Below the pieces are notes generated by a model that worked only from the letters and a program-made list of their open reading frames with translations, was not told the origin of the DNA and did no database searches. Source: Dehalogenimonas formicexedens (GTDB lineage: Bacteria; Chloroflexota; Dehalococcoidia; Dehalococcoidales; Dehalococcoidaceae). From it: a stretch of 64,000 nucleotides of DNA. The position numbers and the translations under genes are program-made. The stretch is from contig NZ_CP018258.1 in NCBI RefSeq assembly GCF_001953175.1, forward strand, positions 62,001 through 126,000, read 5' to 3'. Numbering within the stretch: the stretch's first letter is position 1; the number at the start of each line of letters is the position of its first letter. Of this stretch, positions 1 to 64,000 are shown one piece after another.

Positions 1-104
1 ACAATTCAGACATCAGAAGCAGATTTTACCAGAATCCTAACAGAATTGTTTTCGACAGATTTTCCCGATACCAAATTCGCTCACCCGGAACCGGCGATTG
101 AGGA

Positions 105-1406
105 TTATCCCGTCGCGCCGCTTTCATTCACGGGTGGCCCGTCGGATTTTTCGTCAGCTTTAGTGGAATGGGCGAAATTGGAAAACAGGCGACTGTAAAT
201 TCTGGAAAAGGCAGGATCGTGGATCAAGAAAATCATGATGGATGTCAGGAGAATGCTGAAAAGTACCACCGCGAAGACGACGCTTTGGATCAAATCCCCC
301 TCCGCTATGCCGCGTTCGAGAGGTATTGAGGCCAAAGCCGCCGCCGCCAAACCCTTGGGCACCATCACCGACATTATCGAAGCATCCTCGGCCCGGGTGG
401 CTTTCGAGATTGTCAGGCGAACAATCGGGATGCGCAAGAAAAAGACCACCAGTGTAATGGCCAGCCCGATCAACATCCAATGAGTGTTGGTAATCTGGAT
501 CGAGATTCCCACGTACACGAAGAAGAACGTCTTGAGCATAAAGGCTATTTCCGAGAAGAACTTCTCCTCTGTAATGTCCAGACATGCGGGCTGCAGCGGG
601 CGTCCGAAAAAAGTCACCCCCTTAACGAAATGCTTCAAGGTCTCGATGTTGCCCATGGTAATGCCAAAGGCGAGAGCCGAGATAAAACCCGGCAGACCCA
701 TCAGCTCGGTGAGCCCGAAAACGCCAAAAACGAAGGCAAAAGTGGCCAATACCGAGTCGCGGAACGCCCGCATCCTTTCAAGAAACTGAGACCAGACCAG
801 CGCGGCGACACCGCCGATAACCGCGGATAACAAAAAAGAAATAATAATCTGGAAAATCTTGACTGCCACATTTGGGGCAGATCCCTGGTACACATCCAAA
901 AAAGCCAGGGCAGCCGCGATACAGAGGACATCCGCCAGGGCTGACTCCAACAACAGGACGGTAGCTGATTCGTTGCGCATGTTGAGCCTGCTGAGCATGG
1001 GAACTACGATAGCCGGGGAACTGCCGCCGACCACGGCGCCGATCATCAGAGCAAGGGATTTCGACAGGTCAGTCGTTGTCAAAATGATCAGGGCGGTTAC
1101 GATGGTGGTGACCACGAAGGTCACAAACGAAAGCAAGGCTCCCCGGGTGGCGGCTTTTTGCAGGGTAGTGAAACTGATGCCGAGGCCGCTGTGAAACAGG
1201 ATAACGATCAAGGTTAGAGTCATGAAGACGACCCCGACCTGCCCGATATCCTGAGGGGTTATGATCCCGAAAAGCGGGCCAAGGCACAGGCCAACCAGAA
1301 TGAGCCATAACACATCCGGAATCTTGGTGCGATTGAAAACCGCGGCGAAAATGTGCGCCAGAAAGTAGAGGGCGCCAAAGAATAAAACAAGAAGGGCAAG
1401 TCCCAA
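105..1406 (-). CDS. Cation:proton antiporter (Na+/H+ exchanger family)
   Basis: Integral membrane protein of 433 residues that is almost entirely hydrophobic, with about 12 predicted membrane segments. Gly/Pro-rich helix breaks (LCLGPLFG near residue 41; VGGSSPAIVVP near 127) and an ESALAD motif (Glu154, Asp159) match the ion-binding region of CPA-type monovalent cation/proton antiporters. The family exchanges Na+ or K+ for H+ across the cytoplasmic membrane. There is no C-terminal RCK/TrkA domain; the protein ends in a short charged tail. It lies downstream of ruvX on the same strand with a gap of about 100 bases, so it may be read from the alaS-ruvX side. Substrate ion is not decidable from sequence. 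Confidence 0.85.
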   Translation of the reverse strand: MGLALLVLFFGALYFLAHIFAAVFNRTKIPDVLWLILVGLCLGPLFGIITPQDIGQVGVVFMTLTLIVILFHSGLGISFTTLQKAATRGALLSFVTFVVTTIVTALIILTTTDLSKSLALMIGAVVGGSSPAIVVPMLSRLNMRNESATVLLLESALADVLCIAAALAFLDVYQGSAPNVAVKIFQIIISFLLSAVIGGVAALVWSQFLERMRAFRDSVLATFAFVFGVFGLTELMGLPGFISALAFGITMGNIETLKHFVKGVTFFGRPLQPACLDITEEKFFSEIAFMLKTFFFVYVGISIQITNTHWMLIGLAITLVVFFLRIPIVRLTISKATRAEDASIMSVMVPKGLAAAALASIPLERGIAEGDLIQSVVFAVVLFSILLTSIMIFLIHDPAFSRIYSRLFSNFAHSTKADEKSDGPPVNESGATG

Positions 1407-1512
1407 ATGACTCTCCTAGAGGGCGGTATTGCCGTCAATCGAGGATACTATAGCCGGACCGCCGATTCAAGACCTGAACCGGTCAAACACAAATAAATTC
1501 CGTCCGTTGCGC

Positions 1513-1950
1513 TTAGGAAAAGCCGCCGGCAGGCCTGTTTTGGTCTAAAAAATCCTGCAGGATGACGGCCGCGGCGACGGCGTCATCGCGCTGCTTGAAA
1601 AATGCCTTTTTCTTTTTCCGGTTTGTTTTCATGATTTCCTGGGCGTCGGCGGTGGAGAAACGCTCGTCCTGGAACAGTACCGGGACATCTGTCAGGGAAG
1701 CGACCTGGGAGGCAAAATGCTGAACATGCTCCGCCTGGTTGCCGATATGACCGCTCATCAGCCTGGGCAGACCGATCACAACCTTGCCGGCCTGGTATTC
1801 GTTGACCAGTTTGATCACCGTTTCGGAGTCCGAAAAATCGTCTCGCCGTTCAAGCACCACCAGCGGACGGGCGATAATGCCCATGGGGTCGGAAAGGGCC
1901 ACCCCTAGCCACTTATCGCCGACATCAAGACCGATAATGCGTTCAAGCAT
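1513..1950 (-). CDS. ruvX: RuvX/YqgF family putative pre-16S rRNA nuclease
   Basis: 145 residues, the normal size for RuvX/YqgF, an RNase H-fold nuclease implicated in 16S rRNA 5' maturation and once proposed as a Holliday-junction resolvase. The acidic residues expected for the active site are present: Asp9 in GLDVG, Glu96 in QDERFS, and Asp122/Asp123 in the RDDAVAA helix. The GLPRLMSG stretch near residue 60 is the other family signature. It lies downstream of alaS in the same direction, a common bacterial pairing. No Shine-Dalgarno is visible before the ATG. The sequence just upstream is an AT-rich CCAATA-type repeat with a TAATAT hexamer 9 bases before the start, so leaderless initiation is possible. 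Confidence 0.93.
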   Translation of the reverse strand: MLERIIGLDVGDKWLGVALSDPMGIIARPLVVLERRDDFSDSETVIKLVNEYQAGKVVIGLPRLMSGHIGNQAEHVQHFASQVASLTDVPVLFQDERFSTADAQEIMKTNRKKKKAFFKQRDDAVAAAVILQDFLDQNRPAGGFS

Positions 1951-1958
1951 GGACGGAG

Positions 1959-2002
1959 AATATTACCAATACCCAATACTACCATAATACAAATTTCAAA
2001 TC
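1959..2002. repeat. AT-rich CCAATA-type dispersed repeat, copy 1
   Basis: Low-complexity run of TACCAATA / CCCAATA words in the alaS-ruvX gap. Related runs lie at 6404-6462, 17082-17210 and 42623-42661, each upstream of a minus-strand gene start. Confidence 0.6.
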
Positions 2003-2100
2003 GCCCCGCACCGGGCACGGCATGACGTGCCCCTTCAAGAAAATGGGTGCCCCCTATACTTCAATTCCTTTCCCGCCAGGGTAGAGGGAAATGGGAAGAA

Positions 2101-4677
2101 TTATTTGATGAATTGGTTGACTGCGTCCAAGGCGGCCGGGAGCTTGGAAACGTCACGACCGCCGCCCTGGGCAAGATTCGGCCTGCCGCCGCCGCCGCCA
2201 CCGGCGATCTCGGACATCTTCTTGATGATATTTCCAGCGTGATAACCCATCGAAACCAGTTCGGGAGCCACCACGCAAAGAAAAACAGGCTTATCGGCGT
2301 GGCTCGAACCCAGTACAATCAAAGCAGGCGCCAGGCGGTCGCGAAGAATATCGGCCATATCGCGCAGGGTCTCCAGGCTGGCTTCACCGACTGAAGCGAT
2401 CAGGAGTTTGCCGCCGTTGATATCCCTGGCTGAGGAAAGCAGAGACAAGGCCTCTTTCCTGGAGATCTCTTTTTCGAAAGCGATCAACTGGTTTCGACCG
2501 TCTTCGATCTCGTTTTGAAGTTTTTGGATATTTTCATTCAGCAGTTTTATCTGGTGGCGCACGAAGGCTTCAGCGCCGCGGCCGGTGACGGCTTCAACGC
2601 GCCTGAGACCGGCGCCAACCGAAGATTCCGACGTCACTTTGAAGAAACCAATCTCGCCGGTAGATTTGATGTGGGTGCCGCCGCAGAGTTCGGCGGACAC
2701 CTGCTTGTCGGCGCCGATGGACAGGACCCTCACCGTGTCTCCGTATTTTTCACCGAAGAGAGCGGTGACGCCGGTTTTCAAGGCCTGCTGGTAGCCGGTC
2801 TCAACGGCGGCAACCGGATGATTTTCACGAATGTGGTCGTTGATGATGTCCTCGACGCGGGCTAGCTCCTCCGCGGAAACAGCCTTCAAGTGCGAGAAGT
2901 CGAAGCGCAGCCTGTCAGGGTCCACTACAGAGCCCCGCTGCTGAACGTGCTGACCCAAAACCTCCCGCAGGGCGGCCTGGAGGAGGTGGGTCGCCGTATG
3001 GTTGCGGGCGATATCGTAACGCCGCGCCACATCGACTTTGGCAAGCGCGTCGTCGCCGATCTCGATCTGTCCCCGGCTCAAATAACCCTGGTGCAATACC
3101 ACACCGGGTGAGAGAGCGACGGTATTGGTGACGATGAATGAACTTTCGCCCGAAGTGATCTCGCCGGTATCGCCGACCTGGCCGCCCATTTCCGCGTAAA
3201 AGGCGGTCTTATCCAGGATCAAACCGCCTTCCTCGCCTTCACGGATGACATCGGCGTTAGAATTGTTTATCAGTATCCCGTCGACGGTAGCGTACTGCGA
3301 CAGGGTATCGTAACCGGTAAAGCAGGTGGGGTTGAAGGTGTGACGGGCGTGGGCATCCTTATGCAGTTCGAACCTGTGAGAAGCGCGGGCTTTTTCCTTC
3401 TGCAGAGCCATTTCATGGTTGAAACCCTCGGTATCGACTTCGAAACCGGCGCCGGAGGCGATTTCGGAGGTCAGGTCGAGAGGGAAACCGTAGGTGTCGT
3501 ATAGCTTGAAAGCCTGTTCGCCGGTGATCTTGCGCCTGAGCTGAGCTTCTTCCGAAGCCATCATCTCTTCAAGAAGGCGCATGCCGGTAAACAGGGTCTC
3601 GGCGAAACGCGACTCTTCCCGGGCGACAAGCTCAGTGATAAAGTTGCGGCGGGCCGACAGCTCGGGGTAGACCGGGCTCATGCGCTCGATCACCGTTTCG
3701 ATCAACGGCACCATGAAAGGTTTATCCAAGCCCAAATTGCGACCGAACAAGGCCGTCCTCCGGAGTAATCGCCGCAGAACGTACCCACGGCCTTCATTGG
3801 ACGGGATGACGCCGTCGGCGATCAGGAAAGAGATGCTGCGGGAATGCTCCGCCACGATGCGCATGGCGCGGTCGATCTCCGGGCTGGAACCGTATTTCTT
3901 GCCCGAAACCATTGCCACTTTATCAAGGAGATAATCGAACCGGTCGGTCTGATAGACGCTGGATTTATTTTGCATAATTGTAGTCAGCCGTTCCAGCCCC
4001 ATCCCGGTGTCGATACTCGGATTCTTCAGGGGGATCCTGGCTCCAGCCTTGTCCTGGTCGAATTGGACGAATACCAGATTCCAGATCTCGCAGAACCGGC
4101 CGCATTTGCAGGCGGGACCGCAATCCGGCTGGCGGCAGCCGACGCTTTCGCCGAAGTCGTAGTGAATCTCGGAACAGGGGCCGCAAGGGCCGGAATCCCC
4201 GGCCGGACCCCAGAAATTGTCTTTCTCCCCGAGTCGAACGATCCTGTTGTCCGGGACGCCCTTGGCCTGCCAGAACCTGACCGCCTCATCGTCGTCGAGA
4301 TAAACGGTCGTCCACAGGCGGTCGGCGGGAATTTTCAGGCGTTGGGTCACGAACTCCCAGGCAAAGTCGATGGCTTCCTTTTTAAAGTAGTCTCCGATCG
4401 AGAAATTACCCAGCATCTCAAAAAAGGTCAGGTGGGACGCATCGCCGACGGAATCGATATCGGTGGTGCGGAAGCACTTCTGGCAGGTGGTCAGGCGGGG
4501 CGCCGGCGGCTTTTCCTTGCCCAAAAAGTAAGGTTTGAACTGGACCATGCCGGCCGTGGTCAGCAGCAATGTCGGGTCGCCGTGGGGAATGAGCGATGAA
4601 GACGGCAGTATCTTGTGGGTTTTTTCGGCGAAGTATTCGAGGAAAAGGGCGCGAAGCTGGTCACCGGTAAAAGGCAT
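2101..4677 (-). CDS. alaS: Alanyl-tRNA synthetase
   Basis: 858 residues, a full-length class II synthetase that charges tRNA-Ala in the cytoplasm. The N-terminal catalytic domain opens with the typical LRALFLEYF...HKILPSSSLIP class II block. The editing domain has the HTATH zinc/catalytic motif near residue 560 and the CGGTH motif near residue 664. A Gly-rich stretch (AGGGGGGRPNLAQGGG) closes the C-terminal DHHA1 domain, as in other bacterial AlaRS. A cysteine cluster near residues 180-195 (CRQPDCGPACKCGRFC) fits the extra zinc motif found in many AlaRS. The promoter at 4712-4740 drives it. It is divergent from the orphan rdhB and followed by ruvX. Confidence 0.98.
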   Translation of the reverse strand: MPFTGDQLRALFLEYFAEKTHKILPSSSLIPHGDPTLLLTTAGMVQFKPYFLGKEKPPAPRLTTCQKCFRTTDIDSVGDASHLTFFEMLGNFSIGDYFKKEAIDFAWEFVTQRLKIPADRLWTTVYLDDDEAVRFWQAKGVPDNRIVRLGEKDNFWGPAGDSGPCGPCSEIHYDFGESVGCRQPDCGPACKCGRFCEIWNLVFVQFDQDKAGARIPLKNPSIDTGMGLERLTTIMQNKSSVYQTDRFDYLLDKVAMVSGKKYGSSPEIDRAMRIVAEHSRSISFLIADGVIPSNEGRGYVLRRLLRRTALFGRNLGLDKPFMVPLIETVIERMSPVYPELSARRNFITELVAREESRFAETLFTGMRLLEEMMASEEAQLRRKITGEQAFKLYDTYGFPLDLTSEIASGAGFEVDTEGFNHEMALQKEKARASHRFELHKDAHARHTFNPTCFTGYDTLSQYATVDGILINNSNADVIREGEEGGLILDKTAFYAEMGGQVGDTGEITSGESSFIVTNTVALSPGVVLHQGYLSRGQIEIGDDALAKVDVARRYDIARNHTATHLLQAALREVLGQHVQQRGSVVDPDRLRFDFSHLKAVSAEELARVEDIINDHIRENHPVAAVETGYQQALKTGVTALFGEKYGDTVRVLSIGADKQVSAELCGGTHIKSTGEIGFFKVTSESSVGAGLRRVEAVTGRGAEAFVRHQIKLLNENIQKLQNEIEDGRNQLIAFEKEISRKEALSLLSSARDINGGKLLIASVGEASLETLRDMADILRDRLAPALIVLGSSHADKPVFLCVVAPELVSMGYHAGNIIKKMSEIAGGGGGGRPNLAQGGGRDVSKLPAALDAVNQFIK

Positions 4678-4711
4678 AGAATCAGCACCTATCGAAATCG
4701 TTTGGATTTAG

Positions 4712-4740
4712 ATTGTAGGCGAGGGGTATGGGGATGTCAA
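4712..4740 (-). promoter_or_regulatory. Sigma-70-type promoter of alaS
   Basis: On the minus strand TTGACA (4740-4735), a 17-base spacer and TACAAT (4717-4712) lie about 35 bases before the alaS ATG. The match to the housekeeping consensus is 11 of 12. Confidence 0.8.
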
Positions 4741-4942
4741 CCAAACGCAGGTTTATCCCGCGTCGGGGTGAACCTTGGGAAACGGATTATCCGCCGGTGC
4801 GGGAAGTGAAGGCATTAACCCCGTGCCCCTGGTTCAGGGTGATTAAAAATGTGGTTGAGGTTAAGACTTGTTTTGGAAAAATAAATGACGCAATTGAAGC
4901 CGATATTTTCAAATTACGTTCAAAACACTGATCTCTGGGGTA

Positions 4943-4971
4943 TTGACAAGGTACGGGAACGGGCTTATAAT
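4943..4971 (+). promoter_or_regulatory. Consensus sigma-70 promoter of orphan rdhB
   Basis: TTGACA (4943-4948), exactly 17 bases, TATAAT (4966-4971): a 12 of 12 match with ideal spacing. Transcription should start near 4978, leaving a leader of about 45 bases. AAGGGAGGT (5005-5013) gives a strong ribosome site before the ATG at 5023. The rest of the alaS-rdhB gap (4741-4942) holds nothing recognisable. Confidence 0.9.
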
Positions 4972-5022
4972 AAGCGAAAAGTTAGGGAATAATTAGGAAA
5001 TAATAAGGGAGGTACTCAGTCT

Positions 5023-5295
5023 ATGTGGTTGGTAATCGGTCTCGTCCTCGGCGCGCTCCTGATCTGGCTCGTCTCCTTCATGAAGAGCAAGGGCATGGCT
5101 TTCCGCTGGTATGAATGGATCATCGGCATCATCGGTCTGGGCCTGCTGCTCTTTACTATCCAAAACTACTTCGGTTCCCAGGCTGAACTCGAACCCAAGG
5201 CTGCCAACATGTTCCTGCTGGTAACCGGTCTGCCGGCCGTGATCTTCCTGGCCATCGCCTGGCAGTTGGTCATCCGCCACAAATCGACCACCTAA
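5023..5295 (+). CDS. rdhB: RdhB-type reductive dehalogenase membrane anchor, orphan
   Basis: 90 residues with three hydrophobic segments (about 2-20, 29-48 and 58-80). A WYEW motif precedes the second helix, a Glu-containing loop (AELEPKAA) follows it, and the third segment is GLPAVIFLAIAWQLV. Length, three-helix layout and the W-EW motif are those of RdhB proteins, which are thought to anchor the RdhA reductive dehalogenase on the outer face of the membrane. An rdhA gene is normally adjacent and upstream. Here the neighbours are alaS and holA and no rdhA occurs in the window. The gene has its own consensus promoter, strong ribosome site and intrinsic terminator, so it is built as an independent, probably well-expressed unit. 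An unrelated three-helix protein is the alternative. Confidence 0.75.
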   Translation: MWLVIGLVLGALLIWLVSFMKSKGMAFRWYEWIIGIIGLGLLLFTIQNYFGSQAELEPKAANMFLLVTGLPAVIFLAIAWQLVIRHKSTT

Positions 5296-5321
5296 TCTCA
5301 AACAACTTAATATCGCAATCA

Positions 5322-5353
5322 AGGGGGAGTCGCAAGACTCCCCCTCTTGTTTT
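5322..5353 (+). terminator. Intrinsic terminator of rdhB
   Basis: Ten-base-pair stem AGGGGGAGTC / GACTCCCCCT with a GCAA loop (5322-5345), followed by CTTGTTTTG. It lies 27 bases after the rdhB stop. Confidence 0.85.
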
Positions 5354-5400
5354 GTCGGATTCCGCAAATACCAAAACCTGGCGGATTCAGCCGCTCCTTA

Positions 5401-6405
5401 TTACGCGGACAAAGGCTCGAGCGGGGCGCCGCTGGCGAGTTCAGCAACCAACAGATCCAGGGCGAGGTCCTCATCCATCCGTCCGGTTTTGGCTGCCAGG
5501 TCGGTATCAAGCAAACGCCGATAGACATCCTTCAAACGGCCCAGGGAGAAACGCGCCGCCTGGTCCTGGGTTTTTTTCCACAGAAAATCAGCTATGAGTC
5601 CAAGCTTCCTTCGAATTTCGAGCTCCTTGCCGCCGCGACTCTTCAAATCCTTGTACTGGATGACCAGTCGCAATTGACGGGACAGCATTGCCAGGACGTA
5701 GCCAGCCGAAAGTCCATTGATCTTGAGATTTTCGAGGGTCTCCGTAGCGGTTTTCAACCGGGTTTCGAAAATAGCGTCCACCAGGCTGAAGATATTCGCT
5801 TCACCGGTGTAGCCGACCAGTGTTTTAACGTCATGGTCGGTAATCTGGCGGCCGGCGGCGAACAACACCAGCTTTTCGATCTCGCCGGCGACGGCCCATA
5901 AGTCGGCGCCGACGTATTGAACCAGGAGGTTTATCGCCATCGGGGTGATGGCACCCCCGGCGTTCATCACCCGGCGCCCGATCCATTCTTTAAGTTTTGG
6001 TTTGTCGAGCGTCGGGAATTCGTGAAGCTCGACTTTATCTACGAGATACTTGAACAGCGGGTTATTGCGCGAAAGCTCGGTTTCAATCAGGATGATGGCG
6101 GTGGACGGCGGCGAATTGGTTATGGCGCTGGCGAAAACTTCCGGATCGTCGATCTTCGAGGCTTTTTTCAGGGTCCCGTCGCCCGTGGAGAAACGGGCCA
6201 ACAAGCCGGTAACTATGACAAGCCGGCACGGGGTGAGGAAAGGCAGGGCATCGACGGTGAGCTTGAATTCTCCAGGTTTAAGCCTGGCCCCCTCGAAAAT
6301 ACTGGTGGCGGTAGCCAGGACGGACGCGTCGCCGAGCGACGCCTTGATCGAGGCGAGCTTGAGCTTTAGAGAAAAATCGTCTGGGCCGGCAAGGAGATAC
6401 CGCAA
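5401..6405 (-). CDS. holA: DNA polymerase III subunit delta
   Basis: 334 residues, the usual size of HolA, the clamp-loader subunit that opens the beta sliding clamp. The N-terminal AAA+-like fold opens with YLLAGPDDFSLKLKL and contains the CRLVIVTGL strand. The helical C-terminal part has the family's LSRQLRLVIQYKDL segment near residue 230 and a final KTGRMDEDLALDLLVAELA helix. It starts with TTG directly against an AT-rich repeat and has no Shine-Dalgarno. It lies downstream of the potassium genes on the same strand. Confidence 0.9.
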   Translation of the reverse strand: MRYLLAGPDDFSLKLKLASIKASLGDASVLATATSIFEGARLKPGEFKLTVDALPFLTPCRLVIVTGLLARFSTGDGTLKKASKIDDPEVFASAITNSPPSTAIILIETELSRNNPLFKYLVDKVELHEFPTLDKPKLKEWIGRRVMNAGGAITPMAINLLVQYVGADLWAVAGEIEKLVLFAAGRQITDHDVKTLVGYTGEANIFSLVDAIFETRLKTATETLENLKINGLSAGYVLAMLSRQLRLVIQYKDLKSRGGKELEIRRKLGLIADFLWKKTQDQAARFSLGRLKDVYRRLLDTDLAAKTGRMDEDLALDLLVAELASGAPLEPLSA

Positions 6406-6462
6406 TCAAATACTACCAATAATACCAATTTCCAATAATACCAATAATCCAATAACCGTCCG
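6404..6462. repeat. AT-rich CCAATA-type dispersed repeat, copy 2
   Basis: About 55 bases of TACCAATAA / TTTCCAATAA words that abut the holA TTG start. Read toward holA they contain several TATTAT/TAGTAT hexamers that could act as -10 boxes. Confidence 0.65.
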
Positions 6463-6543
6463 ACCTTGCAGGTATCGAAGGACCTGCTCCAGGCTGACTG
6501 ACCGCGCGACCCGAGACGCCGGACGCGCGACAAGCCGGGGCGC

Positions 6544-7212
6544 CTACTTACCGGAGAATAGCTTGCGCAGTTCTTCCTCGGCGTCGGTCGGCGCCACGGC
6601 GATGACCTGATCGCCTGGTTTGAAGACGGTGTCGCCCCTGGGGACGAAGGGTTTTTCCCCGTTCCGGATGACCAGACCCAGTACCGCTTTATTGGGCAGC
6701 TGCAAATCGTTAAGCGATTTATCAATGGCTGCGGAGCCGGACGCAGCGCGGATTTCCAGTATTTCCATCTCCCTGTTATCCCCAGTGAGACAGAAAAGGT
6801 GTGTCAGCGGGTGAGAAGGCACCTCGTGCTCAATGCGCTCCAGGATGATATTGGTTGAGTTGACGGTGACATCAACGCCAAGTTGTTTGAAGATCTGTTC
6901 GTTCCTGGGCACGCGGACCCGGGCGATGGTACGGGGCACATTGAACCGGTACTTGGCAACCTGACAGGCGACCAGATTGTCCTCATCCTCGCCGGTGGTG
7001 GCGATCAGAAGGTCAGCCCTGCCGGTGCCGGCTTCCGCCTGGATGGCCGTCTCACAGGCGTCACCGCGAAGGCAAATGCTGCCCAGTTCCTTGTTGATCT
7101 TCTCGCACACCTCGGCGTTTTTATCGATAAGGAGTGTCTCATGTCCCTCGCTGAGAAGCGCTTTGGTCAGTGAATAACCTAAACGACCGCCGCCGACGAC
7201 AATTATGTACAT
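6544..7212 (-). CDS. TrkA family potassium-uptake regulatory protein (RCK_N plus RCK_C)
   Basis: 222 residues. The N-terminal Rossmann RCK domain opens with IIVVGGGRLGYSLTKALL, a GxGxxG nucleotide-binding loop, with the acidic residue of the second strand in LLIDKN. An RCK_C domain (about 140-220) ends in the typical GDQVIAVAP strand. Such proteins gate TrkH/KtrB potassium channels in response to NAD(H) or ATP/ADP. Its ATG directly follows the TAA of the upstream RCK_N-only protein, so the two are translationally linked and probably work as a pair. Confidence 0.9.
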   Translation of the reverse strand: MYIIVVGGGRLGYSLTKALLSEGHETLLIDKNAEVCEKINKELGSICLRGDACETAIQAEAGTGRADLLIATTGEDEDNLVACQVAKYRFNVPRTIARVRVPRNEQIFKQLGVDVTVNSTNIILERIEHEVPSHPLTHLFCLTGDNREMEILEIRAASGSAAIDKSLNDLQLPNKAVLGLVIRNGEKPFVPRGDTVFKPGDQVIAVAPTDAEEELRKLFSGK

Positions 7213-7611
7213 TTAGCTCTCCAGCTTCTCTTTGAGCATTTCGGCGAGGACGATGGTGGGGCTGATGGCTTCCAGGCCGAGGACAGAATAAAGATCACGG
7301 CGCATCGGGTCGTAAATGCGGCAGACGACTTTTTTAACGTTGAAAATCTTCTGAGCGATCTGAGCGGCCATGACGTTGCGATTGTCTTCCTGGGTTACGG
7401 CGACAAAGGCGTCGGCCTCTTCGATCCCGGCCCGGCGCAGCACATCTTCATCCAGTCCGTCCCCGAGGAGCGCCTCACCCTTAAAATCGGGCGGTAAACG
7501 GCGGAAACTGTAGGCATCGGTATCCAGAGCGGTGACGCTGTGGCCTTCCTGGTCGAGAAGAGCAGCCATTTGAGCGCCAACCCGTCCGCATCCCATAATA
7601 ATCACTTTCAT
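7213..7611 (-). CDS. TrkA-N (RCK_N) domain protein
   Basis: 132 residues consisting only of an RCK_N nucleotide-binding domain (VIIMGCGRVGAQMAALL, then TALDTD). The RCK_C half present in its neighbour is absent. A good AAGGAG site precedes the ATG, and its stop abuts the next start. With the following gene it looks like a split version of the fused double-RCK TrkA encoded at 9666-11030. A regulatory role on the TrkH pore is inferred from context. Confidence 0.88.
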   Translation of the reverse strand: MKVIIMGCGRVGAQMAALLDQEGHSVTALDTDAYSFRRLPPDFKGEALLGDGLDEDVLRRAGIEEADAFVAVTQEDNRNVMAAQIAQKIFNVKKVVCRIYDPMRRDLYSVLGLEAISPTIVLAEMLKEKLES

Positions 7612-7623
7612 CGCCGTGACTCC

Positions 7624-8058
7624 TTACAACGATGCCGGGCGGTGGTTCAGAATTACGCGGCACGGGGCATGCTGCAGGATGTAAGGTACCACATCTCCCA
7701 GGCTGAACTCACCGAAACGCGTTTTGTACGCCGAGCCGATGACGATGGCATCGGCCTTCTGTTCCACAGCCTCATCAACGATGGCGGGGGCGACCAACCG
7801 GGCTTGCAGCAGGTTGGTCTCTATGGGATAACCGAATTTTTTGGCAAGGTTTTCAAACCTCGCCAGAATTGCCTCGGATTTGGCGATCTCAGATTCGACC
7901 TCGGCGTCCAGCGGCAGGGACCGGTCGATCGAGATGATATTGGTGACGATGACCTTGACATCGCCGGATAGCCGTGCCAATTGACAGGCCATCTCCAGAG
8001 CGTCCTCGTCCTCAGGCCGTCCGGCAACCGGGACAAGTATGGTGTGGAATTTATTCAT
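7624..8058 (-). CDS. Universal stress protein (UspA family)
   Basis: 144 residues with the UspA layout. The N-terminal strand ILVPVAGRPEDEDAL is followed by a C-terminal nucleotide-loop-like region around ADAIVIGSAYKTRFGEFSLGDVVPYIL, where family members carry G-2x-G-9x-G(S/T). The loop is only partly conserved, so ATP binding is uncertain. It lies inside the potassium-uptake block; USPs are often found with K+ transporters and antiporters. Confidence 0.85.
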   Translation of the reverse strand: MNKFHTILVPVAGRPEDEDALEMACQLARLSGDVKVIVTNIISIDRSLPLDAEVESEIAKSEAILARFENLAKKFGYPIETNLLQARLVAPAIVDEAVEQKADAIVIGSAYKTRFGEFSLGDVVPYILQHAPCRVILNHRPASL

Positions 8059-8200
8059 AATTCGCCGAAGCGGATGCGCACATGTATCAGGCTATTATAA
8101 ACGGAGGGACACCCCTTGGCAATAGTTGGGCATATTTTTGAATTCATGATTCCGACCAGGGCGCCTTGTACCGGCTGTAAGACCAAACAACCGGTGTTGA

Positions 8201-9658
8201 CTAGGTACGGCGCCAGAAAGCGGGGGTGAACAACACAAGCAAAGCGAAAATCTCCAGGCGCCCGGCGAGCATAAAAAAGGATAAAACCGCCTTGCCGAGG
8301 TCAGGGACGGTGTCAAAATTGCCGTAAGGTCCGATAACCCCTAAACCAGGGCCGATGCTGCCCATGCAGGCGGTTACCGAAGAAATAGCCTCTTCGAAGG
8401 GTAACCCCAAGGTTGACATTAATACGAAGCCGCCCCACAAAAGTCCAAAATAAAAGACGGTCAAGCCAACAGTTCGGGAAACAGTAGATTCCTGGAGTAC
8501 GGTGTTCCCGATTTTCAAGGGAATAACCGCAGCGGGGTTAATGGCTTGTAGAATTCGCCTATAAGCATATTTAAAGAGGATCAAAACCCTGACCACCTTT
8601 AACCCGCCTGCAGTGGAACCCGCAGATGCCCCGATTACCATGAGTACCAGCAGCAAAGATCGCGAAAAACTTGGCCAGGCATCAAAATTGGTTGAAGAAA
8701 AGCCGGTGGTGGTGCTTATGGAAATTACATTAAAGCTACTCTCGCGGAGGCTTTCGATGAGGCTTAAACTCTTATTGAAGATAAGGTCCAGATTTACTAA
8801 AACTACCGACACCAGAATGATCAGGACGTAAAATCTTAGCTCAGGATTACCAAAGAAGCGCTGAAGCCGCTTACGGAAGAACACCCAGAAAAACAAGGCG
8901 AAGTTTGTGCCGCCAAGAAACATGAAGACCATGATGATGATCTCTGCCATCACGTTGTGGTAGCTCTCAATGGAAAGATTCGTGGCGGCAAAACCGCCGG
9001 TGGAAACGGTGCTCAACGAAATGGTGGCACTATCGAAAAGGGGCAATCCGGTTATCATGAGCAATAACATTTCGACGACGGTGAAAAAGAAATAGATGAT
9101 GAAGACGATGCGGGCAGTGTCCCTGATGCGTGACGTCAGGCGCTCTCCTTCATAACCTCCCGGAGCCTCCGCTTCCAGCAAACGTGAAGCCCCGAGGCCG
9201 AAGAGGGGGAACAAAGAGACAAAGAGGGTTATTATGCCCAGTCCACCCAGCCATTGGGTGAAAGACCGCCAGAATAAGATGCTATGGGGCTTATCGGCGA
9301 TGGATGAAAAAATGGTTGCCCCGGTGGTGGTGAAACCGCTCATGGTTTCGAAGAAGGCATCCAGGAAATTAGGGACAGACCCGGTCAGCAGGTAGGGGAG
9401 CCCGCCCAATAGGGTCGCCACGATCCATACGGCGACCACCAACACCATGGCATCGCGACGGGAGAGCTGGGTTTTGACCTTACCGGTGGCAAAGACGACC
9501 GATCCTCCGAGGACCACCGCGCCTCCCATCACTACCGCAAAGGCGATAGCTGCCGCCGGCTCGTTAGAAAACGCAGCCACCAGGAGCGGCAGAATCATCG
9601 TTGCACCGATAATGGTGGTTACGAGACCTAAATATCGGATTACTGCCGCGAAATTCAT
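8201..9658 (-). CDS. trkH: TrkH family potassium uptake channel
   Basis: 485 residues and strongly hydrophobic. All four pore-loop signatures of the Trk/Ktr/HKT superfamily are visible in order: GFTTTGATI, VSTGGFAAT, ISTTTGFSST and the fourth loop CMGSIGPGLG. This is the ion-conducting subunit for K+ uptake in the cytoplasmic membrane. The trkA stop is 7 bases upstream of its ATG, so trkA-trkH are cotranscribed. The three regulatory genes downstream (UspA and the two RCK proteins) probably belong to the same transcript or a second internal unit. Confidence 0.95.
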   Translation of the reverse strand: MNFAAVIRYLGLVTTIIGATMILPLLVAAFSNEPAAAIAFAVVMGGAVVLGGSVVFATGKVKTQLSRRDAMVLVVAVWIVATLLGGLPYLLTGSVPNFLDAFFETMSGFTTTGATIFSSIADKPHSILFWRSFTQWLGGLGIITLFVSLFPLFGLGASRLLEAEAPGGYEGERLTSRIRDTARIVFIIYFFFTVVEMLLLMITGLPLFDSATISLSTVSTGGFAATNLSIESYHNVMAEIIIMVFMFLGGTNFALFFWVFFRKRLQRFFGNPELRFYVLIILVSVVLVNLDLIFNKSLSLIESLRESSFNVISISTTTGFSSTNFDAWPSFSRSLLLVLMVIGASAGSTAGGLKVVRVLILFKYAYRRILQAINPAAVIPLKIGNTVLQESTVSRTVGLTVFYFGLLWGGFVLMSTLGLPFEEAISSVTACMGSIGPGLGVIGPYGNFDTVPDLGKAVLSFFMLAGRLEIFALLVLFTPAFWRRT

Positions 9659-9665
9659 CTCGAAT

Positions 9666-11030
9666 TTATTTGAATAATCTCTCGACTTCGGGGATGGCAG
9701 ACAGGGTAGACATTACGATGATATGGTCATCCACATCGATGGGATACTCATCCGGAGGAACCGAAACCCGACCATCCCTGACTACGGCCACGACCTTGGC
9801 GGTCTTCGGGAGGGGGATGTCGCTGACCGGTTTGCCCATGACGCGTGCCTTTGGAGAGACGATGAACTCGATAGCTTCGAGAGTGTTATTCTCCAGGACG
9901 GCGGCGGCGACGGCGCCACCGCGAAGGACGAAATGGGCGATCTTGCGCGCGGTGATGATGGCGGGGGAGCCGGCGACATCGATCCCGGTAGCTTCGGCAA
10001 GAGGCAGATAGTCCGGATTATTGATCATAGTCAGGGACCGGGAAACACCCAAGGTCTTGGCAAGCAAAGTCGCCAGGATGTTGAGTTCATCGTTTTGGGT
10101 GACCGCTACCACGGCGTCAGCCTGACTGATGCCCTGTTCAACGAGAAAGTCGCGGTCTGTCGGTTCGCCTTGAAGCACCAGCGCCCGCTCGAGCTTGATG
10201 GCGATTTCCTCAGCCCGGGCTTGATCACGTTCCAGTATTTTGACCTGGACTCCCTGGCGGATTAATCCTTCGGCGATAAGGTAACCGATGCTGCCCCCGC
10301 CGATGACGACGACGCTCCGGTTGGGTTTTTTAGGGCCGGCGAAGACCTTCGCCAGGCGTTCAACATGATCAGCGGGTATGGCGATGTAGAGGGAGTCACC
10401 GGAATGGATGACCTCTTCAGGATTGGCAATAACGCCTCCTTCCTTGTGCCCGACGGCCACAATGAAAAAGGGAATATCCTGAGCAATTTCCGATAGTTTT
10501 TTCCCGGCCAGATTGCCATCATCGATCCTGAACTCCCGGATCCGTACCGTCCCGCTGCCGAATTCCTCAGCGGGGGTCGAATAAAAACCCGCCAGGATCG
10601 AAAGGATCTCGCGGGCCATCTCGGCTTCGGGATTTATATAAACATCTATCCCCAGGTTTTTAGGCCGTACGATCCGCCGGGTGGCGATAGGACTTTTAGC
10701 CGGCATCTGGAAATAGCCGGAATAATCAGGGTTGCGGATGCGGGCCGCGGTCCGGGCAGCTCCCATTTCTTTGGAGATAAAACAGACAACCATATTAGTC
10801 TCGTCGGAATCGGTTACCGCAAGCACCAGGTCGGCGCGGTGGGCTTCGGCTTCGCGGAGGATGCGCGGGGTGGCGGCGTTGCCCTGGATGGTGCGGACGT
10901 CCAGCTGCCGGCGGATGACCTCTAAAGCCTGGACCGATTCTTCGATGACTACGACGTCGTGGTTTTCAACCGAAAGAAGCGAGGCGATGTTCAGGCCGAC
11001 GACGCCTCCTCCTGCGATGACAATGTACAC
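9666..11030 (-). CDS. trkA: Trk system potassium transport protein TrkA (double RCK)
   Basis: 454 residues made of two RCK_N-RCK_C repeats, as in classical TrkA. GxGxxG loops occur at the N-terminus (IAGGGVVGLNIASLL) and near residue 240 (VVIGGGSIGYLIAEGL). It is the cytosolic NAD(H)-binding gating partner of TrkH. The start is GTG, preceded by GGGGGCG. That GTG overlaps the stop of a possible 48-codon upstream ORF by one base. A promoter lies at 11222-11250. Confidence 0.94.
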   Translation of the reverse strand: MYIVIAGGGVVGLNIASLLSVENHDVVVIEESVQALEVIRRQLDVRTIQGNAATPRILREAEAHRADLVLAVTDSDETNMVVCFISKEMGAARTAARIRNPDYSGYFQMPAKSPIATRRIVRPKNLGIDVYINPEAEMAREILSILAGFYSTPAEEFGSGTVRIREFRIDDGNLAGKKLSEIAQDIPFFIVAVGHKEGGVIANPEEVIHSGDSLYIAIPADHVERLAKVFAGPKKPNRSVVVIGGGSIGYLIAEGLIRQGVQVKILERDQARAEEIAIKLERALVLQGEPTDRDFLVEQGISQADAVVAVTQNDELNILATLLAKTLGVSRSLTMINNPDYLPLAEATGIDVAGSPAIITARKIAHFVLRGGAVAAAVLENNTLEAIEFIVSPKARVMGKPVSDIPLPKTAKVVAVVRDGRVSVPPDEYPIDVDDHIIVMSTLSAIPEVERLFK

Positions 11031-11176
11031 TATTTCGCCCCCGGTGAACTCCCAAGGCGGAGGAGGGCAGCCAAGGAACTAAAAAATGCGGCAACGCGGC
11101 TGCGCCGGCGGACAATCCTGATTACGCGGTCGGCGGGGCGCGAAGGGGGAAGGGTAATAGATGCTGTCTGCTTCAT
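11030..11176 (-). CDS. Possible 48-residue upstream ORF coupled to trkA
   Basis: Starts MKQTASITLPPSRP, then an Arg-rich stretch (RIVRRRSRVAAFF) and a short hydrophobic tail. AAAGGG precedes the ATG by about 5 bases, and the TAG stop overlaps the trkA GTG by one base. It lies between the trkA promoter and trkA. Only position and coupling support it; it could be untranslated leader. Confidence 0.3.
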   Translation of the reverse strand: MKQTASITLPPSRPADRVIRIVRRRSRVAAFFSSLAALLRLGSSPGAK

Positions 11177-11221
11177 GACCCTTTCAAGAACTTCTGAAGG
11201 ATTTTAGCCTATCGGGAAGGC

Positions 11222-11250
11222 ATTTTAAGCCGAAACGATACCCATGTCAA
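11222..11250 (-). promoter_or_regulatory. Sigma-70-type promoter of the trk operon
   Basis: Minus strand TTGACA (11250-11245), 17 bases, TAAAAT (11227-11222). It lies downstream of the CDF transporter gene and about 190 bases before trkA. Confidence 0.75.
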
Positions 11251-11302
11251 ACAAAATCTTGGCGCCGTAGCAACAGCCGAGCGGTGTTTTACTCCGGGAT
11301 GC

Positions 11303-12241
11303 CTAGTGTTCCCCATCGGGAGTTAAGGGACAAGAGCCGGGTTCGAGGGTGCACAACTGCCCGCCCGGACAACATGACTGGCATTCCAGTTGAAGGGTCG
11401 TGTGGTTGATCTCGTAGCGGTCGGCGAGCAACTTTTCTACCTGGGACCGGACCAGGGCGGTTTCAGAGGTCAGCCGGTCTTCGATGACGATGTGGCTTGA
11501 CAGCGCATGGAGGTTAGGAGTGAGGCTCCAAACGTGGAGGTCGTGGACTTCCTTGATACCCGGAATGTTACGGAGGTTACCGGCGAGCTCGTTCAGGTCG
11601 ATATGGGCCGGCGTGGATTCAAGCAGCACCGAGATGCCCTCCGACAGAATGCCCCACGCCGAGGCCGCGATGATCAGGCCGATCACGATGGAGATTATGG
11701 CGTCCGCCTCAGCCAGTCCCGTTAACTTAATAATGAGGGCCCCGAGGATGACGCCTACGGAAGCCAGAGCGTCGCCAAGTACGTGCCAGAAAGCGCTTTT
11801 GACGTTGAGGCTCTCCTTGCGGGCTTCCCGGAGCCAGAAGGCGACGATGAGATTAGCCAGCAGGCCGAGCAAGGCGATGACCAGCATCACCGAACTATCG
11901 ACATCCGGCGGGGACTGGAGCCGCCTGACGGCTTCGAAAAAAATGATCCCGGCAATGGCGAATATGGCAACCGCATTCACAATGGCAACGATAACGCCGA
12001 TGCGATGATAGCCAAAAGTCATACGGTGGGAGGGCGGCCGCTGTGCCTGACGCAGGGCGTAAGCCGACAGGGAGAGGGCTACGATATCGGCGAGGACGTG
12101 CCCGGCATCCGACAGCAAGGCCAGGCTGTTGGAAATCAGTCCGCCGACCGCTTCGGCTATCAGAATAACACTCGAAAGGCCGATACCCAGGATCAAACGC
12201 GAGCCCGCGGCCTGATGAGCATGATTATGCTGGTGCATCAA
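11303..12241 (-). CDS. Cation diffusion facilitator family transporter (CzcD/ZitB type)
   Basis: 312 residues. A His-containing N-terminus (MHQHNHAHQ) precedes six membrane segments. The CDF metal site is seen as LLSDAGHVLADI in TM2 and HVLGDALASVGV in TM5. A cytosolic C-terminal domain follows. Such proteins export Zn2+, Co2+ or Cd2+ in exchange for H+. The C-terminal 30 residues are unusually Cys-rich (QSCCPGGQLC, then EPGSCP), an extra metal-binding element beyond the standard fold. It is divergent from the DUF47-pit operon. Confidence 0.93.
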   Translation of the reverse strand: MMHQHNHAHQAAGSRLILGIGLSSVILIAEAVGGLISNSLALLSDAGHVLADIVALSLSAYALRQAQRPPSHRMTFGYHRIGVIVAIVNAVAIFAIAGIIFFEAVRRLQSPPDVDSSVMLVIALLGLLANLIVAFWLREARKESLNVKSAFWHVLGDALASVGVILGALIIKLTGLAEADAIISIVIGLIIAASAWGILSEGISVLLESTPAHIDLNELAGNLRNIPGIKEVHDLHVWSLTPNLHALSSHIVIEDRLTSETALVRSQVEKLLADRYEINHTTLQLECQSCCPGGQLCTLEPGSCPLTPDGEH

Positions 12242-12313
12242 TTTGGTTTTATTTACGAGATTCCCGGTTGTGTTTTTGCCTCTACGCCATTATCATATCA
12301 ACAATAGGAAGTT

Positions 12314-12336
12314 TGGTATAATCGCCGCCCCGGAGG
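12314..12336 (+). promoter_or_regulatory. Extended -10 promoter and ribosome site of DUF47 gene
   Basis: TGG directly before TATAAT (12317-12322) forms an extended -10; no good -35 is seen. CGGAGG (12331-12336) sits 4 bases before the ATG, so the leader is only about 12 bases. Confidence 0.6.
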
Positions 12337-12340
12337 CAAC

Positions 12341-12967
12341 ATGGCTAAATTTTCGATCATCCCCAAGGAAGAGAAATTCTTCGATCTTATCGAGGTCAGC
12401 GCCGCCAACATGGTCAAGGCGGCGGAGGCTTTGAAGGACCTGGTTGAAAACTGGGGAGAAATCCATGAGAAGGTTCTCAAGATCGTCGAGCTGGAGCATG
12501 CCGGGGATTCGGTAACGCATCAAATCATCGCGATGCTTCACCGCAGCTTTGTCACTCCCTTCGACCGGGAAGATATCGCCCTGCTTGCCCATTCCATGGA
12601 CGATGTGGTCGATTTTATTCATTCGGCTGCGGACTACATGCTCCTGTACAAGGTGGGACAGCCGGGGGGGCGGGTCAGAGAACTTGCCGGCATCATTTTA
12701 GAAGCGACCAAAGAAGTCGCCGCCGCCGCGCCTAAGCTTCGCCAAAAGGCTGGGCTGAAACAACTCCTGGAACACTGCATAGAGATCAACCGGCTTGAGA
12801 ATCTTGCCGACCAGGCCTACCGTTCCGCCCTGGTGGAGTTGTTTGAGGAATACGACATGGTCGATATCATCAAATGGCGGGAAATTTACGACTCCATGGA
12901 GAGTGCCACCGATCGCTGCGAGGATGTTGCCAACGTTTTCGAAGGCGTAGCCCTTAAAAACGCCTGA
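12341..12967 (+). CDS. DUF47/PhoU-like phosphate transport regulator
   Basis: 208 residues, mostly helical, with the DUF47 (PhoU_div) pattern: FFDLIEVSAANMVKAAEAL, then LEHAGDSVTHQI, then FDREDIALLAHSMDDVVDFI. Acidic ExxxD/DxxxD patterns on the helices bind metal in PhoU-like folds. Genes of this family almost always precede a Pit-type phosphate transporter, as here, and are thought to control it. Confidence 0.9.
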   Translation: MAKFSIIPKEEKFFDLIEVSAANMVKAAEALKDLVENWGEIHEKVLKIVELEHAGDSVTHQIIAMLHRSFVTPFDREDIALLAHSMDDVVDFIHSAADYMLLYKVGQPGGRVRELAGIILEATKEVAAAAPKLRQKAGLKQLLEHCIEINRLENLADQAYRSALVELFEEYDMVDIIKWREIYDSMESATDRCEDVANVFEGVALKNA

Positions 12968-13016
12968 TACGGCGGCGATGACTGTCATAACTTAAATCAG
13001 ATAGAAGGCTCGAACC

Positions 13017-14012
13017 ATAGACTCTAATTTAGCTTTTATCACCTTCATCATCTTCATCGCGTTAGCCTTTGACTATACCAACGGCATGCACGATGCGGCT
13101 AACTCCATCTCCACCATCGTTTCGACAAGGGTGCTGACACCCAGGCAGGCGGTGGCCTGGGCGGCTTTTTTCAATTTTATCGCTTTCCTAATCTTCGGTA
13201 CCGCCGTTGCCAAGACCATCGGCAGCGGCATGATCGATATCAACACCGTTACGCCGACGGTGATCCTGGCCGGGCTGCTCGGCGCCATAACCTGGAACCT
13301 CATCACCTGGTACCTGGGGCTGCCGAGCAGTTCGTCACATGCCCTCATCGGAGGCTACGCCGGAGCTTCGATCGCCCACGCCGGTTTCGGCGTGATCCTT
13401 ATGGCCGGCTGGTATAAGACCCTGATATTTATCGTCCTGGCGCCGACCATCGGGCTTGCCCTTGGTTTTATCCTGCGCGTGGCGACAACCTGGATCGTTT
13501 ACAGGAGTCCGCCCGGGGTAATAAACCGGTTCTTCAGGGTAGCCCAGATGTTTTCGGCGGCGGCCTACAGCCTGGGGCACGGCGGCAATGATGCCCAAAA
13601 GACCATGGGTATAATCACCAGCCTCCTGGTGGCCGGGGGGGTTATTTCGACCTTCGCCATCCCGCTCTGGGTTGTTCTGGCCGCCCAGGCGGCGATCGCC
13701 CTCGGAACGCTGAGCGGAGGTTGGAGGATCGTGAAAACGATGGGGCAGAAGATCACCAAGCTGGCGCCTATCGACGGTTTTTGCGCCGAGACAGCCAGCG
13801 CTGTAAGCATTTTTACGGCAACTCACCTTGGCGTCCCGGTCAGTACCACTCACGTGATCACCGGCGCCATATCAGGCGTTGGTTCGGTCAGGCGTCTCAG
13901 CGCGGTGCGGTGGGGAGTCACCCTGCGCATTGTCTGGGCCTGGATAATGACCATTCCCGCAGCCGGGATTATCGCCGCCCTGCTGTTCTGGCTCTTGAAC
14001 CTGATCTTCTAG
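13017..14012 (+). CDS. pit: Pit family inorganic phosphate transporter, apparent ATA start
   Basis: Low-affinity H+/phosphate (or metal-phosphate) symporter. The two PiT signatures are present: FDYTNGMHDAANSI near the N-terminus and GGNDAQKTMGI in the middle. The first ATG (13086) falls inside the first signature and has no ribosome site; starting there would delete TM1. The reading frame is open back to a TAG at 13002-13004 and contains no ATG, GTG or TTG. The family start (MDxNL-like) aligns with ATA GAC TCT AAT at 13017, which has AGAAGG (13003-13008) eight bases upstream. From there the product is 331 residues, the normal length. Either AUA is used, or a G-to-A change or sequence error removed an ATG. 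Confidence 0.85.
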   Translation: MDSNLAFITFIIFIALAFDYTNGMHDAANSISTIVSTRVLTPRQAVAWAAFFNFIAFLIFGTAVAKTIGSGMIDINTVTPTVILAGLLGAITWNLITWYLGLPSSSSHALIGGYAGASIAHAGFGVILMAGWYKTLIFIVLAPTIGLALGFILRVATTWIVYRSPPGVINRFFRVAQMFSAAAYSLGHGGNDAQKTMGIITSLLVAGGVISTFAIPLWVVLAAQAAIALGTLSGGWRIVKTMGQKITKLAPIDGFCAETASAVSIFTATHLGVPVSTTHVITGAISGVGSVRRLSAVRWGVTLRIVWAWIMTIPAAGIIAALLFWLLNLIF

Positions 14013-14050
14013 ACGTTCCGGGCCGTTTTGAATGCGACCGGGATTTGCAT

Positions 14051-14683
14051 TTACAGGTTAACCCGCCGGGGATGGACCTTTGATTTTTCGGCGGCGAGGA
14101 TGGCCGAGATTTCCGAGACCGCCTGGTCGATCTTGCCGTCGTGGTTGACCACGAAATAATCGAAACCCTGGAGTTGATGGAGTTCTTCCGGCGCTGTTTC
14201 CAGCCGGCGTTTCAAAGTTTCCGGGGATTCGGTCAGGCGGCGTGACAGCCGGTCCTTCAGTTCTTCCAGCGAAGGCGGCAGCATGAATACGAAAACCGCT
14301 TCGGGAGCGATTTTTTTTATTGAGGCCGCGCCCTGTACGTCAACCTTGACGATGACGTCAGATCCCTGTTTCAAGGCTTCGCGCACCGAAGATTTGGGCA
14401 CGCCGTAAAAATTGCCGTAAACCTCAGCCCATTCCAGAAGTTCATTTTGGTTGATCAACTTCTTGAAATCAGCCTGGTTGGTGAAATGGTAGTCTTTACC
14501 GTCAATTTCCCGGGGACGCTGGGACCTTGTCGTAATGGTCGTGATGAATTTTAGCCCGGGCAGCCGGCGTTCTTTCATCCGCTCAAGCACGGCGTCCTTA
14601 CCCACTCCTGACGGTCCCGAAAGTATCAGCAGGACCGGAGCCGGTTGAGGCGGGCTAAAGGTCAAGCGGGACCTCGGCAACAT
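14051..14683 (-). CDS. gmk: Guanylate kinase
   Basis: 210 residues. The P-loop GPSGVGKD lies near residue 23, followed by [17 protein letters not shown], the GMP-binding segment, and [14 protein letters not shown]. It phosphorylates GMP to GDP with ATP. Its start overlaps the end of the DUF370 gene by 29 bases; remA-gmk is a widely conserved pair. The N-terminal 14 residues before the P-loop strand are longer than usual, so the true start may be a little downstream. Confidence 0.96.
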
Positions 14684-14942
14684 CGGTTTTCATGGCGCCA
14701 CGTCCGATGCTGACGCGGCCGGTGATGGTTTCCGGAGCCAGAGCCGCTAACACCACGTGGCCCGAATCAGTAAAAATCACCGCTTTGGTTTTGCGGCCGT
14801 TGGTCATGTCGATCAATGTGCCCTTGTTACGGCTCTCCTGGATAATACGCTTGATTGGGGCTGAGCCGGGCGGGGCGATGGCGATCAGGCGATTCATCGC
14901 CAGGATATTGCCAAAGCCGACGTGGACCAGTTCGATCGCCAT
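14655..14942 (-). CDS. remA: DUF370/RemA family regulatory protein
   Basis: 95 residues with the RemA signature ([18 protein letters not shown], then [10 protein letters not shown]-like [21 protein letters not shown]). RemA is a small DNA-binding regulator in Bacillus; in other phyla the role is unknown but linkage to gmk is conserved. The gene overlaps gmk, so the two are cotranslated. The C-terminal extension after residue 75 is variable in the family. Confidence 0.9.
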
Positions 14943-15140
14943 TTCTGCCTCTTGATTCGGTGGAAGTAGTATTATCTTAACCTAGAGCGCGACTGGTGGC
15001 AAGGGTTGACGCCTTTTGGTGAACCATTCAATATCGAATCGATCGTAAAAACAGGTTCATCCTCCAGCAAACCACTGCTATCGGAAGAAAATGTGAGATG
15101 CGCAAAAACGGTGTTAATATGAAATATCGGGAGAAAAACG

Positions 15141-15668
15141 ATGGACATAACGGTACCGCTCCTGTGGATTCACCTGTCGGCGATTGTTACCTGGGTTGGA
15201 CTGTGGTTCAACACCTTGTTCGTATTTAACAGCCTCCGGCAGTTTGTTTCCGACTCCGCCAGAGCCAGCTTCATTTCCACGTTACGCAAACGCTATCTGA
15301 CCATCACCTGGGCGGCAATCGCTATATTTATAGTCTCCGGTACGATCCTTATGGAGACCAACGAGAATTACCCGGGACTGGGGCATTTCTTCGATAATTC
15401 GTGGGCGACTCTGGTATTTCTGAAACATATCATCGTGATCGTCATGCTGGCGGTGAGTTTTACTTTGCTTTACGGCATCCTGCCGCGAATGGGCGCCGCT
15501 ATCGCCGGGAGAGACAGACTAGTTGAGGAACGGCTGCTGAGGCGGGAAAAGCTGGCTGTTGCCGCGCTGGCAATATTGGGACTGGCGGTTTTGTTGATCA
15601 TCGTCACGGTCACCGAACTGCCGGAACCAGGTGAAACCGTGGCCGTGGTCGGGTGCCTGTTTGGTTAA
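15141..15668 (+). CDS. CopD-like membrane protein
   Basis: 175 residues with four hydrophobic segments (about 8-28, 52-70, 86-108 and 135-160). LLWIHLSAIVTWVGLWF at the N-terminus and VFLKHIIVIVMLAVS in the third segment place His residues in helices, as in the CopD/DUF2269 group of membrane proteins. Those are linked to copper handling or haem, but no neighbour supports a copper role. GGGAG precedes the ATG. Its TAA overlaps the minus-strand stop of the next gene in a shared TTAA at 15665-15668. Confidence 0.6.
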   Translation: MDITVPLLWIHLSAIVTWVGLWFNTLFVFNSLRQFVSDSARASFISTLRKRYLTITWAAIAIFIVSGTILMETNENYPGLGHFFDNSWATLVFLKHIIVIVMLAVSFTLLYGILPRMGAAIAGRDRLVEERLLRREKLAVAALAILGLAVLLIIVTVTELPEPGETVAVVGCLFG

Positions 15669-17065
15669 AGCGAGGCGAGATAGCGATCGATATCCCGGGC
15701 TGCCGCCTTGCCGGCGCCCATCGCCGAAATAACGGTCGCCGACCCGGTGACGATATCCCCTCCGGCCCAAACGCCAGCTTTTCTGGTCAGACCAGTCGAT
15801 TCGTCGGCGATGACGGTGCCCGCACTGGCGAAAGCCAAACCGGGCGCGGAACGGGCTATGAGCGGGTTTGGCCTCGTACCCAGGGCGACGATCGCCATGT
15901 CACAGGGAAGGGTGAATTCAGAGCCGCCGACGGGAACCGGCCGTCTCCGTCCCGATGCGTCGGGATCGCCGAGGCTCATTTTTTGGCAGGTCATGCCCGA
16001 AACCCATTTTTGATCATTTACTTGAAACGAGATGGGGTTGGTTAAAAAGAGGAAGTTGATACCTTCCTCCTCGGCGTTCTCGACTTCTTCAAGGCGCGCC
16101 GGCATCTCTTCGCGGCCCCGGCGATAGACTACCGTGACTCTTGCGCCCAATCTTACCGCGCTGCGGGCGGCATCCATGGCTACGTTTCCACCACCAACCA
16201 CCGCCACCTCCTTACCGACTTTGAGAGGCGTATCGAATTCGGGGAAATGGTAAGCCTTCATCAGGTTGACCCTGGAGAGAAACTCATTGGCGGAATATAC
16301 TCCAGGCGCATTCTCATTCTCGATGTTGAGAAAGAGCGGCAAACCTGCCCCAGTGCCCAAAAACACAGCCTGGAAGCCGTCTTTAAAAAGCTCATCGATG
16401 GTAAACGTCTTCCCGGCGACGGCGTTCAGGACGATCTCCACTCCCAGGCTTCTAACAAAATTGATTTCAGTTTGAACGATTGTCTTGGGCAGCCGGAATT
16501 CGGGTATGCCGTACATGAGCACACCTCCGGCGACGTGGAGCGATTCAAAAATGGTAACTGAATGACCTAACCGCGCCAATTCGGCGGCGCAGGTCAGCCC
16601 GGATGGTCCCGAACCGATGACGGCAACTTTTTTGCAGCTCTTTGGGGCCTTGGCGCCGGTCGAACCTTTTAATCGATAACCCGGTTCCCAATCGGCGACG
16701 AAGCGTTCGAGCCGGCCGATAGCCACCGGAGCCTTTTTCTTCGCCAGGGTGCAGACCGCTTCGCATTGGCTCTCCTGAGGGCAGACGCGGCCGCAGATTC
16801 CGGGCAGTGCGTTGGTTCGTTTTATGATCTCATCAGCCGCCGTGAAATCACCGGTCTTGACTGCCGAGATAAACTCGGGGATGTCGATGGCGACCGGGCA
16901 CCCGGCTACGCAATTCCTGGCCTTGCACTCGATACAGCGGGACGCTTCGCGCTTCGCGTCCTCCGCCGTGTAGCCGGTCGCGACCTCCGAGAAATTCTGC
17001 CGCCGAGCCCCGGCTTCCTGCTTGGGCATGGCGACCCGATTCAAATCAATCTTAGCTTTAGCCAT
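15665..17065 (-). CDS. GltD-like NAD(P)H oxidoreductase (NfnB/SudA type)
   Basis: 466 residues. An N-terminal iron-sulfur domain has Cys clusters CIECKARNCVAGC (near 44-56) and CGRVCPQESQCEAVC (near 92-106). An FAD Rossmann motif (GSGPSGLTCAAELA) and an NAD(P) motif (GGGNVAMDAARSAVRLG) follow. This is the layout of glutamate synthase small subunits and of NfnB/SudA. A FAD/[2Fe-2S] partner of the NfnA/SudB type lies directly upstream, and no large GltB subunit is seen. A ferredoxin:NADP+ transhydrogenase or sulfide dehydrogenase role is therefore more likely than glutamate synthesis. AAGGG precedes the ATG. Confidence 0.88.
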   Translation of the reverse strand: MAKAKIDLNRVAMPKQEAGARRQNFSEVATGYTAEDAKREASRCIECKARNCVAGCPVAIDIPEFISAVKTGDFTAADEIIKRTNALPGICGRVCPQESQCEAVCTLAKKKAPVAIGRLERFVADWEPGYRLKGSTGAKAPKSCKKVAVIGSGPSGLTCAAELARLGHSVTIFESLHVAGGVLMYGIPEFRLPKTIVQTEINFVRSLGVEIVLNAVAGKTFTIDELFKDGFQAVFLGTGAGLPLFLNIENENAPGVYSANEFLSRVNLMKAYHFPEFDTPLKVGKEVAVVGGGNVAMDAARSAVRLGARVTVVYRRGREEMPARLEEVENAEEEGINFLFLTNPISFQVNDQKWVSGMTCQKMSLGDPDASGRRRPVPVGGSEFTLPCDMAIVALGTRPNPLIARSAPGLAFASAGTVIADESTGLTRKAGVWAGGDIVTGSATVISAMGAGKAAARDIDRYLASL

Positions 17066-17081
17066 CGCTTACCCTTAATAA

Positions 17082-17210
17082 CCAAGAAGCAAATTACACA
17101 CAATCACCAAATTCCAATGGCCAATACCCAAACGTTTGGTTATTGATATTTGGTTATTGGGATTTGTTTGGTTATTGTACCTTGTATCTTGGTTATTCAT
17201 TTGGTTTGGA
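17082..17210. repeat. AT-rich CCAATA/TTGGTTATT dispersed repeat, copy 3
   Basis: About 130 bases of CCAATAC, GGTTATTG and ATTTGG words on both strands, between the two NfnAB-like genes. The halves are partly complementary around CCAAACGTTTGG, so an RNA of this gap could fold. Confidence 0.6.
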
Positions 17211-17211
17211 T

Positions 17212-18042
17212 TTAGCCCGAAGGGCACCGGCAAATCTCCAATGACCGCTTCTCTTCTTCGATATAGGATCGCTGGCGGGCCATGAAATTGTCCCAATCTA
17301 TAGCGTGGGCGTCGAATTCAGGTCCGTCGACGCATGCAAAGCGGGTCTGGCCGGCGACCGAAACCCGGCAGCAGCCGCACATGCCGGTGCCGTCGATCAT
17401 TATAGGGTTCATGGAGACGATGGTTTTGATACCGAATGGTTTTGTGGTCAGGGCGGAAAACTTCATCATGATGCTTGGACCGATGGCGATCACCCGGTCT
17501 ATGCGTTCGCCGCGCTCGAGCATTTCCTTGATCGGTTCGGTGACAACGCCTTTTCGCCCTGCCGAGCCGTCATCGGTGGTGATGATAAGCTCATCAGACA
17601 CCGCAGAAAGCCGTTCCCGCCAGAATAAGAGGTCTTTATTGCGTGCGCCGACGATGGTGATGACCCGGTTGCCGGCGGCCTTCATCGCCCTGGCGATCGG
17701 CATGATGGTGGCGGTGGCGAAGCCGCCGGCCATGAGGCAGACAGTCCCGAAATTATCGATCTCGGTGGCATTGCCAAGGGGGCCGACGATATCGGATATC
17801 GTGTCTCCGGCTTTCAGCCTGCTGAGTTTGGTCGTAGTCGTTCCAACTTCCATGAAAACAACCGAGACGCTGCCTTCAACGACGTCCCAATCCGCAATGG
17901 TCAATGGTATGCGCTCACCATTGTCGTCGACCCGCAAAATGACAAACTGGCCTGCGGCTGCTTTTTTGGCAATTCGTGGCGCGGAAATACGGTACACCCG
18001 TACACGGGGCACCAATTCTTCGGTTGAGATTATGGAATACAA
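17212..18042 (-). CDS. Ferredoxin-NADP+ reductase subunit (NfnA/SudB, PyrK-like)
   Basis: 276 residues. FAD domain with the GQFVILRVDDNGERIPLTIAD segment, NAD(P) domain with MAGGFATATIMPIARAMKAAG, and a C-terminal [2Fe-2S] cysteine cluster GTGMCGCCRVSV...FACVDGP. This is the dihydroorotate-dehydrogenase-electron-transfer-subunit fold used by NfnA/SudB. With the downstream GltD-like gene it probably forms an electron-bifurcating transhydrogenase or sulfide dehydrogenase supplying NADPH. The start appears to be TTG; a TATAAT lies upstream near 18102-18107 on the minus strand. Confidence 0.88.
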   Translation of the reverse strand: MYSIISTEELVPRVRVYRISAPRIAKKAAAGQFVILRVDDNGERIPLTIADWDVVEGSVSVVFMEVGTTTTKLSRLKAGDTISDIVGPLGNATEIDNFGTVCLMAGGFATATIMPIARAMKAAGNRVITIVGARNKDLLFWRERLSAVSDELIITTDDGSAGRKGVVTEPIKEMLERGERIDRVIAIGPSIMMKFSALTTKPFGIKTIVSMNPIMIDGTGMCGCCRVSVAGQTRFACVDGPEFDAHAIDWDNFMARQRSYIEEEKRSLEICRCPSG

Positions 18043-18123
18043 ATGTGATTCTCGACTGTCAACGGAATTAGTCCTAAAGAACTAAGGACGGTAATAATCT
18101 AGCATTATAGGGGATTGCGTTCA

Positions 18124-18147
18124 AGCCGGGCACATGTACACCCGGCT
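18124..18147. other. Stem-loop between nfnA-like gene and NTF2-like gene
   Basis: AAGCCGGG and CCCGGCTT flank an ACATGTAC-type loop. There is no clear T-run, so termination is uncertain. Confidence 0.4.
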
Positions 18148-18166
18148 TCAGATGATGCTTTGAAAA

Positions 18167-18197
18167 AGAAAATGGAGCCTGGCGGCTCCATTTTCTA
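18167..18197 (-). terminator. Intrinsic terminator of the NTF2-like gene
   Basis: Stem AGAAAATGGAGCC / GGCTCCATTTTCT with a TGGC loop. On the minus strand ATTTTCTTTTTC follows the stem. It lies 18 bases past the stop at 18215. Confidence 0.8.
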
Positions 18198-18214
18198 AAA
18201 TCACTGTCTACCTA

Positions 18215-18781
18215 TTAATAATAATCGAAGAAGGATTGGTCGGTCGGGGGTTCGTCCGCCTTCATTTCAGCCTTCTTCTTGTCTTCTTCAGCTTTCTTTT
18301 TGGCTTCCTCTGCGGCCTTGGCGGCGGCCGCGGCGGCTTCCTCGGCGGCTTTCTCTTCCGGTGACGGTTCTGGCATCTGCACGTCTCCGGGAATGGAGAA
18401 ATGCATCTCGCTGAATCCCCATTTATTTTCGACTTTTTCGAAAACCGCGGTCATGCGCATATCAAGGGCAAGCTGGCGGGTCCCTTTTTTTAAGGTCTCC
18501 CACAAGTGGCTGGAGACCCAAGCGACGTTGCCGTTTCCTTTTATAGTGGTGTAACCGTATTTCAGAGTTATTGTATCCACGCTGGCGAACAGTTTCTGGT
18601 AATATTCCTTCAACTGCCCCGTGCCGATACTCATCTCATCCTTGCCGGGACCGATGTTAAGCATGTTTGGGTCGTTAGTCGTCAGGGCGATGACGGCATC
18701 GGCATTTTTGGCTTCCACCGCTGCCTTGTATTGCTCCAAAAGGTTATTGACAATGCTTCTGGTTTCGTTGTCGGCTCTCAA
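18215..18781 (-). CDS. SnoaL/NTF2-like protein with Lys/Ala/Glu-rich tail
   Basis: 188 residues. The first 130 match the DUF4440/SnoaL cone fold: a helix NLLEQYKAAVEAKNADAVIALTT, then strands ending WGFSEMHFSIPG. Such domains are small binding or association modules of diverse function. Residues 135-175 are almost only Ala, Lys and Glu and should form a single charged helix or coiled coil. The end is DEPPTDQSFFDYY. No enzyme motif is visible and the partner is unknown. It is a single-gene unit with its own terminator. Confidence 0.65.
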   Translation of the reverse strand: MRADNETRSIVNNLLEQYKAAVEAKNADAVIALTTNDPNMLNIGPGKDEMSIGTGQLKEYYQKLFASVDTITLKYGYTTIKGNGNVAWVSSHLWETLKKGTRQLALDMRMTAVFEKVENKWGFSEMHFSIPGDVQMPEPSPEEKAAEEAAAAAAKAAEEAKKKAEEDKKKAEMKADEPPTDQSFFDYY

Positions 18782-18968
18782 TTAAAACCCCCTTATAAGG
18801 AATAGTCACAAAGTACTTTTATAGGCTAAATGTGGCTTTGGTGTCAAGAGAGAAGAGAAAATCAATTGTTATCAGCCCGGCGATCATTGGGACTGGCTCA
18901 AGGGACGGGCCATTGCAACGGACCGAAATATTTTGATGAAACCATTTCGCCCAAAGCTATTAGGGGTC

Positions 18969-18998
18969 TTGACACGGCATTTCAGGCTGTGCTATTAT
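18969..18998 (+). promoter_or_regulatory. Promoter of the 23S-5S rRNA operon
   Basis: TTGACA (18969-18974), 18 bases, TATTAT (18993-18998), about 160 bases before the mature 23S start. The rest of 18782-18968 shows no gene. Confidence 0.75.
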
Positions 18999-19066
18999 AT
19001 CTTTCGCGTTTGAAAATAATGATGTTTGATAGAGCAACATAAAGCGCACTAACGGTGTTAACCAAG

Positions 19067-19098
19067 ACGGCTTGGTGAAAACGCCAAGCCGTTTCTTA
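19067..19098 (+). other. Terminator-like hairpin in the rRNA leader
   Basis: Stem ACGGCTTGG / CCAAGCCGT around an 8-base loop, followed by TTCTTATT. It lies between the rRNA promoter and the 23S gene, so it could be an attenuator or an antitermination element rather than an end point. Confidence 0.5.
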
Positions 19099-19162
19099 TT
19101 GTACTGAACCTTTAAAACTGAATACCGCCAAAAAAGTAATAGGTTATCTCAAATCTGAAGCA

Positions 19163-22112
<2,950 letters not shown>

Positions 22113-22200
22113 TGCTTCAGAGTTGAGGTAACCGAAAACAAGTGGCGGTATCAGATTAAAAGTTCAGATTAAAAACTAAATAGCTTACTTTCGTTAAAAA

Positions 22201-22324
22201 GTCTCTTGGTGATAAGAGCGACGTGGTCCCACCCGTTCCCATCCCGAACACGGCCGTGAAACGCGTCAGCGCAGACGATACTGAGGGGGCGACCCCTTGG
22301 GGAAAATATGCCATTGCCAGGGGA
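22201..22324 (+). rRNA. 5S ribosomal RNA
   Basis: Follows 23S by about 90 bases. CCCACCCGTTCCCATCCCGA and GAACACGG are the conserved 5S core. The ends TCTCTTGG and CCAGGGGA pair as helix I. Ends are approximate. Confidence 0.93.
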
Positions 22325-22345
22325 CTTTTTATATTTTAAAAGCAA

Positions 22346-22380
22346 AAATGCCCGTAGTGATTACGGGCATTTCGTTTTAA
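22346..22380. terminator. Bidirectional terminator after 5S rRNA
   Basis: Stem AAATGCCCGTA / TACGGGCATTT, loop GTGAT, then CGTTTT on the plus strand. The minus strand has ATTTTTGCTTTT, so it can also end the small-protein transcript from 22395. Confidence 0.8.
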
Positions 22381-22394
22381 GGGGATTCAGCAAG

Positions 22395-22700
22395 TCAGTT
22401 TTGCCTCGACACGGATGCCACGAGGCCCAGTATACCGCCGATCAGGACCAGCAGGCCGCCGAGCCCGCCTCCCAAAAGGCCGATGACGATGAGGATAATC
22501 GCCCAGACAAGTTCACGGACACGGCTGGCGCCAATGACGGCAATGATACCCGCGAGCAAGGTGATAATACCGCCGTTGAAAAACCCCCACCCGTAAAAAG
22601 CCGCTCGGAAAGTGGACTGGGCTACCGCGAGGATACCGAAAACGACCATCAGAATGCCGCCGATGAGAGCCAGAGTGTAACCAAGGCGTGAGATGGACAT
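22395..22700 (-). CDS. Small membrane protein, four hydrophobic segments
   Basis: 101 residues from the ATG that has AAGGAG 7 bases upstream. A longer frame would add an Arg/Pro-rich stretch that looks non-coding. Nearly the whole chain is membrane helix (GYTLALIGGILMVVFGILAV, then ITLLAGIIAVIGA, then VWAIILIVIGLLGGGLGGL). Cys and charged residues are rare. It resembles generic DUF-type stress-associated membrane proteins; function unknown. It is last in a run of small minus-strand genes. Confidence 0.7.
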   Translation of the reverse strand: MSISRLGYTLALIGGILMVVFGILAVAQSTFRAAFYGWGFFNGGIITLLAGIIAVIGASRVRELVWAIILIVIGLLGGGLGGLLVLIGGILGLVASVSRQN

Positions 22701-22728
22701 GAGTTTACTCCTTATATATTTTGTAGCC

Positions 22729-22908
22729 TTACTTTTTTGCGAACCCGCCATGTTCGGCGGCGTGCCTGGCCCGGATGCTGGCCTCCGCGTCCTCTTTGGT
22801 GGTGGAGCTGCCGACGACCTCATCCCGGTCTTTATTGATGATCACCCAGGGCGCCGATTCGCCTTTGGAGTTTTTATGGCCTTCCCGATGTTCAATGCGA
22901 TATGGCAT
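22729..22908 (-). CDS. Small hypothetical protein, 59 residues
   Basis: MPYRIEHREGHKNSKG, a PWVIINKDRDEVVGSSTTKEDAEASIRARH core, and a Lys end. It is preceded by GAGGTG 7 bases before the ATG. The core resembles small archaeal/phage-type proteins in which an IVNKxTGKVVGSS strand pair precedes a helix. Charged and soluble. It sits between two other small genes in the same direction. Confidence 0.65.
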   Translation of the reverse strand: MPYRIEHREGHKNSKGESAPWVIINKDRDEVVGSSTTKEDAEASIRARHAAEHGGFAKK

Positions 22909-22983
22909 GTATTCACCTCGTTTTTAGGCACGTTTATGTTCTTGGAAAATCCCTGATCTAAGAATAAGTCGACTTTGGCTCAG

Positions 22984-23310
22984 CTATTTTCCCTTGTGCT
23001 TTGAGAAAAAGTAATCTGCGTCCGAATTGGCTTTGCCCCTGGTCTCATAATCGGTGGTCACATTGGCCAGAGCCTGGAGTGCCCTTCCGGTGGCCAGCTC
23101 GTCGCCTTTGTGAGCTTTCAGGGCATGTTCCCGTCGGGTTTCCGCCGTCATTTCCTTGCTCCAGTTCATCTCCGTACCATGTTCGTACCACTGTTGCGAT
23201 TCGGGGGTTTTGCCTGGTTCGCCGCGATCTTCGGTTTGATAAGTTGTCGCTTTTACATGCGTGCCGTCTTTCCGGGTATAAGCCTTCCGATGAACGGTAA
23301 TTTGAGCCAT
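22984..23310 (-). CDS. Hypothetical soluble protein, 108 residues
   Basis: Very hydrophilic, rich in Lys, Glu, Thr and His, with no membrane segment. The N-terminus (ITVHRKAYTRKDGTHVKATTY) looks like two beta strands and the rest (SKEMTAETRREHALKAHKGDELATGRALQALANVT) is helical. Composition recalls KGG-type or desiccation-stress proteins, but I do not recognise the family. It lies between the DUF3096-like gene and the 59-residue gene. Confidence 0.6.
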   Translation of the reverse strand: MAQITVHRKAYTRKDGTHVKATTYQTEDRGEPGKTPESQQWYEHGTEMNWSKEMTAETRREHALKAHKGDELATGRALQALANVTTDYETRGKANSDADYFFSKHKGK

Positions 23311-23331
23311 ATCCTAGCCCTCCGTGGTTTA

Positions 23332-23745
23332 TTAGAACCAGCCGTAGTAGTGACCGATGGCGAAAGCCCCCGCCACGATTAAATAGATCGCGAACAGGAT
23401 ATTAAGGATTTCCGGAGCCAGCAGGACTATGATCCCGGCGAGCAGGGAAATTACGCCGATGACCACCGCGCTGTTGATGAGAAGCCAGATTCCCACTAAA
23501 ACCAGGTACGCGGCGACAAGGTAATTGAGAATGGTCGGGAAGATGAAAACGAGAATGCCGAAGAGTATCGAGACAATTCCCGCCAGCGGGTTGCCTCCGG
23601 CCAGCCAGCCGATGCCGGCGAGGATCATCGCGGCGCCGACGAGATAGTTGATGATCTTGGGGAACATAAGGATGAGGATGCCTACCACAACCAGGATAAT
23701 TCCGGGCCCGAGCCCGGCGATATCGGGAAAGCCGATCACCTTCAT
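23332..23745 (-). CDS. DUF3096-like membrane protein, three tandem repeats
   Basis: 137 residues that break into three copies of a two-helix unit of about 36 residues: VVGILILMFPKIINYLVGAA, then LFGILVFIFPTILNYLVAAY, then LAGIIVLLAPEILNILFAIY. The conserved core is G-I-[LV]-x-[LF]-x-[FA]-P-x-I-[LI]-N-x-[LI]. DUF3096 members usually have one or two such units. The function of the family is unknown. It begins the small-protein run immediately downstream of msrB. Confidence 0.75.
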   Translation of the reverse strand: MKVIGFPDIAGLGPGIILVVVGILILMFPKIINYLVGAAMILAGIGWLAGGNPLAGIVSILFGILVFIFPTILNYLVAAYLVLVGIWLLINSAVVIGVISLLAGIIVLLAPEILNILFAIYLIVAGAFAIGHYYGWF

Positions 23746-23764
23746 TTGCGAGCTCCTCTTATTC

Positions 23765-24211
23765 CTAGTCGGGTGCGAATTTCAGGGCGTAGCCGTTCAT
23801 ACAATATCGTTTGCCGGTAGGCGGCGGACCGTCATCGAAGATATGGCCCAGATGGGAACCGCACCTGGCGCACAATACTTCCGTCCGTGACATCCCGAAC
23901 GAATAATCCGGGTGCAGGACGACATTCAAAGACGAAACCGGCTCGTAGAAACTGGGCCAGCCGGTGCCGGATTCAAACTTGGCCGAATAATTGAAAAGAT
24001 CCGTGCCGCAACGGACGCACTTGAAGGTGCCCGGACCATGGACATCATCGAAGGTCATGCTGCCGGGAGCCTCGGTCCCGTTTTTGGTGGTGATCTCAAA
24101 CTGTTTTTTGGTCAGTAACTTCTGCCATTCGGCGTCTGACTTTTCGATTTTGGACACAGTTTCAACGGTTTTCTTTTGGTTGTCGAAGATTGTTACGGTT
24201 GTCTCCATCAA
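23765..24211 (-). CDS. msrB: Peptide methionine-R-sulfoxide reductase
   Basis: 148 residues. It reduces methionine-R-sulfoxide in proteins. The structural zinc is held by Cys65/Cys68 and Cys114/Cys117 (KCVRCG and CARCG). The catalytic Cys137 is in RYCMNG. SGTGWPSF and GHIFDDGP are the family signatures. In an obligate anaerobe this is an oxidative-damage repair enzyme. Downstream genes follow within about 20 bases, so an operon is likely. Confidence 0.96.
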   Translation of the reverse strand: MMETTVTIFDNQKKTVETVSKIEKSDAEWQKLLTKKQFEITTKNGTEAPGSMTFDDVHGPGTFKCVRCGTDLFNYSAKFESGTGWPSFYEPVSSLNVVLHPDYSFGMSRTEVLCARCGSHLGHIFDDGPPPTGKRYCMNGYALKFAPD

Positions 24212-24294
24212 AAATCTCCCGGCCTTAAAACGTTGGCTCGGATTACCGGCAGCCTTTAGATGAGTTTCCGCCCTGCGTCAGGAGCATCGGCACA

Positions 24295-24765
24295 TTATTT
24301 CTTCATCGCTGATTTGGGCATGGCCATTTCCATCATCGAGTTCTGCATGCTTGCCTTTTCCAGGTTGGACTTGGACATCTGATCCAGGGCGATGATGTTG
24401 CCTTCGGTGTCCTTAAACCAGGCGCCTTTCGACATGTTATCCCCGGAATCCATGGTGGCGACACCGTTTACTGTCTTGATGCCCATAGCCGGAATGTCAT
24501 ATTCTTCAAATTTGACGCCCTTGCTTCGGAGGTCCCTCATCTCCGCATCGATGTTATCGACTTTGAACTCCAGGACGGTATGGTCTGCCTTGGTCGCTCC
24601 CCTTTGGTAAACGTAGAACATCGAACCTTCGCCGGCCATGACCATCATCCCCTGAGCCGGCTCGTCGAGCATCACTTTCAGGCCGATTGTGTCCTCCCAG
24701 AACTTGCGTGCCCTCTTGAGGTCCACTGCTGGTAGAACTGCATACGCCATTTTGTCGCTTAACAT
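24295..24765 (-). CDS. Glyoxalase/VOC family protein
   Basis: 156 residues from the ATG preceded by GGAGGAAGG; an in-frame ATG 15 bases earlier would include the ribosome site. Two beta-alpha-beta-beta-beta repeats are visible (AYAVLPAVDLKRARKFWEDTIGLKV and VLEFKVDNIDAEMRDLRSKGV), with WFKDTEGNIIAL at the end. A Met/Lys-rich tail (NSMMEMAMPKSAMKK) extends the fold. VOC proteins do isomerisation, dioxygenation or resistance functions; the substrate here is unknown. Confidence 0.8.
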   Translation of the reverse strand: MLSDKMAYAVLPAVDLKRARKFWEDTIGLKVMLDEPAQGMMVMAGEGSMFYVYQRGATKADHTVLEFKVDNIDAEMRDLRSKGVKFEEYDIPAMGIKTVNGVATMDSGDNMSKGAWFKDTEGNIIALDQMSKSNLEKASMQNSMMEMAMPKSAMKK

Positions 24766-24780
24766 CGTCCCTTCCTCCAT

Positions 24781-25280
24781 TTCGTTGTGCGATTCTGCAT
24801 CGCCGTTTAGAGCATAGAATGGGCCGGGAGATAATGAAATTGGTAAATGTACCTATTTTCGGCGCATAAGGGCACTAGTTCCTGTTTGGTATAAGAGGAG
24901 AATCACTAGTTGTAGAGCTTTATCGGATAGAGTAAAGTCACCTGGCCGGAGCGAGAAACAATGAGGGGCATGTTGCTAGAGTTCCGTCTTTTGACGGCCT
25001 TCCAATTTGAAGTCCCGTCTCTTTTCAGTCGAGTAGTCCGGATCCAGGTGGTTGTTGGCACCGGCGCATTCCCAATTGGAGCCCGGCATCAGCCAATTTC
25101 TTCACCCGCTAGCAGATCGAAACTCGCTGTTTACTTTTTCGGGATACTCTGTCATGCCCCGATAGCAGCATACCCCAAAAGCTACCTGCCGGGGAATAGG
25201 GGGAACTACCTAATTTTCCGCCCAAGGACTACCGAAAAATGACTGCCAAATATGACTAGTATCGACACCGTACCGTTGAA
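24781..25280. other. Gene-poor region of about 500 bases
   Basis: No convincing coding sequence on either strand. Two degenerate copies of a TACCTA-TTTTC-GC word occur (near 24848 and 25206), in AT-richer sequence. It may hold a regulatory or decayed element. Confidence 0.4.
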
Positions 25281-25315
25281 AAGAAAGAGCCCTTCGTTTG
25301 AAGGGCTCTTTCTTT
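25281..25315 (-). terminator. Terminator of clpC
   Basis: Fifteen-base-pair stem AAGAAAGAGCCCTTC / GAAGGGCTCTTTCTT with a four-base loop, just past the clpC stop on the minus strand. It is symmetric and could act in both directions. Confidence 0.85.
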
Positions 25316-25332
25316 ATTGTTCGCGGTTTCGT

Positions 25333-27855
25333 TTAGCCGCCGGCCAGGGCGGGCTTTTCGGCGTTCTCCGCCGGGGGCGGCAGTTCGGGGTGCCTGACGT
25401 TGAACAAGAGGTCCTCGCCGTCGGCGGAGGGTTCGATGACCACGGTGTCGCCGCTACTGAACTGTCCTCTAAGCAGGTCTTCGGACAGCCGGTCCTCGAT
25501 GAGGTTCTGGATGACGCGGCGCAGCGGCCGTGCTCCGTAAACCTCGTCGTAGCCCTTCTTGCCCAGGACGTCCTTGGCGCCGGCGGTGACCTCGATGGAG
25601 ATGTTCTTCTCCTTGAGCTGCTTGGTCACTGACGCCAGCTGCAGGTCGACTATCTGGCGGATCTCGTCGCGGGTGAGGGAGTGGAAGACCACCGTCGAGT
25701 CGACGCGGTTCAAAAACTCCGGCCGGAAGCTCTTCTTGACCTCGGCCAACAGCTTGTCCTTCATCCGCTCGTAGCCGATGTCCTGGGCCTTGGCGGCGTC
25801 GGATGTCGTGGTGAAGCCGATGCTCCCCGTGCCTTTCCTGATAAGGTCGGCGCCGATGTTACTGGTCATGATGATGATGGTATTCCGGAAGTCGACGCGG
25901 CGGCCCTTGGCGTCGGTCAGGTGGCCGTCGTCGAAGATCTGGAGCAGGATGTTGAACACTTCGGGATGAGCTTTTTCGATCTCATCGAGCAGCACCAGGG
26001 AATAGCCTTTGCGGCGCACCGCCTCCGTGAGCTGGCCGCCTTCTTCGTAACCGACATAGCCGGGGGGCGCGCCGACGAGGCGCGACACGGCGAACTTCTC
26101 CATGAACTCCGACATGTCGATGCGGATCAAATTGTCTTCGGAGCCGAACATGAACTGGGCCAGGGCCCGGGCCAGTTCGGTCTTGCCGACGCCGGTGGGG
26201 CCCAGGAAGATGAAGTTGCCGATGGGGCGCCGCGGGTCCTTGAGACCGGCGCGGGCTCGCCTGACGGCCTTGGCGATGGTGACGATGGCCTCATCCTGGC
26301 CGACGATGCGCTTGTGCAGCGCTTCTTCCATGTGGAGTAAGCGTTCGGTCTCGTCGCCGGTAAGCTGCAGCAAAGGCACGCCTGTCCACATGCTGACCAC
26401 ATCGGCGATGTCCTCTTTGGTCACCAACGGCTTGGTGGAAACCTGCTCCTGCTGCCACTCCTCTTCCATTTTGCGGCGCTTTTCAGCGATCTGATACTCG
26501 CGCTCCCGTAATTCAGCGGCATAGTCGTACTGCTGGGTGGCCAGGGCGGCTTCCTTGTCCCGGCGGTAGGAGTCCTCCGCCTTCTTCAAGTCCTTCAGCG
26601 GCATCGGCCTGGTGCGGTTGCGGATGCGGACGCGAGAGGCGGCTTCATCGATGACGTCGATGGCTTTGTCCGGCATGAAACGGTCCGAGATGTATCGGGA
26701 GGCCAGGTTGGCGGCGGCATCCATGGCGTCATCGGTGATGACCAGCCTGTGGTGTTCTTCGTAACGCTGCTTGATGCCGCGGAGGATCTCGATGGTATCC
26801 TCGATTGAGGGTTCCTCTACCAGCACGGACTGGAAGCGCCGCGCGAACGCGGTATCCCGTTCAACGTGCTTGCGGTAATCATCAAGGGTCGTGGCGCCAA
26901 TGACCTGGATCTCACCCCTTGCCAGGGAAGGCTTCAGGATATTAGCCGCATCGATAGCCCCTTCGGCGGCGCCGGCGCCGAGCATGGTATGGAACTCGTC
27001 GATAAAAAGCACGATATTGCCGACGACCCGGAGTTCCTCAAGTATCTTCTTGAGTCTTTCTTCGAACTCGCCGCGGTACTTGGTGCCGGCGACCAGAGAG
27101 GCGATATCCAATGAAACCAAGCGTTTATTTTCAAGTGTTTCGGGCACGTCGCCGGCGACGATGCGGTGGGCCAGCCCCTCGACGATGGCCGTCTTGCCGA
27201 CGCCGGGCTCACCGATGAGAGCCGGATTGTTCTTGGTGCGGCGGGACAGGATTTGCACCATCCGTTCTATTTCTTTGACCCGGCCGACGACGGGATCCAG
27301 CCTGCCTGCTTTGGCGGCCGCGGTCAGGTCAAAGGAAACGGCATCCAGGGTAGGCGTCTTGCCCGGGGCTTTGCCGGGTTTGGCGGCGGCGGGGTTGGTG
27401 CGGTTGGCGGCGCCCTGCTGCAGGACCTTGGTGATCTCGGCGCGGACGCGGTCGATGGAAATGCCGAAGGAATCGAGCACGCCGGCCGCCACGCCCTCGC
27501 CCTCGCGGAGAAGGCCGAGCAGGAGGTGCTCGGTGCCGATGTAGTTGTGGCCCAGGTTGCGGGCTTCGTCGATCGCCAGTTCGATGACCTTCTTGGCGCG
27601 GGAGGTAAGGCCGGTCTCACCGGCGGACGGCTTCTCGCCGCGGCCGATGACGAACTCGACGGCAGACCTTAACTTGGCCAGGTTGACGTCCAGGTTGACC
27701 AGGACGCGGGCGGCGACGCCGTCTTCCTCGCGGACCATGCCGAGGAGGATGTGTTCGGTGCCTATGTAGTTGTGATTAAGTTGCTGTGCTTCTTCCTGCG
27801 CGTAGGTGAGAACGCGGCGGGCGCGCTCGGAAAATTTGTCGAAACGACTAGCCAT
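25333..27855 (-). CDS. clpC: ATP-dependent Clp protease ATP-binding subunit ClpC
   Basis: 840 residues. Two Clp-N repeats (residues 1-150), AAA-1 with Walker A GEPGVGKT near residue 217, a UVR-like linker ([13 protein letters not shown]), AAA-2 with Walker A GPTGVGKT near 552, and a ClpB-D2 C-terminal domain. It is an unfoldase feeding ClpP. No clpP, mcsA or mcsB is adjacent. It is a single-gene unit with promoter (27887-27915) and terminator. Confidence 0.97.
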
Positions 27856-27886
27856 GACAAACCTCTTAAACGGGGATACTCATCTA

Positions 27887-27915
27887 ATTATAGGCCAAAT
27901 AAGGCACCTCGTAAA
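27887..27915 (-). promoter_or_regulatory. Promoter of clpC
   Basis: Minus strand TTTACG (27915-27910), 17 bases, TATAAT (27892-27887), about 30 bases before the ATG. No CtsR-type heptad repeat was noticed. Confidence 0.65.
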
Positions 27916-28079
27916 GCATTTTAGCTTTGGGGGCGAATATAAGACGGCCGCGCGCCTGGTTTCTCCTTATCCTCGATGCCTCACCCAAATCTGTCTTTGC
28001 GAGACCCGCGATGGAATCGGGGCCGCGGCAATCTCCCCCGAATTGTCCGAAATCCAACGGGGAGAGGGGTAATATCCAA

Positions 28080-28121
28080 CTTTCCTCGCCCCTGGTGGGA
28101 GAGGAATTGAAGGAGAGGGGG
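28080..28121. repeat. Dispersed CCCCTGGTGGGAGAGG element
   Basis: A CGCCCCTGGTGGGAGAGGAA-type stretch followed by TTGAAGGAGAGGGGG. A diverged inverted copy lies at 2058-2094 (between ruvX and alaS) and a related one near 39776-39815. It is non-coding. Confidence 0.55.
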
Positions 28122-28149
28122 AAGACTCCCGATCAATCCTCGATGCCTG

Positions 28150-28614
28150 AGTCGAGGCATATTCGCGTTGTGAACCACTATCCCTGGACCGGCCTGCCTT
28201 TCACCGTCCTCCTGCCTAGAATTATCGAGATCTCCAGGGCGTGGGGATTGCGCCGTCTCGCCGCCGATGTCACCGGCCTGGGCGCGCCGCTGTGCGCCTC
28301 GCTGAAACAATCCATGGGCCACCGAATTGTTTCATTTGTTTTCACAACATCTTCTAAAAGCGCCCTCGGCTACGAACTCCTGGCGGCGGCGGGGACGGGA
28401 AGACTTTCACTCTACGCCCGGGACGCCTCGGCGGAATGCGACGAGGCATGGCGGGAACTCGAAAGCGCCCAGGCGGACTACAAGCCCAACCGGACGCTGA
28501 ACTTTTACGTCGCTCCCGGCGCGCGGCCACGACGATTACCTGATGTCGTTGGCGCTCACCGTCGAGGCCGCGGGCAGGTATGAACCGCGCTCGGCGGTGG
28601 GGAGGGTGGGGTGA
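28150..28614 (+). pseudogene. Phage terminase large-subunit remnant (nuclease domain)
   Basis: A reading frame from about 28150 (RHIRVVNHYPW...) encodes a segment with RRLAADVTGLGAPLCASL and ALGYELLAAAGTGRLSLY, like the RNase H-type nuclease domain of large terminases. Near 28522 the frame shifts: the next frame continues GHDDYLMSLALTVEAAGRYEP to a TGA at 28612. The His-Asp-Asp-Tyr end motif is the usual terminase C-terminal acidic motif. There is no start, no ATPase half and no other phage gene, so this is a decayed fragment. Confidence 0.6.
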
Positions 28615-28624
28615 CTTCAGGGGT

Positions 28625-29635
28625 TTATCCGCCGGGGTGAGTGGGATAAACCTCCTGGAACAGCCAGGTGGACAGATACCGCTCCCCGGTATCGGGCAGG
28701 ACAACCACGATCAGTTTGCCCTTCATCTCCGGGCGTTTGGCTAATTCGACCGCCGCCCAGGCGGCCGCTCCGGAAGAGATGCCGGCCAGGATTCCCTCTT
28801 CCCGTGCCAGCCTCCGCGCCATGATGCCGGCGTTTTCATCGGACACCCGGATGATCTCATCGACCAGGTCGGTTCTCATAACCTGAGGCACGAAACCGGC
28901 GCCGATGCCCTGGATCTTGTGCGGACCGGGTTTGCCTCCGGAAAGTACCGGAGATGCGTCCGGTTCGACTGCAAATGCCTTAAAAGACGGCTTGCGTTTC
29001 TTCAATTCTTCGGCTACGCCGCTGATGGTGCCGCCGGTGCCGACCCCGGCCACCAGCGCATCGACCGCCCCGCCGGTGTCCCGCCAGATTTCATCAGCGG
29101 TGGTCAGGCGGTGGATCTCCGGGTTGGCCGGGTTCTTGAACTGCCCGGGCAAGAAATAGCCGGGGTGGGCGGCCTGGATCTCCTGGGCCCGCCGGATGGC
29201 GCCGGACATGCCCTCCGAACCGGGGGTGAGCACGATTTCGGCGCCGAGAATCGCCAAAAGCTGGCGGCGTTCCATGGAAAATGTCTCCGGCATGGTCAGG
29301 ATCAGCCGGTAGCCGCGCGCCGCGGCGGTAAAGGCCAGGGCGATGCCGGTGTTACCCGACGTCGGTTCGACGATGGTGTCGCCGGGTTTGAGCTTTCCCG
29401 AGGCCTCGGCATCGGTAATCACGGCGACACCGATGCGGTCCTTGACGCTGTGCAGGGGATTGAAAGATTCCAGCTTGGCCACCACCTGCGCCCCCGCCCC
29501 CGCGGTGACGCGGTTTAGCCTTACCAGCGGCGTGTTGCCGATGGTTTCGGTGATATCGCCGGCGATGCCGCGGGTGAGCGCCGGGAAGCTCCTGTTGCGG
29601 TAATTCACCTTTGGAATCTCAGTCACACTTGCCAT
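28625..29635 (-). CDS. cysK: Cysteine synthase (O-acetylserine sulfhydrylase)
   Basis: 336 residues from the ATG with AAAGGAG 6 bases upstream. A longer frame exists but its extra 40 residues look non-coding. The PLP lysine is in [10 protein letters not shown] near residue 62. PTSGNTGIA near 92 and [15 protein letters not shown] bind substrate and phosphate. It makes cysteine from O-acetylserine and sulfide. The Rrf2 regulator with an IscR/CymR-type Cys triad lies directly upstream on the same strand, and a sulfur-relay operon diverges from it. A slightly long N-terminus (about 20 residues) precedes the fold. Confidence 0.96.
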
Positions 29636-29764
29636 TTTGATCTCCTTTGGGGTTTTGTGTCCCGGTATTAGAGAAGCAGCCAGCACGGGCCAGGAGGTTG
29701 GGTAAAACCCTGACTCTTTCGGGTTTAATATTGCGCCTCCCGGTCCAAAAATCAAGATTGGGTA

Positions 29765-30208
29765 CTAGATATAGTACATGTCATCCTGGGGAGATGTCTT
29801 AGCCTTCTGCTTGGCTACCAGATCGGCTAGTGTCGTCTGATCCAGCACCGAAGTTATGGCCTTGCCCACGTCGCCCCAGATATCCCTGGTGGCGCAAAAC
29901 GGGGAACGGTCGCATTTGTCGGGGTTGTGGATGCAGTACACTGGCTCGATGGGGCCTTCCAGTAGGCTGACTACCTCGCTTAAACGGATGGACTCGGGAG
30001 GCTTGGCAAGTTTAAGACCGCCGTGAGAGCCACGGACAGACTGGATCAGCCTGGAATCGACAAGCGGCCCGACAAGCTGCTCGAGATAGGAAAGCGAGAT
30101 CTGTTGTCTGGCGGCGATGTCTTTTAAGGGAATGACATCCTCACCGTAATGTTGGGCAAGATCAAGCAGCGCCCTGGTGCCGTATCTGGCTTTGGTACTG
30201 AGTTTCAT
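29765..30208 (-). CDS. Rrf2 family transcriptional regulator
   Basis: 147 residues. An N-terminal winged helix (KARYGTRALLDLAQHYG, then ISLSYLEQLVGPL, then VRGSHGGLKLAK) carries the Rrf2 fold. Three cysteines (92, 99, 105 in YCIHNPDKCDRSPFC) match the IscR [2Fe-2S]-ligand spacing. CymR-type members instead sense cysteine status through CysK. Its position between cysK and a divergent sulfur operon makes both readings reasonable. The promoter overlaps the palindrome at 30264-30279, so autoregulation is likely. Confidence 0.9.
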   Translation of the reverse strand: MKLSTKARYGTRALLDLAQHYGEDVIPLKDIAARQQISLSYLEQLVGPLVDSRLIQSVRGSHGGLKLAKPPESIRLSEVVSLLEGPIEPVYCIHNPDKCDRSPFCATRDIWGDVGKAITSVLDQTTLADLVAKQKAKTSPQDDMYYI

Positions 30209-30230
30209 TTCAGGTCCTCAAAAGATAAAG

Positions 30231-30279
30231 TTGATTAAACAGGTCGACATAGTCTACAATCAGTTGACAAGGATGTCAA
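30231..30279. promoter_or_regulatory. Divergent promoters sharing one palindromic operator
   Basis: Plus strand: TTGATT (30231-30236), 18 bases, TACAAT (30255-30260), start near 30267. Minus strand (Rrf2 gene): TTGACA (30279-30274), 17 bases, TAGACT (30256-30251). The inverted repeat TTGACA-AGGA-TGTCAA (30264-30279) covers the -35 of the Rrf2 promoter and the start point of the plus promoter, an ideal place for one Rrf2 dimer to act on both. The binding itself is inferred. Confidence 0.6.
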
Positions 30280-30297
30280 ACACCTGGGAGGCACAAA

Positions 30298-30459
30298 ATG
30301 GAAAGGCTAAGAATTAGTACAATGACAACCAATATTTCCCAACCCCAAGATCGGCCGTATCGCAAATCCAGGCAGCCTGGGGGAGCCCGGGGGTTCGCGC
30401 CCGTGCGGTCCGATGTGACTTTGATTGCAGACTTAACTCCCGGAGGTTGTAAAATATGA
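30298..30459 (+). CDS. Possible 53-residue leader ORF upstream of tusA
   Basis: GGGAGG precedes the ATG by 5 bases. The product is basic, Pro/Gly-rich, without membrane segment, and ends LTPGGCKI, a Gly-Gly-Cys close to the C-terminus. Its TGA overlaps the next small ORF as ATGA. I do not recognise it. The overlapping arrangement suggests translation coupling to tusA; the alternative is an untranslated leader. Confidence 0.45.
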   Translation: MERLRISTMTTNISQPQDRPYRKSRQPGGARGFAPVRSDVTLIADLTPGGCKI

Positions 30460-30512
30460 AACAGAGGCCTTCGCCAGCCGCAGTATTCAGAACAGGGGGT
30501 CCAGATGGCTGA
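30456..30512 (+). CDS. Possible 18-residue ORF overlapping tusA
   Basis: ATG overlaps the preceding ORF (ATGA) and has CGGAGG nine bases upstream. The peptide MKQRPSPAAVFRTGGPDG ends at a TGA 5 bases inside tusA. Two successive overlaps make a coupling relay plausible. Confidence 0.35.
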   Translation: MKQRPSPAAVFRTGGPDG

Positions 30513-30726
30513 AATCAAGATCAATTGCCTTGGGGAAACTTGCCCGATCCCCCTGGTAGAGACCCGGAAAGCCATAAGAAAAGCCCTGCCCGGAGATATC
30601 ATCGAGATCACCGGCGACCACCCGGCTTCCAAAAAAGAAATCCCCATGGCGGTCCAGGAAATGGGGCTGGAACTGCTGGAGGTCAAGGGCGACGGGGGCA
30701 CCTGGACGATCAGGATCCGGCGATGA
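30505..30726 (+). CDS. tusA: TusA/SirA-like sulfurtransferase
   Basis: 73 residues, the normal TusA length. The persulfide-carrying Cys13 is in the family motif CPIP (ETCPIPLVETRKAI). GDIIEITGDHPASKKEIP is the second conserved strand-helix. TusA proteins carry sulfur as a cysteine persulfide between partners such as IscS, DsrE and rhodanese proteins. The following DsrE-type and NifS-type genes fit that role. GGGGG lies 5 bases before the ATG. Confidence 0.93.
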   Translation: MAEIKINCLGETCPIPLVETRKAIRKALPGDIIEITGDHPASKKEIPMAVQEMGLELLEVKGDGGTWTIRIRR

Positions 30727-30762
30727 CCGGGTCCACGCCAATTCCCTGCTAGGAGGTTAATG

Positions 30763-31182
30763 ATGGCCGATAAAATTACCATTGTGCTGCACAGCGGGGA
30801 TATGGATAAGGTGTACAGCGCCCTCATCATCGCCAACGGCGCCCTGTCCATGGGCATGGAAGCATCCATATTCTTTACCTTCTGGGGACTCCAGAGGCTA
30901 AAGAAGGGCGGCCTGGACAAGGGGCCGCTGTCCAAGATGCACATGCTGGGCCTGGGAAAATGGATGGTGAAAAACCGGATGAAAAAGGTCAATGTGGCCT
31001 CCCTCGACAGGATGCTCACCGATTTCAAGGAACTGGGCGGCAAAATCCTGGCCTGCGATATGACGATGGAGATCATGGGCATCAAGAAGGAGGACCTGAG
31101 GGAAGACCTGATCTCCGACTATTGCGCCGTGGGCACTTTTGTCCTGGAAGCCAAGAATTCGAAAGTCAGTTTATTTATTTAA
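30763..31182 (+). CDS. DsrE2-like sulfur-relay protein
   Basis: 139 residues. The DsrE/F fold opens with ITIVLHSGDMDKVYSALIIANGA, then a FFTFWGL strand typical of the DsrE2 branch. The candidate persulfide cysteine is Cys98 in GGKILACDMTMEIMGI, and a second Cys121 follows. DsrE2 proteins occur next to TusA in sulfur-relay operons. A hydrophobic segment typical of membrane-bound DsrE2 is weak. ATG at 30763 has AGGAGG six bases upstream; the ATG directly before it is too close. Confidence 0.88.
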   Translation: MADKITIVLHSGDMDKVYSALIIANGALSMGMEASIFFTFWGLQRLKKGGLDKGPLSKMHMLGLGKWMVKNRMKKVNVASLDRMLTDFKELGGKILACDMTMEIMGIKKEDLREDLISDYCAVGTFVLEAKNSKVSLFI

Positions 31183-31190
31183 GGCCTGAT

Positions 31191-32354
31191 ATGAACGATA
31201 AATCTGTTTATTTAGACAATGCCGCGGCGACCAGGCTCGACGAGCGGGTGCTCGAGGCGATGTCGCCGTATTTTTTCCAGACCTATGCCGTGGCGACGTC
31301 CGAATTCGCTTACAGCCAGGGAATAGAGGCAAAAGAAGCCCTTGACGGCGCGCGCGGGCGGCTGGCCGGCCTGCTGGGTGTCACTCCTGAGGAGTTCATC
31401 TTCACCTCGGGGGACACGGAGTCATCCAACATAGCGTTGAAAGGCGTCGCCAAGGCGCTTGGCAAGAGCAAGGGGCGCCACATCATCACCTCCAGGATCG
31501 AGGATTTCCCGGTCCTGCAGAGCGCCAAAGCGCTCGAAAAAGACGGTTTCTCGGTGACCTACCTCGGCGTCGACGGCGAAGGGTTCGTCGATCTCGATCA
31601 ATTGGAGGAAGCGATCACCGGTGAGACGATCCTGGTTTCGGTGCAGCATTCGAACCAGGAAATCGGCACCGTCCAGGACATCGAGGCGATATCCAAAATC
31701 TGCCGCAGCCGGAATACCCTGTTTCATTGCGACGCGACCCATTCCTTCAGGCGGCTGCCCATCGATCTGTCCAGGGTACCCATCGACCTGCTGACGGTGT
31801 CCGCCCATACCATCCACGGCCCCAAGGGCATCGGCGGGCTGGTGGTGCGCAAGGGCACCACCCTGGGAAAACTGATGGACGGCGGATTCCAGGAATTTGA
31901 CCGGCGACCCGGGTTGGAAAATATCCCCGGCGCCATCGGCTTTGCCCGGGCGGCCGAGTTGGTCGACGAGGCCGAAAACGACCGCCTGAGAGCCATGCGC
32001 GACCACGCCATTTGGCGCATCTTGAACGAGATCCCTTCGGTGACGCTGAACGGTTCACCGGTCGACCGTCTGCCGCAGAACGTAAACGTCAGCTTCCACT
32101 TCGTCGAAGGCGAGTCCATAACGCTGCACCTGGACATGCGCGGCTTTGCGGTGAGCACCGGGTCAGCCTGCTTCAGCCGGTCGCTCCAGGGCAGCCATGT
32201 CATTTACGGCATCGGCGGCGACCATGAGCGCGCCCACGGTTCCATCCGGTTGTCGCTGGGACGCTACAACACGCTCGAAGAGGTGGACGCCGCGGTGACC
32301 GCCCTGGCCGAGGTAACCAGGGAACTCCGGAAAATCAGCCCGTTGGGAAAGTAG
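31191..32354 (+). CDS. NifS/IscS-like class V aminotransferase lacking the PLP lysine
   Basis: 387 residues, aligning end to end with group I cysteine desulfurases (YLDNAAATRLDERVLEAM; final SIRLSLGRYNTLEEVDA). The Schiff-base lysine expected in SAHK is Thr207 (VSAHTIHGPKG). The PLP-stacking His is Asp105 (RIEDFPVL), the conserved NNE is NQE (155-157), and the PLP Gln is His184 (DATHSF). The sulfur-carrying Cys327 (TGSACFS), Asp181 and Arg353 remain. An intact iscS lies at 51295-52458. The frame is clean, so this is not decay. It probably cannot do PLP-lysine chemistry and may be a scaffold, a persulfide carrier or a regulator for its operon partners. Confidence 0.85.
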   Translation: MNDKSVYLDNAAATRLDERVLEAMSPYFFQTYAVATSEFAYSQGIEAKEALDGARGRLAGLLGVTPEEFIFTSGDTESSNIALKGVAKALGKSKGRHIITSRIEDFPVLQSAKALEKDGFSVTYLGVDGEGFVDLDQLEEAITGETILVSVQHSNQEIGTVQDIEAISKICRSRNTLFHCDATHSFRRLPIDLSRVPIDLLTVSAHTIHGPKGIGGLVVRKGTTLGKLMDGGFQEFDRRPGLENIPGAIGFARAAELVDEAENDRLRAMRDHAIWRILNEIPSVTLNGSPVDRLPQNVNVSFHFVEGESITLHLDMRGFAVSTGSACFSRSLQGSHVIYGIGGDHERAHGSIRLSLGRYNTLEEVDAAVTALAEVTRELRKISPLGK

Positions 32355-32363
32355 GAGAAAGAT

Positions 32364-33002
32364 ATGCCGAACCTGCCGTATACCGATAAAGTAATGGAGC
32401 ATTTCAAGCACCCGCGCAACGTGGGGCGGATTGAAAATCCCGACGGTAAAGCCACTGAGGGCAGCCCGGCCTGCGGCGACATGGTGTCGGTGTATATCAA
32501 GGTCGACGACCGGACGAAGAAACTCTCAGATATCAAATTCGAGTCCTATGGCTGCGCCTCCAACATCGCCACCGGATCGATCATCACCGAACTGGCCCGC
32601 GGCAAGACGCTGGAAGAGGCCAAAAACATCACCTGGCAGGAGGCCTCCGAAGCCCTGGGGGGTTTACCCAAGATCAAGTCCCACTGCTCGGTACTGGCGG
32701 TGGAGGGGCTCCGGTCGGCGATTCAGAATTACGAGGAAAGGTACGGCCTGATCACGGAAAGGGAACCGACCACGGTCGAGGGCATCCGGAAACGCCTGAA
32801 GAAGGTCATCAACCCGATTAGCGGCCTTGACGTGATGAGGACGAACCTGGTCAAGGACATCTCGCTAAACGAAGGGCGGGTGACCATCGATCTCGACCTG
32901 CCGCAGAACCACCAGTTCGCCCCGGCGATCCAGGATGAGATCAAAGAGAAAATCGAGCCGCTCTGGGATGTGAAAGAGGTAGTTATCAACTACACAGATT
33001 GA
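32364..33002 (+). CDS. IscU-type Fe-S scaffold fused to a DUF59/MIP18-like domain
   Basis: 212 residues. Residues 1-125 are an IscU/NifU-N domain: Cys37 (PACGD, with Asp39), Cys64 (SYGCAS) and His107-Cys108 (KSHCSV) form the cluster site. Residues 137-212 look like a DUF59/MIP18 (SufT, Mrp N-terminal) domain: IRKRLKKVINPISGLDVM, then GRVTIDLDLP and VKEVVINY. The usual Cys-Pro of DUF59 is replaced by NHQF. It should assemble and perhaps deliver Fe-S clusters. Genes upstream supply TusA, DsrE and NifS-like partners. Confidence 0.88.
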   Translation: MPNLPYTDKVMEHFKHPRNVGRIENPDGKATEGSPACGDMVSVYIKVDDRTKKLSDIKFESYGCASNIATGSIITELARGKTLEEAKNITWQEASEALGGLPKIKSHCSVLAVEGLRSAIQNYEERYGLITEREPTTVEGIRKRLKKVINPISGLDVMRTNLVKDISLNEGRVTIDLDLPQNHQFAPAIQDEIKEKIEPLWDVKEVVINYTD

Positions 33003-33049
33003 TAGGGCTTTAAGCTTTCAGCTATCAGCAGTCAGCTTTCGGCTCAAAA

Positions 33050-33077
33050 AATCCCAAATCCCCCCGGATTTGGGATT
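33050..33077 (-). terminator. Terminator hairpin downstream of beta-propeller gene
   Basis: Stem AATCCCAAATCC / GGATTTGGGATT with a CCCC loop. On the minus strand GATTTTTT follows, so it ends the transcript from 33190. Further GC hairpins lie at 33085-33113 and 33133-33157. A QLSVIS-type repeat runs 33012-33043. Confidence 0.65.
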
Positions 33078-33189
33078 AACATCGCGCCCCGCCTTCGCGG
33101 GGCGTGACGCGAGGATAGAAACGGAAAAAGGAGGGGCGACCCATTTGGGTCGCCCCTGCCGTTAACAGGACGATTGGAAGGAAGCTACC

Positions 33190-35160
33190 CTATTTCTGGA
33201 CGAAGGGCAGCACCTTTAACGTCGCCAGGGTGTCAAGGTCGTTGGCCTGGAGCCGCGACTGGGATAGTGTGTAAAGGACATTACCGATGTAGAGGCTGCG
33301 GGTGATCTCACCGGCGCCGCCGTAAAAATACTGGCCGCTCTTCTGGAAGGCATCGCTGGTATCGTAGTGGCTGATCTTGCCCTTTAAGGTGAAGCCGCCA
33401 TTCAAAGTCAGGTTGTAAACATAGGCGCCCTGGAAGACGTATTCACCCTGCTGGTTCTTAGGTTGACCGGGCTTCAGCTCCGCCACCGTTACGGGCAGCA
33501 CCAGCAGGCCGGATTCTTTATCGAAGAGCAGTGCCTTGTGGTCGGCAGCCGCCAGGCTCTCCGAGCCCCGGTCGCCGATAACTTCTTTGTAGACCTCTAT
33601 CGGATTGGCGACATCGGTCACATCGAAGAGCGCCAGCTTGACGCCCTGGATGGCGGTGTAATAGACGGCGTTTTCGGTATGGATCAGGTCGGCGTCGATG
33701 CTGGGGTCGACTTCCTTGCCGATGCCGATGAGGTGGGTCTCGTCGTAGGGCTGCAGGTAATCGCTGTAACCCGGGATCTTGAGTTTGCCGAGGATCTTCG
33801 GCGATGCCGGCTGGGACAGGTCGATGACGAAGAGCGGATCGACATGCAGGAAGGTCACCATGTAGGCCCGCTTGCCCATGAACCGGACGGCGTAGATGCT
33901 TTCGCCGGGGGCAACGTCCTCCAGCGCGCCGGCGGCCTTCATCGACGCGTCGAGCACGTAGATATTGTTGGTGGAGGTGTCGCGGTTGTTCACATAACCG
34001 CTGATGGTGGTGGCGATGCGGAAGTAGCCGTTGTATTCGTCCATGGCGAACTGGTTCAGGATATGTCCCTTTACCTTGCCAGTGGCGGCGAAGGCGGCGT
34101 TGCCACCTTTCAGGGTGAACTTGGTGATGACGGTGCTCTGAGTGTTATCGGAAACCGTCATGCCGATGTCGCTGTAAACCGGCCAGGAGGTCTGGGCGAC
34201 ATAAAGACTGTCGGTTGAGGCATAAACATTCTCGCCGCTGCCGACGACGACGGTCTTGCCAATCTCTTTATTAGCGTCGGCTATCGACATCGAGGCGATA
34301 GTGAGGAAGCTGGCCGCCTGGACGGGCGGGATATAGCCTATCTGGTTGTAGCCGGCGATGGGCTTCAAGTCACTGGATTTCGCGTCGCCGATAGTCTCCC
34401 GGTAGGAGGGGATGAGGTCGGCGGCGGTGGGTTTGGTCTGGGTGTACACGGGATAGGAATTAACGACGAAGTAGACATCTGAACCGATCTTGCGGGCGGT
34501 CAGGTAGGAACCCTCAATATCGACGCTCTTGAGCAGCTTGGGATTCGAGCGATCTTTAATGTCGTAGAGTTTGACCGATACTATGCCGGTCTGAACCGGG
34601 TAGGGCATTATCGAAATGCCGCCTTTAACATCTGCGGGCAGGATGGTCGGGTAGCCGGGATCGCCGCCGGTGGCGTAAGTAGCGCCGAAGACCACCATCC
34701 GGTCTCCGTCAATAAACAGTTCCTGAGGGGTAAATCCGGAGATGGTGATTTGTCCGACGATCTGGGCTGACTGCGCCGGGTAAGCCTGGGCCAGGTAGAT
34801 GGTGTTGCCGGATACCACGTAGATGTACTTGCCGTCGGTCTTAACAATGTCGGCTTCATCCACGCCGGCCACCTGGACATTGGTGCCGGAGTAGGCGATG
34901 TCACTGGCGGCATTGGCGGCGCCGGCCTGGGCGGCTTCAGGGGCCATTACGCCGGGCGGCACAATTCCCCCTTTGGTGTAATAGTTGCCGGAATAGCCGC
35001 GGGATTGGGCCTGGGTAAAGGCGGTAACGAGCGCCTCCTCCGAGGCGAAAGTAGGCAACCCGGAAGCCGGATCATTGGTTTCACCAGACCCGCAGCCGGG
35101 AATGGTCAACATGCCGGCAAAGGCCAGGAGACTTAAACCGAAAATGGCGATTTTTTTCAT
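33190..35160 (-). CDS. Beta-propeller domain lipoprotein
   Basis: 656 residues. A lipoprotein signal (KKIAIFGLSLLAFAGMLTIPGC) places the mature protein on the outer face with lipidated Cys23. Residues 90-650 match the secreted C-terminal beta-propeller family distantly related to WD-40 (PF09826-like): NVQVAGVDEADIVKTDGKYIYV is its signature, followed by repeated blades ending in IYVLDASM-type strands. Function of the family is unknown; it may bind proteins at the cell surface. Single gene with a terminator. Confidence 0.88.
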   Translation of the reverse strand: MKKIAIFGLSLLAFAGMLTIPGCGSGETNDPASGLPTFASEEALVTAFTQAQSRGYSGNYYTKGGIVPPGVMAPEAAQAGAANAASDIAYSGTNVQVAGVDEADIVKTDGKYIYVVSGNTIYLAQAYPAQSAQIVGQITISGFTPQELFIDGDRMVVFGATYATGGDPGYPTILPADVKGGISIMPYPVQTGIVSVKLYDIKDRSNPKLLKSVDIEGSYLTARKIGSDVYFVVNSYPVYTQTKPTAADLIPSYRETIGDAKSSDLKPIAGYNQIGYIPPVQAASFLTIASMSIADANKEIGKTVVVGSGENVYASTDSLYVAQTSWPVYSDIGMTVSDNTQSTVITKFTLKGGNAAFAATGKVKGHILNQFAMDEYNGYFRIATTISGYVNNRDTSTNNIYVLDASMKAAGALEDVAPGESIYAVRFMGKRAYMVTFLHVDPLFVIDLSQPASPKILGKLKIPGYSDYLQPYDETHLIGIGKEVDPSIDADLIHTENAVYYTAIQGVKLALFDVTDVANPIEVYKEVIGDRGSESLAAADHKALLFDKESGLLVLPVTVAELKPGQPKNQQGEYVFQGAYVYNLTLNGGFTLKGKISHYDTSDAFQKSGQYFYGGAGEITRSLYIGNVLYTLSQSRLQANDLDTLATLKVLPFVQK

Positions 35161-35299
35161 AGTGCGTCAACCTCGAGGCGAGTTTCTACAAGGTATAACG
35201 CAGGGGGAGGGGGAAAGTTATGGGGGGCTCTATGGATGTTACGTTTTCTTGGTGATATTCTAATCAGGCCGATACCTTTTTGTACAGGAGGGGTGAAAA

Positions 35300-36205
35300 A
35301 TGGACGCAAGAATCTTGACCTCAAAGACCATCGCAGGTAATCAAGAGAATTGGGCAATTCAGCATGGTCTCGGTTGTTGCCGCTATACACAAAAGGTCGA
35401 AGACAATCTGTTCGAAAATTTCATGGACTCACGTACGAAAAGAGAGTTCAGCGATGGTAAGGGTCGCGAGCTTGAAGGTGCAAAAGCACATATGAAAGCA
35501 CTTTGTTCCTCCTCAGCCTTGGTAGTAAATTTCTTCGATTATTGGCGTCGGAATGGCCTTCTCAAAGGTATTGGACACGTGTTAGACGTTGAAGGACAGA
35601 TATCCGATATGCTATTTGAAAAGACTCACCCAATTACAGGATTAGAAACTCGAACTCCTCCCCATCTGGATATCGAGTTTAGATCTGCTATACCGTTTGC
35701 GATAGAGTCAAAATTCACAGAGACATACCATCGAAAGACACGACGAGTTGATCAAGAAACGCATCTTAAAGCCTATCTTGTCCTCGAAGACATTTGGATA
35801 AGTTTGCCAAAGTTGAGGTACTTAGCGGAATTAATAGATAAGCAATCGGAGGAGAAAACGGACTTCGAATATTTGGGTGTTCCCCAATTGATCAAACATA
35901 TATTAGGATTACATTGTGCATACGGCAATCAATTTGTATTGTGCTACCTGTGGTATGAAGTCCCATCGCAAGAGGCTTCACGGCATAAGTACGAATTAGC
36001 GCAATTCGAGAAGGGTATCTCAGGGGAGGTGCCATTTAGGTCCTTAACATACCAAGATTTGTTTAATAAAGTTCGTGAACTTCAAGAGGTCAATTTGGAC
36101 TACCTAGAATACATCAGTAAGCGGTATTTTGAGCCCACAATTTACCCAATCCACTCCAAACCCAACCACACCGTTTCGACAACGAATAAACCCATCCCCA
36201 CCTGA
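35300..36205 (+). CDS. Lone PD-(D/E)XK nuclease-like protein, AT-rich
   Basis: 301 residues. The core HLDIEF...FAIESKFTE (Asp124, Glu136, Lys138) is a PD-(D/E)XK nuclease motif, and the overall pattern recalls the PGN_0703 putative restriction endonuclease group. Base composition is clearly lower in GC than the neighbours (AT-rich codons throughout), a sign of horizontal transfer. No methyltransferase, helicase or recombinase accompanies it. The last 21 codons run into the 3' end of the opposite-strand gene at 36142, so the natural C-terminus may have been lost on insertion. GGAGGGG precedes the ATG. Confidence 0.65.
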   Translation: MDARILTSKTIAGNQENWAIQHGLGCCRYTQKVEDNLFENFMDSRTKREFSDGKGRELEGAKAHMKALCSSSALVVNFFDYWRRNGLLKGIGHVLDVEGQISDMLFEKTHPITGLETRTPPHLDIEFRSAIPFAIESKFTETYHRKTRRVDQETHLKAYLVLEDIWISLPKLRYLAELIDKQSEEKTDFEYLGVPQLIKHILGLHCAYGNQFVLCYLWYEVPSQEASRHKYELAQFEKGISGEVPFRSLTYQDLFNKVRELQEVNLDYLEYISKRYFEPTIYPIHSKPNHTVSTTNKPIPT

Positions 36206-36495
36206 AAAAGGTTATCAGCCAGCCATTTTGGCAGGAAGATATCCGAGATCTGGCCGTTTTCGGCGCCGATGTTTTCAGCCATCGTCCGCAGCGGGCAGGT
36301 CCATTTGTTGAAAATGAGGACCAGGCCCTCGACGAGATGTGTCCCATAGGTTATCGCCAGTATCCATGTAAACGTCGCCGTCGCCGCGGCGTAGATGTTG
36401 TAGATGAAACAGGCGAACATCCACCAGAAAGCGACGCTGTGGAGGGTTTTGATGATAAAAATCTGCCTGGCGCGGGTCAGTGTATTAGAAACCAT
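36142..36495 (-). CDS. Small membrane protein (DUF2784-like)
   Basis: 117 residues with three hydrophobic segments (about 14-38, 44-62 and 94-115). A CPLRTMAENIGAENGQISDI loop follows the second segment, reminiscent of the Cys-Pro-Leu-Thr loop of DUF2784. Its ATG overlaps the end of the P-type ATPase gene by 11 bases, so the two are cotranslated; it may be an accessory subunit. Function unknown. Confidence 0.7.
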   Translation of the reverse strand: MVSNTLTRARQIFIIKTLHSVAFWWMFACFIYNIYAAATATFTWILAITYGTHLVEGLVLIFNKWTCPLRTMAENIGAENGQISDIFLPKWLADNLFQVGMGLFVVETVWLGLEWIG

Positions 36496-38902
36496 GTCTG
36501 CTGTCCGTTATGCGATAAGCGAGAAGCTTGACCCGGTCCTGAATCATCAATTGTAACCCGCAGTAAGCCCAAACAAAGCCGGCATCGGCCCAGCCCAACG
36601 GCGTCATCAGGAATCCGTAAACCGCGATCAAGGTTGCCAATATCTGGGTGCCGATAACTGCCAGCAGGAGGATTTTCGCCGGGCGGATCGACCAGAACGG
36701 TCCCCTGGTCCTGGCGGAGAATAGCATCAGGTGCCCGGCAATCGAGAATTTCAGGTACATCATTGTCATCAGGACGTCATTCGGGAGGTGAAGAACCTGG
36801 CGTCCCAACACGAAAATAAGAAAAGATGAAAGGACGCCGTATATTCCGAGTTGTGTCGCCACGCCCAGGACAGTCCTGAAGTTCCATCTCTCCGGTTTGT
36901 CCGACGGCCTGGTATTGTCGTAAGCGATGGTCAATATCGCCCCGTCATTAAGTATTGCCAGAAGCACGATCATGATCGGGGTAACCGGATAGATGCCGTA
37001 AACCAGGATAGCCAAGGTCAAAAACAGTAGAACCCGGATGGTTTCCGATATGCGGTATATGGCGTAGCTGAGCATCCGCTGGAAGGTCTTCCTGCTTTCC
37101 TTGATGGCATCGACGATCACCGAAAGCCCGGGATTCAGGAGCACGATCTCAGCCGCGGAACGTGCGGCATCGGTAGCCCCGGCCACGGCAATCCCGGCAT
37201 CCGCTTTCTTGAGCGCCGGGGCATCGTTGACGCCGTCGCCGGTCATCCCGACGATGTGTCCCTGGCGTTGAAGCATATCGACGATGCGGTACTTGTGTTC
37301 CGGGAACACCTGGGCGAAACCGTCGGCCTGTTCTATGGCGTTCATCAGCTTCCCGTTCTTGATAGAGCCGGTTTCCTCGAAAACGCTGGCATCGAAAATG
37401 TCGGTGCCCAGCCCAAGTTCCTTTGAAATCTCCTTTGCGATCGCCACCTGGTCGCCGGTAAGCATTTTCAGTTCGACGCCCATTTTTTGAGTCGCGGCAA
37501 CGGTTTCTTTGGAATCCACACGCAGAGGGTCGAAGAGTGGGATCAGACCTTCGAAATGCCAGGCGCCCGAGTTGTCGGTCCGAGCTACCCCCAGAGAACG
37601 GTACCCCTTAGCGGCGAAACCGTCGATGACCCCGGCGATATTTTCTGTTTGCGAAGCCAGGGAAGGGTCCAAGGCTATCACGATGTGAGGCGCCCCTTTG
37701 GTGACCTTAAAAGTTGATGAGCCCTGCTCGACCTGGGCTTCGGTGCGCTTGCTCACCGGGTCAAACGGGGTGAAATGGACGGTCTCGAAGTCTTTCAGTT
37801 CCTCCGGGCTGACGATGGCGCAAATGGCCTGGTCTATGGCGTCCCTGCTTTCCGTCCGGGAAGCCAGGGCGGCGTCGGCCATGATCTGCCGGGCGGAGAT
37901 GCCGGGGATGGCGAAAGGTTCTCCGGCGGTGAGGCTGGCCTGGGTAAGCGTGCCGGTCTTATCGGAGCAAAGGATATCGATGCCGGCGACCTCTTCCACG
38001 GCGTTGAGCCTGGTGACTATAGCCCGTTTTAACGCCAGGGTTTTGGCGCCGAGAGACAGGGTGACCGACATCACCGCGGGCATGGCAACCGGCACCGCGG
38101 CGATGGTGAGGACTACTACAAACCTCAGGACTTCCAGGAAAGACTGGTGGCGGGCGAGGGCGACGCTGACGAGGATAACGGCCAGCACCACGGCGATCAG
38201 TATCAGGTAGTCGGCCATTTTCAAAACGGCGCGCTGGAGGTGGCTCCTGGTGACGGTGTCCTGGACCAGGTTTACCGTTTTGCCGTAGAAGGTGTTTTTT
38301 CCGGTGCCGAAAATCAAGGCGTCGGCCTCGCCCCGCCTGATTATCGATCCCGAATAAACGGCGTCGCCGGGCTGGCGTTCAACCGGCAGAGATTCGCCGG
38401 TAAGTGCTGACTGATCAAGTTCTACAGGGTCCCCGTTTATAAGTTTGGCATCAGCGGGCACGATGTTGCCGAGGCTTAACCTGACGATATCTCCGGGTAC
38501 CAATTCCCGTGAGGCGACGGTTGCCCATTTGCCGTCACGCTTGACCAAAGCCTGGATTGCCAATTGTTTCTTCAAGGCGGCTACAGCGTCACCGGCCTGG
38601 TATTCTTCGTGGAAGCCCACTACCGCGTTTAGCAACAGAAGGGCGATGATGAGAATGAGATCAGGCCAGTGGTGCAGGACGGCCGACAGTGCCGCGGCAA
38701 TCATGATCATCAAGGGAATCGGCCCCCAAAAGTAGGACAGGAACCTGATTAAGGGACTAACCCGTTTTTCTAGGATTTCATTGAACCCGAATTTGGCGAG
38801 GCGCAGTTTTACCTCTGATTCGGCGAGCCCGTTCGTAGAGGTTTCAAGTTGCTTGATCGAATCTGCGACCGAGAGATTTTTAAAATCCGGATGAATGTCT
38901 AT
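36485..38902 (-). CDS. Plasma-membrane P-type H+-ATPase (P3A), apparent ATA start
   Basis: Proton-pumping P-type ATPase. TGES actuator loop, phosphorylation motif CSDKTGTLT (Asp near residue 313) and GMTGDGVNDAPAL are present. The first ATG (38713) would remove the N-terminal 63 residues, yet the frame upstream encodes the family N-terminus (HPDFKNLSVADSIKQLE, then SPLIRFLSYFWGPIP). The frame is open back to a TGA at 38926-38924 and has no ATG, GTG or TTG before TTG 38716. ATA GAC at 38902-38897, preceded by AAGG, matches the expected start and gives 805 residues, the normal size. AUA initiation, a point mutation or a sequence error are the options. Confidence 0.88.
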   Translation of the reverse strand: MDIHPDFKNLSVADSIKQLETSTNGLAESEVKLRLAKFGFNEILEKRVSPLIRFLSYFWGPIPLMIMIAAALSAVLHHWPDLILIIALLLLNAVVGFHEEYQAGDAVAALKKQLAIQALVKRDGKWATVASRELVPGDIVRLSLGNIVPADAKLINGDPVELDQSALTGESLPVERQPGDAVYSGSIIRRGEADALIFGTGKNTFYGKTVNLVQDTVTRSHLQRAVLKMADYLILIAVVLAVILVSVALARHQSFLEVLRFVVVLTIAAVPVAMPAVMSVTLSLGAKTLALKRAIVTRLNAVEEVAGIDILCSDKTGTLTQASLTAGEPFAIPGISARQIMADAALASRTESRDAIDQAICAIVSPEELKDFETVHFTPFDPVSKRTEAQVEQGSSTFKVTKGAPHIVIALDPSLASQTENIAGVIDGFAAKGYRSLGVARTDNSGAWHFEGLIPLFDPLRVDSKETVAATQKMGVELKMLTGDQVAIAKEISKELGLGTDIFDASVFEETGSIKNGKLMNAIEQADGFAQVFPEHKYRIVDMLQRQGHIVGMTGDGVNDAPALKKADAGIAVAGATDAARSAAEIVLLNPGLSVIVDAIKESRKTFQRMLSYAIYRISETIRVLLFLTLAILVYGIYPVTPIMIVLLAILNDGAILTIAYDNTRPSDKPERWNFRTVLGVATQLGIYGVLSSFLIFVLGRQVLHLPNDVLMTMMYLKFSIAGHLMLFSARTRGPFWSIRPAKILLLAVIGTQILATLIAVYGFLMTPLGWADAGFVWAYCGLQLMIQDRVKLLAYRITDSRHGF

Positions 38903-39126
38903 CGGCGTTGCCTTAATTGGTTTTCAGTCGTTGAAAATGACGTTCGTTGCTGTTTCATCTTCCGGGACGTCGGCCTAAGTGTATTATAGCCTGATACCCG
39001 GTGTCGGAGACAAAAAATCTTTGAGACGCGAGATATATTTTGGCGCTTGAAAATACGAGGAGAGAATTATGTTTCAGAAATAACCCTTCTCCGAGTTTGC
39101 CGTTATCATTAGCGGAGGGCAATGAA

Positions 39127-39654
39127 ATGAAGAGTTGGCTCCGGCGTTTCCCGGTATTTATCCTTGTCGCGGCGATAACGGTGACTCTTGCGCTGGGCGC
39201 GTGTACGGCAAAAGGGCCGGCAACCGAAGGATTTGCCATATACCTGACTAAAAACGATATTTCCCCGGCGATGCTTCCCGCGATGAACTACATCGGGCTC
39301 GCCGATGCGCCACTGATCAGCGGCGACGATGTCGTTTCCTACAACGCCGAAACCCACGAAATAAGGCTGAGCGATCAGGCCTTCATTAAGATTACCCAAA
39401 TTGAGGTTCCGACCGCCGGCAAGTCCTTCGTGGTTTGCGTGGATAAGCAGATTATGTACGTCGGGGCCTTCTGGACGCCGATTTCATCGCAATCTTTCGA
39501 TGGAATTACGATTATGAAACCGCTCACGACTGACCCGAAGACTATTACGGTAAGGCTGGGATATCCCATAGCAAGCTTTTTCAAAGGATATGACCAGCGA
39601 TCAAACCCGAAAATCATCGATGCCCTGGAAAAGGCGGGGAAGCTGGCGGGGTAG
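39127..39654 (+). CDS. Hypothetical lipoprotein, 175 residues
   Basis: Start at the ATG preceded by GGAGG (39114-39118). The signal peptide ends in a lipobox (LALGAC), so Cys near residue 26 is lipidated. The mature part has IYLTKNDISPAMLPAMNYI and later FVVCVDKQIMYVGAFWTPISS strands, a mixed alpha/beta domain I do not recognise. It resembles proteins whose ligand is unknown. It is divergent from the P-type ATPase across a 220-base gap. Confidence 0.7.
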   Translation: MKSWLRRFPVFILVAAITVTLALGACTAKGPATEGFAIYLTKNDISPAMLPAMNYIGLADAPLISGDDVVSYNAETHEIRLSDQAFIKITQIEVPTAGKSFVVCVDKQIMYVGAFWTPISSQSFDGITIMKPLTTDPKTITVRLGYPIASFFKGYDQRSNPKIIDALEKAGKLAG

Positions 39655-39663
39655 TGAAGCAGT

Positions 39664-39748
39664 TCGATTTCCAATTGAGACCGGATACCACCCGACCAAA
39701 GCGGGCGGGTTAAAAACCCGCCCCTACGACCGACGTGATATTCGGAGG
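39664..39748. repeat. Direct repeat copy A with GCGGGTTAAAAACCCGC hairpin
   Basis: About 85 bases, centred on CGGGCGGGTTAAAAACCCGC. A second copy runs 39860-39944 with the same CGATTTCC start, the same hairpin and a similar TGATA.TTCGGA end. Between them lies a CTCTCCCGCC-type element related to 28080-28121. Confidence 0.65.
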
Positions 39749-39859
39749 AGATTGCCACGGGATTCCCAACCGTCCTCACCCCAGCCCTCTCCCGCCGTCA
39801 GCGGGCGAGGGAATAAAGAGGAGGAATTCCTAGGAAGTCCCTCGCAAAGATAAAATGAG

Positions 39860-39944
39860 TCGATTTCCGATTGCTGACGGTAGCATACAACCAAGGCGGG
39901 CGGGTTAAAAACCCGCCCCTACGGCGATTGTGATACTTCGGAAT
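39860..39944. repeat. Direct repeat copy B with GCGGGTTAAAAACCCGC hairpin
   Basis: Second copy of the 39664-39748 element in the same orientation. The region 39655-39985 holds no gene. Confidence 0.65.
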
Positions 39945-39985
39945 CGTTCTCATTGTGTATTGATCTAAAATTCATTGAATGATTA

Positions 39986-40013
39986 TTGACATTCCTCCGC
40001 CCGGTTGTATACT
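39986..40013 (+). promoter_or_regulatory. Promoter of marC-like gene, leaderless arrangement
   Basis: TTGACA (39986-39991), 16 bases, TATACT (40008-40013) preceded by TG. The ATG at 40023 lies 9 bases after the -10 and has no Shine-Dalgarno, so transcription and translation probably start together. Confidence 0.7.
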
Positions 40014-40022
40014 CAAGTCAGC

Positions 40023-40628
40023 ATGCTCACTCTCCAGACCCTGGCAGCTTCGACAATTTACCTGCTGGCGTTGATCAATCCCATCAGCAAGGTCTTTTTC
40101 CTGGCTTCCGCGGAAGATGCAAAGCGCGGGAGAGACCTGCTCCTAGTGTCGCTGGAATCCTCAGCGGCGGCGCTATTGATACTGGTGGTTTTCATCATCC
40201 TCGGCAACGTCGTTTTCACCAGCGTCTTTCACGTTGACATATATTCGTTCGAGATATTGGGCGGCATCGTGCTGTTCACGCTGGGCTACCGGGCGCTCAC
40301 CCGGGGCGTGTTCTACGAGGCACAGGAGAGCCAGCGCCTTTCTGAACACGCCATCATGCCGCTGGCCTCCCCGCTCATCGCCGGCCCGGCCACTATCACC
40401 GCCGTCATCGCCCTGACTGCCCAGAACGGCGCCCTGCAGACGTCGCTCTCAACTTTCATCGCCGTCGCCGTCAACTTCGTGTTCATGCTGCTCTCCATCC
40501 CCCTTTTCAGGTTTCTCAGGCACTACAATATGGTCGGCGCGTTGATACGCGTCACCGGGCTGATAGTGTCGATGATCTCGGTGCAGTTGATACTGGAGGG
40601 GCTCAGGAACTGGGCGGAGACGCTTTAG
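40023..40628 (+). CDS. MarC family integral membrane protein (UPF0056)
   Basis: 201 residues with six hydrophobic segments. The family signatures LINPISKVFFLAS near the start and MPLASPLIAGPATITAVIAL in the middle are intact. MarC-family proteins are inner-membrane proteins of unknown transport function. ATG 40023 is chosen over an in-frame ATG at 40005 because the promoter -10 lies at 40008-40013, downstream of the earlier codon. Confidence 0.92.
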   Translation: MLTLQTLAASTIYLLALINPISKVFFLASAEDAKRGRDLLLVSLESSAAALLILVVFIILGNVVFTSVFHVDIYSFEILGGIVLFTLGYRALTRGVFYEAQESQRLSEHAIMPLASPLIAGPATITAVIALTAQNGALQTSLSTFIAVAVNFVFMLLSIPLFRFLRHYNMVGALIRVTGLIVSMISVQLILEGLRNWAETL

Positions 40629-40652
40629 GTTAGGATAAGGGCGATGGAACGG

Positions 40653-40898
40653 CTATGGGGCGCCATACCGCAGAGGAATCGTTTTGGTGAAGTTCAGAAG
40701 CCTGGTGCGGTCGGTAAGTTCGAAGAATAGTTTTTTAAGCTCTGATATTTCCCCGACAAGATATAACTGTTTAGATTTATCGAATTCAGATAACGAGTTC
40801 TGGCTCCTGAGATCGAGCCTGGATAATTGGAGTTCTTCCTGCTCAATCCGGCAGGCGATAGTGTAGGCTTCAGCAGCTATACGACGCCCGTCTTCCAT
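40653..40898 (-). CDS. Small hypothetical helical protein
   Basis: 81 residues, all predicted helix (IAAEAYTIACRIEQEELQLSRLDL, then LVGEISELKKLFFELTDRTRLL). It resembles a short helical-bundle protein but no family is recognised. The ribosome site is weak (GGAAATCGGG). Convergent with the MarC-like gene. 40899-41164 downstream of radA holds no gene. Confidence 0.4.
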   Translation of the reverse strand: MEDGRRIAAEAYTIACRIEQEELQLSRLDLRSQNSLSEFDKSKQLYLVGEISELKKLFFELTDRTRLLNFTKTIPLRYGAP

Positions 40899-41164
40899 CC
40901 CGATTTCCAGCTAATAACCCAATATATATTATAGTCCCCAAACAAAGCTTTTTGGTTATTAAAGTCTATAAAAGTCCTATACATAAAATCTCATAACCTG
41001 AAATTACGCCCATCCCGGTTTTGTACCTATCGCAAACGATCGTTGAAGCGTTACGGAAGGCCAGACCTCCCCAACCCCGCCGGTTCCGGTAATCTGCAGC
41101 CTGATGCTTACCTGGGAAAAGATGGCCGGCGAGAAATTCAGAGCCCGGATGGGGAATCGCCTGC

Positions 41165-42565
41165 CTAGATGGTTTCTTCCGAAGCCGGGGCTTCTCCATC
41201 GATTCCCGGTGTCAGGCTCTCCCTGAGGGCCTGGCGGATGTCGCGGACCGGAATCAATTTGAAATCAGGGGAGGGGGATTTGACCCGGACGTTAGCCGGA
41301 ATGATAGCCTTCTTGAAACCGAGGCGATCTGCCTCAGCCAGCCGGCGCTCAATCTGGGGCACGTTCCTTATCTCGCCGGACAAACCGAGTTCTCCGATGG
41401 CGACGAGCGAAGCGTCGACAGGCGCATTTTTGTAGCTGGAGGCGATGGCGAGGGCTGTCGCCAGATCGGCGGCGGGCTCGTCCAGGTGCAGCCCGCCGGT
41501 CGCCGAGGCGATGACGTCCTGGGTGCCGAGTTTCAAATAAGCCCGGCGGGAAAGTACGGCGGTGATGATGATCAATCGTCCGAAATCGAGACCGTTGGCG
41601 GTGCGGCGGGGCTGGCCGAAGCTGGTCATGTTGGTCAGCGCCTGGATTTCAACGAGTAAAGGCCTTGAGCCCTCGAGAACAGGCACCACAGCCGACCCGA
41701 CGGTATTCTGACGGTCGCGGGACAGGAAGACTTCCGAGGGGTTCTCGACCTGCCTCAGGCCGTCTTCCTTCATCTCGAAGATACCGACCTCGTTGACCGA
41801 GCCGTAACGGTTCTTGATCGAGCGGAGAATGCGGTAGCTGGAGAACGGCTCTCCCTCAAGGTACAGCACGGTGTCGACAATATGCTCGAGGAGCCTCGGT
41901 CCGGCGATGGCCCCGTCCTTGGTAACGTGTCCGGCGATGAGCACCGGAGTCTGCGACGATTTTGCCCAGGTGACCAGGCGAGCAGCGCATTCACGGACCT
42001 GGGAGACGCCGCCGGGAGCCATCTCGATGTCAGGGGCGTAAACAGTCTGAATCGAATCAATGATGACAAGCGAAGGAGAAAGCTTATCCATCTCGGCAAT
42101 AATGTTATCGAGGTCGGTCTCATTCAGCAGGTAGAGGCCGTCGCCTTCGATGCCAAGCCTCCTGGCGCGCATCTTGATCTGAGGGCGGGTTTCTTCACCG
42201 GAGACGTATAGCACCGGCGACTTCGCGAGTTCCGCCATCTGGGCGGCGACCTGGAGGAGCAGGGTGGATTTGCCGATGCCCGGTTCGCCGCCGACCAGCG
42301 ACAAGGACCCCGGCACCAGCCCGCCACCGAGAACGCGGTTGACTTCACCCATCGTGAGGGCGATACGTTCGTTACCGGTGATTTCGATGTCGGGCAGGGG
42401 TTGGGGGGCGTTGTTAGCGATCTTTCGTGACGATGACGATTTAACGGCAGCCACGGTCTGTTCGAAAAGGGTGTTCCAATCGCCGCAGCCGGGGCATTTA
42501 CCCTGCCACTTGGCGGACTCCTGGCCGCAGCCGGAACAGACGAAGATGACGCGTGACTTTGGCAT
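41165..42565 (-). CDS. radA: DNA repair protein RadA/Sms
   Basis: 466 residues. N-terminal zinc finger Cys10-Cys13-Cys24-Cys27 (CSGCGQESAKWQGKCPGC), RecA-like ATPase with Walker A GEPGIGKST, the RadA-specific KNRYGS motif, and a Lon-protease-like C-terminal domain (LVAIGELGLSGEIRNVPQIERRLAEA). It is a branch-migration helicase in recombination. An AT-rich CCAATA repeat lies about 60 bases upstream. Confidence 0.97.
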   Translation of the reverse strand: MPKSRVIFVCSGCGQESAKWQGKCPGCGDWNTLFEQTVAAVKSSSSRKIANNAPQPLPDIEITGNERIALTMGEVNRVLGGGLVPGSLSLVGGEPGIGKSTLLLQVAAQMAELAKSPVLYVSGEETRPQIKMRARRLGIEGDGLYLLNETDLDNIIAEMDKLSPSLVIIDSIQTVYAPDIEMAPGGVSQVRECAARLVTWAKSSQTPVLIAGHVTKDGAIAGPRLLEHIVDTVLYLEGEPFSSYRILRSIKNRYGSVNEVGIFEMKEDGLRQVENPSEVFLSRDRQNTVGSAVVPVLEGSRPLLVEIQALTNMTSFGQPRRTANGLDFGRLIIITAVLSRRAYLKLGTQDVIASATGGLHLDEPAADLATALAIASSYKNAPVDASLVAIGELGLSGEIRNVPQIERRLAEADRLGFKKAIIPANVRVKSPSPDFKLIPVRDIRQALRESLTPGIDGEAPASEETI

Positions 42566-42622
42566 GGGGAGACTTTAGCGCAACGGGGTGCCAGGCGCAA
42601 GCAAACCCAGTTTGGGGACCTG

Positions 42623-42661
42623 AATAATACCAATAATACCGATTTCCAATAATCCAATTTC
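42623..42661. repeat. AT-rich CCAATA-type dispersed repeat, copy 4
   Basis: TACCAATAATACCGATTTCC-type words in the radA upstream region, same family as 1959-2002, 6404-6462 and 17082-17210. The rest of 42566-42804 holds no gene. Confidence 0.6.
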
Positions 42662-42804
42662 TCTCCCGAAGGGTTTAGTCCTGCCTGTCCTTTTGGGGAG
42701 TTTTTGGGGATATCGAGGGTTTTTCCACTATCCGTACTTATCGAGGGGCGTTGTATCTGGTGTAACGAGCCGGCCAGCCCGAAGAAAAAGGAGAAAATCA
42801 GATA

Positions 42805-43326
42805 ATGGAGAATATTTTAAAAAGGAAAAATGCCATCTGGGTCATGGTCCCGATACTTGCCCTATCGCTGGTTCTTGGAGCATGCGCCAGCCCAAACACC
42901 GACGCGGCGATCAACCCGCCGACGACCACCGACACGACCGAAAACAACAGCTACATGCCACCTCTGGACAACCCATCCAAGACGATCAAAGTCGAATACC
43001 TGTACGACGAACTTGCCTCACAGAAACACATCACCTATGACGTCACCATCGAAAACGGCGGTTCGCTCATCGTGACACTCGGCTCAAACCCCAGCACCGG
43101 GTACGATTGGCAGAAAGCCGTCATCAGCAATGGAAATGTCTCATCCGAATACACCTGCCAATTCGTCGCGCCGCCGAGCGGGATAGTGGGCGCTGCCGGA
43201 AAACAGGTATGGACATTCAAGACGCTTCAACCTGGGCAGACAACAATCAGTTTCAACTACAGCCAGCCGTGGCAGGGCGGAGTCCAGAATGAATGGACAC
43301 TGGCGCTCAACGTGACTGTAAAATAG
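42805..43326 (+). CDS. Chagasin/I42-like protease-inhibitor lipoprotein
   Basis: 173 residues. Lipobox LVLGAC places Cys near residue 27 as the lipid anchor. A Thr/Asn-rich linker leads to a domain with GSNPSTGYDW, the NPTTGY-type loop of chagasin (I42) inhibitors of papain-like cysteine proteases. FKTLQPGQTTISFNYSQPW and WTLALNVTV match the later loops and strand. A surface inhibitor or a general I42-fold binding protein are the likely roles. AAGGAG precedes the ATG, and a terminator follows. Confidence 0.82.
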   Translation: MENILKRKNAIWVMVPILALSLVLGACASPNTDAAINPPTTTDTTENNSYMPPLDNPSKTIKVEYLYDELASQKHITYDVTIENGGSLIVTLGSNPSTGYDWQKAVISNGNVSSEYTCQFVAPPSGIVGAAGKQVWTFKTLQPGQTTISFNYSQPWQGGVQNEWTLALNVTVK

Positions 43327-43342
43327 AATTTCTCGCCATTAG

Positions 43343-43376
43343 AAAAGGTGGAGGATGTTGTCCTCCACCTTTTGTT
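43343..43376 (+). terminator. Terminator of the I42-like lipoprotein gene
   Basis: Stem AAAAGGTGGAGGA / TCCTCCACCTTTT, five-base loop, then GTTTTTG. Confidence 0.9.
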
Positions 43377-43394
43377 TTTGCTGGAAACCACTAG

Positions 43395-43423
43395 TTGACG
43401 CCCTGGGTTATGGGTGTTATTCT
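43395..43423 (+). promoter_or_regulatory. Promoter of the NifX-like gene
   Basis: TTGACG (43395-43400), 17 bases, TATTCT (43418-43423), about 50 bases before the ATG at 43476. Confidence 0.6.
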
Positions 43424-43475
43424 TGTAAAATTAGATTCATTACTCTGGTGACGATTACAGAGAGCAGGGGATGTG

Positions 43476-43880
43476 ATGAAAGTTGCTATCGCTTCCGATG
43501 ACGGCAAAAATATCAGCCAGCATTTCGGCCGCGCGGCTTATTACATTGTCTACACTATAGAAAATGACAAGGTCGTCTCCAAAGAAGTTAGGGAAAAGGT
43601 GGGGCACCATTCTTTCATAGAAGCCCCGGGATCCCATTCCTGCCATGATCACGGCGGCGAGCACGGCATGGATGCCGAGTCCCAGAACAAGCATGTTTCT
43701 ATGCTCAGCGCCGCGGAAGATTGCAACTATATCGTCGCCGGGCACATGGGCGGCGGCGCTTACCATTCCATGGTGAACCAGGGAATCGAACCTCTGCTGA
43801 CCGACGTCAAGGATGCAGACCAGGTTGTTAAAGCCATTGTCGAAGACCGTTTCCAGAACGAAATCGACAGATTGCACTAG
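43476..43880 (+). CDS. Dinitrogenase FeMo-cofactor family protein (NifB/NifX-like)
   Basis: 134 residues with the Nif-cofactor-binding fold: KVAIASDDGKNISQHFGRAAYYIVY, then CNYIVAGHMGGGAYHSMVNQGI. A His/Cys insertion (SHSCHDHGGEHG) may bind metal. No nif cluster is present, so a general iron-sulfur or metal-cofactor role is more likely than nitrogenase. It is followed 16 bases later by the FmdB-like gene. Confidence 0.88.
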   Translation: MKVAIASDDGKNISQHFGRAAYYIVYTIENDKVVSKEVREKVGHHSFIEAPGSHSCHDHGGEHGMDAESQNKHVSMLSAAEDCNYIVAGHMGGGAYHSMVNQGIEPLLTDVKDADQVVKAIVEDRFQNEIDRLH

Positions 43881-43896
43881 TTCAGGAGAGATATAA

Positions 43897-44136
43897 ATGC
43901 CGATCTACGACTACAAATGCCGCGCCTGCGGCCACGTTACCGAACTGCTGGTGTCCTATACCGGGAAATGCCAGGACTTTTCCTGCTCCAGCTGCGGCGG
44001 CACCGACCTGGAACGCCAGCGCTCGGTTCCCATCGTGCTCAGCCGGTGCAATCCGGGCGGCAAAACCTGCTGCGGAGCCGAAGACCGGAGCCAGGTTTCA
44101 GGATGCGGTGGCGGCGGCTGCTGCGGCGGGCATTAA
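43897..44136 (+). CDS. FmdB-type zinc ribbon protein
   Basis: 79 residues. MPIYDYKCRACGHVTELL with Cys8/Cys11 and a second pair CSSCGG form the FmdB zinc ribbon. The C-terminal third (CCGAEDRSQVSGCGGGGCC) is unusually Cys/Gly-rich and may bind additional metal. It is cotranscribed with the NifX-like gene. Its TAA shares a TTAA with the convergent gene's stop. Confidence 0.88.
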   Translation: MPIYDYKCRACGHVTELLVSYTGKCQDFSCSSCGGTDLERQRSVPIVLSRCNPGGKTCCGAEDRSQVSGCGGGGCCGGH

Positions 44137-44753
44137 ACCTGGGATTTTTCACGCCTTTTAATGAACTCCTTGGCGGCTTTGCGGGCTTTGGGGCTGGGAG
44201 CGTTCAGATAGAAACGGGCAAACTCAAGGACGGCGGTTTTGTCCTCGATTTCATCCCAATTCTTATCCAATGATTCAAGCGCGCTGGAGGCGATCAAGGC
44301 CTTCCGTGATGGCGTGTGGTGGGTCTTGTCAATGCTGGTCAGCAATTTCACGATATCTGAGCGGAGATCCGGCTTGGCTTTGAAAACCGAAGCGGCGTTC
44401 CGGGCGACGTGCATCGGGGCGATGAGCGAATTGTCGTCGAGCAGCGAAAAATACTGATTGAAAATGTCCTCGAACCAATCTTCCGTGTCTACCCTTGCCA
44501 AACCGGCTAACAGGTAGATACCGATGTACTTGGCATCAACGCCGGGGGCCCCGAGAAGGGCGGCGAATTCATCCCAGTAACGCGGGTAGAGCCGGGCGGG
44601 ATGGGTTTTGGTCAGAAGGTGCAGCGCCTGAAAGCTCCTCTGTTTAATATCAAGGTCCCTGGAGGACAAACCGGAGACAAGCGCGGATAGTGCATCGTCA
44701 TCGGTTTGAGCGTTTTTCGCCAGGGTTTCGATTTCGGCCTGGGTTGGTTTCAT
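44133..44753 (-). CDS. HEAT-repeat-like helical protein
   Basis: 206 residues, all helix, with HEAT-like pairs such as LDIKQRSFQALHLLTK, YIGIYLLAGLARVDTEDWF and PSRKALIASSALESLDKNW. It is likely a protein-binding scaffold of unknown target. Its ATG overlaps the TGA of the threonine aldolase gene as ATGA, so the pair is translationally coupled. Confidence 0.75.
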   Translation of the reverse strand: MKPTQAEIETLAKNAQTDDDALSALVSGLSSRDLDIKQRSFQALHLLTKTHPARLYPRYWDEFAALLGAPGVDAKYIGIYLLAGLARVDTEDWFEDIFNQYFSLLDDNSLIAPMHVARNAASVFKAKPDLRSDIVKLLTSIDKTHHTPSRKALIASSALESLDKNWDEIEDKTAVLEFARFYLNAPSPKARKAAKEFIKRREKSQV

Positions 44754-45787
44754 TTCAATTGCCCCATGGCTTTTTTCAAGCGAGTGATCGCTTCGGCGAT
44801 GTCGGCGGCGGAAACCATGCGGTGTGTCACGGCGCGTACCCGCCGGGACCCGACGGAAATGAATTTGATACCGGCCTCCGCGGCTCGTTTAACGAAATCA
44901 GCGGCCAACAGGTTATCAGGCAGATCGATCATGACGATGTTGGTTTGCGGGTTTTCAACGACGAGACCCGGGATCTGACGCAGGCCATCTGCCAGGGTCC
45001 TGGCATTCTTATGGTCGTCAGCCAGTCGATCGACACAGTGCTCCAGGCAGACTATACCCGCGGCGGCGATGACCCCGGCCTGGCGCATGCCCCCGCCTAC
45101 CATCTTGCGGAACTTTCTGGCACGGGCGATGAATTCCGTGTTGCCGCAGAGCACCGATCCGATAGGCGCCGACAAACCCTTGGAGAGGCAGAAATTGACC
45201 GAGTCGACCGGCTCGCAAAGTTCGACAGGGGCGACGCCCAGGGCGACGGCGGCATTAAACAGGCGCGCCCCATCCAGGTGAACCGTCAGACCCCGCCGGT
45301 GGGCCGCTTCAGACGCCTCGGCGGTGTATTCCACGTCCAGAACGGCGCCGCCGCAGTAGTTGTGGGTGTTTTCCAGGCACAAAAGCCTTGAGGTTGGCCA
45401 GTGCAGGTTGCCGGTACCCCTGACGGAGGAATCGATTCGGTCGATATCGATGGTGCCGTCGGTGTTGTTGGGTACGGTACGGAGAGAAACGCCACCGATT
45501 GCGGCGGCGCCGCCGGCTTCATTGAGAAAGATATGCGCCCGGTCGCCCAGAATTATTTCATCCCCATGACGGGTGTGGCTCAAAACCGCGATCAGATTAC
45601 TCATCGTACCGCTGGGGGTGAAGACCGCCGCCTCCTTGCCAGTAATTTCGGCAGCGATAGCTTCCAGACGGTTGACCGTGGGGTCTTCCCCGAAAACATC
45701 GTCGCCAACCTCGGCGCGGTACATGGCATCTCGCATTTCCTGGGTGGGGTGGGTTATGGTGTCGCTTCGAAAATCGATAAATTTCAT
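44750..45787 (-). CDS. Low-specificity L-threonine aldolase
   Basis: 345 residues from the ATG with AGGTGAGGA 5 bases upstream; an in-frame upstream ATG looks non-coding. It opens with [20 protein letters not shown], and the PLP lysine is in [16 protein letters not shown]. It cleaves threonine to glycine and acetaldehyde (fold type I PLP). [16 protein letters not shown] and [13 protein letters not shown] are cofactor-binding motifs. A TACAAT lies upstream. Coupled to the HEAT-like gene. Confidence 0.93.
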
Positions 45788-46040
45788 CCTTATCCTCACC
45801 TGTAAGTCGCGATGATTGTACACCAAGGGCAGTTCCAATAAACAGTTTTGTTGTTTGATTTATCCCCTTTGTGATCTGCCTGGTACCCGCCATACCCGCG
45901 AGAAGAGGCTGGATGAAAGAAGCCATCAGTTTTTTTTGTTCAGTATCAATGACGAAAAACGACATCCTAGCAGCGAATTTGGGAAAGAAAATTCAGGCCG
46001 ATTATGAGGGGGCTGTGGTTAGGGGTATTCTTAAAGTGAC

Positions 46041-47012
46041 ATGGTTAATAAAATCATCACCGTGTTTATTTTGCTGGCTCTGAGCATCGGAGCCGCGGTA
46101 GCCCTGTTCAGGTACCCTGAAAACGTTTACCTGCAGCGAGCGTTGTCATCGGGGTTAACTCTGGCTGGCTTATACCTGGTCTTCAAGCTGATACTGGAGG
46201 AGGCGGTAGCCCGGAGCATCAGTGAAATCGCCTCCCGATTCAATTTCAGGCGGGTTATGTCCGCCTTTTTCTTTATCGGGGCGGCGATAGCCTTGACCAA
46301 CATCTGGATCAACGCCCAGAACTTGCTAGTCGCTTACGGCCTCATTGGCGCCGGGGTGGCACTGGCCCTGCAAGACCTGTTCAAGAACCTGGCCGGAGGC
46401 CTGATGCTGTTCACCAGGGGCACTTACCGCATCGGCGACCGTGTCGAGGTGAATTCCAAAAAAGGGGATGTTATCGATATCGGTCTCCTGAATACCACCC
46501 TTCTGGAAATAGGTGAATGGGTGGGTGGAGACCAGCCGACCGGCCGCTTATGCCAGATTCCAAACGGTTTCATCCTTTCTCACGCAGTCCATAATTACAC
46601 CCGTGACCACCATTTCATCTGGGATGAGATCAACATCCCGTTAACCTACGACAGCGATTGGCACCTGGCCCTGGACACAATTCTGAAATTGGTGACAATC
46701 GAAACGAAGGCGGCAACTACGGAGGCTCAGGACTCTTTTTCACGCCTGGCTGGCCGTTATTTCCTGCCCGGCAATGCCGGGGCGCCGAGTATCTTTGTAA
46801 CCCTCACCGACAATTGGATCAACCTCACCGTTCGTTATATTTCGGAAGTCAGGAACCGGCGAGAAACCCGGGACAGGTTGAACAGGTTGATCCTTGACGA
46901 GATCACGAGGCTGGGCAGTGAAAAAGTCAGAATTTCATCCCAGACGTTGGGCGTTTCCGTAAAGCCCGAGAGTAATGGAGGCACTCGTCCCGTTCAAGCC
47001 TCCGGTTCCTGA
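46041..47012 (+). CDS. MscS family mechanosensitive channel
   Basis: 323 residues. Three or more N-terminal membrane helices, then the pore helix LIGAGVALALQDLFKNLAGGLML with the MscS Gly/Ala packing pattern and the FKNLAGG hinge. The beta domain follows (TYRIGDRVEVNSKKGDVIDI, then LCQIPNGFILSHAV). It opens under turgor. The hydrophilic C-terminus ends SNGGTRPVQASGS. 45788-46040 upstream shows no gene. Confidence 0.9.
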   Translation: MVNKIITVFILLALSIGAAVALFRYPENVYLQRALSSGLTLAGLYLVFKLILEEAVARSISEIASRFNFRRVMSAFFFIGAAIALTNIWINAQNLLVAYGLIGAGVALALQDLFKNLAGGLMLFTRGTYRIGDRVEVNSKKGDVIDIGLLNTTLLEIGEWVGGDQPTGRLCQIPNGFILSHAVHNYTRDHHFIWDEINIPLTYDSDWHLALDTILKLVTIETKAATTEAQDSFSRLAGRYFLPGNAGAPSIFVTLTDNWINLTVRYISEVRNRRETRDRLNRLILDEITRLGSEKVRISSQTLGVSVKPESNGGTRPVQASGS

Positions 47013-47094
47013 ACCCGATAACATCGCCACCCGCGACAGGCTCGCTTGTTTAACGGAAAGTCATTCCCGATAGCGTGCCTCCGTCCCGATGCAT

Positions 47095-47100
47095 TATAAT
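47095..47100 (+). promoter_or_regulatory. -10 box of ispD, leaderless arrangement
   Basis: TATAAT 6 bases before the GTG at 47107. No convincing -35 is seen. Confidence 0.5.
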
Positions 47101-47106
47101 ATTGCT

Positions 47107-47799
47107 GTGTACAATGGAGAAAAGGTCGCCGCAATCATTGCCGCCGCCGGGCGCAGCGAGCGGATGCAGGGCGTGGACAAGATTTTCACGATGCTGGGCA
47201 ACCGGCCGGTTCTGTCGCGCACGGTCTATCCGTTCGAGTGTCATCCGTTCATCGACCGAATCGTCGTGGTGATCAATCCGGACCGGGTCACCCCGGCCGA
47301 AAAGCTGGCCGCGAATGAGAAATGGCGCAAAGTTACCGATATCATCGCGGGGGGCGAGCGGCGGCAGGATTCAGTAATGAAAGCCATCGCCCGGCTCGAG
47401 AACGACGTAAAATGGGTCATCATCCATGACGGGGCTCGCCCGCTGGTGCGGCTTGCTCAAATTGACGAGGGACTAGACGCCGCCGTGGAAACAGGGGCCG
47501 CCGTTTGCGCGGTTCCGGTGACCGATACTATCAAACAGGTGTCTGCGGCCGGTTTTATCGAGGCTACGTTAGACCGGGAGAAACTCTTCGCCGTTCAAAC
47601 TCCCCAGGTCTTCCGCTATGAGATCATACGACGGGCTTATGATTCCGCGGCTCAGATGTCCGTAACCGACGATGCTTCGCTGGTCGAAAACCTGGGTATC
47701 CGGGTTAAGCTGTTTCCAGGTTCTTATGCTAATATCAAGATAACCACTCCGGAAAGCCTGGCCACCGCCGAAATGCTCTGGCGGAGAAGCGGAGATTAG
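47107..47799 (+). CDS. ispD: 2-C-methyl-D-erythritol 4-phosphate cytidylyltransferase
   Basis: 230 residues from GTG 47107; an in-frame ATG at 47089 would overlap the -10. The nucleotide loop VAAIIAAAGRSERMQG and the later VIHDGARPLV and TDDASLVENLG motifs identify IspD. It makes CDP-methylerythritol in the MEP isoprenoid pathway. ispF follows with a 1-base gap, the usual ispDF order. Confidence 0.95.
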   Translation: MYNGEKVAAIIAAAGRSERMQGVDKIFTMLGNRPVLSRTVYPFECHPFIDRIVVVINPDRVTPAEKLAANEKWRKVTDIIAGGERRQDSVMKAIARLENDVKWVIIHDGARPLVRLAQIDEGLDAAVETGAAVCAVPVTDTIKQVSAAGFIEATLDREKLFAVQTPQVFRYEIIRRAYDSAAQMSVTDDASLVENLGIRVKLFPGSYANIKITTPESLATAEMLWRRSGD

Positions 47800-47800
47800 G

Positions 47801-48277
47801 ATGAAGATCAGAACCGGTCTCGGCTACGATGTCCATCGCCTGGCGCCAAACCAGAAACTGGTCCTCGGGGGGGTGGAAATCCCATTCAGCCACGGGCTCA
47901 TCGGCTGGAGCGATGCCGATGTCCTGGTCCACGCGGTCATGGATTCACTCTTAGGCGCAGCCGGGTTGGGGGATATCGGCGTTCATTTCCCGCCTGGAGA
48001 CCCCCAGTTCAAAGGCATCTCAAGCCTGAAGCTGCTCGAACGCGTCGGCGGCATGCTTAAAACCGCGGGATGGAAAATCGGCAATGTCGATGTTGTAATC
48101 GTGGCCGAACAGCCAAAGCTGCGGCCGTACATTGCCGCCATGTGCCAAAATATCGCCGGCACCCTGGGTATCGATCCGTCATCGATCAACGTAAAGGCGA
48201 GCACTTCCGAGGAACTGGGGTTCATCGGCCGCGAGGAAGGCATGGCAGCCTGGGCGACGGCGCTTGTCGAAAAATGA
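47801..48277 (+). CDS. ispF: 2-C-methyl-D-erythritol 2,4-cyclodiphosphate synthase
   Basis: 158 residues, normal length. GYDVHR (metal-binding Asp10 and His12), SDADVLVHAVMDSLLGA (His), GDIGVHFPP and STSEELGFIGREEG are the signatures. It forms the cyclic diphosphate in the MEP pathway. Translationally linked to ispD. A hairpin of AGCAGGCA/TGCCTGCT type (about 48338-48362) lies in the gap before cysS. Confidence 0.96.
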   Translation: MKIRTGLGYDVHRLAPNQKLVLGGVEIPFSHGLIGWSDADVLVHAVMDSLLGAAGLGDIGVHFPPGDPQFKGISSLKLLERVGGMLKTAGWKIGNVDVVIVAEQPKLRPYIAAMCQNIAGTLGIDPSSINVKASTSEELGFIGREEGMAAWATALVEK

Positions 48278-48398
48278 GGCCACTCCAGCGGCATCGATCT
48301 TCGTGGTAATTCGGGGTCAATAGACAGGCAGTGATGCCCGGGTGAAAAGCAGGCAAGGATGCCTGCTCTACCAGTTGTGCCGATGCGCAGCCATCCGT

Positions 48399-48407
48399 GA
48401 TATACTC
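48399..48407 (+). promoter_or_regulatory. Extended -10 of cysS, leaderless arrangement
   Basis: TGA then TATACT (48402-48407) ends 5 bases before the cysS ATG, leaving no room for a ribosome site. Confidence 0.5.
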
Positions 48408-48412
48408 GCCCC

Positions 48413-49852
48413 ATGAAAATATCCAATACCCTCACCGGCCGCAAAGAAGATTTTGTTCCCCAGGGCGATCCGGTCAAGATGTATGTCTGCGGCATCACGC
48501 CGCAGTCCGCCGCCCATATCGGGCACGCCATGAGCTACATCAACTTCGATGTCATCAGACGTTACCTCATCTATCGCGGCTATAACGTCAAGTACGTCCA
48601 GAACTTCACCGACGTCGACGATAAGATCATCGCCAAGGCGGCGCCCCTCGGCATCACGCCGCTGGAGCTGGCCGACCGGAACATAGGCGAATTTCTGTCT
48701 GATATGGCCGCAATCAATATCCTGCCGGCTACGGTTTATCCACGGGTGACGCAGGAGATCCCATCGATCCTCGCGCTGGTCAGGGGATTGGTCGAAACAG
48801 GATACGGTTACGAAGCCAACGGCTCCGTCTACTTCAGAGTTACCAAGCTGAACGACTACGGCAAGCTTTCCCATCGCACTCTCGACCAGATGCAGGCCGG
48901 CGCGCGCATCGAGGTAGGCGAGGACAAGGAACATCCCATGGATTTCGTGCTATGGAAAGCCGCCAAACCCGGCGAGCCGTCCTGGGATTCGCCCTGGGGC
49001 AAGGGGCGCCCCGGCTGGCATATCGAATGCTCCGCGATGAATCTCAAGTACCTGGGAGAGCAAATCGACATTCACGGCGGTGGCGCCGACCTGATCTTTC
49101 CCCATCATGAGAACGAGATCGCCCAGACCGAGAGTTTTACCGGTAAAAAGCCATTCGTCCGCTACTGGCTGCACAATGGGCTGTTGCAACTGGGCGGCGA
49201 AAAAATGAGCAAGTCCATCGGCAATCTGATCACCATCAAAGATTTCCTGTCTAAAAACTCCTCCGATGCGTTGCGTATCTTCGTGCTGGGATCCAATTAT
49301 CGCAGCCCGCTGACATTCTCCGCCGAGGTGATAGAAGCGGCTGAAAAAGGCGCACAGCGACTGTCACAGGCGTTGCAGAGCGCCACCGGCACTAAACCGT
49401 TAGCTTTCGACGGTGAAGTTTATCGCACCCGATTCGTCGAGGCCATGGACGAAGATTTCAATACGCCGCAGGCTCTGGCAACTCTATTTGATCTGACGCG
49501 GGATCTCAACCGCATCGAAGCCGATGGTGGGGACGCGTCCGCGGCGAAACAATTGCTCCGCGAACTGGCGGATGTCCTGGGGTTGAAACTGGAGTCAGCG
49601 GGGAAAGCTGCCGATGACGGAAAAATTGCTGAAACCGTCGCAGAGATCTACCGGGAGCTCGGCAAAACCCCGGGCGAATGGGATGAAGACGCGGCTAAGG
49701 CGATGACCGATGTCATTTCCCTACGTGCCGAGCTGCGCAAAGCCAGAGACTTCGCCAAGGCAGATGTCCTGCGCAAGAAGTTGGAAGGTATCGGCGTCAA
49801 CCTTAAAGACACGCCATCCGGCACTGTCTGGGAATACAAAGCCAGAGCCTAG
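48413..49852 (+). CDS. cysS: Cysteinyl-tRNA synthetase
   Basis: 479 residues, class I synthetase. [14 protein letters not shown] carries the zinc Cys and HIGH motif, [14 protein letters not shown] the next zinc residues, and KMSKSIGN the KMSKS loop. C-terminal DALR domain follows. It lies downstream of ispDF on the same strand but has its own -10. Confidence 0.98.
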
Positions 49853-49864
49853 AATTTCCCGGTT

Positions 49865-49893
49865 TTGACAAATCACCAACTCCGGGTTATTAT
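49865..49893 (+). promoter_or_regulatory. Promoter of the sdpR/sdpI-like operon
   Basis: TTGACA (49865-49870), 17 bases, TATTAT (49888-49893). Transcription should start about 49900, inside the palindrome. Confidence 0.75.
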
Positions 49894-49917
49894 TTCGGTA
49901 ATTGGCGAATTACCGAA
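49894..49917. promoter_or_regulatory. Perfect palindrome, candidate ArsR/SdpR operator
   Basis: Arms TTCGGTAATT (49894-49903) and AATTACCGAA (49908-49917) with a GGCG spacer. It starts right after the -10 and covers the expected start point, one base before the regulator's ATG at 49919. Autorepression is the simplest reading. Confidence 0.7.
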
Positions 49918-49918
49918 T

Positions 49919-50218
49919 ATGACCGAAAGCGTGTTCAAAGCCCTGGCCGACGCCAACCGGCGCCGGATACTGAAACTTCTCGGGGAACGGCCGATGACTG
50001 CAGGCGAGATTGCCGAGAAATTCGAGCTTGCCAAATCGACCTTGTCGGGACATTTCGGTGTGCTCAAGGCGGCCGACCTGATCCAGGAGGAAAGGCGGGG
50101 GGCCACTATTGTATATTCGCTCAACATGTCCGTGGTTGACGAGACGCTGGCGGCGGTTATGGACCTGCTGAAAGTGGATCGAGATAAAAAAAAGGATCGG
50201 ATTGAGAAAGAGTCATGA
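49919..50218 (+). CDS. ArsR/SdpR family winged-helix regulator
   Basis: 99 residues from the ATG after the palindrome. The ArsR fold is clear: SVFKALADANRRRILKLLGERPMTAGEIAE, then recognition helix STLSGHFGVLKAADLIQ and wing GATIVYSLN. No metal-binding Cys pair is present, as in SdpR. It overlaps the SdpI-like gene by 4 bases (ATGA). In Bacillus, SdpR represses its own operon until SdpI sequesters it at the membrane when toxin is present. Confidence 0.9.
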   Translation: MTESVFKALADANRRRILKLLGERPMTAGEIAEKFELAKSTLSGHFGVLKAADLIQEERRGATIVYSLNMSVVDETLAAVMDLLKVDRDKKKDRIEKES

Positions 50219-50883
50219 AGATTACCTGGCGTTCCGAGGCTTTAAACCTGTTCTTGATCGCGGCGATGTTTATCGCTTCGGCGATTGTCTATCCCAGTGC
50301 CCCCGAGACCGTACCGATTCACTGGGGACTTAACGGCGAGCCGAACGGGTACGGCGGCAGGTTCGAAGGGTTGTTTTTACTGCCTTTAATGACCATCGGC
50401 ATTTACCTGCTTCTCCTGGTATTACCCAAAATCGATCCCAAACGGGCCAATTATGAAAAATTCGGCGGAGTTTATCGAATCATCAGGACTCTCCTGGTGG
50501 TTTTCATGGCTGGAATACACGGCGTAATACTCGCATCAATCAAAGGGGCTTCGATCGATATCGGCATGGCGGTAATGGTGATGGTCGGCCTGATGTTTGT
50601 GGTGCTCGGCAACTATTTCGGTAAGCTAAAGCAAACGTGGTTCGTCGGTATCCGCACCCCCTGGACATTAACCAGCGAACTCTCATGGAGGAAGACGCAC
50701 CAGCTCGGCGGCAAGATATTCGTTGTTTTCGGCCTGCTCTTAGCCCTCACCGGGATCATCCGGCAAGACTGGTTGTTTTTCTCGGTGTTCGGTCTGTTCA
50801 TGGCGTCGATCATATACTTAATCATCTATTCCTATCTGGTTTGGAAGTCCGACCCCAACAGGACTAACGGTACACCGCGCTGA
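50215..50883 (+). CDS. SdpI/DUF1648 family membrane protein
   Basis: 222 residues with about six membrane helices. The DUF1648 signature is seen at the start (VPIHWGLNGEPNGYG) and the SdpI half later (FVGIRTPWTLTSELSWRKTHQLGGKIF). In Bacillus, SdpI is an immunity protein and signal receptor for the SdpC toxin; in other phyla the role is unproven. No toxin gene is nearby. Confidence 0.88.
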   Translation: MKITWRSEALNLFLIAAMFIASAIVYPSAPETVPIHWGLNGEPNGYGGRFEGLFLLPLMTIGIYLLLLVLPKIDPKRANYEKFGGVYRIIRTLLVVFMAGIHGVILASIKGASIDIGMAVMVMVGLMFVVLGNYFGKLKQTWFVGIRTPWTLTSELSWRKTHQLGGKIFVVFGLLLALTGIIRQDWLFFSVFGLFMASIIYLIIYSYLVWKSDPNRTNGTPR

Positions 50884-50923
50884 TCTCCCATTGAAACAGA
50901 TAACCAGTCCGGCGGGAAAACAG

Positions 50924-50951
50924 AAAGAGGCTCTTTAAAGAGCCTCTTTTC
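50924..50951. terminator. Bidirectional terminator after sdpI-like gene
   Basis: Palindrome AAAGAGGCTC / GAGCCTCTTT around TTTAAA, then TT on the plus strand. It serves the sdp pair and the small minus-strand gene at 50971. Confidence 0.8.
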
Positions 50952-50970
50952 ACAATTGCTTTGGAACAGC

Positions 50971-51189
50971 CTAATACTGTTTTTTCCTAAAAGCTTTTCT
51001 CTTCCTGTAGCACGAATGGCAAATGACCTTGAGCTGGAGCGGGACTTCAGGGTCGTAAACATATTGGCATGAAGCATCCAGACTCATACCGCAGCTATCG
51101 CCGTGTTCATGCTCGGGGTCAGTGCATTCGCATTTGCCGCCCGACCGTTCGAGGACTTGTTCAGTCAATTTCGGATCCAAGAGACCCAC
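50971..51189 (-). CDS. Small Cys-rich HNH/zinc-knuckle-like protein
   Basis: 72 residues from the GTG at 51189, which has AAGGAGG 10 bases upstream. Cys/His residues are arranged as CECTDPEHEHGDSC, then CQYV, then ICHSCYRKRK. The PLQLKVICHSC end resembles the zinc knuckle of HNH nucleases, but the catalytic HNH residues are not evident. It may be a zinc-binding DNA-associated protein. It follows iscS on the same strand. Confidence 0.55.
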   Translation of the reverse strand: MGLLDPKLTEQVLERSGGKCECTDPEHEHGDSCGMSLDASCQYVYDPEVPLQLKVICHSCYRKRKAFRKKQY

Positions 51190-51294
51190 TTTAATCAACC
51201 CTCCTTGTAAATTTGTTAATTCTTCATACAGATGAATTGCCATCTGTCAATCCCGGGCGCAATCCCGTTTTCGGAATTGCGGAAAAGGCAGGAC

Positions 51295-52458
51295 TTATTT
51301 TCTCGCCCACAGCGGGGACATGGCCCGCAACCGGGCAACGACTCCCGGAAGGACCTCCAACACCCGATCAATGTCATCGCCGGTGGTCCAACGCCCGAGA
51401 GACAGCCTCAGGGAGCCAAATGCCTGGTGCTGAGGCAGTCCCAGGGCAAGTAAGACGTGTGAAGGTGCGGTACTCGTCGAAGAACAAGCGGAGCCGGGAG
51501 AAGCCGAAATGCCTGCCAGGTCCAGATTGAGACAGACGCTCTCTCCTTCGACATAATCGAAGGAGAAGTTGGCATTATTCGGCAGGCGTTGTGTCGGGTG
51601 GCCGTTGAGGCGGGTTTCGGGGATAGTTGAAAGAACCCCGGCGATCAGCCGGTCACGCAGGGCTGACAGTCGCCCGGACTCGGAAGCCATGGTGAGTTGG
51701 GCCAGTTCAACGGCTTTGCCGAAGCCGACGATGCCGGGAACGTTTTCGGTTCCCGAACGCTTGCCGCGCTCCTGGCCTCCGCCCCACAGAATGGGCGAAA
51801 TCCTGGTGCCCTTCCGTATGTAAAGGGCGCCGATGCCTTTGGGACCGTACAATTTATGAGCGGAAACGCTGAGGAGATCGACACCGAGCGCCTCAACGTC
51901 GACGGGAATCCTGCCTGCCGCCTGCACCGCGTCGGAGTGGAGGTAGACACCTTTCTCACGGGTGATTTTAGAAATTTCCGCCAGATTTTGGATGGTGCCG
52001 ATCTCATTGTTGGCCAAGATTACCGAAACGACGGCGGTATCCGGCCGAACCGCTTTTTCGACTTCACCCGGATCAAGCATCCCGTTGGTATCGACCGGCA
52101 ATACTGTGACCGAGGCTCCGTTTTTCTCCAGGAAATGACAGGTTTCCAAAACAGCGTGGTGCTCAATCGCGGTGGTGATGACATGCCTTCCGCGGCAACC
52201 GTTGGCATTCAGGATGCCTGCGAGCGCCATGTTGTCGGCTTCGGTGCCGCCGCTCAGGAAAAGAATCTCGTCAGGGCGGGCGTTTATCAGCCTTGCCAGC
52301 GACCCACGGGCCTTTTCGACGGCCTGCCGGGCTTCCTGTCCCTCGGCGTAGATGGCGGACGGATTACCCGGAAAATCATGGAAATAGGGCAGCATTGCCT
52401 CAAGGACTTCCGGGGCGACCGGCGTGGTGGCGGCGTAGTCAAGGTAACTGCGTTTCAT
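51295..52458 (-). CDS. iscS: Cysteine desulfurase IscS/NifS
   Basis: 387 residues, with all catalytic residues in place: His100 (IEHHAVLE), NNE (150-152), Asp176 and Gln179 (HSDAVQAAG), PLP Lys202 (SAHKLYGPKG) and sulfur-carrying Cys325 (PGSACSS). It converts cysteine to alanine with a persulfide for Fe-S and tRNA sulfur. The operon has an Rrf2 regulator and a small zinc protein upstream. It contrasts with the lysine-less paralogue at 31191-32354. Confidence 0.96.
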   Translation of the reverse strand: MKRSYLDYAATTPVAPEVLEAMLPYFHDFPGNPSAIYAEGQEARQAVEKARGSLARLINARPDEILFLSGGTEADNMALAGILNANGCRGRHVITTAIEHHAVLETCHFLEKNGASVTVLPVDTNGMLDPGEVEKAVRPDTAVVSVILANNEIGTIQNLAEISKITREKGVYLHSDAVQAAGRIPVDVEALGVDLLSVSAHKLYGPKGIGALYIRKGTRISPILWGGGQERGKRSGTENVPGIVGFGKAVELAQLTMASESGRLSALRDRLIAGVLSTIPETRLNGHPTQRLPNNANFSFDYVEGESVCLNLDLAGISASPGSACSSTSTAPSHVLLALGLPQHQAFGSLRLSLGRWTTGDDIDRVLEVLPGVVARLRAMSPLWARK

Positions 52459-52509
52459 AGTTAAGAATTATACCAGAAGCGCCGGTTTGCCCCCCCGGCG
52501 GGCGATCAG

Positions 52510-52737
52510 TTAGAGTTCGTCGAACGAATTCAGAAAGATCTCCGGGATGGCTTCGGCGTTTTCGTTGACCCATCGCTGGAGGCATTCCAATGAACAAAAA
52601 CCGTAGCGTTTGATATCTTCCGGTCCGACCAGGTGGGAAACGATAAACCAGCCCTGAAGCGCCAGGCACGGCAACTCCGAGGAGTCTACTCCCTGGTTCC
52701 GGCCGCAGCCGTAGCAATGGCAGGTCTTATCGGTCAT
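52510..52737 (-). CDS. Small Cys-rich zinc-binding-like protein
   Basis: 75 residues from the ATG 4 bases after the Rrf2 stop. Two Cys clusters occur: CHCYGCGRNQG at the N-terminus and GFCSLECLQRW at the end, with ALQGWFIVSH between. They look like MYM/TRASH-type zinc sites. The gene sits between Rrf2 and iscS, so it may help in Fe-S assembly or sensing. No family recognised. Confidence 0.65.
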   Translation of the reverse strand: MTDKTCHCYGCGRNQGVDSSELPCLALQGWFIVSHLVGPEDIKRYGFCSLECLQRWVNENAEAIPEIFLNSFDEL

Positions 52738-52741
52738 CCGG

Positions 52742-53185
52742 TCAAATAACCTCTTCCGGAACTTCCGGCTGGCCGCTTTGCCGCCAGCGTTCAACCATGT
52801 CATTCAAGGTGATGGCATCAAGAATGTTGTCGGTGGCTTTTTTGATCTGCATCCAGACATCACGGGTTACGCAGTGCTCGCCCTTCCAGCAGACCCTGGG
52901 ATCGTCCACACATTCGGAAGGGGCTGTCGATCCCTCGGTGGCTTTTACGACCTCGGACAATCGGATTTCCGCCGGTTCCTTGGCCAGGACGAAGCCGCCG
53001 TTAGCGCCGCGAACGCTTCGGACCAGCCCGGCGATCCGAAGAGGGATAAACAACTGGGCGAGGTATTGTTCCGAAATCCGCCGCCGCATGGCAACATCCC
53101 GGATCAGGATTGGGCCTTCCCCGTAGTGAATCGCCAGGTCGAACATGGCTTCCATGGAATGCCGGCCGCGGGCTGAGAGTTTCAA
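52742..53185 (-). CDS. Rrf2 family regulator (IscR-like)
   Basis: 147 residues. Rrf2 winged helix (GRHSMEAMFDLAIHYG, RRISEQYLAQLFIPL, VRGANGGFVLAKE). Cys92, Cys99 and Cys105 (ECVDDPRVCWKGEHC) match the other Rrf2 protein of this window at identical positions and fit an IscR [2Fe-2S] site. The start is TTG with GGAGG 6 bases upstream. It heads the zinc-protein and iscS genes and probably regulates them. Confidence 0.92.
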   Translation of the reverse strand: MKLSARGRHSMEAMFDLAIHYGEGPILIRDVAMRRRISEQYLAQLFIPLRIAGLVRSVRGANGGFVLAKEPAEIRLSEVVKATEGSTAPSECVDDPRVCWKGEHCVTRDVWMQIKKATDNILDAITLNDMVERWRQSGQPEVPEEVI

Positions 53186-53250
53186 ATCGATCCTCCAAGC
53201 TCAATAAACCAAGACAAGAGGATAATGATTCAAGACTTGGTGACGGTTTC

Positions 53251-53280
53251 ATATTAGCCCAGTCTACTTTTCCTTGTCAA
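53251..53280 (-). promoter_or_regulatory. Promoter of the Rrf2-iscS operon
   Basis: Minus strand TTGACA (53280-53275), 18 bases, TAATAT (53256-53251). The sequence after TTGACA begins AGGA, as it does at the operator at 30264. Confidence 0.65.
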
Positions 53281-53315
53281 ACGTGAGTGCCCGTGCGCGA
53301 GATGCAAAGTCATCG

Positions 53316-53323
53316 TGTATAAT
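53316..53323 (+). promoter_or_regulatory. -10 box of the CCA enzyme gene
   Basis: TATAAT (53318-53323) preceded by TG, 15 bases before the ATG at 53339. The leader would be under 10 bases, with no Shine-Dalgarno. Confidence 0.5.
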
Positions 53324-53338
53324 GTGAGGCTGATTACA

Positions 53339-54598
53339 ATGGCGAATGACGAAAATCTGGCACCCCGGCTGGGCGAAGCCCTACCCCCTGAGATTGCGGC
53401 TTTTTTGAAAGTTGCCTCTTCTGAAGCTGCTGCCAGGGGTTGGCGATTCTATTTGGTCGGGGGGGCGGTGCGCGATGCTATTCTGGGCCGGGCGGGTTTC
53501 GACCTCGACCTGTCAGTCGAGGGGGATGCCATCGGGCTGGCTATGGCTATCGCCGCTTCACCGGATGACGTCACCGTCCACCACCGCTTCAATACCGCCC
53601 GGTTAAAATGGGGCGGGCATCATATCGACCTGGTACGCAGCCGGGAGGAGACTTACCCGAGGCCGGGAGCGCTGCCGACGGTGCGGCCAGGGCCCATCAA
53701 TATGGACCTTCTCCGCCGGGATTTCACGGTCAACGCGATGGCGGTGTCTCTCAATCCGGACGATTGGGGATGCCTTATCGACGTTTGCGGAGGACTCCGG
53801 GATATCCGGCAGAGATTGATCCGGGTGCTTCATCCCGGGAGCTTCATCGACGATGCCACCCGAATTTGGCGGGCGGTGCGCTACGAACAGCGCCTGGGCT
53901 TCCGCATCGAACCGGAAACGCTGAAACTGATCGAACGGGACCGGGTAATGCTTGGAACGATCACCCCCGACCGGCTTCGATACGAACTGGAATGCATCCT
54001 TACAGAAACGGCTCCCGAGAAGGTCTTTCGGCGGGCCGATGAACTGGGATTGTTATCGACGTGGCACCCGTCATTGAAGGGAGATTCCTGGCTGTCCGAG
54101 GTATGCGCCAGGGCACGGTCGCTGGTCGAAAAACCTCACCCCGACGTTTACCTGGCACTCCTCGCCTGGCGCTTGACCGCATCCGAAAAGGAAGAGTTCA
54201 TTGCATCCCTCCGTTTTACCAAGCCTCAGGCAAGGGCCCTCCGGGATAGCCAGGCCATTGCCGAGAACGGTGGAATTTTGACTTCACCCGAGGCCAAACC
54301 GAGCGCGGTAGCCGCCGTTCTCCACGGCTTGTCCAGAGACTCCCTGGTTGCGGCGAAATGCGCTGTCCCGTCCGGTGTGGCGGGGGACAATATCGACCGC
54401 TTTATGAACGAATGGAAACATTCCGCACCCTTGCTCACCGGCGAAGACCTGAAAAGGCTGGGGGTCGCCCAGGGGCCTGACCTTAAATCGATTCTCGATG
54501 GGATCAGAGACCTGCGGCTTGACGGGCTTATTTGCAGCAGGGCCCAGGAAGAGAACTTTGTCATGGAGTGGCTGAAGAGCCGCCCCGGCGAATCGTAA
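53339..54598 (+). CDS. cca: CCA tRNA nucleotidyltransferase / poly(A) polymerase family
   Basis: 419 residues. Class II nucleotidyltransferase head: FYLVGGAVRDAILG, FDLDLSVEGDA (catalytic Asp pair), RRDFTVNAMAVSL and IWRAVRYEQRLGF. It adds or repairs the 3' CCA of tRNAs. The alternative GTG at 53315 would include the -10 box. No C-terminal HD domain is obvious. Confidence 0.93.
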   Translation: MANDENLAPRLGEALPPEIAAFLKVASSEAAARGWRFYLVGGAVRDAILGRAGFDLDLSVEGDAIGLAMAIAASPDDVTVHHRFNTARLKWGGHHIDLVRSREETYPRPGALPTVRPGPINMDLLRRDFTVNAMAVSLNPDDWGCLIDVCGGLRDIRQRLIRVLHPGSFIDDATRIWRAVRYEQRLGFRIEPETLKLIERDRVMLGTITPDRLRYELECILTETAPEKVFRRADELGLLSTWHPSLKGDSWLSEVCARARSLVEKPHPDVYLALLAWRLTASEKEEFIASLRFTKPQARALRDSQAIAENGGILTSPEAKPSAVAAVLHGLSRDSLVAAKCAVPSGVAGDNIDRFMNEWKHSAPLLTGEDLKRLGVAQGPDLKSILDGIRDLRLDGLICSRAQEENFVMEWLKSRPGES

Positions 54599-54611
54599 GG
54601 CTGTATTCACG

Positions 54612-55496
54612 CTAACCGGGATGCCCGGTGGTGTGCGCCAGGTAGCATTCCAGCCGGTTTTTTCTGAGGTTCTCGAAGATACGTTCCGCCTCGGACCTAT
54701 CCCGGTGAAGGCTGAACAAAGCCGGGCCCGCGCCGGATAACCGGACGCGGTAAGCCCCCGCCTCCAGGAAACGCCATCGATATTCCTCAATCTCCGGCCA
54801 GAGTTCGGCTGAAGGCCGTTCGAAGGCGTTGGACAGCAGCGACGGTGGTATCTCCCAGCCCTCCATCAGGGCATGGACGAATTTCTCGGTTTTGTCACCG
54901 CTGGTGAAATCAGCCGGCTTGAGGGCATGGTACAGCCGGACGGTTTTACCGTTTTCAGGCAAAACGGGGGGCAGCAGGAGGACCACCCAGGCGGATGGAA
55001 AGGCTTTCAACGGAGTCACCAGTTCACCTCGCCCCTCGATGACGGCGGTGCCGCCGATAAAGAAGAACGGCACATCGGAGCCCAGGGCGGCGCCGATCTC
55101 CATCAGCTCGGGATCGGAGAGACCCAGGTTCCACAATCGATTGAAGCCCTTGAGGGCTGCGGCGCAGTCCGAGGAATCGCCGCCGAGACCCGACATGAGG
55201 GGGATCCGCTTGGTCACATGGACACGGGCGCCTTCTTTACAGCCGAAGCGCTCGCGGAGAAGCACCGCCGCTTTCGAGACCAGGCTTTTGGAGCTATCCC
55301 AACCCGGCAGGTCGCCGGAGATTACCAGGTTCTGAGAGGCATCGAAATCGAGCACGTCGGCCAGGTCGATGGTCTGGACGATGCTCTTGATGTCGTGGTA
55401 GCCGTCTGGGCGCTTGCCGAGCACCTCGAGGGCCAGATTGATCTTGGCCGGGGCAAGGAGTTTAAACAATGTTTTCCTTGTATGATCGAAGGACAT
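54612..55496 (-). CDS. ispE: 4-diphosphocytidyl-2-C-methyl-D-erythritol kinase
   Basis: 294 residues. GHMP kinase fold: AKINLALEVLGKRPDGYHDI near the start and the ATP loop MSGLGGDSSDCAAALKG. It phosphorylates CDP-methylerythritol in the MEP pathway, matching ispDF at 47.1-48.3 kb. Its start overlaps the end of rsmA by 35 bases, so the pair is cotranslated. Confidence 0.95.
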   Translation of the reverse strand: MSFDHTRKTLFKLLAPAKINLALEVLGKRPDGYHDIKSIVQTIDLADVLDFDASQNLVISGDLPGWDSSKSLVSKAAVLLRERFGCKEGARVHVTKRIPLMSGLGGDSSDCAAALKGFNRLWNLGLSDPELMEIGAALGSDVPFFFIGGTAVIEGRGELVTPLKAFPSAWVVLLLPPVLPENGKTVRLYHALKPADFTSGDKTEKFVHALMEGWEIPPSLLSNAFERPSAELWPEIEEYRWRFLEAGAYRVRLSGAGPALFSLHRDRSEAERIFENLRKNRLECYLAHTTGHPG

Positions 55497-56388
55497 TCAG
55501 CCAGTCGTCGATGGTGAGCGTCTCGGCGCGGCGCCGGGGATCGATTGCTGCCCGCTCAAGCAACCCGGCGCCTCGATCCTTGTCGATCTCGAGTCCGGCC
55601 GAGATGGCATTTATGAGCTGCTTGCGCCGGGTCGAAAAACCTGCCCGGGCGAGCTTGAAGAAGACCGCTTCGTCAGCCATGGAAAGACGGCGCTGCGGCA
55701 GGACTTCGAGCCTTAATACCGCGGAAGAGACCTTGGGCGGCGGGTAAAAAGCGCCGGCGGGGACGTGGGTTACGATCCTGGGCGAAGCGTAGAATTGAAT
55801 CGCGACTGATAAAAGACTCATCTCGGGCGGTTGGGCAACGATCTGTTTGGCTACCTCTCTCTGCACCATGACCACCAGGCGACTTGGCTGGCGGGCGGAC
55901 TCCAGGAAATGCCGGAGTACCGGAGAAGTGATGTAGTAGGGCAGGTTGGCGACGACTTTGAAATCCTCGCCGCCGACCAATTCCTCGATTTTGGTCTCGA
56001 GGATATCGCGTTCGACGATGTCGACATTGGATAAGCCCGACATCGTTTCACGAAGCAGGGCGGCCATACCCCTGTCGACTTCGACGGCGATGACCTTGCC
56101 GGCGCGTCCGGCGAGGGCGCGGGTGAGCACCCCCAGGCCGGGGCCGACCTCGATGATGGTATCGGATCGGGAGATACCGGCGGCGGCGATGATCTTGTCC
56201 AGGACTCCGCGGTCGATCAGGAAGTTCTGCCCCAGCCCTTTCCTGGCGCTCAGGTTGTACCGGTCGAGCAGGGCGCGGGTTTCGGACATGAGCGAGGCCG
56301 CAGGGGTGGGCAAGCCCGGGCTTGTTGCGCCGGATGGCGGCGTCAGGGCGATATTTGGGTCCTGGTTATCGATCATCTGGCGTTTCAT
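55462..56388 (-). CDS. rsmA: 16S rRNA dimethyladenosine transferase
   Basis: 308 residues from ATG 56388. The canonical start of the fold is LDRYNLSARKGLGQNFLIDRG, followed by the SAM loop EVGPGLGVLTRALA and NLPYYITSPVL (catalytic NLPY). It dimethylates the two adenines near the 3' end of 16S rRNA. The first 35 residues are extra and of low complexity, so the ATG before SETRALLD is an alternative start. A TAATAT lies just upstream (56405-56400). Confidence 0.95.
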   Translation of the reverse strand: MKRQMIDNQDPNIALTPPSGATSPGLPTPAASLMSETRALLDRYNLSARKGLGQNFLIDRGVLDKIIAAAGISRSDTIIEVGPGLGVLTRALAGRAGKVIAVEVDRGMAALLRETMSGLSNVDIVERDILETKIEELVGGEDFKVVANLPYYITSPVLRHFLESARQPSRLVVMVQREVAKQIVAQPPEMSLLSVAIQFYASPRIVTHVPAGAFYPPPKVSSAVLRLEVLPQRRLSMADEAVFFKLARAGFSTRRKQLINAISAGLEIDKDRGAGLLERAAIDPRRRAETLTIDDWLNVLRSYKENIV

Positions 56389-56404
56389 TTCCGGCAAATA
56401 TTAC

Positions 56405-56470
56405 CATAGTTGTCAGTTCACAGTTGGCAGTTAAAAGTTATCAGTTATCAGTTATCAGTTGTCAGTTGTC
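56405..56470. repeat. CAGTTATCAGTT-type tandem repeat
   Basis: Repeated CAGTTATCAGTT, CAGTTGTCAG and CACAGTTGGCAG words upstream of rsmA. Related stretches lie at 33012-33043 and 56840-56870. Translated they give the well-known QLSVISYQLS-type spurious ORFs. Confidence 0.7.
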
Positions 56471-56882
56471 AGATCGCGTTTCGTGTCGCGGGTTGCGCGT
56501 TGAGAAACGCGCTCGAAAACAAAGGAAACAATTCCTCCATCCGCCGGTTGGCGGGTGACAAGGCCCATGCTCTGAGAATTCGGGCCGCCGATTCGTTTTT
56601 GTTTTTTCGGGAGAAAGAGTTTTATGCGGAACGAATCCCCAAAATTTGCGATTGGCCAATCGTGGGAAAACGAATGCTGGTTTTTTGGCCGGCTGGAAAA
56701 CAAATATCGTGAAACCAGCCGGTGCGAAACGGCAAATGACAGGGCACAGTTGTGCTATAATGTTCATGGGGGTATTATAGCACGGACGTTCAGAGGATAG
56801 TCAAGCGAGTTTTGTCGTTTTTGGGGGAATATTTTTTAAGAGCAGTCAGCGGTCAGCTATCAGCGGTCAGGTGGTTTTCGAG

Positions 56883-57055
56883 ATTGCCACGTCGCGGCGC
56901 TCCTCGCAAAGACAGAGGATTAGATTGCCACGTCGGGCTTCGCCCTCCTCGCAAAGACAAGGGGTTTAGATTGCCACGCCGTTGCGCTCCTCGCAAAGAC
57001 AAAGAATGAGATTGCCGCGTCGGGCTTCGCCCTCCTCGCAAAGACAGAGGATTTG
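56883..57055. repeat. Four-copy ATTGCCACG...CTCCTCGCAAAGAC repeat
   Basis: Copies start near 56883, 56923, 56969 and 57011, spaced 40-46 bases, alternating CGGCGCTCC/CGTTGCGCTCC and CGGGCTTCGCCCTCC cores. On the minus strand they encode the familiar SLRGAQRRGNL pattern. The rest of 56398-57260 holds no gene. Confidence 0.8.
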
Positions 57056-57260
57056 AACGGCACGGTAAAGACAAATATGGGGAGGCTTATGTTACCGGGG
57101 CGGAACCGAGATTCTTCGTCCCGATTTCATCGCGGACTCAGAATAACAGATGGTGGAGACGGTGGGGATGTCCAGAAAGATCAGGAAGGCTTCACGGTAG
57201 TCTTGTTTAAGAGGTAGCAATGAGATTCTTCACTACGTTCAGAATGACAAAGGGGAAAAA

Positions 57261-57292
57261 AGAAGGGGAGCCTGCGGGGCTCCCCTTCTTTT
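57261..57292. terminator. Bidirectional terminator before secreted protease gene end
   Basis: Stem AGAAGGGGAGCC / GGCTCCCCTTCT, then TTTTG on the plus strand. On the minus strand TTTTTTCCCC follows, so it ends the transcript from 57313. Confidence 0.8.
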
Positions 57293-57312
57293 GTTAGTAA
57301 AGTATCGTGGGA

Positions 57313-59337
57313 TTATTTATTGGGTCCTTTTGTTTTGAGGATGAAGTTATAGTCATACGGTACATAGAATGTGGCACCTTCCGGCGCATCGTATGTAACC
57401 AGCATGACAGCCTGGTCAGACCATGTGAGGATGCTGCTGAGTTCGTATAAACCAGCGGCGGTGACGCTATCAAGCTTCATCGTGAGTACCCGATATTCAC
57501 CCACCGTGTTTTTACCGGCGGATTTCATGCCGACAAAACTAACGGTGTAGCCGTTGGGGATAGGAAAGATGTCAGTAATATCTTTGAACACTGAAGTATC
57601 GGTCCCATCCGAAATTAATGTGTCATCGACATAAACATTGTCGATATACCAGCCGGAATATGTTGTAGCCCAGTCAGTCACATATCGGAAGGCGATGAGG
57701 ATATTCTGGCCTGCATAAGCCGAAAGGTCAAAGCTCATCGTCACCGGATCAGTAACATAACTTGTCAAACCAGGCAGATTGGCAACGACTGTGGGATGGG
57801 CACTGGGGTCATGATCCGAAGTGGTATAAGCGTTAGCTAGACTTGTCCAGGTATAACCACCATCCGTCGAGACCTGAACAAAACCGAAATCCCAATAATC
57901 TTCGATGTCCCAAATGGTATCGAACGTCAACGTTCCACCGCCGGATGCCTTAAAGATAGCCCAGTTGTCAATAAGGTCACCGGTACCACTCCACAACCAA
58001 CCATCAACAGAAGACCAACGGGTCGGGAAAGTTGATAACGGCAACCCTTCAAACTCCAATTTCAGGACATCTTTCATCTTGCCAGGGAGCCACAGGTAGT
58101 CCGTGCCCCAGGGCGGCGCGCCTTCAGTGTCGAAGGCTTGCAGATTAGGATTAGCGCTGGTACCGATGTTAAGTTTGAAATCCGGGAAGGTCTTGATGGC
58201 ATATTTACCACCGGCTTTGACCGAATTGATCAGCATCGCAATGGAGAAATCATGGTACAGGTCCGCGAAACTTTTTTGAATTCTAAACTGGGCAAGGGTG
58301 GCATTAACTCCTGAAATACCATTGCCCTGATTGTGGAATAGAGCTTGTGTGAATGACGTCCCGAATTGTTCGTTGAGATATATCTGGAACAAGGCGGCTT
58401 GCCCGTAATCGGTGAGGATCTCATCGTCGCCCTGATCTCCCCAAACAACCAGTGAATTTTCAGGATTTGCTGCAGCGGCAGCTATATGTCCCTGGAGAGA
58501 GGCGGTATAACCGCAGACGATTTCGGCGAATTCAGCCATACCCTCGTTAATGAAGGTATCTTCATCTGTATCATAGTCATCATGTAGCAAGTGTTGCCAT
58601 TCGTGAGCGAAGACTCCCTCATAGAGATACGGGCGGGTACCGCTGGACCCCATGCGATTTGTCCAATCATAGGCATCGATGCTGATGATATTGCGGTCGA
58701 AATATACCTCAAATGATGGAGAATAAAAGCCCGCTATATATATTGGATAAGTGGAATCATAGAAGTTTTCATCGCGGATATTGCTAACCAGGACGATGTT
58801 TCTTCCGTTGGAGTCAAAGTAATAATCATCAGGTAAACCCAACAACGATGGTAGGTATGCGTTAGTTCCGTCGTGGGCATCGGCGGTACCGAAATAGGCA
58901 GTTTCTTTAGGAAGAATGTTATTGTCGAATTGACCAAGAATGTATGAAACCTGTTCATCTGTAAGTTCCGGTTTAGCCCGGGGATCTCCCGCCGGCCAGG
59001 CGAGGTTTGCCTGTACCCAAACCTGTGTCTTTGGAGAGTCTGCAACCAAATTGAAATATGTGGCTTGATATTGACCAGTATAATCGTTGAGAATCAGGAA
59101 AATTTTTGTATCTAATACTGTAAGTGCCGATGCCGAGGCGGAACCTCCACCACTCTGTTGATCGTCTTTGGCTATTCGATCGGAAGTCGCCTCCCACTGC
59201 CTGATCTTAGGGCCGACATCTGTCGCCTCATAGGTGATCTTGGCGGCAGAAACCGGAAGAGACGCGGGTAGCATGAAGACCAGGGCGCCGAGAGTCAAGA
59301 GGATGCTGACAGGTATGGACATTTTTCGCCTGAACAC
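57313..59337 (-). CDS. Secreted zinc metalloprotease, M6/M30-like
   Basis: 674 residues. A signal peptide (MSIPVSILLTLGALVFMLPASLPVSA) leads to a domain with HEWQH at 245-249 and EGMAE at 265-269, the zinc and glutamate motif of gluzincin-like peptidases (M30/M6). A later SGGGTLTFDTIWDIEDYWDFGFV segment with VSTDGGYTWTSL is typical of the immune-inhibitor-A C-terminal region. GTG start with AAGGAGG 7 bases upstream. Extracellular peptide degradation is likely. No anchor is seen. Confidence 0.82.
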   Translation of the reverse strand: MFRRKMSIPVSILLTLGALVFMLPASLPVSAAKITYEATDVGPKIRQWEATSDRIAKDDQQSGGGSASASALTVLDTKIFLILNDYTGQYQATYFNLVADSPKTQVWVQANLAWPAGDPRAKPELTDEQVSYILGQFDNNILPKETAYFGTADAHDGTNAYLPSLLGLPDDYYFDSNGRNIVLVSNIRDENFYDSTYPIYIAGFYSPSFEVYFDRNIISIDAYDWTNRMGSSGTRPYLYEGVFAHEWQHLLHDDYDTDEDTFINEGMAEFAEIVCGYTASLQGHIAAAAANPENSLVVWGDQGDDEILTDYGQAALFQIYLNEQFGTSFTQALFHNQGNGISGVNATLAQFRIQKSFADLYHDFSIAMLINSVKAGGKYAIKTFPDFKLNIGTSANPNLQAFDTEGAPPWGTDYLWLPGKMKDVLKLEFEGLPLSTFPTRWSSVDGWLWSGTGDLIDNWAIFKASGGGTLTFDTIWDIEDYWDFGFVQVSTDGGYTWTSLANAYTTSDHDPSAHPTVVANLPGLTSYVTDPVTMSFDLSAYAGQNILIAFRYVTDWATTYSGWYIDNVYVDDTLISDGTDTSVFKDITDIFPIPNGYTVSFVGMKSAGKNTVGEYRVLTMKLDSVTAAGLYELSSILTWSDQAVMLVTYDAPEGATFYVPYDYNFILKTKGPNK

Positions 59338-59359
59338 TTGAACTCCTCCTTTTTGTATT

Positions 59360-59830
59360 CTACTTAAGCTCCGAAGTGCAGTTGGGGCAACGGGTGGCCT
59401 TTATCGGGATCGATGTCGAGCAGTAAGGGCAGTCCTTGGTGGTCGGGGCGGCGGGAACGGCGGCGGCGGCCTTTTTAGCGGCCTCGCGGGCGGCGATCAT
59501 GTTGAGCGGCTTGACGACCACGAAGAAGATGGCGGCGGCCACGATCAAAAAGCTGATGATGACGTTGATGAAGACGCCGAAGTTCATGGTGACGGCGCCG
59601 GCTGCCTGGGCGGAAGCCAGAGAATCGTATGGCCCGGCCGTGGCTCCTTCCTTGAGCACGGCGTACATATTGGTGAAGTCCACGCCGCCCAAAGCCAGGC
59701 CGATAGGCGGCATCAGGATGTCCTTGACGAAGGAATTGATGACGGCGCCGAAAGCCGCGCCGATGACGATGCCGACGGCCAGGTCGACGACGTTGCCACG
59801 CATGATGAAGGTGCGGAATTCCTTGAACAT
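59360..59830 (-). CDS. mscL: Large-conductance mechanosensitive channel MscL with zinc ribbon
   Basis: 156 residues. MscL core: [34 protein letters not shown], then the second helix [20 protein letters not shown]. After the usual end a linker of Ala residues leads to [18 protein letters not shown], a four-Cys zinc ribbon not found in standard MscL. The tail might bind a cytosolic partner or sense redox or metal. AGGAGG precedes the ATG closely. Confidence 0.93.
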
Positions 59831-59940
59831 AAGCCTCCTTTCAAGGCAATCAGGATGGGTCTATGCTACGTCAGCGTAAAGGCTAAATCAAGGGGTTTTA
59901 CGATTATTTTTTGCTTGACAGGAATCTGGGGGGATTAAGA

Positions 59941-59970
59941 GAGGAGGGGCGAAAGCCCCTCCTCCTCTTT
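59941..59970 (-). terminator. Stem-loop after the giant repeat protein gene
   Basis: Stem GAGGAGGGGC / GCCCCTCCTC with a GAAA loop, just past the stop at 59985 on the minus strand. The T-run is weak (CTCTTAATC), so confidence is moderate. Confidence 0.5.
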
Positions 59971-59984
59971 CATGGAAACGGTGT

Positions 59985-62900
59985 CTACTTCTTACCTTTC
60001 GGTGCCTCAGGGGTTGTGTTAGCCCAAGGAATGTCAGCCAGATCCTTGGGTTTGCCTTCATCACCTTTCTTGGTGGGGGGCAAGCTAGGATCAAGAGCGA
60101 TGTTATCACCGCTGTTGTTGTAGGCATCGAGTGTTGACCCTAGGCTACGAACCTGGCCGATGCTGTTGCCTTCAAGAACTCCAACTATATCGGTTAGAGT
60201 CACTGGCAGTGGAGCTCCACCAGCCATTGCGTCATTGAGGATGGCGGCCAGAGCTTGCTGGGCGGTGTGGATCTTAGCTTGGTCGATGGTTAGACGAGAG
60301 CTCGAAGTTTCATCAGCATTCTTGGCTGTATTAGCCCAGAGTAGACCCATCAATTGTTCCATGGTGGTGATGGTCCAGGTCTTACCACCCCAAGTCCCGA
60401 GATTGATGTTGCTGTTCAAACCCGTTGGATCAGTGAACACGTGCTCGGTAAAGTCCCAATGGGTCTTCCAGAAGCCGATGGTGCGGGTGGCGCCGTTAAC
60501 CTCAACGAACACATCGTCCTGTTCCGTAGGATAGTTGGGAACGGTGATATCGTTGCCTAGCGGGTCGGTTCCGTGACCGGTAGCCTGGAAAGTGGTGTCA
60601 ACGCTTATGGTGGTCAGGTACACCCATGTCCAGGTCTCGTCCGTGTCGAGAATACCATCGGTGTTGGCATCGCCGGAAGTTGGAGGAGCGGACAGGGTCA
60701 ACGGACTGCCATCGTTCTGAGTGACGACAACGCTCACGTTGGACAGCGGGACGTCCCCTGTATTTTCTTCAGTCACGGTGATTGTGACATTTCCACCTGG
60801 GAACGTTTCCCAAGTATCCGAACCGATAGTTACAGTTGTATTAGGTTGCTTCAAAGTATTGGTGATGGTCCTGGTGGCTGTTGGGGTGCCTGGATCCACG
60901 GTTACATTGCCTGTCAGGTTCGTTACAGTCCAGGCGACGCCAGGATCGGTCTCGGTGACGGTATATACACCAGGAATCAGGTTATCGAGAGTCTGAGCAC
61001 CAGAGATCACACCATTTACCAGATTAAAGGTGAGGGTGGTTCCATCCGGTCCAGGATAGGAAGGACCAGTCACTTTGACAGTGAAGTCAAGGGTAGTAGT
61101 CGAGGCAAACGGATAGGCACCCAAGACTACTACTTTAGTGATGGTTAGGGAGCCGGGGACGAAGTCATTGGTGACGTCAGCGGTAGCCTTGACGCCGGCG
61201 CTGACAGCGACCGCAGAAGCGGGAACGGTCTCGGTCCACTCGGCACCGGCATCGACTTCGGTGATGGTGTAGTCGCCGGGGATGAGGCCGGTGAGGAGCC
61301 AAGGATTGGGCGCGACGATGGCGCCATTATCCAGGACGAACTGATGGGTGGTGCCCTCGCCGGGGTAGGAAGGACCGACTACCTTGACGGTGAAGGTCTC
61401 GTCAATGGAGGCTGAATTGACAGCGCCATTGAAATCGATGATCTTGGTGATCTCGAGGGAGCCGGGGACGTAATCATTGGTGACGTCAGCGGTAGCCTTG
61501 ACGCCGGCACTGACAGCGACCGCAGAAGCGGGAACGGTCTCGGTCCACTCGGCACCGGCATCGACTTCGGTGATGGTGTAGTCGCCGGGGATGAGGCCGG
61601 TGAGGAGCCAAGGATTGGGCGCGACGATGGCGCCATTATCCAGGACGAACTGATGGGTGGTGCCCTCGCCGGGGTAGGAAGGACCGACTACCTTGACGGT
61701 GAAGGTCTCATCAATGGAGGCTGAATTGACAGCGCCATTGAAATCGATGACCTTGGTGATCTCGAGGGAGCCGGGGACGTAATCATTGGTGACGTCAGCG
61801 GTGGCCACGCCACCGGCGCTGACAGCGACCGCAGAAGCGGGTACGGTCTCGGTCCACTCGGCACCGGCATCGACTTCGGTGATGGTGTAGTCGCCGGGGA
61901 TGAGGCCGGTGAGGAGCCAAGGATTGGGCGCGACGATGGCGCCATTATCCAGGACGAACTGATGGGTGGTGCCCTCGCCGGGGTAGGAAGGACCGACTAC
62001 CTTGACGGTGAAGGTCTCGTCAATGGAGGCTGAATTGACAGCGCCATTGAAATCGATGATCTTGGTGATCTCGAGGGAGCCGGGGACGTAATCATTGGTG
62101 ACGTCAGCGGTAGCCTTGACGCCGGCACTGACAGCGACCGCAGAAGCGGGAACGGTCTCGGTCCACTCGGCACCGGCATCGACTTCGGTGATGGTGTAGT
62201 CGCCGGGGATGAGGCCGGTGAGGAGCCAAGGATTGGGCGCGACGATGGCGCCATTATCCAGGACGAACTGATGGGTGGTGCCCTCGCCGGGGTAGGAAGG
62301 ACCGACTACCTTGACGGTGAAGGTCTCATCAATGGAGGCTGAATTGACAGCGCCATTGAAATCGATGACCTTGGTGATCTCGAGGGAGCCGGGGACGTAA
62401 TCATTGGTGACGTCAGCGGTGGCCACGCCACCGGCGCTGACAGCGACCGCAGAAGCGGGAACGGTCTCGGTCCACTCGGCACCGGCATCGACTTCGGTGA
62501 TGGTGTAGTCGCCGGGGATGAGGCCGGTGAGGAGCCAAGGATTGGGCGCGACGATGGCGCCATTATCCAGGACGAACTGATGGGTGGTGCCCTCGCCGGG
62601 GTAGGAAGGACCGACTACCTTGACGGTGAAGGTCTCGTCAATGGAGGCTGAATTGACAGCGCCATTGAAATCGATGACCTTGGTGATCTCGAGGGAGCCG
62701 GGGACGTAATCATTGGTGACGTCAGCGGTGGCCTTGACGCCGGCGCTGACAGCGACCGCAGAAGCGGGAACGGTCTCGGTCCACTCGGCACCGGCATCGA
62801 CTTCGGTGATGGTGTAGTCGCCGGGGATGAGGCCGGTGAGGAGCCAAGGATTGGGCGCGACGATGGCGCCATTATCCAGGACGAACTGATGGGTGGTGCC

Positions 62901-64000
62901 CTCGCCGGGGTAGGAAGGACCGACTACCTTGACGGTGAAGGTCTCGTCAATGGAGGCTGAATTGACAGCGCCATTGAAATCGATGATCTTGGTGATCTCG
63001 AGGGAGCCGGGGACGTAATCATTGGTGACGTCAGCGGTAGCCTTGACGCCGGCACTGACAGCGACCGCAGAAGCGGGAACGGTCTCGGTCCACTCGGCAC
63101 CGGCATCGACTTCGGTGATGGTGTAGTCGCCGGGGATGAGGCCGGTGAGGAGCCAAGGATTGGGCGCGACGATGGCGCCATTATCCAGGACGAACTGATG
63201 GGTGGTGCCCTCGCCGGGGTAGGAAGGACCGACTACCTTGACGGTGAAGGTCTCATCAATGGAGGCTGAATTGACAGCGCCATTGAAATCGATGACCTTG
63301 GTGATCTCGAGGGAGCCGGGGACGTAATCATTGGTGACGTCAGCGGTGGCCTTGACGCCGGCACTGACAGCGACCGCAGAAGCGGGAACGGTCTCGGTCC
63401 ACTCGGCACCGGCATCGACTTCGGTGATGGTGTAGTCGCCGGGGATGAGGCCGGTGAGGAGCCAAGGATTGGGCGCGACGATGGCGCCATTATCCAGGAC
63501 GAACTGATGGGTGGTGCCCTCGCCGGGGTAGGAAGGACCGACTACCTTGACGGTGAAGGTCTCGTCAATGGAGGCTGAATTGACAGCGCCATTGAAATCG
63601 ATGACCTTGGTGATCTCGAGGGAGCCGGGGACGTAATCATTGGTGACGTCAGCGGTGGCCACGCCACCGGCGCTGACAGCGACCGCAGAAGCGGGTACGG
63701 TCTCGGTCCACTCGGCACCGGCATCGACTTCGGTGATGGTGTAGTCGCCGGGGATGAGGCCGGTGAGGAGCCAAGGATTGGGCGCGACGATGGCGCCATT
63801 ATCCAGGACGAACTGATGGGTGGTGCCCTCGCCGGGGTAGGAAGGACCGACTACCTTGACGGTGAAGGTCTCGTCAATGGAGGCTGAATTGACAGCGCCA
63901 TTGAAATCGATGACCTTGGTGATCTCGAGGGAGCCGGGGACGTAATCATTGGTGACGTCAGCGGTGGCCTTGACGCCGGCGCTGACAGCGACCGCAGAAG
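59985..64000 (-). CDS. Giant surface protein with near-identical 103-residue CnaB-like repeats (partial)
   Basis: The frame is open to the window edge, so the N-terminus is missing; at least 1,330 residues are present. From about 61150 to the edge it is tandem 103-residue units (EITKVIDFNGAV ... YTITEVDAGAEW ... ADVTNDYVPGS). The Lys (ITK), Glu (ITE) and Asn (VTN) placement fits the isopeptide triad of CnaB/SpaA-type pilin domains. The final unit (61130-60840) is divergent but keeps them. The C-terminal 250 residues have a DUF11-like domain (ENTGDVPLSNVSVVVTQNDG), then TRTIGFWKTHWDF and a Lys-rich end without an LPXTG motif. Likely an adhesin or S-layer-associated stalk. Confidence 0.85.
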   Translation of the reverse strand, partial: SAVAVSAGVKATADVTNDYVPGSLEITKVIDFNGAVNSASIDETFTVKVVGPSYPGEGTTHQFVLDNGAIVAPNPWLLTGLIPGDYTITEVDAGAEWTETVPASAVAVSAGGVATADVTNDYVPGSLEITKVIDFNGAVNSASIDETFTVKVVGPSYPGEGTTHQFVLDNGAIVAPNPWLLTGLIPGDYTITEVDAGAEWTETVPASAVAVSAGVKATADVTNDYVPGSLEITKVIDFNGAVNSASIDETFTVKVVGPSYPGEGTTHQFVLDNGAIVAPNPWLLTGLIPGDYTITEVDAGAEWTETVPASAVAVSAGVKATADVTNDYVPGSLEITKIIDFNGAVNSASIDETFTVKVVGPSYPGEGTTHQFVLDNGAIVAPNPWLLTGLIPGDYTITEVDAGAEWTETVPASAVAVSAGVKATADVTNDYVPGSLEITKVIDFNGAVNSASIDETFTVKVVGPSYPGEGTTHQFVLDNGAIVAPNPWLLTGLIPGDYTITEVDAGAEWTETVPASAVAVSAGGVATADVTNDYVPGSLEITKVIDFNGAVNSASIDETFTVKVVGPSYPGEGTTHQFVLDNGAIVAPNPWLLTGLIPGDYTITEVDAGAEWTETVPASAVAVSAGVKATADVTNDYVPGSLEITKIIDFNGAVNSASIDETFTVKVVGPSYPGEGTTHQFVLDNGAIVAPNPWLLTGLIPGDYTITEVDAGAEWTETVPASAVAVSAGGVATADVTNDYVPGSLEITKVIDFNGAVNSASIDETFTVKVVGPSYPGEGTTHQFVLDNGAIVAPNPWLLTGLIPGDYTITEVDAGAEWTETVPASAVAVSAGVKATADVTNDYVPGSLEITKIIDFNGAVNSASIDETFTVKVVGPSYPGEGTTHQFVLDNGAIVAPNPWLLTGLIPGDYTITEVDAGAEWTETVPASAVAVSAGVKATADVTNDFVPGSLTITKVVVLGAYPFASTTTLDFTVKVTGPSYPGPDGTTLTFNLVNGVISGAQTLDNLIPGVYTVTETDPGVAWTVTNLTGNVTVDPGTPTATRTITNTLKQPNTTVTIGSDTWETFPGGNVTITVTEENTGDVPLSNVSVVVTQNDGSPLTLSAPPTSGDANTDGILDTDETWTWVYLTTISVDTTFQATGHGTDPLGNDITVPNYPTEQDDVFVEVNGATRTIGFWKTHWDFTEHVFTDPTGLNSNINLGTWGGKTWTITTMEQLMGLLWANTAKNADETSSSRLTIDQAKIHTAQQALAAILNDAMAGGAPLPVTLTDIVGVLEGNSIGQVRSLGSTLDAYNNSGDNIALDPSLPPTKKGDEGKPKDLADIPWANTTPEAPKGKK
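61151..64000. repeat. Tandem 309-bp repeat array, more than nine copies
   Basis: Identical landmarks recur every 309 bases (for example at 61379, 61688, 61997, 62306, 62615, 62924, 63233 and 63542). Copies differ at only a few positions: ATCTTGGTGAT versus ACCTTGGTGAT, and ACGCCGGC versus ACGCCACCGGC. The array continues past the window edge. Confidence 0.97.

Follow-up and report, generated by a model that had tools for sequence, protein, structure and literature searches.

An orphan RdhB with its own consensus promoter is conserved across Dehalogenimonas genomes and is a candidate shared membrane anchor for RdhAs without an adjacent rdhB

The closest described relatives of the protein reported here are the PceB-type anchors, as found in the PceA2B2 complex (8q4h). 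In the available text of the PceAB structure paper (PMC10624902), the contact with RdhB lies in the C-terminal helices of the RdhA, a segment that is unstructured in PceA solved without PceB, and the conserved glutamates of PceB are placed in the helix 2-3 loop. As far as the accessible part of the D. mccartyi complexome study goes, one RdhA co-migrated with its own genomic RdhB and a specific interaction was inferred (PMC6005880), which speaks against a promiscuous anchor. The accessible portions of other papers give three to six rdhB per genome (PMC13390414, where the orphan rdhB is not discussed in the available text) and, for D. etheniformans GP, a downstream rdhB at four of fifty rdhA genes (PMC7729418). 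The 2016 genome paper on Dehalogenimonas alkenigignens IP3-3, in its available parts, describes most RdhAs as lacking an rdhB and DEALK_05730 as an orphan. It offers two options, complementation of the rdhB-less RdhAs by this gene or solubility of those enzymes, and poses their membrane route as a question still to be answered (PMC4918011). The hybrid RdhA with N-terminal transmembrane helices is a further solution for an enzyme without a separate rdhB; according to the text available, anchor and enzyme are fused in it (PMC6797604), whereas the orphan RdhB described below is separate and unlinked.

The window, i.e. the whole 64-kb stretch of DNA that was analysed (62,001-126,000 of the contig), contains at 5023-5295 on the plus strand an open reading frame of 90 aa with an ATG start, which the initial annotation had described as a three-helix protein with the W-EW motif of RdhB. 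This description was accurate, as helices are predicted at residues 2-22, 29-54 and 58-89 (AlphaFold model, pLDDT 88) and the motif is present as W29-Y30-E31-W32, between helices 1 and 2 as in the PceB-type anchors. The protein also has the size and topology of the RdhB family (~90 aa, hydrophobic, two to three helices). Among 31 aligned RdhB-like sequences no change is seen at W29 or Y30, and W32, G38, E55, G69, P71, L82 and R85 are nearly invariant, with W32 and E55 each at ≥90%. E55 belongs to an E-L-E motif (E55-L56-E57) at the junction of the predicted helices 29-54 and 58-89, which matches the E-x-E of the helix 2-3 loop in PceB. The best PDB fold match of the model was PceB itself (8q4h_C, TM 0.67, probability 1.00, 26% identity), with a Foldseek E-value of 0.11, and PceB was found by this fold comparison alone, being recovered neither by phmmer nor by profile searches of PDB sequences.

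At the sequence level, an unbiased single-sequence search recovered rdhA-adjacent RdhBs: the own-genome paralogues share 34-55% identity with the orphan (E 3e-26 to 5e-9) and six of those matched adjoin an rdhA, while identity to an rdhA-paired gene of the Dehalococcoides-like genome G009 reaches up to 69%. A purpose-built RdhB profile, the type of check proposed in the initial annotation, also gave a strong match, the orphan RdhB being among the rows from which the profile was built. Pfam and NCBIfam scans returned no family above cut-off, which is uninformative because four rdhA-paired or RdhB-type control proteins are likewise without a match and the two libraries thus offer no RdhB model that works. 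By its sequence relation to rdhA-paired RdhBs and its predicted fold match to PceB, we identify the product of 5023-5295 as an RdhB, and it would be expected to bind an RdhA on the outward side of the membrane. We regard it as a variant, open to testing, of an established family and not as a new type of system. It differs from the PceB-type anchors in having no rdhA nearby, in having a promoter and terminator of its own, and in the unchanged state of that promoter in every genus genome.

The sigma-70 promoter (TTGACA-17-TATAAT, 12/12 consensus) lies at 4943-4971 (+). It is the sole perfect site in the window, where 0.01 is expected from shuffling, and 15 perfect sites were found in the 2,092,789-base genome as compared to 0 with a reversed-pattern control, so the match is not due to chance. 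The remaining 14 perfect promoters stand before dissimilar genes, with three of them being copies of a single repeated element, and tRNA genes were found at two of the 15 fetched loci. From the −10 box to the ATG runs a 51-nt leader (4972-5022, +), which is A-rich and contains AGG-containing near-repeats ending in AAGGGAGG, the ribosome site at ~5005-5012, 10 nt upstream of the ATG. Folding of the leader is weaker than that of any of 200 shuffled versions (z +2.27), and when a regulon sharing it was sought, the leader proved unique in the genome at ≤3 mismatches. Downstream of the gene lies an intrinsic terminator (5322-5355, +) with a stem at 5322-5345 (10 pairs, 7 G-C) followed by a T-rich tail, and by eye a GC-rich hairpin with T's is visible 3' of the orphan rdhB in 8/8 genus genomes. 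Both neighbours are on the opposite strand. The divergent one (2101-4677, −), with an 11/12 promoter at 4740-4712 (−), we take to be alaS (alanyl-tRNA synthetase), and the convergent one (5401-6405, −) is presumably a holA-like gene (DNA polymerase III delta). Because the orphan rdhB is flanked by these two genes, the simplest view is that it forms a single-gene unit transcribed from 4943-4971. The perfect promoter with 17-base spacing, the ribosome site and the terminator named in the initial annotation were thus all confirmed, and so was its proposal of an independent transcription unit, by virtue of the gene's own promoter, own terminator and opposite-strand neighbours.

Both hexamers and the 17-nt spacing are unchanged in 8/8 genus genomes, including the copy in G002 that is displaced by an insertion. 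Between genomes, with the two closest genome pairs omitted, identity was 33% in the promoter spacer, 48% in the 40 bases upstream, 82% in the coding sequence and 89% in the first 39 nt after TATAAT. By eye, the spacer of some genus genomes seems to contain short inverted repeats, which are absent in G000 and G004, and we propose no operator here. We conclude from these alignments that the promoter of the orphan rdhB is under selection; it appears to be held at full strength, with an open and probably well translated leader, and expression may well be constitutive. In G002 an insertion sequence (locus L056, 8553-10065) presumably of an IS256-like family, whose transposase is spread over two frames and whose flanking duplication, at 69 bases, is unusually long, separates the conserved promoter from an intact orphan rdhB. 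Strong expression from this promoter is therefore dispensable in G002, unless another promoter has replaced it.

The orphan status claimed for the gene also stood. A TIGR02486 search gave no rdhA in the 64-kb window, and among the 27 matches genome-wide the nearest starts at 285,928, ~218 kb from the orphan rdhB, and the nearest round the origin lies at ~1,894 kb; the gene is therefore not placed directly downstream of an rdhA as in an rdhAB operon. When 20-kb loci were searched by tblastn with RdhAs, no rdhA adjoined the orthologue in any of the 8/8 genus loci and none lay within ~10 kb in 6/8, the exceptions being G001, with an rdhA on the opposite strand at a distance of ~5 kb, and G002, with one at ~8 kb. 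A translocated cognate rdhA, which the initial annotation had named as a finding that would refute it, was found beside none of the orthologues, and its other refuting outcome, the lack of an RdhB profile match, did not arise either.

An orthologue of the orphan RdhB is present in 7/7 other genus genomes searched, at 73-97% identity. One of these is DEALK_05730, as the G007 copy (270 bp, 58.52% G+C, 89 aa; same values for the G003 copy) agrees with Table 6 in the available text of PMC4918011, which deals with one strain and, as far as that text extends, gives no orthology, promoter or docking analysis. The genomic surroundings are partly shared: both alaS and holA flank the gene in 3/8 loci, holA alone in 3/8 and alaS alone in 2/8, so that alaS is found near the orthologue in 5/8 genomes and holA adjoins it in 6/8. 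The dN/dS of the orphan rdhB was 0.14-0.34 in all genome pairs except the near-identical G003/G007, and purifying selection on the aligned codons is thereby shown. In three Dehalococcoides-like genomes holA is present without alaS or an RdhB within the fetched 4 kb, and the closest relatives of the orphan RdhB in these genomes adjoin an rdhA.

The RdhB profile gave 55 matches in the 8 genus genomes, comprising the 8 orphans, at least 35 beside an rdhA, and 12 others without a partner among the matches listed, two of which are 24-residue fragments; this tally is based on full RdhA sets for 3/8 genomes and, for the other five, on the matches listed and the fetched loci. In this search the orphan was the only RdhB found in 8/8 genomes, the dcpB-type and the distant 153625-type each being found in 5/8. 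In a first RdhB tree (59 rows, after removal of five duplicates) the orphans did not form one clade, since a long dcpB branch fell among them. In a second tree, which omits 7 rows that are divergent or on long branches (the 153625-type, one truncated, two zinc-ribbon and three dcpB-type), they formed one clade with a support of 98/79. Taken together, these comparisons place the orphan rdhB as a genus-core, conserved, stand-alone RdhB.

In three genus genomes we counted 76 RdhA frames (25 in G000, 28 in G001 and 23 in G002), defined as open frames of ≥250 aa with truncated genes included. An adjacent rdhB was found for 17/76 (6, 4 and 7, respectively; one G000 pair was reassigned by hand, since an upstream-extended frame overlapped) and none for 59/76 (19, 24 and 16). 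The initial annotation had pointed to an excess of rdhA over rdhB, and this is what the three genomes show. For comparison, 18/18 RdhAs read in the Dehalococcoides-like G009 have an adjacent rdhB, and in the genus genome G004 at least 5 RdhBs adjoin an rdhA, as judged from profile matches and loci. On the RdhA tree the pairing state changes at least 9-11 times, so the lack of an rdhB does not go back to one inherited event, although the trait remains markedly clustered (mean of shuffles 28). An example is the RdhA at G000:392261, which has no rdhB though a paired RdhA of G009 shares 74% identity with it.

Most of these unpaired RdhAs retain the segment by which a paired RdhA contacts its anchor. 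A docking-tail profile was built from the C-terminal segments of 18 paired G009 RdhAs, and the counts given here are profile counts, as a docking-motif regular expression overlooked genuine cases. The profile matched 17/17 paired and 53/59 unpaired RdhAs of G000, G001 and G002. The six misses are four proteins without a Tat motif (G000:1890010 and three orthologous RdhAs encoded upstream of dcpA), one very divergent protein (G000:1393476) and one split gene (G002:447939), and the docking tail thus appears to be lost together with export and otherwise kept. In a comparison aimed at shared-partner uniformity, the docking segments of unpaired RdhAs were, at equal overall identity, slightly more alike than those of Dehalococcoides paired RdhAs (0.47 vs. 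0.44 and 0.52 vs. 0.47) and not clearly more alike than those of same-genus paired RdhAs. The retention in 53/59 is the strongest argument for unpaired RdhAs using an RdhB in trans, and the orphan would be the one anchor always available to them.

We consider it probable that the orphan RdhB is a constitutive three-helix anchor, driven by the strong promoter of its gene, which serves in trans many RdhAs that lack an rdhB of their own, and this is the best explanation of the data at hand. The protein would be made continuously, Tat-exported rdhB-less RdhAs would dock via their C-terminal helices on its outward-facing helix 2-3 loop (E-L-E), and this docking would link them both to the membrane and to the organohalide respiration complex. 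A shared constitutive anchor had been suggested in the initial annotation; the proposal has gained support from genus-wide conservation, a promoter footprint and the retained docking tail in RdhB-less RdhAs, while binding, use in trans by many RdhAs and constitutive expression are the parts that we infer. The core idea had already been voiced in 2016 for IP3-3 (PMC4918011), and a literature search, largely confined to papers readable without subscription and in part to portions of them, gave no account of conservation across the genus, of the promoter or of the docking tail.

The main rival is that the orphan RdhB belongs to a split one-to-one pair and serves one genus-core RdhA encoded elsewhere. 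Known RdhA-RdhB pairs can be specific, according to the accessible part of the complexome study (PMC6005880), and seven of the unpaired RdhAs find one another as reciprocal best hits across G000, G001 and G002. Six of the seven carry a Tat motif, and for most the identity is 68-74%, similar to that of the anchor. However, this leaves at least six equally good candidates instead of one, and most other unpaired RdhAs, which keep their docking tail, would then be anchorless; we therefore regard a split pair as unlikely, if a serious contender. Alternatively, the rdhB-less RdhAs may be soluble or loosely attached, as was offered for IP3-3 in the text seen of PMC4918011, or may rely on anchors encoded in other rdhAB operons, with another or a minor role left for the orphan, e.g. 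steadying OmeB in the respiration complex without RdhA. Other RdhBs exist in each genus genome, and an OmeB-RdhB contact is reported for D. mccartyi in the available text of PMC6005880. These readings fit poorly with 53/59 unpaired RdhAs keeping a segment known to serve contact with an RdhB, and with the finding that the profile search gave no other RdhB in 8/8 genomes. Moreover, functionally assigned operons adjoin two-component regulators in the accessible text of PMC13390414, and their anchors are thus probably not always on. We hold this group of explanations to be rather improbable. That the gene is an evolutionary relic or a chance small ORF, as the severed promoter in G002 might suggest, is refuted for the genus as a whole by its conservation in 8/8 genomes, the dN/dS of 0.14-0.34, the unchanged promoter and the highly conserved leader, and is highly improbable.

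If one anchor serves the rdhB-less RdhAs, most of the RdhA repertoire of the genus can be respiratory, a single gene becomes both a marker and a handle for this repertoire, and heterologous expression of these RdhAs should include the orphan RdhB. More tentatively, with somewhat less than even confidence, the orphan RdhB could be a standing "socket" subunit of the Dehalogenimonas organohalide respiration complex, into which dozens of interchangeable RdhAs plug to reach the same hydrogenase and molybdoenzyme core. Gain of an rdhA alone, without an rdhB, would then suffice to gain a respiratory enzyme, which would account for the abundance of rdhA genes without an rdhB in this genus.

Some other genes of this family were observed in the course of the analysis. 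At locus L071, G000:C1:1613124-1613663 (−) and 1614565-1614900 (−) encode unpaired RdhB-like membrane proteins with a C-terminal zinc-ribbon-like CxxC...CxxC pair, located among other zinc-ribbon-like proteins and with no rdhA within the fetched 9 kb. At locus L073, G000:C1:153625-153912 (−) encodes a distant RdhB-like three-helix protein with MYDR instead of WYEW; it lies beside ABC-transporter-like genes with no rdhA nearby, and this 153625-type is the one present in G000, G003, G004, G005 and G007. A second unpaired RdhB is common to two genomes (G000:C1:1887108-1887413, −, and G007:C1:19002-19241, −), with a non-adjacent rdhA ~2.6 kb off. An RdhB of IP3-3 is ascribed, in the available text of PMC4918011, to a transposon-truncated rdhA, and our guess is that the two are the same. 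Finally, an RdhA without Tat motif or docking tail is encoded directly upstream of a dcpA-like RdhA (G000:C1:1402030-1403415, +) and is kept at ~88% in two other genomes.

What the first reader, a model, noticed from the sequence alone, without database searches (positions are those of the whole stretch)
30231..33002. Candidate undescribed sulfur-relay operon: leader ORFs, TusA, DsrE2, lysine-less NifS, IscU-DUF59
Seen: six close or overlapping plus-strand frames, diverging from an Rrf2 regulator and cysK. Known: TusA and DsrE2 carry persulfide sulfur, IscU builds Fe-S clusters and DUF59 proteins deliver them. Inference: sulfur could come from sulfide/CysK or a TusA relay rather than from desulfurase chemistry, feeding a dedicated scaffold. 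That would suit an organism with heavy Fe-S and corrinoid enzyme demand.
Basis: partly seen in the sequence, partly recalled or inferred. Interest (0 to 1): 0.75.

Follow-up and report, generated by a model that had tools for sequence, protein, structure and literature searches.

The report
PLP-free IscS relay for iron-sulfur assembly
A four-gene cassette shared by many oxygen-avoiding bacteria and methane-making archaea pairs an iron-sulfur scaffold with a cysteine-desulfurase look-alike that has lost its catalytic residues but kept its sulfur-carrying cysteine, which suggests that iron-sulfur clusters can be built there without taking sulfur from cysteine.

Summary
The two 'leader ORFs' are not conserved and are rejected; the Rrf2/cysK adjacency is peculiar to this genome. 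The NifS-like protein (NifS*) belongs to one clade found in Chloroflexota, Bacillota, deltaproteobacterial lineages, Atribacterota, Methanosarcinaceae, Methanofastidiosa and other anaerobes. In 82 sequences IscS H104 is Asp, Q183 is His, and K206 is Thr (79) or Leu (3), while the persulfide cysteine is kept in all 81 that cover it. TusA Cys13, DsrE2 Cys99 and three IscU cysteines are invariant. All four genes are present in 43 of 48 loci with full flanks; in Methanosarcinaceae dsrE2 occurs in 53 of 55 genomes with NifS* and 0 of 25 without, even where the genes lie apart. Most likely this is a sulfur relay (TusA/DsrE2 to NifS* Cys327 to IscU) feeding Fe-S assembly without cysteine desulfuration; source and direction are inferred. 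Precedents: desulfurase-dead A. fulgidus IscS, and M. acetivorans IscS1/IscU1, noted but functionally untested and very probably this cassette. New variant of a known kind.

The parts
30505..30726 (+). tusA: sulfur carrier, CPxP motif, Cys13; R21 and R25 correspond to the arginines of E. coli TusA that dock on IscS
   Evidence: PF01206 1.6e-22; Cys13 72/72, R21 73/73, R/K25 72/73 in the cassette family
30760..31182 (+). dsrE2: DsrE2-type sulfur carrier, single invariant Cys99
   Evidence: PF13686 1.5e-34; Cys99 73/73
31191..32354 (+). nifS*: IscS/NifS-fold pseudo-desulfurase. D105 (31503-31505), Q156, D181, H184 (31740-31742), H206, T207 (31809-31811) and H209 line the former PLP pocket; Cys327 (32169-32171) is the persulfide cysteine
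32364..33002 (+). iscU:DUF59 fusion: Fe-S scaffold (Cys37, Asp39, Cys64, Cys108) plus C-terminal DUF59 domain (residues about 141-206); the only NifU_N protein of the genome
   Evidence: PF01592 6.3e-42 and PF01883 2.2e-12; cysteines 77/77; one NifU_N hit in the genome
30231..30260 (+). promoter-like site (TTGATT-18-TACAAT) overlapping the divergent Rrf2 promoter; weak, species-specific candidate for the cassette promoter
   Evidence: 3 found in the region, 1.8 expected by chance
29765..30208 (-). Rrf2-family regulator (CymR/IscR-like, below both cut-offs); neighbour, not part of the conserved cassette
   Evidence: PF02082 6.9e-39; CymR 137 of 195 bits, IscR 114.7 of 207.55 bits; absent beside the cassette in G004
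28625..29755 (-). cysK, cysteine synthase A; neighbour, not part of the conserved cassette
   Evidence: TIGR01139 459.9 bits, cut-off 350.95; absent beside the cassette in G004

Best explanation
The cassette is a cysteine-desulfurase-independent branch of Fe-S cluster assembly. Sulfane sulfur, made from sulfide or handed over by another carrier, is bound on TusA Cys13 and/or DsrE2 Cys99 and passed to Cys327 on the mobile loop of NifS*. NifS* no longer uses PLP or cleaves cysteine; it is a docked persulfide carrier and assembly platform. It delivers sulfur into IscU (Cys37, Cys64, Cys108, Asp39), and the fused DUF59 domain helps to hand the cluster on. Shown here: gene content, co-inheritance, loss of the PLP residues, invariance of every carrier cysteine, conservation of the surfaces that dock IscU and (in part) TusA in E. 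coli, purifying selection. Inferred: no PLP and no activity in vitro, direction of flow, sulfur source, order of TusA and DsrE2, and that the product is an Fe-S cluster.
For: H104>D 82/82, Q183>H 82/82, K206>T/L 82/82, T243 mostly hydrophobic, while Cys327 is kept 81/81; E. coli H104Q, Q183E and K206A have no desulfurase activity (PMC9978102). TusA C13 72/72, DsrE2 C99 73/73, IscU C37/C64/C108 77/77. All four genes in 43 of 48 complete loci, in two gene orders. DsrE2 in 53/55 NifS* genomes and 0/25 others of Methanosarcinaceae, 10 of the 53 with the genes apart. IscU-contact segments conserved; TusA-contact acid at position 49 in 78/81 NifS* but 5/25 ordinary relatives, with matching TusA arginines (contacts from PMC2854127). 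IscS fold kept, Z about 50. In this genome the ordinary nifS-iscU pair found in most of the genus is gone and the fusion is the only IscU. Two MAGs with the cassette show no recognisable cysteine desulfurase.
Against: No biochemistry on any member. 14 of 18 cassette genomes also have an ordinary lysine-bearing NifS/IscS, so sulfur could still come from cysteine by way of TusA. DsrE2 is missing in a few NifS* genomes. M. [quoted passage not shown] M. acetivorans IscSU1 has not been consistently detected in the proteome (PMC7585200). W45 of IscS, which stacks on TusA, is Ile/Leu/Val in NifS*.
Confidence: 0.6

Rival explanations
1. NifS* is a structural partner only, as proposed for A. fulgidus IscS: its loop cysteine is a ligand of a [2Fe-2S] cluster on IscU while free sulfide enters directly; TusA and DsrE2 buffer or traffic sulfide without handing it to NifS*.
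For: A. fulgidus IscS lacks the lysine, has no desulfurase activity and gives a cysteine ligand to the cluster in the IscS-IscU structure (cited in PMC7585200; sequences). Cys327 and the IscU-docking surface are conserved.
Against: A. fulgidus IscS keeps H104 and N155 and lies outside the clade. The almost obligatory company of TusA and DsrE2, and the retained acid at position 49, argue for sulfur transfer.
Confidence: 0.22
2. The relay runs the other way or to another product: an ordinary desulfurase or sulfide loads the cassette, and TusA/DsrE2 take sulfur from it for tRNA thiolation or a thiolated cofactor.
For: E. coli TusA works in tRNA thiolation downstream of IscS (PMC2854127); most cassette genomes have an ordinary desulfurase.
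Against: IscU:DUF59 is part of the cassette with all cluster residues, and no tRNA- or cofactor-thiolation gene recurs nearby.
Confidence: 0.1
3. NifS* is still a PLP enzyme with a different reaction that does not need the lysine, with His184 or His206/His209 as the base.
For: The replaced pocket residues are nearly invariant; D180 and R354 of IscS are kept; lysine-free PLP enzymes exist (general knowledge).
Against: The ring-stacking His, the O3' Gln, the Schiff-base Lys and the phosphate-side Thr243 are all replaced.
Confidence: 0.06
4. A decaying pseudogene or a chance neighbourhood.
For: Loss of catalytic residues.
Against: dN/dS 0.02-0.07; the replacements are invariant across phyla; one clade.
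Confidence: 0.01

Closest known systems
Methanosarcina acetivorans IscS1/IscU1 (MA0808/MA0807), PMC7585200
   Same: IscS1 lacks the lysine and has the loop STGSACFS; IscU1 is 24.2 kDa with C45, D47, C72, C116, the same spacing (27, 44) as the cassette fusion, and LPPIK as in cassette loci from Methanosarcinaceae genomes; clustered with genes of unknown function.
   Different: Very probably a member of this cassette. The inference rests on published residue positions; its sequence was not held here. No function was tested, and TusA and DsrE2 were not named.
Archaeoglobus fulgidus IscS-IscU (PDB 4EB5, 4EB7, 4HVK)
   Same: IscS fold, lysine lost, no desulfurase activity, cysteine kept, works with IscU.
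   Different: K206 is Asp and Q183 is Ala, but H104 and N155 are kept; branches next to but outside the clade.
MIS, the minimal ISC system (PMC12192291)
   Same: Minimal pair of an IscS-type and an IscU-type protein in anaerobes.
   Different: MIS is defined with a cysteine desulfurase and no carrier; here the desulfurase residues are gone and TusA, DsrE2 and DUF59 are added.
SMS, the minimal SUF system (SmsBC), sulfide-fed
   Same: Fe-S assembly without a cysteine desulfurase, sulfide as source (PMC12192291).
   Different: Unrelated scaffold (SufB/C). The window's genome has one SufB/D-type gene as well.
dsrE-tusA clusters of sulfur oxidisers (Metallosphaera cuprina DsrE3A-DsrE2B-TusA)
   Same: TusA and DsrE2 side by side; the mutated DsrE2B cysteine is Cys99 there, and the single invariant cysteine is Cys99 here.
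   Different: Linked to Hdr sulfur oxidation, with no IscS or IscU; DsrE2B was inert in vitro (PMC4175335).

Membership tests
Cysteine desulfurase (NifS/IscS, EC 2.8.1.7) | Lysine that forms the PLP Schiff base | tested here: not met
   Thr207 in the window; T 79, L 3 of 82
Cysteine desulfurase (NifS/IscS, EC 2.8.1.7) | PLP-contacting His104 and Gln183 | tested here: not met
   Asp and His in 82 of 82
Cysteine desulfurase (NifS/IscS, EC 2.8.1.7) | Catalytic persulfide cysteine on a mobile loop | tested here: met
   Cys327 in STGSACFS, 81 of 81; loop of low confidence in the model
Cysteine desulfurase (NifS/IscS, EC 2.8.1.7) | IscS fold | tested here: met
   Z 50.1, rmsd 1.8 over 371 residues to 3lvm
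Cysteine desulfurase (NifS/IscS, EC 2.8.1.7) | Score above NCBIfam curated cut-offs | tested here: not met
   TIGR03402 424.6 of 530.75; TIGR02006 361.3 of 643.2
Cysteine desulfurase (NifS/IscS, EC 2.8.1.7) | Release of sulfur from cysteine | not testable with these tools
   needs purified protein
Desulfurase-dead IscS of the A. fulgidus type | Lysine lost, cysteine kept, IscU partner | tested here: met
Desulfurase-dead IscS of the A. fulgidus type | Same lineage as A. fulgidus IscS | tested here: inconclusive
   A. fulgidus IscS branches just outside the clade, on a long branch
IscU scaffold | Three cluster cysteines and the conserved Asp | tested here: met
   C37, D39, C64, C108 conserved in the cassette family
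IscU scaffold | Holds and transfers an Fe-S cluster | not testable with these tools
   needs purified protein
TusA | CPxP motif and TusA domain | tested here: met
   PF01206 79.5 bits, cut-off 28.6; C13, P14, P16 conserved
DsrE2 | DsrE2 domain | tested here: met
   PF13686 119.7 bits, cut-off 25
DsrE2 | NCBIfam equivalog of sulfur carrier DsrE2 | tested here: not met
   NF047629 64.2 of 210 bits: a different subfamily
MIS minimal ISC system | Pair of a functional cysteine desulfurase and a scaffold, no carrier | tested here: not met
   Scaffold present; desulfurase residues lost and TusA/DsrE2 present
CymR or IscR regulator (neighbour gene) | Score above curated cut-off | tested here: not met
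   CymR 137 of 195, IscR 114.7 of 207.55 bits; Rrf2 superfamily cut-off is met

The most novel reading that the evidence does not exclude
NifS* is a neofunctionalised, PLP-free IscS whose former cofactor pocket (D105, Q156, D181, H184, H206, T207, H209, R353, nearly invariant across phyla) binds another ligand such as ferrous iron or sulfide, so that the cassette is a separate Fe-S assembly system fed by inorganic sulfur, spread by horizontal transfer among anaerobic bacteria and archaea, and the unidentified sulfide-dependent system of Methanosarcina.
Probability: 0.3. Interest if true: 0.88.

Novelty: new variant of a known kind. Interest (0 to 1): 0.73.

Why it matters
How anaerobes put sulfide into Fe-S clusters is an open question. 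In M. acetivorans complete deletion of sufBC gave no growth phenotype and no sulfide-specific defect (PMC10500019), and loss of iscSU2 shows only with cysteine as sulfur source (PMC7585200). The isc1 locus is very probably this cassette, so the question becomes directly testable in a genetically tractable archaeon. The family also shows a PLP enzyme whose cofactor site has been rebuilt in a coordinated way while its persulfide loop and partner surfaces stayed under selection. Automated annotation as 'cysteine desulfurase' is likely to be wrong for the whole clade.

Tried and rejected
Leader ORFs as regulators: not conserved in the sister species, no family match, no credible Rfam match. Rrf2/cysK as part of the system: direct adjacency seen only in this genome; in two Dehalococcoidales MAGs (L047, L053) they lie near, together with an ordinary iscU and a lysine-bearing nifS. 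Further cassette genes: clustering of 569 neighbouring ORFs gave only generic families (kinases, ABC transporters) and lineage-bound ones. 'No desulfurase at all' as a general rule: false, 14 of 18 genomes have an ordinary NifS/IscS, and two of the other four have proteins that read as SufS-type (GHK and RTGHHC motifs, my reading, not a family scan). Literature searches for a tusA-dsrE-iscS-iscU cluster gave nothing relevant; only open-licence papers were searched. The structure tool gave no coordinates, so pocket distances were not measured. Ascertainment: the survey patterns covered window residues 150-157 and 177-184, so N155>Q and Q183>H are partly selected for; D105, T207, H209 and position 242 are not.
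Full report
WHAT IS THERE. The window lies in a single-contig genome of 2,092,789 bases; the size fits Dehalogenimonas formicexedens (from memory, not tested). On the + strand four genes follow each other with gaps of 33, 8 and 9 bp: tusA, dsrE2, a NifS/IscS homologue, and iscU fused to DUF59. The NifS-like protein, called NifS* here, has Thr207 in 'SAHTIHGPKG' where the PLP lysine stands in the genome's two other NifS proteins ('SAHKLYGPKG' at window 51295-52458 and 'SAHKFYGPKG' at C1:1876220).

SPREAD. Only 5 of 61 close relatives, 2 of 8 genomes of the genus and 7 of 400 Chloroflexota genomes have NifS*. A search of one genome per species with a segment of the protein found 183 relatives, of which the best 80 were kept. 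By NCBI phylum they are Chloroflexota (34), Bacillota (17, among them Acetobacterium, Pelotomaculum, Desulfosporosinus), Methanobacteriota (13: Methanosarcinaceae, Methanobacteriaceae, Methanofastidiosa), Myxococcota, Thermodesulfobacteriota, Atribacterota and others. In Methanosarcinaceae 55 of 80 genomes have it. The named hosts are anaerobes, as far as I know them. The patchy spread and the mixing of phyla in the tree suggest horizontal transfer; this was not tested formally.

CO-INHERITANCE. Among loci with at least 1.5 kb upstream and 3.5 kb downstream, 43 of 48 have all four genes: 39 in the order tusA-dsrE2-nifS*-iscU:DUF59 and 4 as nifS*-iscU:DUF59-tusA-dsrE2; two lack dsrE2 and three lack other genes. 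In Methanosarcinaceae dsrE2 occurs in 53 of the 55 genomes with nifS* and in none of the 25 without (Fisher p about 1e-18, not corrected for shared ancestry). In 10 of the 53 the two genes are far apart or on different contigs, so co-inheritance does not rest on linkage alone. In Chloroflexota the four high-scoring DsrE2 proteins are all in NifS* genomes, but three NifS* genomes lack DsrE2.

THE PROTEIN. In 82 members the E. coli IscS residues H104, Q183 and K206 are D, H and T (three L), N155 is Q (one H), and T243 is mostly L, M, I or V, whereas 25 ordinary comparison proteins keep H, Q, K, N and T. Positions 156 and 184 lay inside the search patterns and are partly selected for; positions 105, 207, 209 and 242 were not. 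Published E. coli variants H104Q, Q183E and K206A have no desulfurase activity (PMC9978102). The replacements are themselves almost invariant: D105, D181, H184, H209 and R353 in all 55 non-redundant members, T207 and Q156 in 54 and H206 in 53. A random set of seven positions is as conserved in 0.09% of draws, with the caveat just given. A pocket left to decay would not look like this. A second cysteine, C171, is invariant in this clade and usually Ala elsewhere. The persulfide cysteine is kept in 81 of 81. The clade is one side of a branch with SH-aLRT 100, also after removal of the motif columns. The AlphaFold model keeps the IscS fold (pLDDT 89; Z 51.1 to human NFS1, 50.1 to E. coli IscS, 48.9 to A. 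fulgidus IscS), with very low confidence only at 229-241 and in the cysteine loop 327-331.

DOCKING. Segments that contact IscU in E. coli IscS (helix alpha8, E347, C-terminal helix) are conserved in NifS* (contacts from PMC2854127). Of the acids that bind TusA, position 49 is Glu or Asp in 78 of 81 and position 52 in 70 of 81 NifS*, while position 49 is Glu in only 5 of 25 ordinary relatives; W45 is not kept. TusA has the matching R21 (73/73) and R/K25 (72/73). IscU Cys37, Cys64 and Cys108, DsrE2 Cys99 and TusA Cys13 are invariant.

GENOMIC CONTEXT. In the genus the ordinary locus is Rrf2, then usually three genes (in this genome's truncated copy the first two read as metY and metX), then cysK, lysine-bearing nifS and usually iscU. 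In the window's genome one copy of that locus breaks off inside metX, with a serine recombinase within about 3 kb (L182), and the copy beside the cassette has only Rrf2 and cysK. The only NifU_N protein left is the fusion, beside one SufB/D-type protein. In G004 the cassette sits at the same site, between clpC and the homologue of the gene at 33190, without Rrf2 or cysK. A promoter-like site on the + strand overlaps the Rrf2 promoter and may bring the cassette under Rrf2 control in this species only.

HOW IT PROBABLY WORKS. E. coli IscS passes persulfide from its loop cysteine to IscU and TusA at two different sites (PMC2854127). With the PLP site gone, the same surfaces can serve a relay in which sulfur arrives at NifS* from TusA or DsrE2 and leaves to IscU. 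The source is open: sulfide or polysulfide (anaerobic, often sulfidic hosts; two MAGs without any recognised cysteine desulfurase, though MAGs are incomplete), or a separate ordinary desulfurase acting through TusA (14 of 18 genomes have one). Against easy loading from sulfide, M. cuprina DsrE2B reacted with none of the compounds tested (PMC4175335).

KNOWN OR NEW. The loss of the lysine in an IscS with an IscU partner is known from A. fulgidus (cited in PMC7585200). M. acetivorans IscS1 was reported to lack the lysine, and its IscU1 has the residue spacing and size of the cassette fusion. So individual members have been seen. I found no description of the TusA-DsrE2-NifS*-IscU:DUF59 cassette as a unit, of its spread over bacteria and archaea, or of the coordinated rebuilding of the pocket; subscription papers were not searched. 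I file it as a new variant of a known kind.

Noticed in passing
window 51295-53185 (-): An ordinary lysine-bearing NifS (51295-52458) with a second Rrf2 gene (52742-53185) upstream; a possible cysteine-derived sulfur donor in the same genome.
   Followed up: partly
L182 354-7251 (G000:C1 about 434.4-441.3 kb): A second Rrf2-metY-metX locus breaks off inside metX, with a serine recombinase and a small integrase-like gene nearby, as if a mobile element had removed cysE-cysK-nifS-iscU.
   Followed up: partly
L040, L043, L060, L066, L080, L106, L109, just downstream of the cassette: A protein family that includes a heavy-metal (copper-type) P-type ATPase follows the cassette in 7 of 80 loci; a P-type-ATPase homologue is also encoded at window 36485-38713 (-).
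   Followed up: no
L051, L063, L093, L105, between nifS* and iscU: In four Dehalococcoidia loci one or two Asp/Glu/hydantoin-racemase-like genes are inserted between nifS* and iscU:DUF59.
   Followed up: no
L100 8753-13931: An Altiarchaeales contig has the cassette followed directly by a lysine-bearing nifS and a second iscU; this nifS branches next to the NifS* clade and may mark its origin.
   Followed up: partly
upstream of Rrf2 in L144, L145, L149, L150, L151 and window about 30222-30247: An operator-like inverted repeat (GTTGAT..ATCAAC) lies between the -10 region and the start of the Rrf2 gene in the genus, which suggests autoregulation.
   Followed up: no
L108 9548-10717: Desulfosporosinus sp. 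Tol-M has a solitary nifS* (loop STGSVCFN, cysteine kept) with no tusA, dsrE2 or iscU within about 9 kb.
   Followed up: no

What the first reader, a model, noticed from the sequence alone, without database searches (positions are those of the whole stretch)
31191..32354. Full-length NifS/IscS paralogue that has lost the PLP lysine but kept the sulfur-carrying cysteine
Seen: the position of the Schiff-base lysine (SAHK) is Thr207, the stacking His is Asp105, the conserved NNE is NQE and the cofactor Gln is His184. Cys327, Asp181 and the C-terminal SIRLSLGR are kept, over an intact 387-codon frame. A normal IscS (51295-52458) has every one of these residues. Known: group I cysteine desulfurases require the lysine for PLP catalysis. 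Inference: this is a non-desulfurase NifS fold used as a persulfide carrier, scaffold or sensor inside a TusA-DsrE-IscU operon.
Basis: partly seen in the sequence, partly recalled or inferred. Interest (0 to 1): 0.85.

Follow-up and report, generated by a model that had tools for sequence, protein, structure and literature searches.

The report
Dead-desulfurase NifS in iron-sulfur operon
A family of proteins built like the enzyme that strips sulfur from cysteine, but with its whole cofactor pocket replaced, has been kept for a long time in a fixed four-gene sulfur-transfer and iron-sulfur-assembly operon shared by methanogens and anaerobic bacteria, which suggests a way to feed iron-sulfur cluster assembly that does not use this enzyme's normal chemistry.

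Summary
It is not a one-off loss. P0001 belongs to a conserved, monophyletic family of NifS/IscS paralogues (SH-aLRT 100). All 81 members examined have Thr207, Asp105 and His184 and keep Cys327; Gln156 holds in 79. They also lose the PLP-phosphate Thr (position 242), and 27 positions are clade-fixed. The window gene is under strong purifying selection (dN/dS 0.069).

Its genes form a fixed operon, tusA-dsrE2-nifS*-iscU (IscU fused to a DUF59 domain). This order holds in 69 of 80 loci from methanogens, Dehalococcoidia, Clostridia, Atribacterota and others. Among 294 Dehalococcoidia the genes come and go together. Every sulfur-relay and cluster-ligand residue is invariant: TusA C13, DsrE2 C99, NifS* C327, IscU C37/D39/C64/H107/C108. 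In 5 of 34 host genomes (all MAGs) no lysine-bearing desulfurase was found.

Lysine-less IscS proteins are already known: A. fulgidus IscS2 (K199D, an independent loss) and, almost certainly the same family, M. acetivorans IscS1. I found no description of the conserved operon or the rebuilt pocket. Best reading: a PLP-free NifS scaffold takes sulfane sulfur from TusA/DsrE2 on its mobile Cys loop and/or lends that Cys as a cluster ligand to IscU. Function is inferred.

The parts
31191..32354 (+). nifS*: lysine-less NifS/IscS paralogue, 387 aa (T207, D105, Q156, H184; C327 kept)
   Evidence: AlphaFold model pLDDT 91.6, Z 55 to Nfs1; dN/dS 0.069 against the G200 orthologue
30505..30726 (+). tusA-like sulfurtransferase, 73 aa; CPxP Cys13 invariant in 74/74
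   Evidence: Pfam TusA 1.6e-22; residue conservation
30760..31182 (+). dsrE2 sulfur carrier, 140 aa; Cys99 invariant in 75/75; closest solved structure 2qs7 (Sulfolobus SSO1126, named DsrE2B in PMC4175335)
   Evidence: Pfam DrsE_2 1.5e-34
32364..33002 (+). iscU scaffold fused to a C-terminal DUF59 (FeS_assembly_P) domain, 212 aa; C37/D39/C64/H107/C108 invariant in 79/79
   Evidence: Pfam NifU_N 6.3e-42 and FeS_assembly_P 2.2e-12; best solved relative is A. fulgidus IscU 4eb5_C
30209..30504 (+). divergent intergenic region between the Rrf2 gene and the operon, with a promoter-like site on each strand (weak consensus matches only)
29765..30208 (-). Rrf2-family regulator (CymR/IscR-like), divergent neighbour; candidate local regulator, not conserved with the operon
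51295..52458 (-). canonical IscS with intact SAHK and PLP residues (comparison copy)

Best explanation
P0001 is the hub of a dedicated iron-sulfur assembly module. SHOWN by sequence: a conserved clade of NifS-fold proteins lost the PLP lysine and the other PLP contacts and replaced them with a new fixed set. It kept the mobile-loop cysteine and the IscU partner, and lives in a co-inherited tusA-dsrE2-nifS*-iscU operon in which every sulfur-relay and cluster-ligand residue is invariant. INFERRED mechanism: NifS* does not desulfurate cysteine. TusA (Cys13) and DsrE2 (Cys99) bring sulfane sulfur from another source (sulfide-derived, polysulfide or thiosulfonate) to Cys327 on the disordered loop. 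The loop swings to the docked IscU and passes sulfur on, and/or holds the nascent cluster as an extra Cys ligand, as in the A. fulgidus IscS-IscU structure. In effect it would be an ISC system whose sulfur input has been moved from a PLP reaction to a TusA/DsrE2 relay.
For: Pocket residues: K->T, H->D, N->Q, Q->H, and the phosphate Thr -> mostly Leu/Val/Ile at position 242, in the degenerate clade against 50/50 canonical at the lysine, stacking His, cofactor Gln and phosphate Thr positions. E. coli IscS changes at H104, Q183 and K206 produce blocked reaction intermediates or displaced PLP, and loss of the D180 and Q183 contacts abolishes activity (PMC9978102). Clade monophyly with SH-aLRT 100. 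dN/dS 0.069, like its operon mates (0.022-0.067). Exact order in 69/80 loci, median gaps 13/15/10. In 294 Dehalococcoidia, nifS* in 7, close dsrE2 in the same 7 plus one at a contig edge, iscU-DUF59 in the same 7; Fisher p about 1e-13. Mirror-tree r 0.70-0.80 among the four genes. Relay and ligand residues invariant. E. coli E49, needed for TusA binding (PMC2854127), is E/D in 82/82 NifS* against E in 13/50 canonical. Cys loop 326-330 is disordered in the model. IscU's nearest solved relative is the partner of the lysine-less A. fulgidus IscS, which lacks desulfurase activity and gives a Cys ligand to the cluster (discussed in PMC7585200). Five of 34 host genomes show no lysine-bearing desulfurase.
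Against: No biochemistry. 29 of 34 host genomes also hold at least one lysine-bearing desulfurase, so nifS* does not simply replace it. The five that lack one are MAGs and may be incomplete. Two Methanococcoides loci keep nifS*-iscU without adjacent tusA-dsrE2; one genome has dsrE2 elsewhere (67% identity), the other shows no match. E. coli W45 and D52, also needed for TusA binding, are not equally conserved: 45 is Ile, 52 varies. M. [quoted passage not shown]
Confidence: 0.55

Rival explanations
1. A. fulgidus-like ligand scaffold only: NifS* carries no sulfur. It clamps IscU and supplies Cys327 as the fourth ligand to a cluster built from free sulfide and iron; TusA and DsrE2 serve another step.
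For: Closest precedent: A. fulgidus IscS-IscU with the IscS Cys as ligand, no desulfurase activity (PMC7585200). IscU closest to 4eb5_C. Methanococcoides loci keep nifS*-iscU without adjacent tusA-dsrE2.
Against: tusA-dsrE2 with invariant thiols is present in most loci and co-inherited. The Lys loss is independent of A. fulgidus, so function need not be shared.
Confidence: 0.2
2. Pseudoenzyme partner: NifS* pairs with or competes with the canonical IscS of the same cell and tunes sulfur delivery to its own IscU.
For: Most hosts (29/34) also encode a lysine-bearing desulfurase; in three loci a canonical iscS-iscU pair lies next to the operon.
Against: Five genomes have no such partner found; canonical IscS is not part of the conserved operon.
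Confidence: 0.12
3. New ligand or chemistry: the rebuilt pocket (D105, Q156, D181, H184, H206, T207, H209) binds a metal or another small molecule and catalyses a PLP-free sulfur reaction, or still binds PLP non-covalently; Lys227 might take over.
For: 27 clade-fixed substitutions, including pocket residues and loop AVATSEF in place of GNPSS, show constraint and not decay. Lys227 is the only clade-specific invariant lysine.
Against: No bound ligand could be tested; the phosphate-binding Thr is lost too.
Confidence: 0.1
4. Decaying pseudogene or sequencing error.
For: Loss of catalytic residues.
Against: Fixed in 81/81 rows, dN/dS 0.069, intact frames.
Confidence: 0.01

Closest known systems
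Archaeoglobus fulgidus IscS2 with IscU (PDB 4eb5, 4eb7, 4hvk, 4r5f)
   Same: NifS fold, lysine missing (K->Asp199), Cys loop kept, partner IscU whose closest relative is the window IscU
   Different: It lies outside the NifS* clade and keeps the stacking His and the NNE Asn; its pocket string is THNNDASND against TDNQDHSHT. Neighbouring genes of the A. fulgidus locus were not examined.
Methanosarcina acetivorans IscS1/IscU1 (MA0808/MA0807)
   Same: Lacks the lysine and PLP residues; motif STGSACFS (Phe after Cys is 82/82 in NifS*, 0/50 canonical); IscU1 is 24 kDa; clustered with four genes of unknown function (PMC7585200)
   Different: Very probably the same family; the M. acetivorans sequence itself was not aligned here. 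That paper does not name tusA/dsrE2 or describe the wider family.
Canonical IscS/NifS group I cysteine desulfurase
   Same: Fold (Z 55, rmsd 1.4 to human Nfs1), 41-46% identity, Cys loop, IscU partner
   Different: Lys, His, Asn, Gln and phosphate-Thr all replaced
tusA-dsrE2 (rhd-tusA-dsrE2, DsrE3A-DsrE2B-TusA) sulfur relays of sulfur oxidisers
   Same: Same two carrier families (PMC4175335)
   Different: Linked here to nifS*-iscU, not to hdr or dsr genes

Membership tests
Group I cysteine desulfurase (IscS/NifS) | NifS fold over full length | tested here: met
   Aminotran_5 1.1e-65; Z 55 to Nfs1
Group I cysteine desulfurase (IscS/NifS) | PLP Schiff-base lysine | tested here: not met
   Thr in 81/81 rows
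Group I cysteine desulfurase (IscS/NifS) | Stacking His, cofactor Gln, phosphate Thr | tested here: not met
   Asp, His and mostly Leu/Val/Ile
Group I cysteine desulfurase (IscS/NifS) | Persulfide cysteine on a mobile loop | tested here: met
   Cys327 81/81; loop 326-330 disordered in the model
Group I cysteine desulfurase (IscS/NifS) | Curated NCBIfam equivalog cut-off | tested here: not met
   424.6 bits against 530.75 for FeS_nifS
Group I cysteine desulfurase (IscS/NifS) | L-cysteine desulfurase activity | not testable with these tools
   Needs biochemistry
Lysine-less IscS of A. fulgidus type | Missing lysine, Cys loop and IscU partner kept | tested here: met
Lysine-less IscS of A. fulgidus type | Common descent of the lysine loss | tested here: not met
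   A. fulgidus falls outside the clade, though on a long branch
Lysine-less IscS of A. fulgidus type | Cys loop as a ligand of the IscU cluster | not testable with these tools
   Needs a co-crystal
IscU scaffold (operon partner) | Cys3/Asp/His cluster site | tested here: met
   C37, D39, C64, H107, C108 in 79/79

The most novel reading that the evidence does not exclude
A cysteine-independent ISC system: TusA/DsrE2 carry sulfane sulfur derived from sulfide to a PLP-free NifS whose emptied pocket has been rebuilt into a persulfide- or metal-handling site, feeding an IscU-DUF59 scaffold in strict anaerobes.
Probability: 0.35. Interest if true: 0.85.

Novelty: new variant of a known kind. Interest (0 to 1): 0.66.

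Why it matters
How sulfide-using anaerobes supply sulfur for iron-sulfur clusters without cysteine is an open question; a known minimal system (SMS) has no desulfurase and can use sulfide (PMC12192291). A conserved operon that keeps the IscS-IscU architecture but drops the PLP chemistry gives a concrete, testable candidate. These proteins also score strongly to cysteine desulfurase models, so automatic annotation may count dead copies as active enzymes.

Tried and rejected
Sequencing error or pseudogene: rejected. Phage or mobile origin: no relative in viral contigs. A fifth conserved operon gene: none; the other frequent clusters are shadow ORFs or lineage-specific genes such as a HIT-family-like gene upstream in some methanogen loci. 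Common origin with A. fulgidus IscS2: not supported. Replacement of all host desulfurases: rejected, 29/34 genomes keep one. The literature search covers only open-licence papers; the A. fulgidus primary papers were not readable and are cited through PMC7585200 and PDB titles.

Full report
1. Observation. The frame at 31191-32354 (+) is intact, 387 aa. Compared with the canonical IscS at 51295-52458 (minus strand), it has Thr207 for the Schiff-base lysine, Asp105 for the stacking His, Gln156 in NQE and His184 for the cofactor Gln, and keeps Asp181 and Cys327. It is one of three NifS-like genes of a complete 2.09 Mb genome; the other two (44-46% identical) carry the lysine. Genome size and kinship suggest a Dehalogenimonas-like Dehalococcoidia; that name is my inference.

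2. Not a decayed copy. Orthologues at about 71-91% identity occur in 6 of the other Dehalococcoidia genomes sampled, with the same substitutions. A scan of GTDB species genomes gave 80 loci. In all 81 rows, T207, D105, H184, C327, Phe328 and His209 are invariant; Q156 holds in 79. Retrieval used other peptides, so this is not circular for these residues. Against the G200 orthologue dN/dS is 0.069; tusA, dsrE2 and iscU are 0.067, 0.022 and 0.040.

3. A clade with a rebuilt pocket. In a 133-row tree the degenerate rows form one group (SH-aLRT 100, stem 0.93) and A. fulgidus IscS2 falls outside it on a long branch. 27 positions are fixed in the clade and rare in canonical rows, among them loop 33-39 (AVATSxF for GNPSS), D105, F106, Q152, Q156, C171, T183, H184, T207, K227, D230, H303, H313, F328, G343 and D344. 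The phosphate-binding Thr, 50/50 in canonical rows, is mostly Leu/Val/Ile. No lysine is an obvious substitute; Lys227 is the only clade-specific invariant one. The model is a full NifS fold (pLDDT 91.6; Z 55 to human Nfs1) with a disordered Cys loop.

4. The operon. tusA-dsrE2-nifS*-iscU occurs in that order in 69 of 80 loci, with median gaps of 13, 15 and 10 bases. Six of the ten loci missing a gene have nifS* near a contig end; L081, L094, L112 and L061 do not and look like real rearrangement, divergence or loss. IscU has a C-terminal DUF59 domain. Among 294 Dehalococcoidia, nifS* is in 7 genomes, close dsrE2 in those 7 and one contig-edge case, iscU-DUF59 in those 7 (Fisher p about 1e-13). 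Relay and ligand residues are invariant: TusA C13 74/74, DsrE2 C99 75/75, IscU C37, D39, C64, H107, C108 79/79. E. coli IscS E49, which binds TusA (PMC2854127), is E/D in 82/82 NifS* against E in 13/50 canonical rows, while W45 and D52 are not kept as strictly.

5. Hosts. The phyla are Methanobacteriota (41 loci), Chloroflexota (22), Bacillota (7), Atribacterota, Actinomycetota, Nitrospirota, Myxococcota, Caldifarciminota and Thermoplasmatota. From general knowledge these named groups are largely anaerobic. Patchy distribution, archaeal-bacterial mixing in the tree and presence in only two of eight genomes of the window's genus suggest horizontal transfer. Of 34 host genomes searched, 29 also hold a lysine-bearing desulfurase; five MAGs (WOR-3, two Methanofastidiosum, Methanothrix UBA1, Atribacteria) show only NifS* among NifS-class proteins. 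Draft genomes can miss genes.

6. Mechanism. E. coli work shows that H104, D180, Q183 and K206 are needed to hold PLP and let cysteine react (PMC9978102). With all but D180 replaced and the phosphate Thr gone, canonical desulfuration is very unlikely. A. fulgidus IscS, lacking the lysine, has no desulfurase activity and lends its loop Cys to the [2Fe-2S] cluster on IscU (PMC7585200); the window IscU is closest to that IscU. I therefore favour a PLP-free hub that receives sulfane sulfur from TusA/DsrE2 and hands it to, or helps ligate it on, IscU. Transfer direction and sulfur source are inferred.

7. Known and new. M. acetivorans IscS1 was reported to lack the lysine, to carry STGSACFS, to have a 24 kDa IscU1 and to sit with four unknown genes (PMC7585200); it very probably belongs here. 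What I did not find described is the family as a whole, its operon with tusA-dsrE2, its spread across two domains, and its rebuilt pocket.

Noticed in passing
window 29765-30208 (-) and 28625-29755 (-): A CymR/IscR-like Rrf2 regulator and cysteine synthase CysK lie divergently upstream of the operon; a cysK-Rrf2 pair also lies near it in L036 and L040.
   Followed up: partly
L036, L040, L056: A canonical iscS-iscU pair lies within about 3 kb of the degenerate operon.
   Followed up: partly
L047, L052, L053, L057, L060: Dehalococcoidia MAGs carry an insertion between nifS* and iscU; in some an ORF resembling an Asp/Glu racemase family protein (name by eye).
   Followed up: no
L081 and L094 (Methanococcoides): nifS*-iscU without adjacent tusA-dsrE2; dsrE2 is elsewhere in the genome of L094 and not found in that of L081.
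   Followed up: partly
L112 genome (G329:C14:3445-3828): A dsrE2 relative with four internal stops, possibly decaying.
   Followed up: no
nifS* Cys171 (window 31701-31703): A second cysteine invariant in 82/82 NifS* and absent from 50 canonical rows.
   Followed up: no
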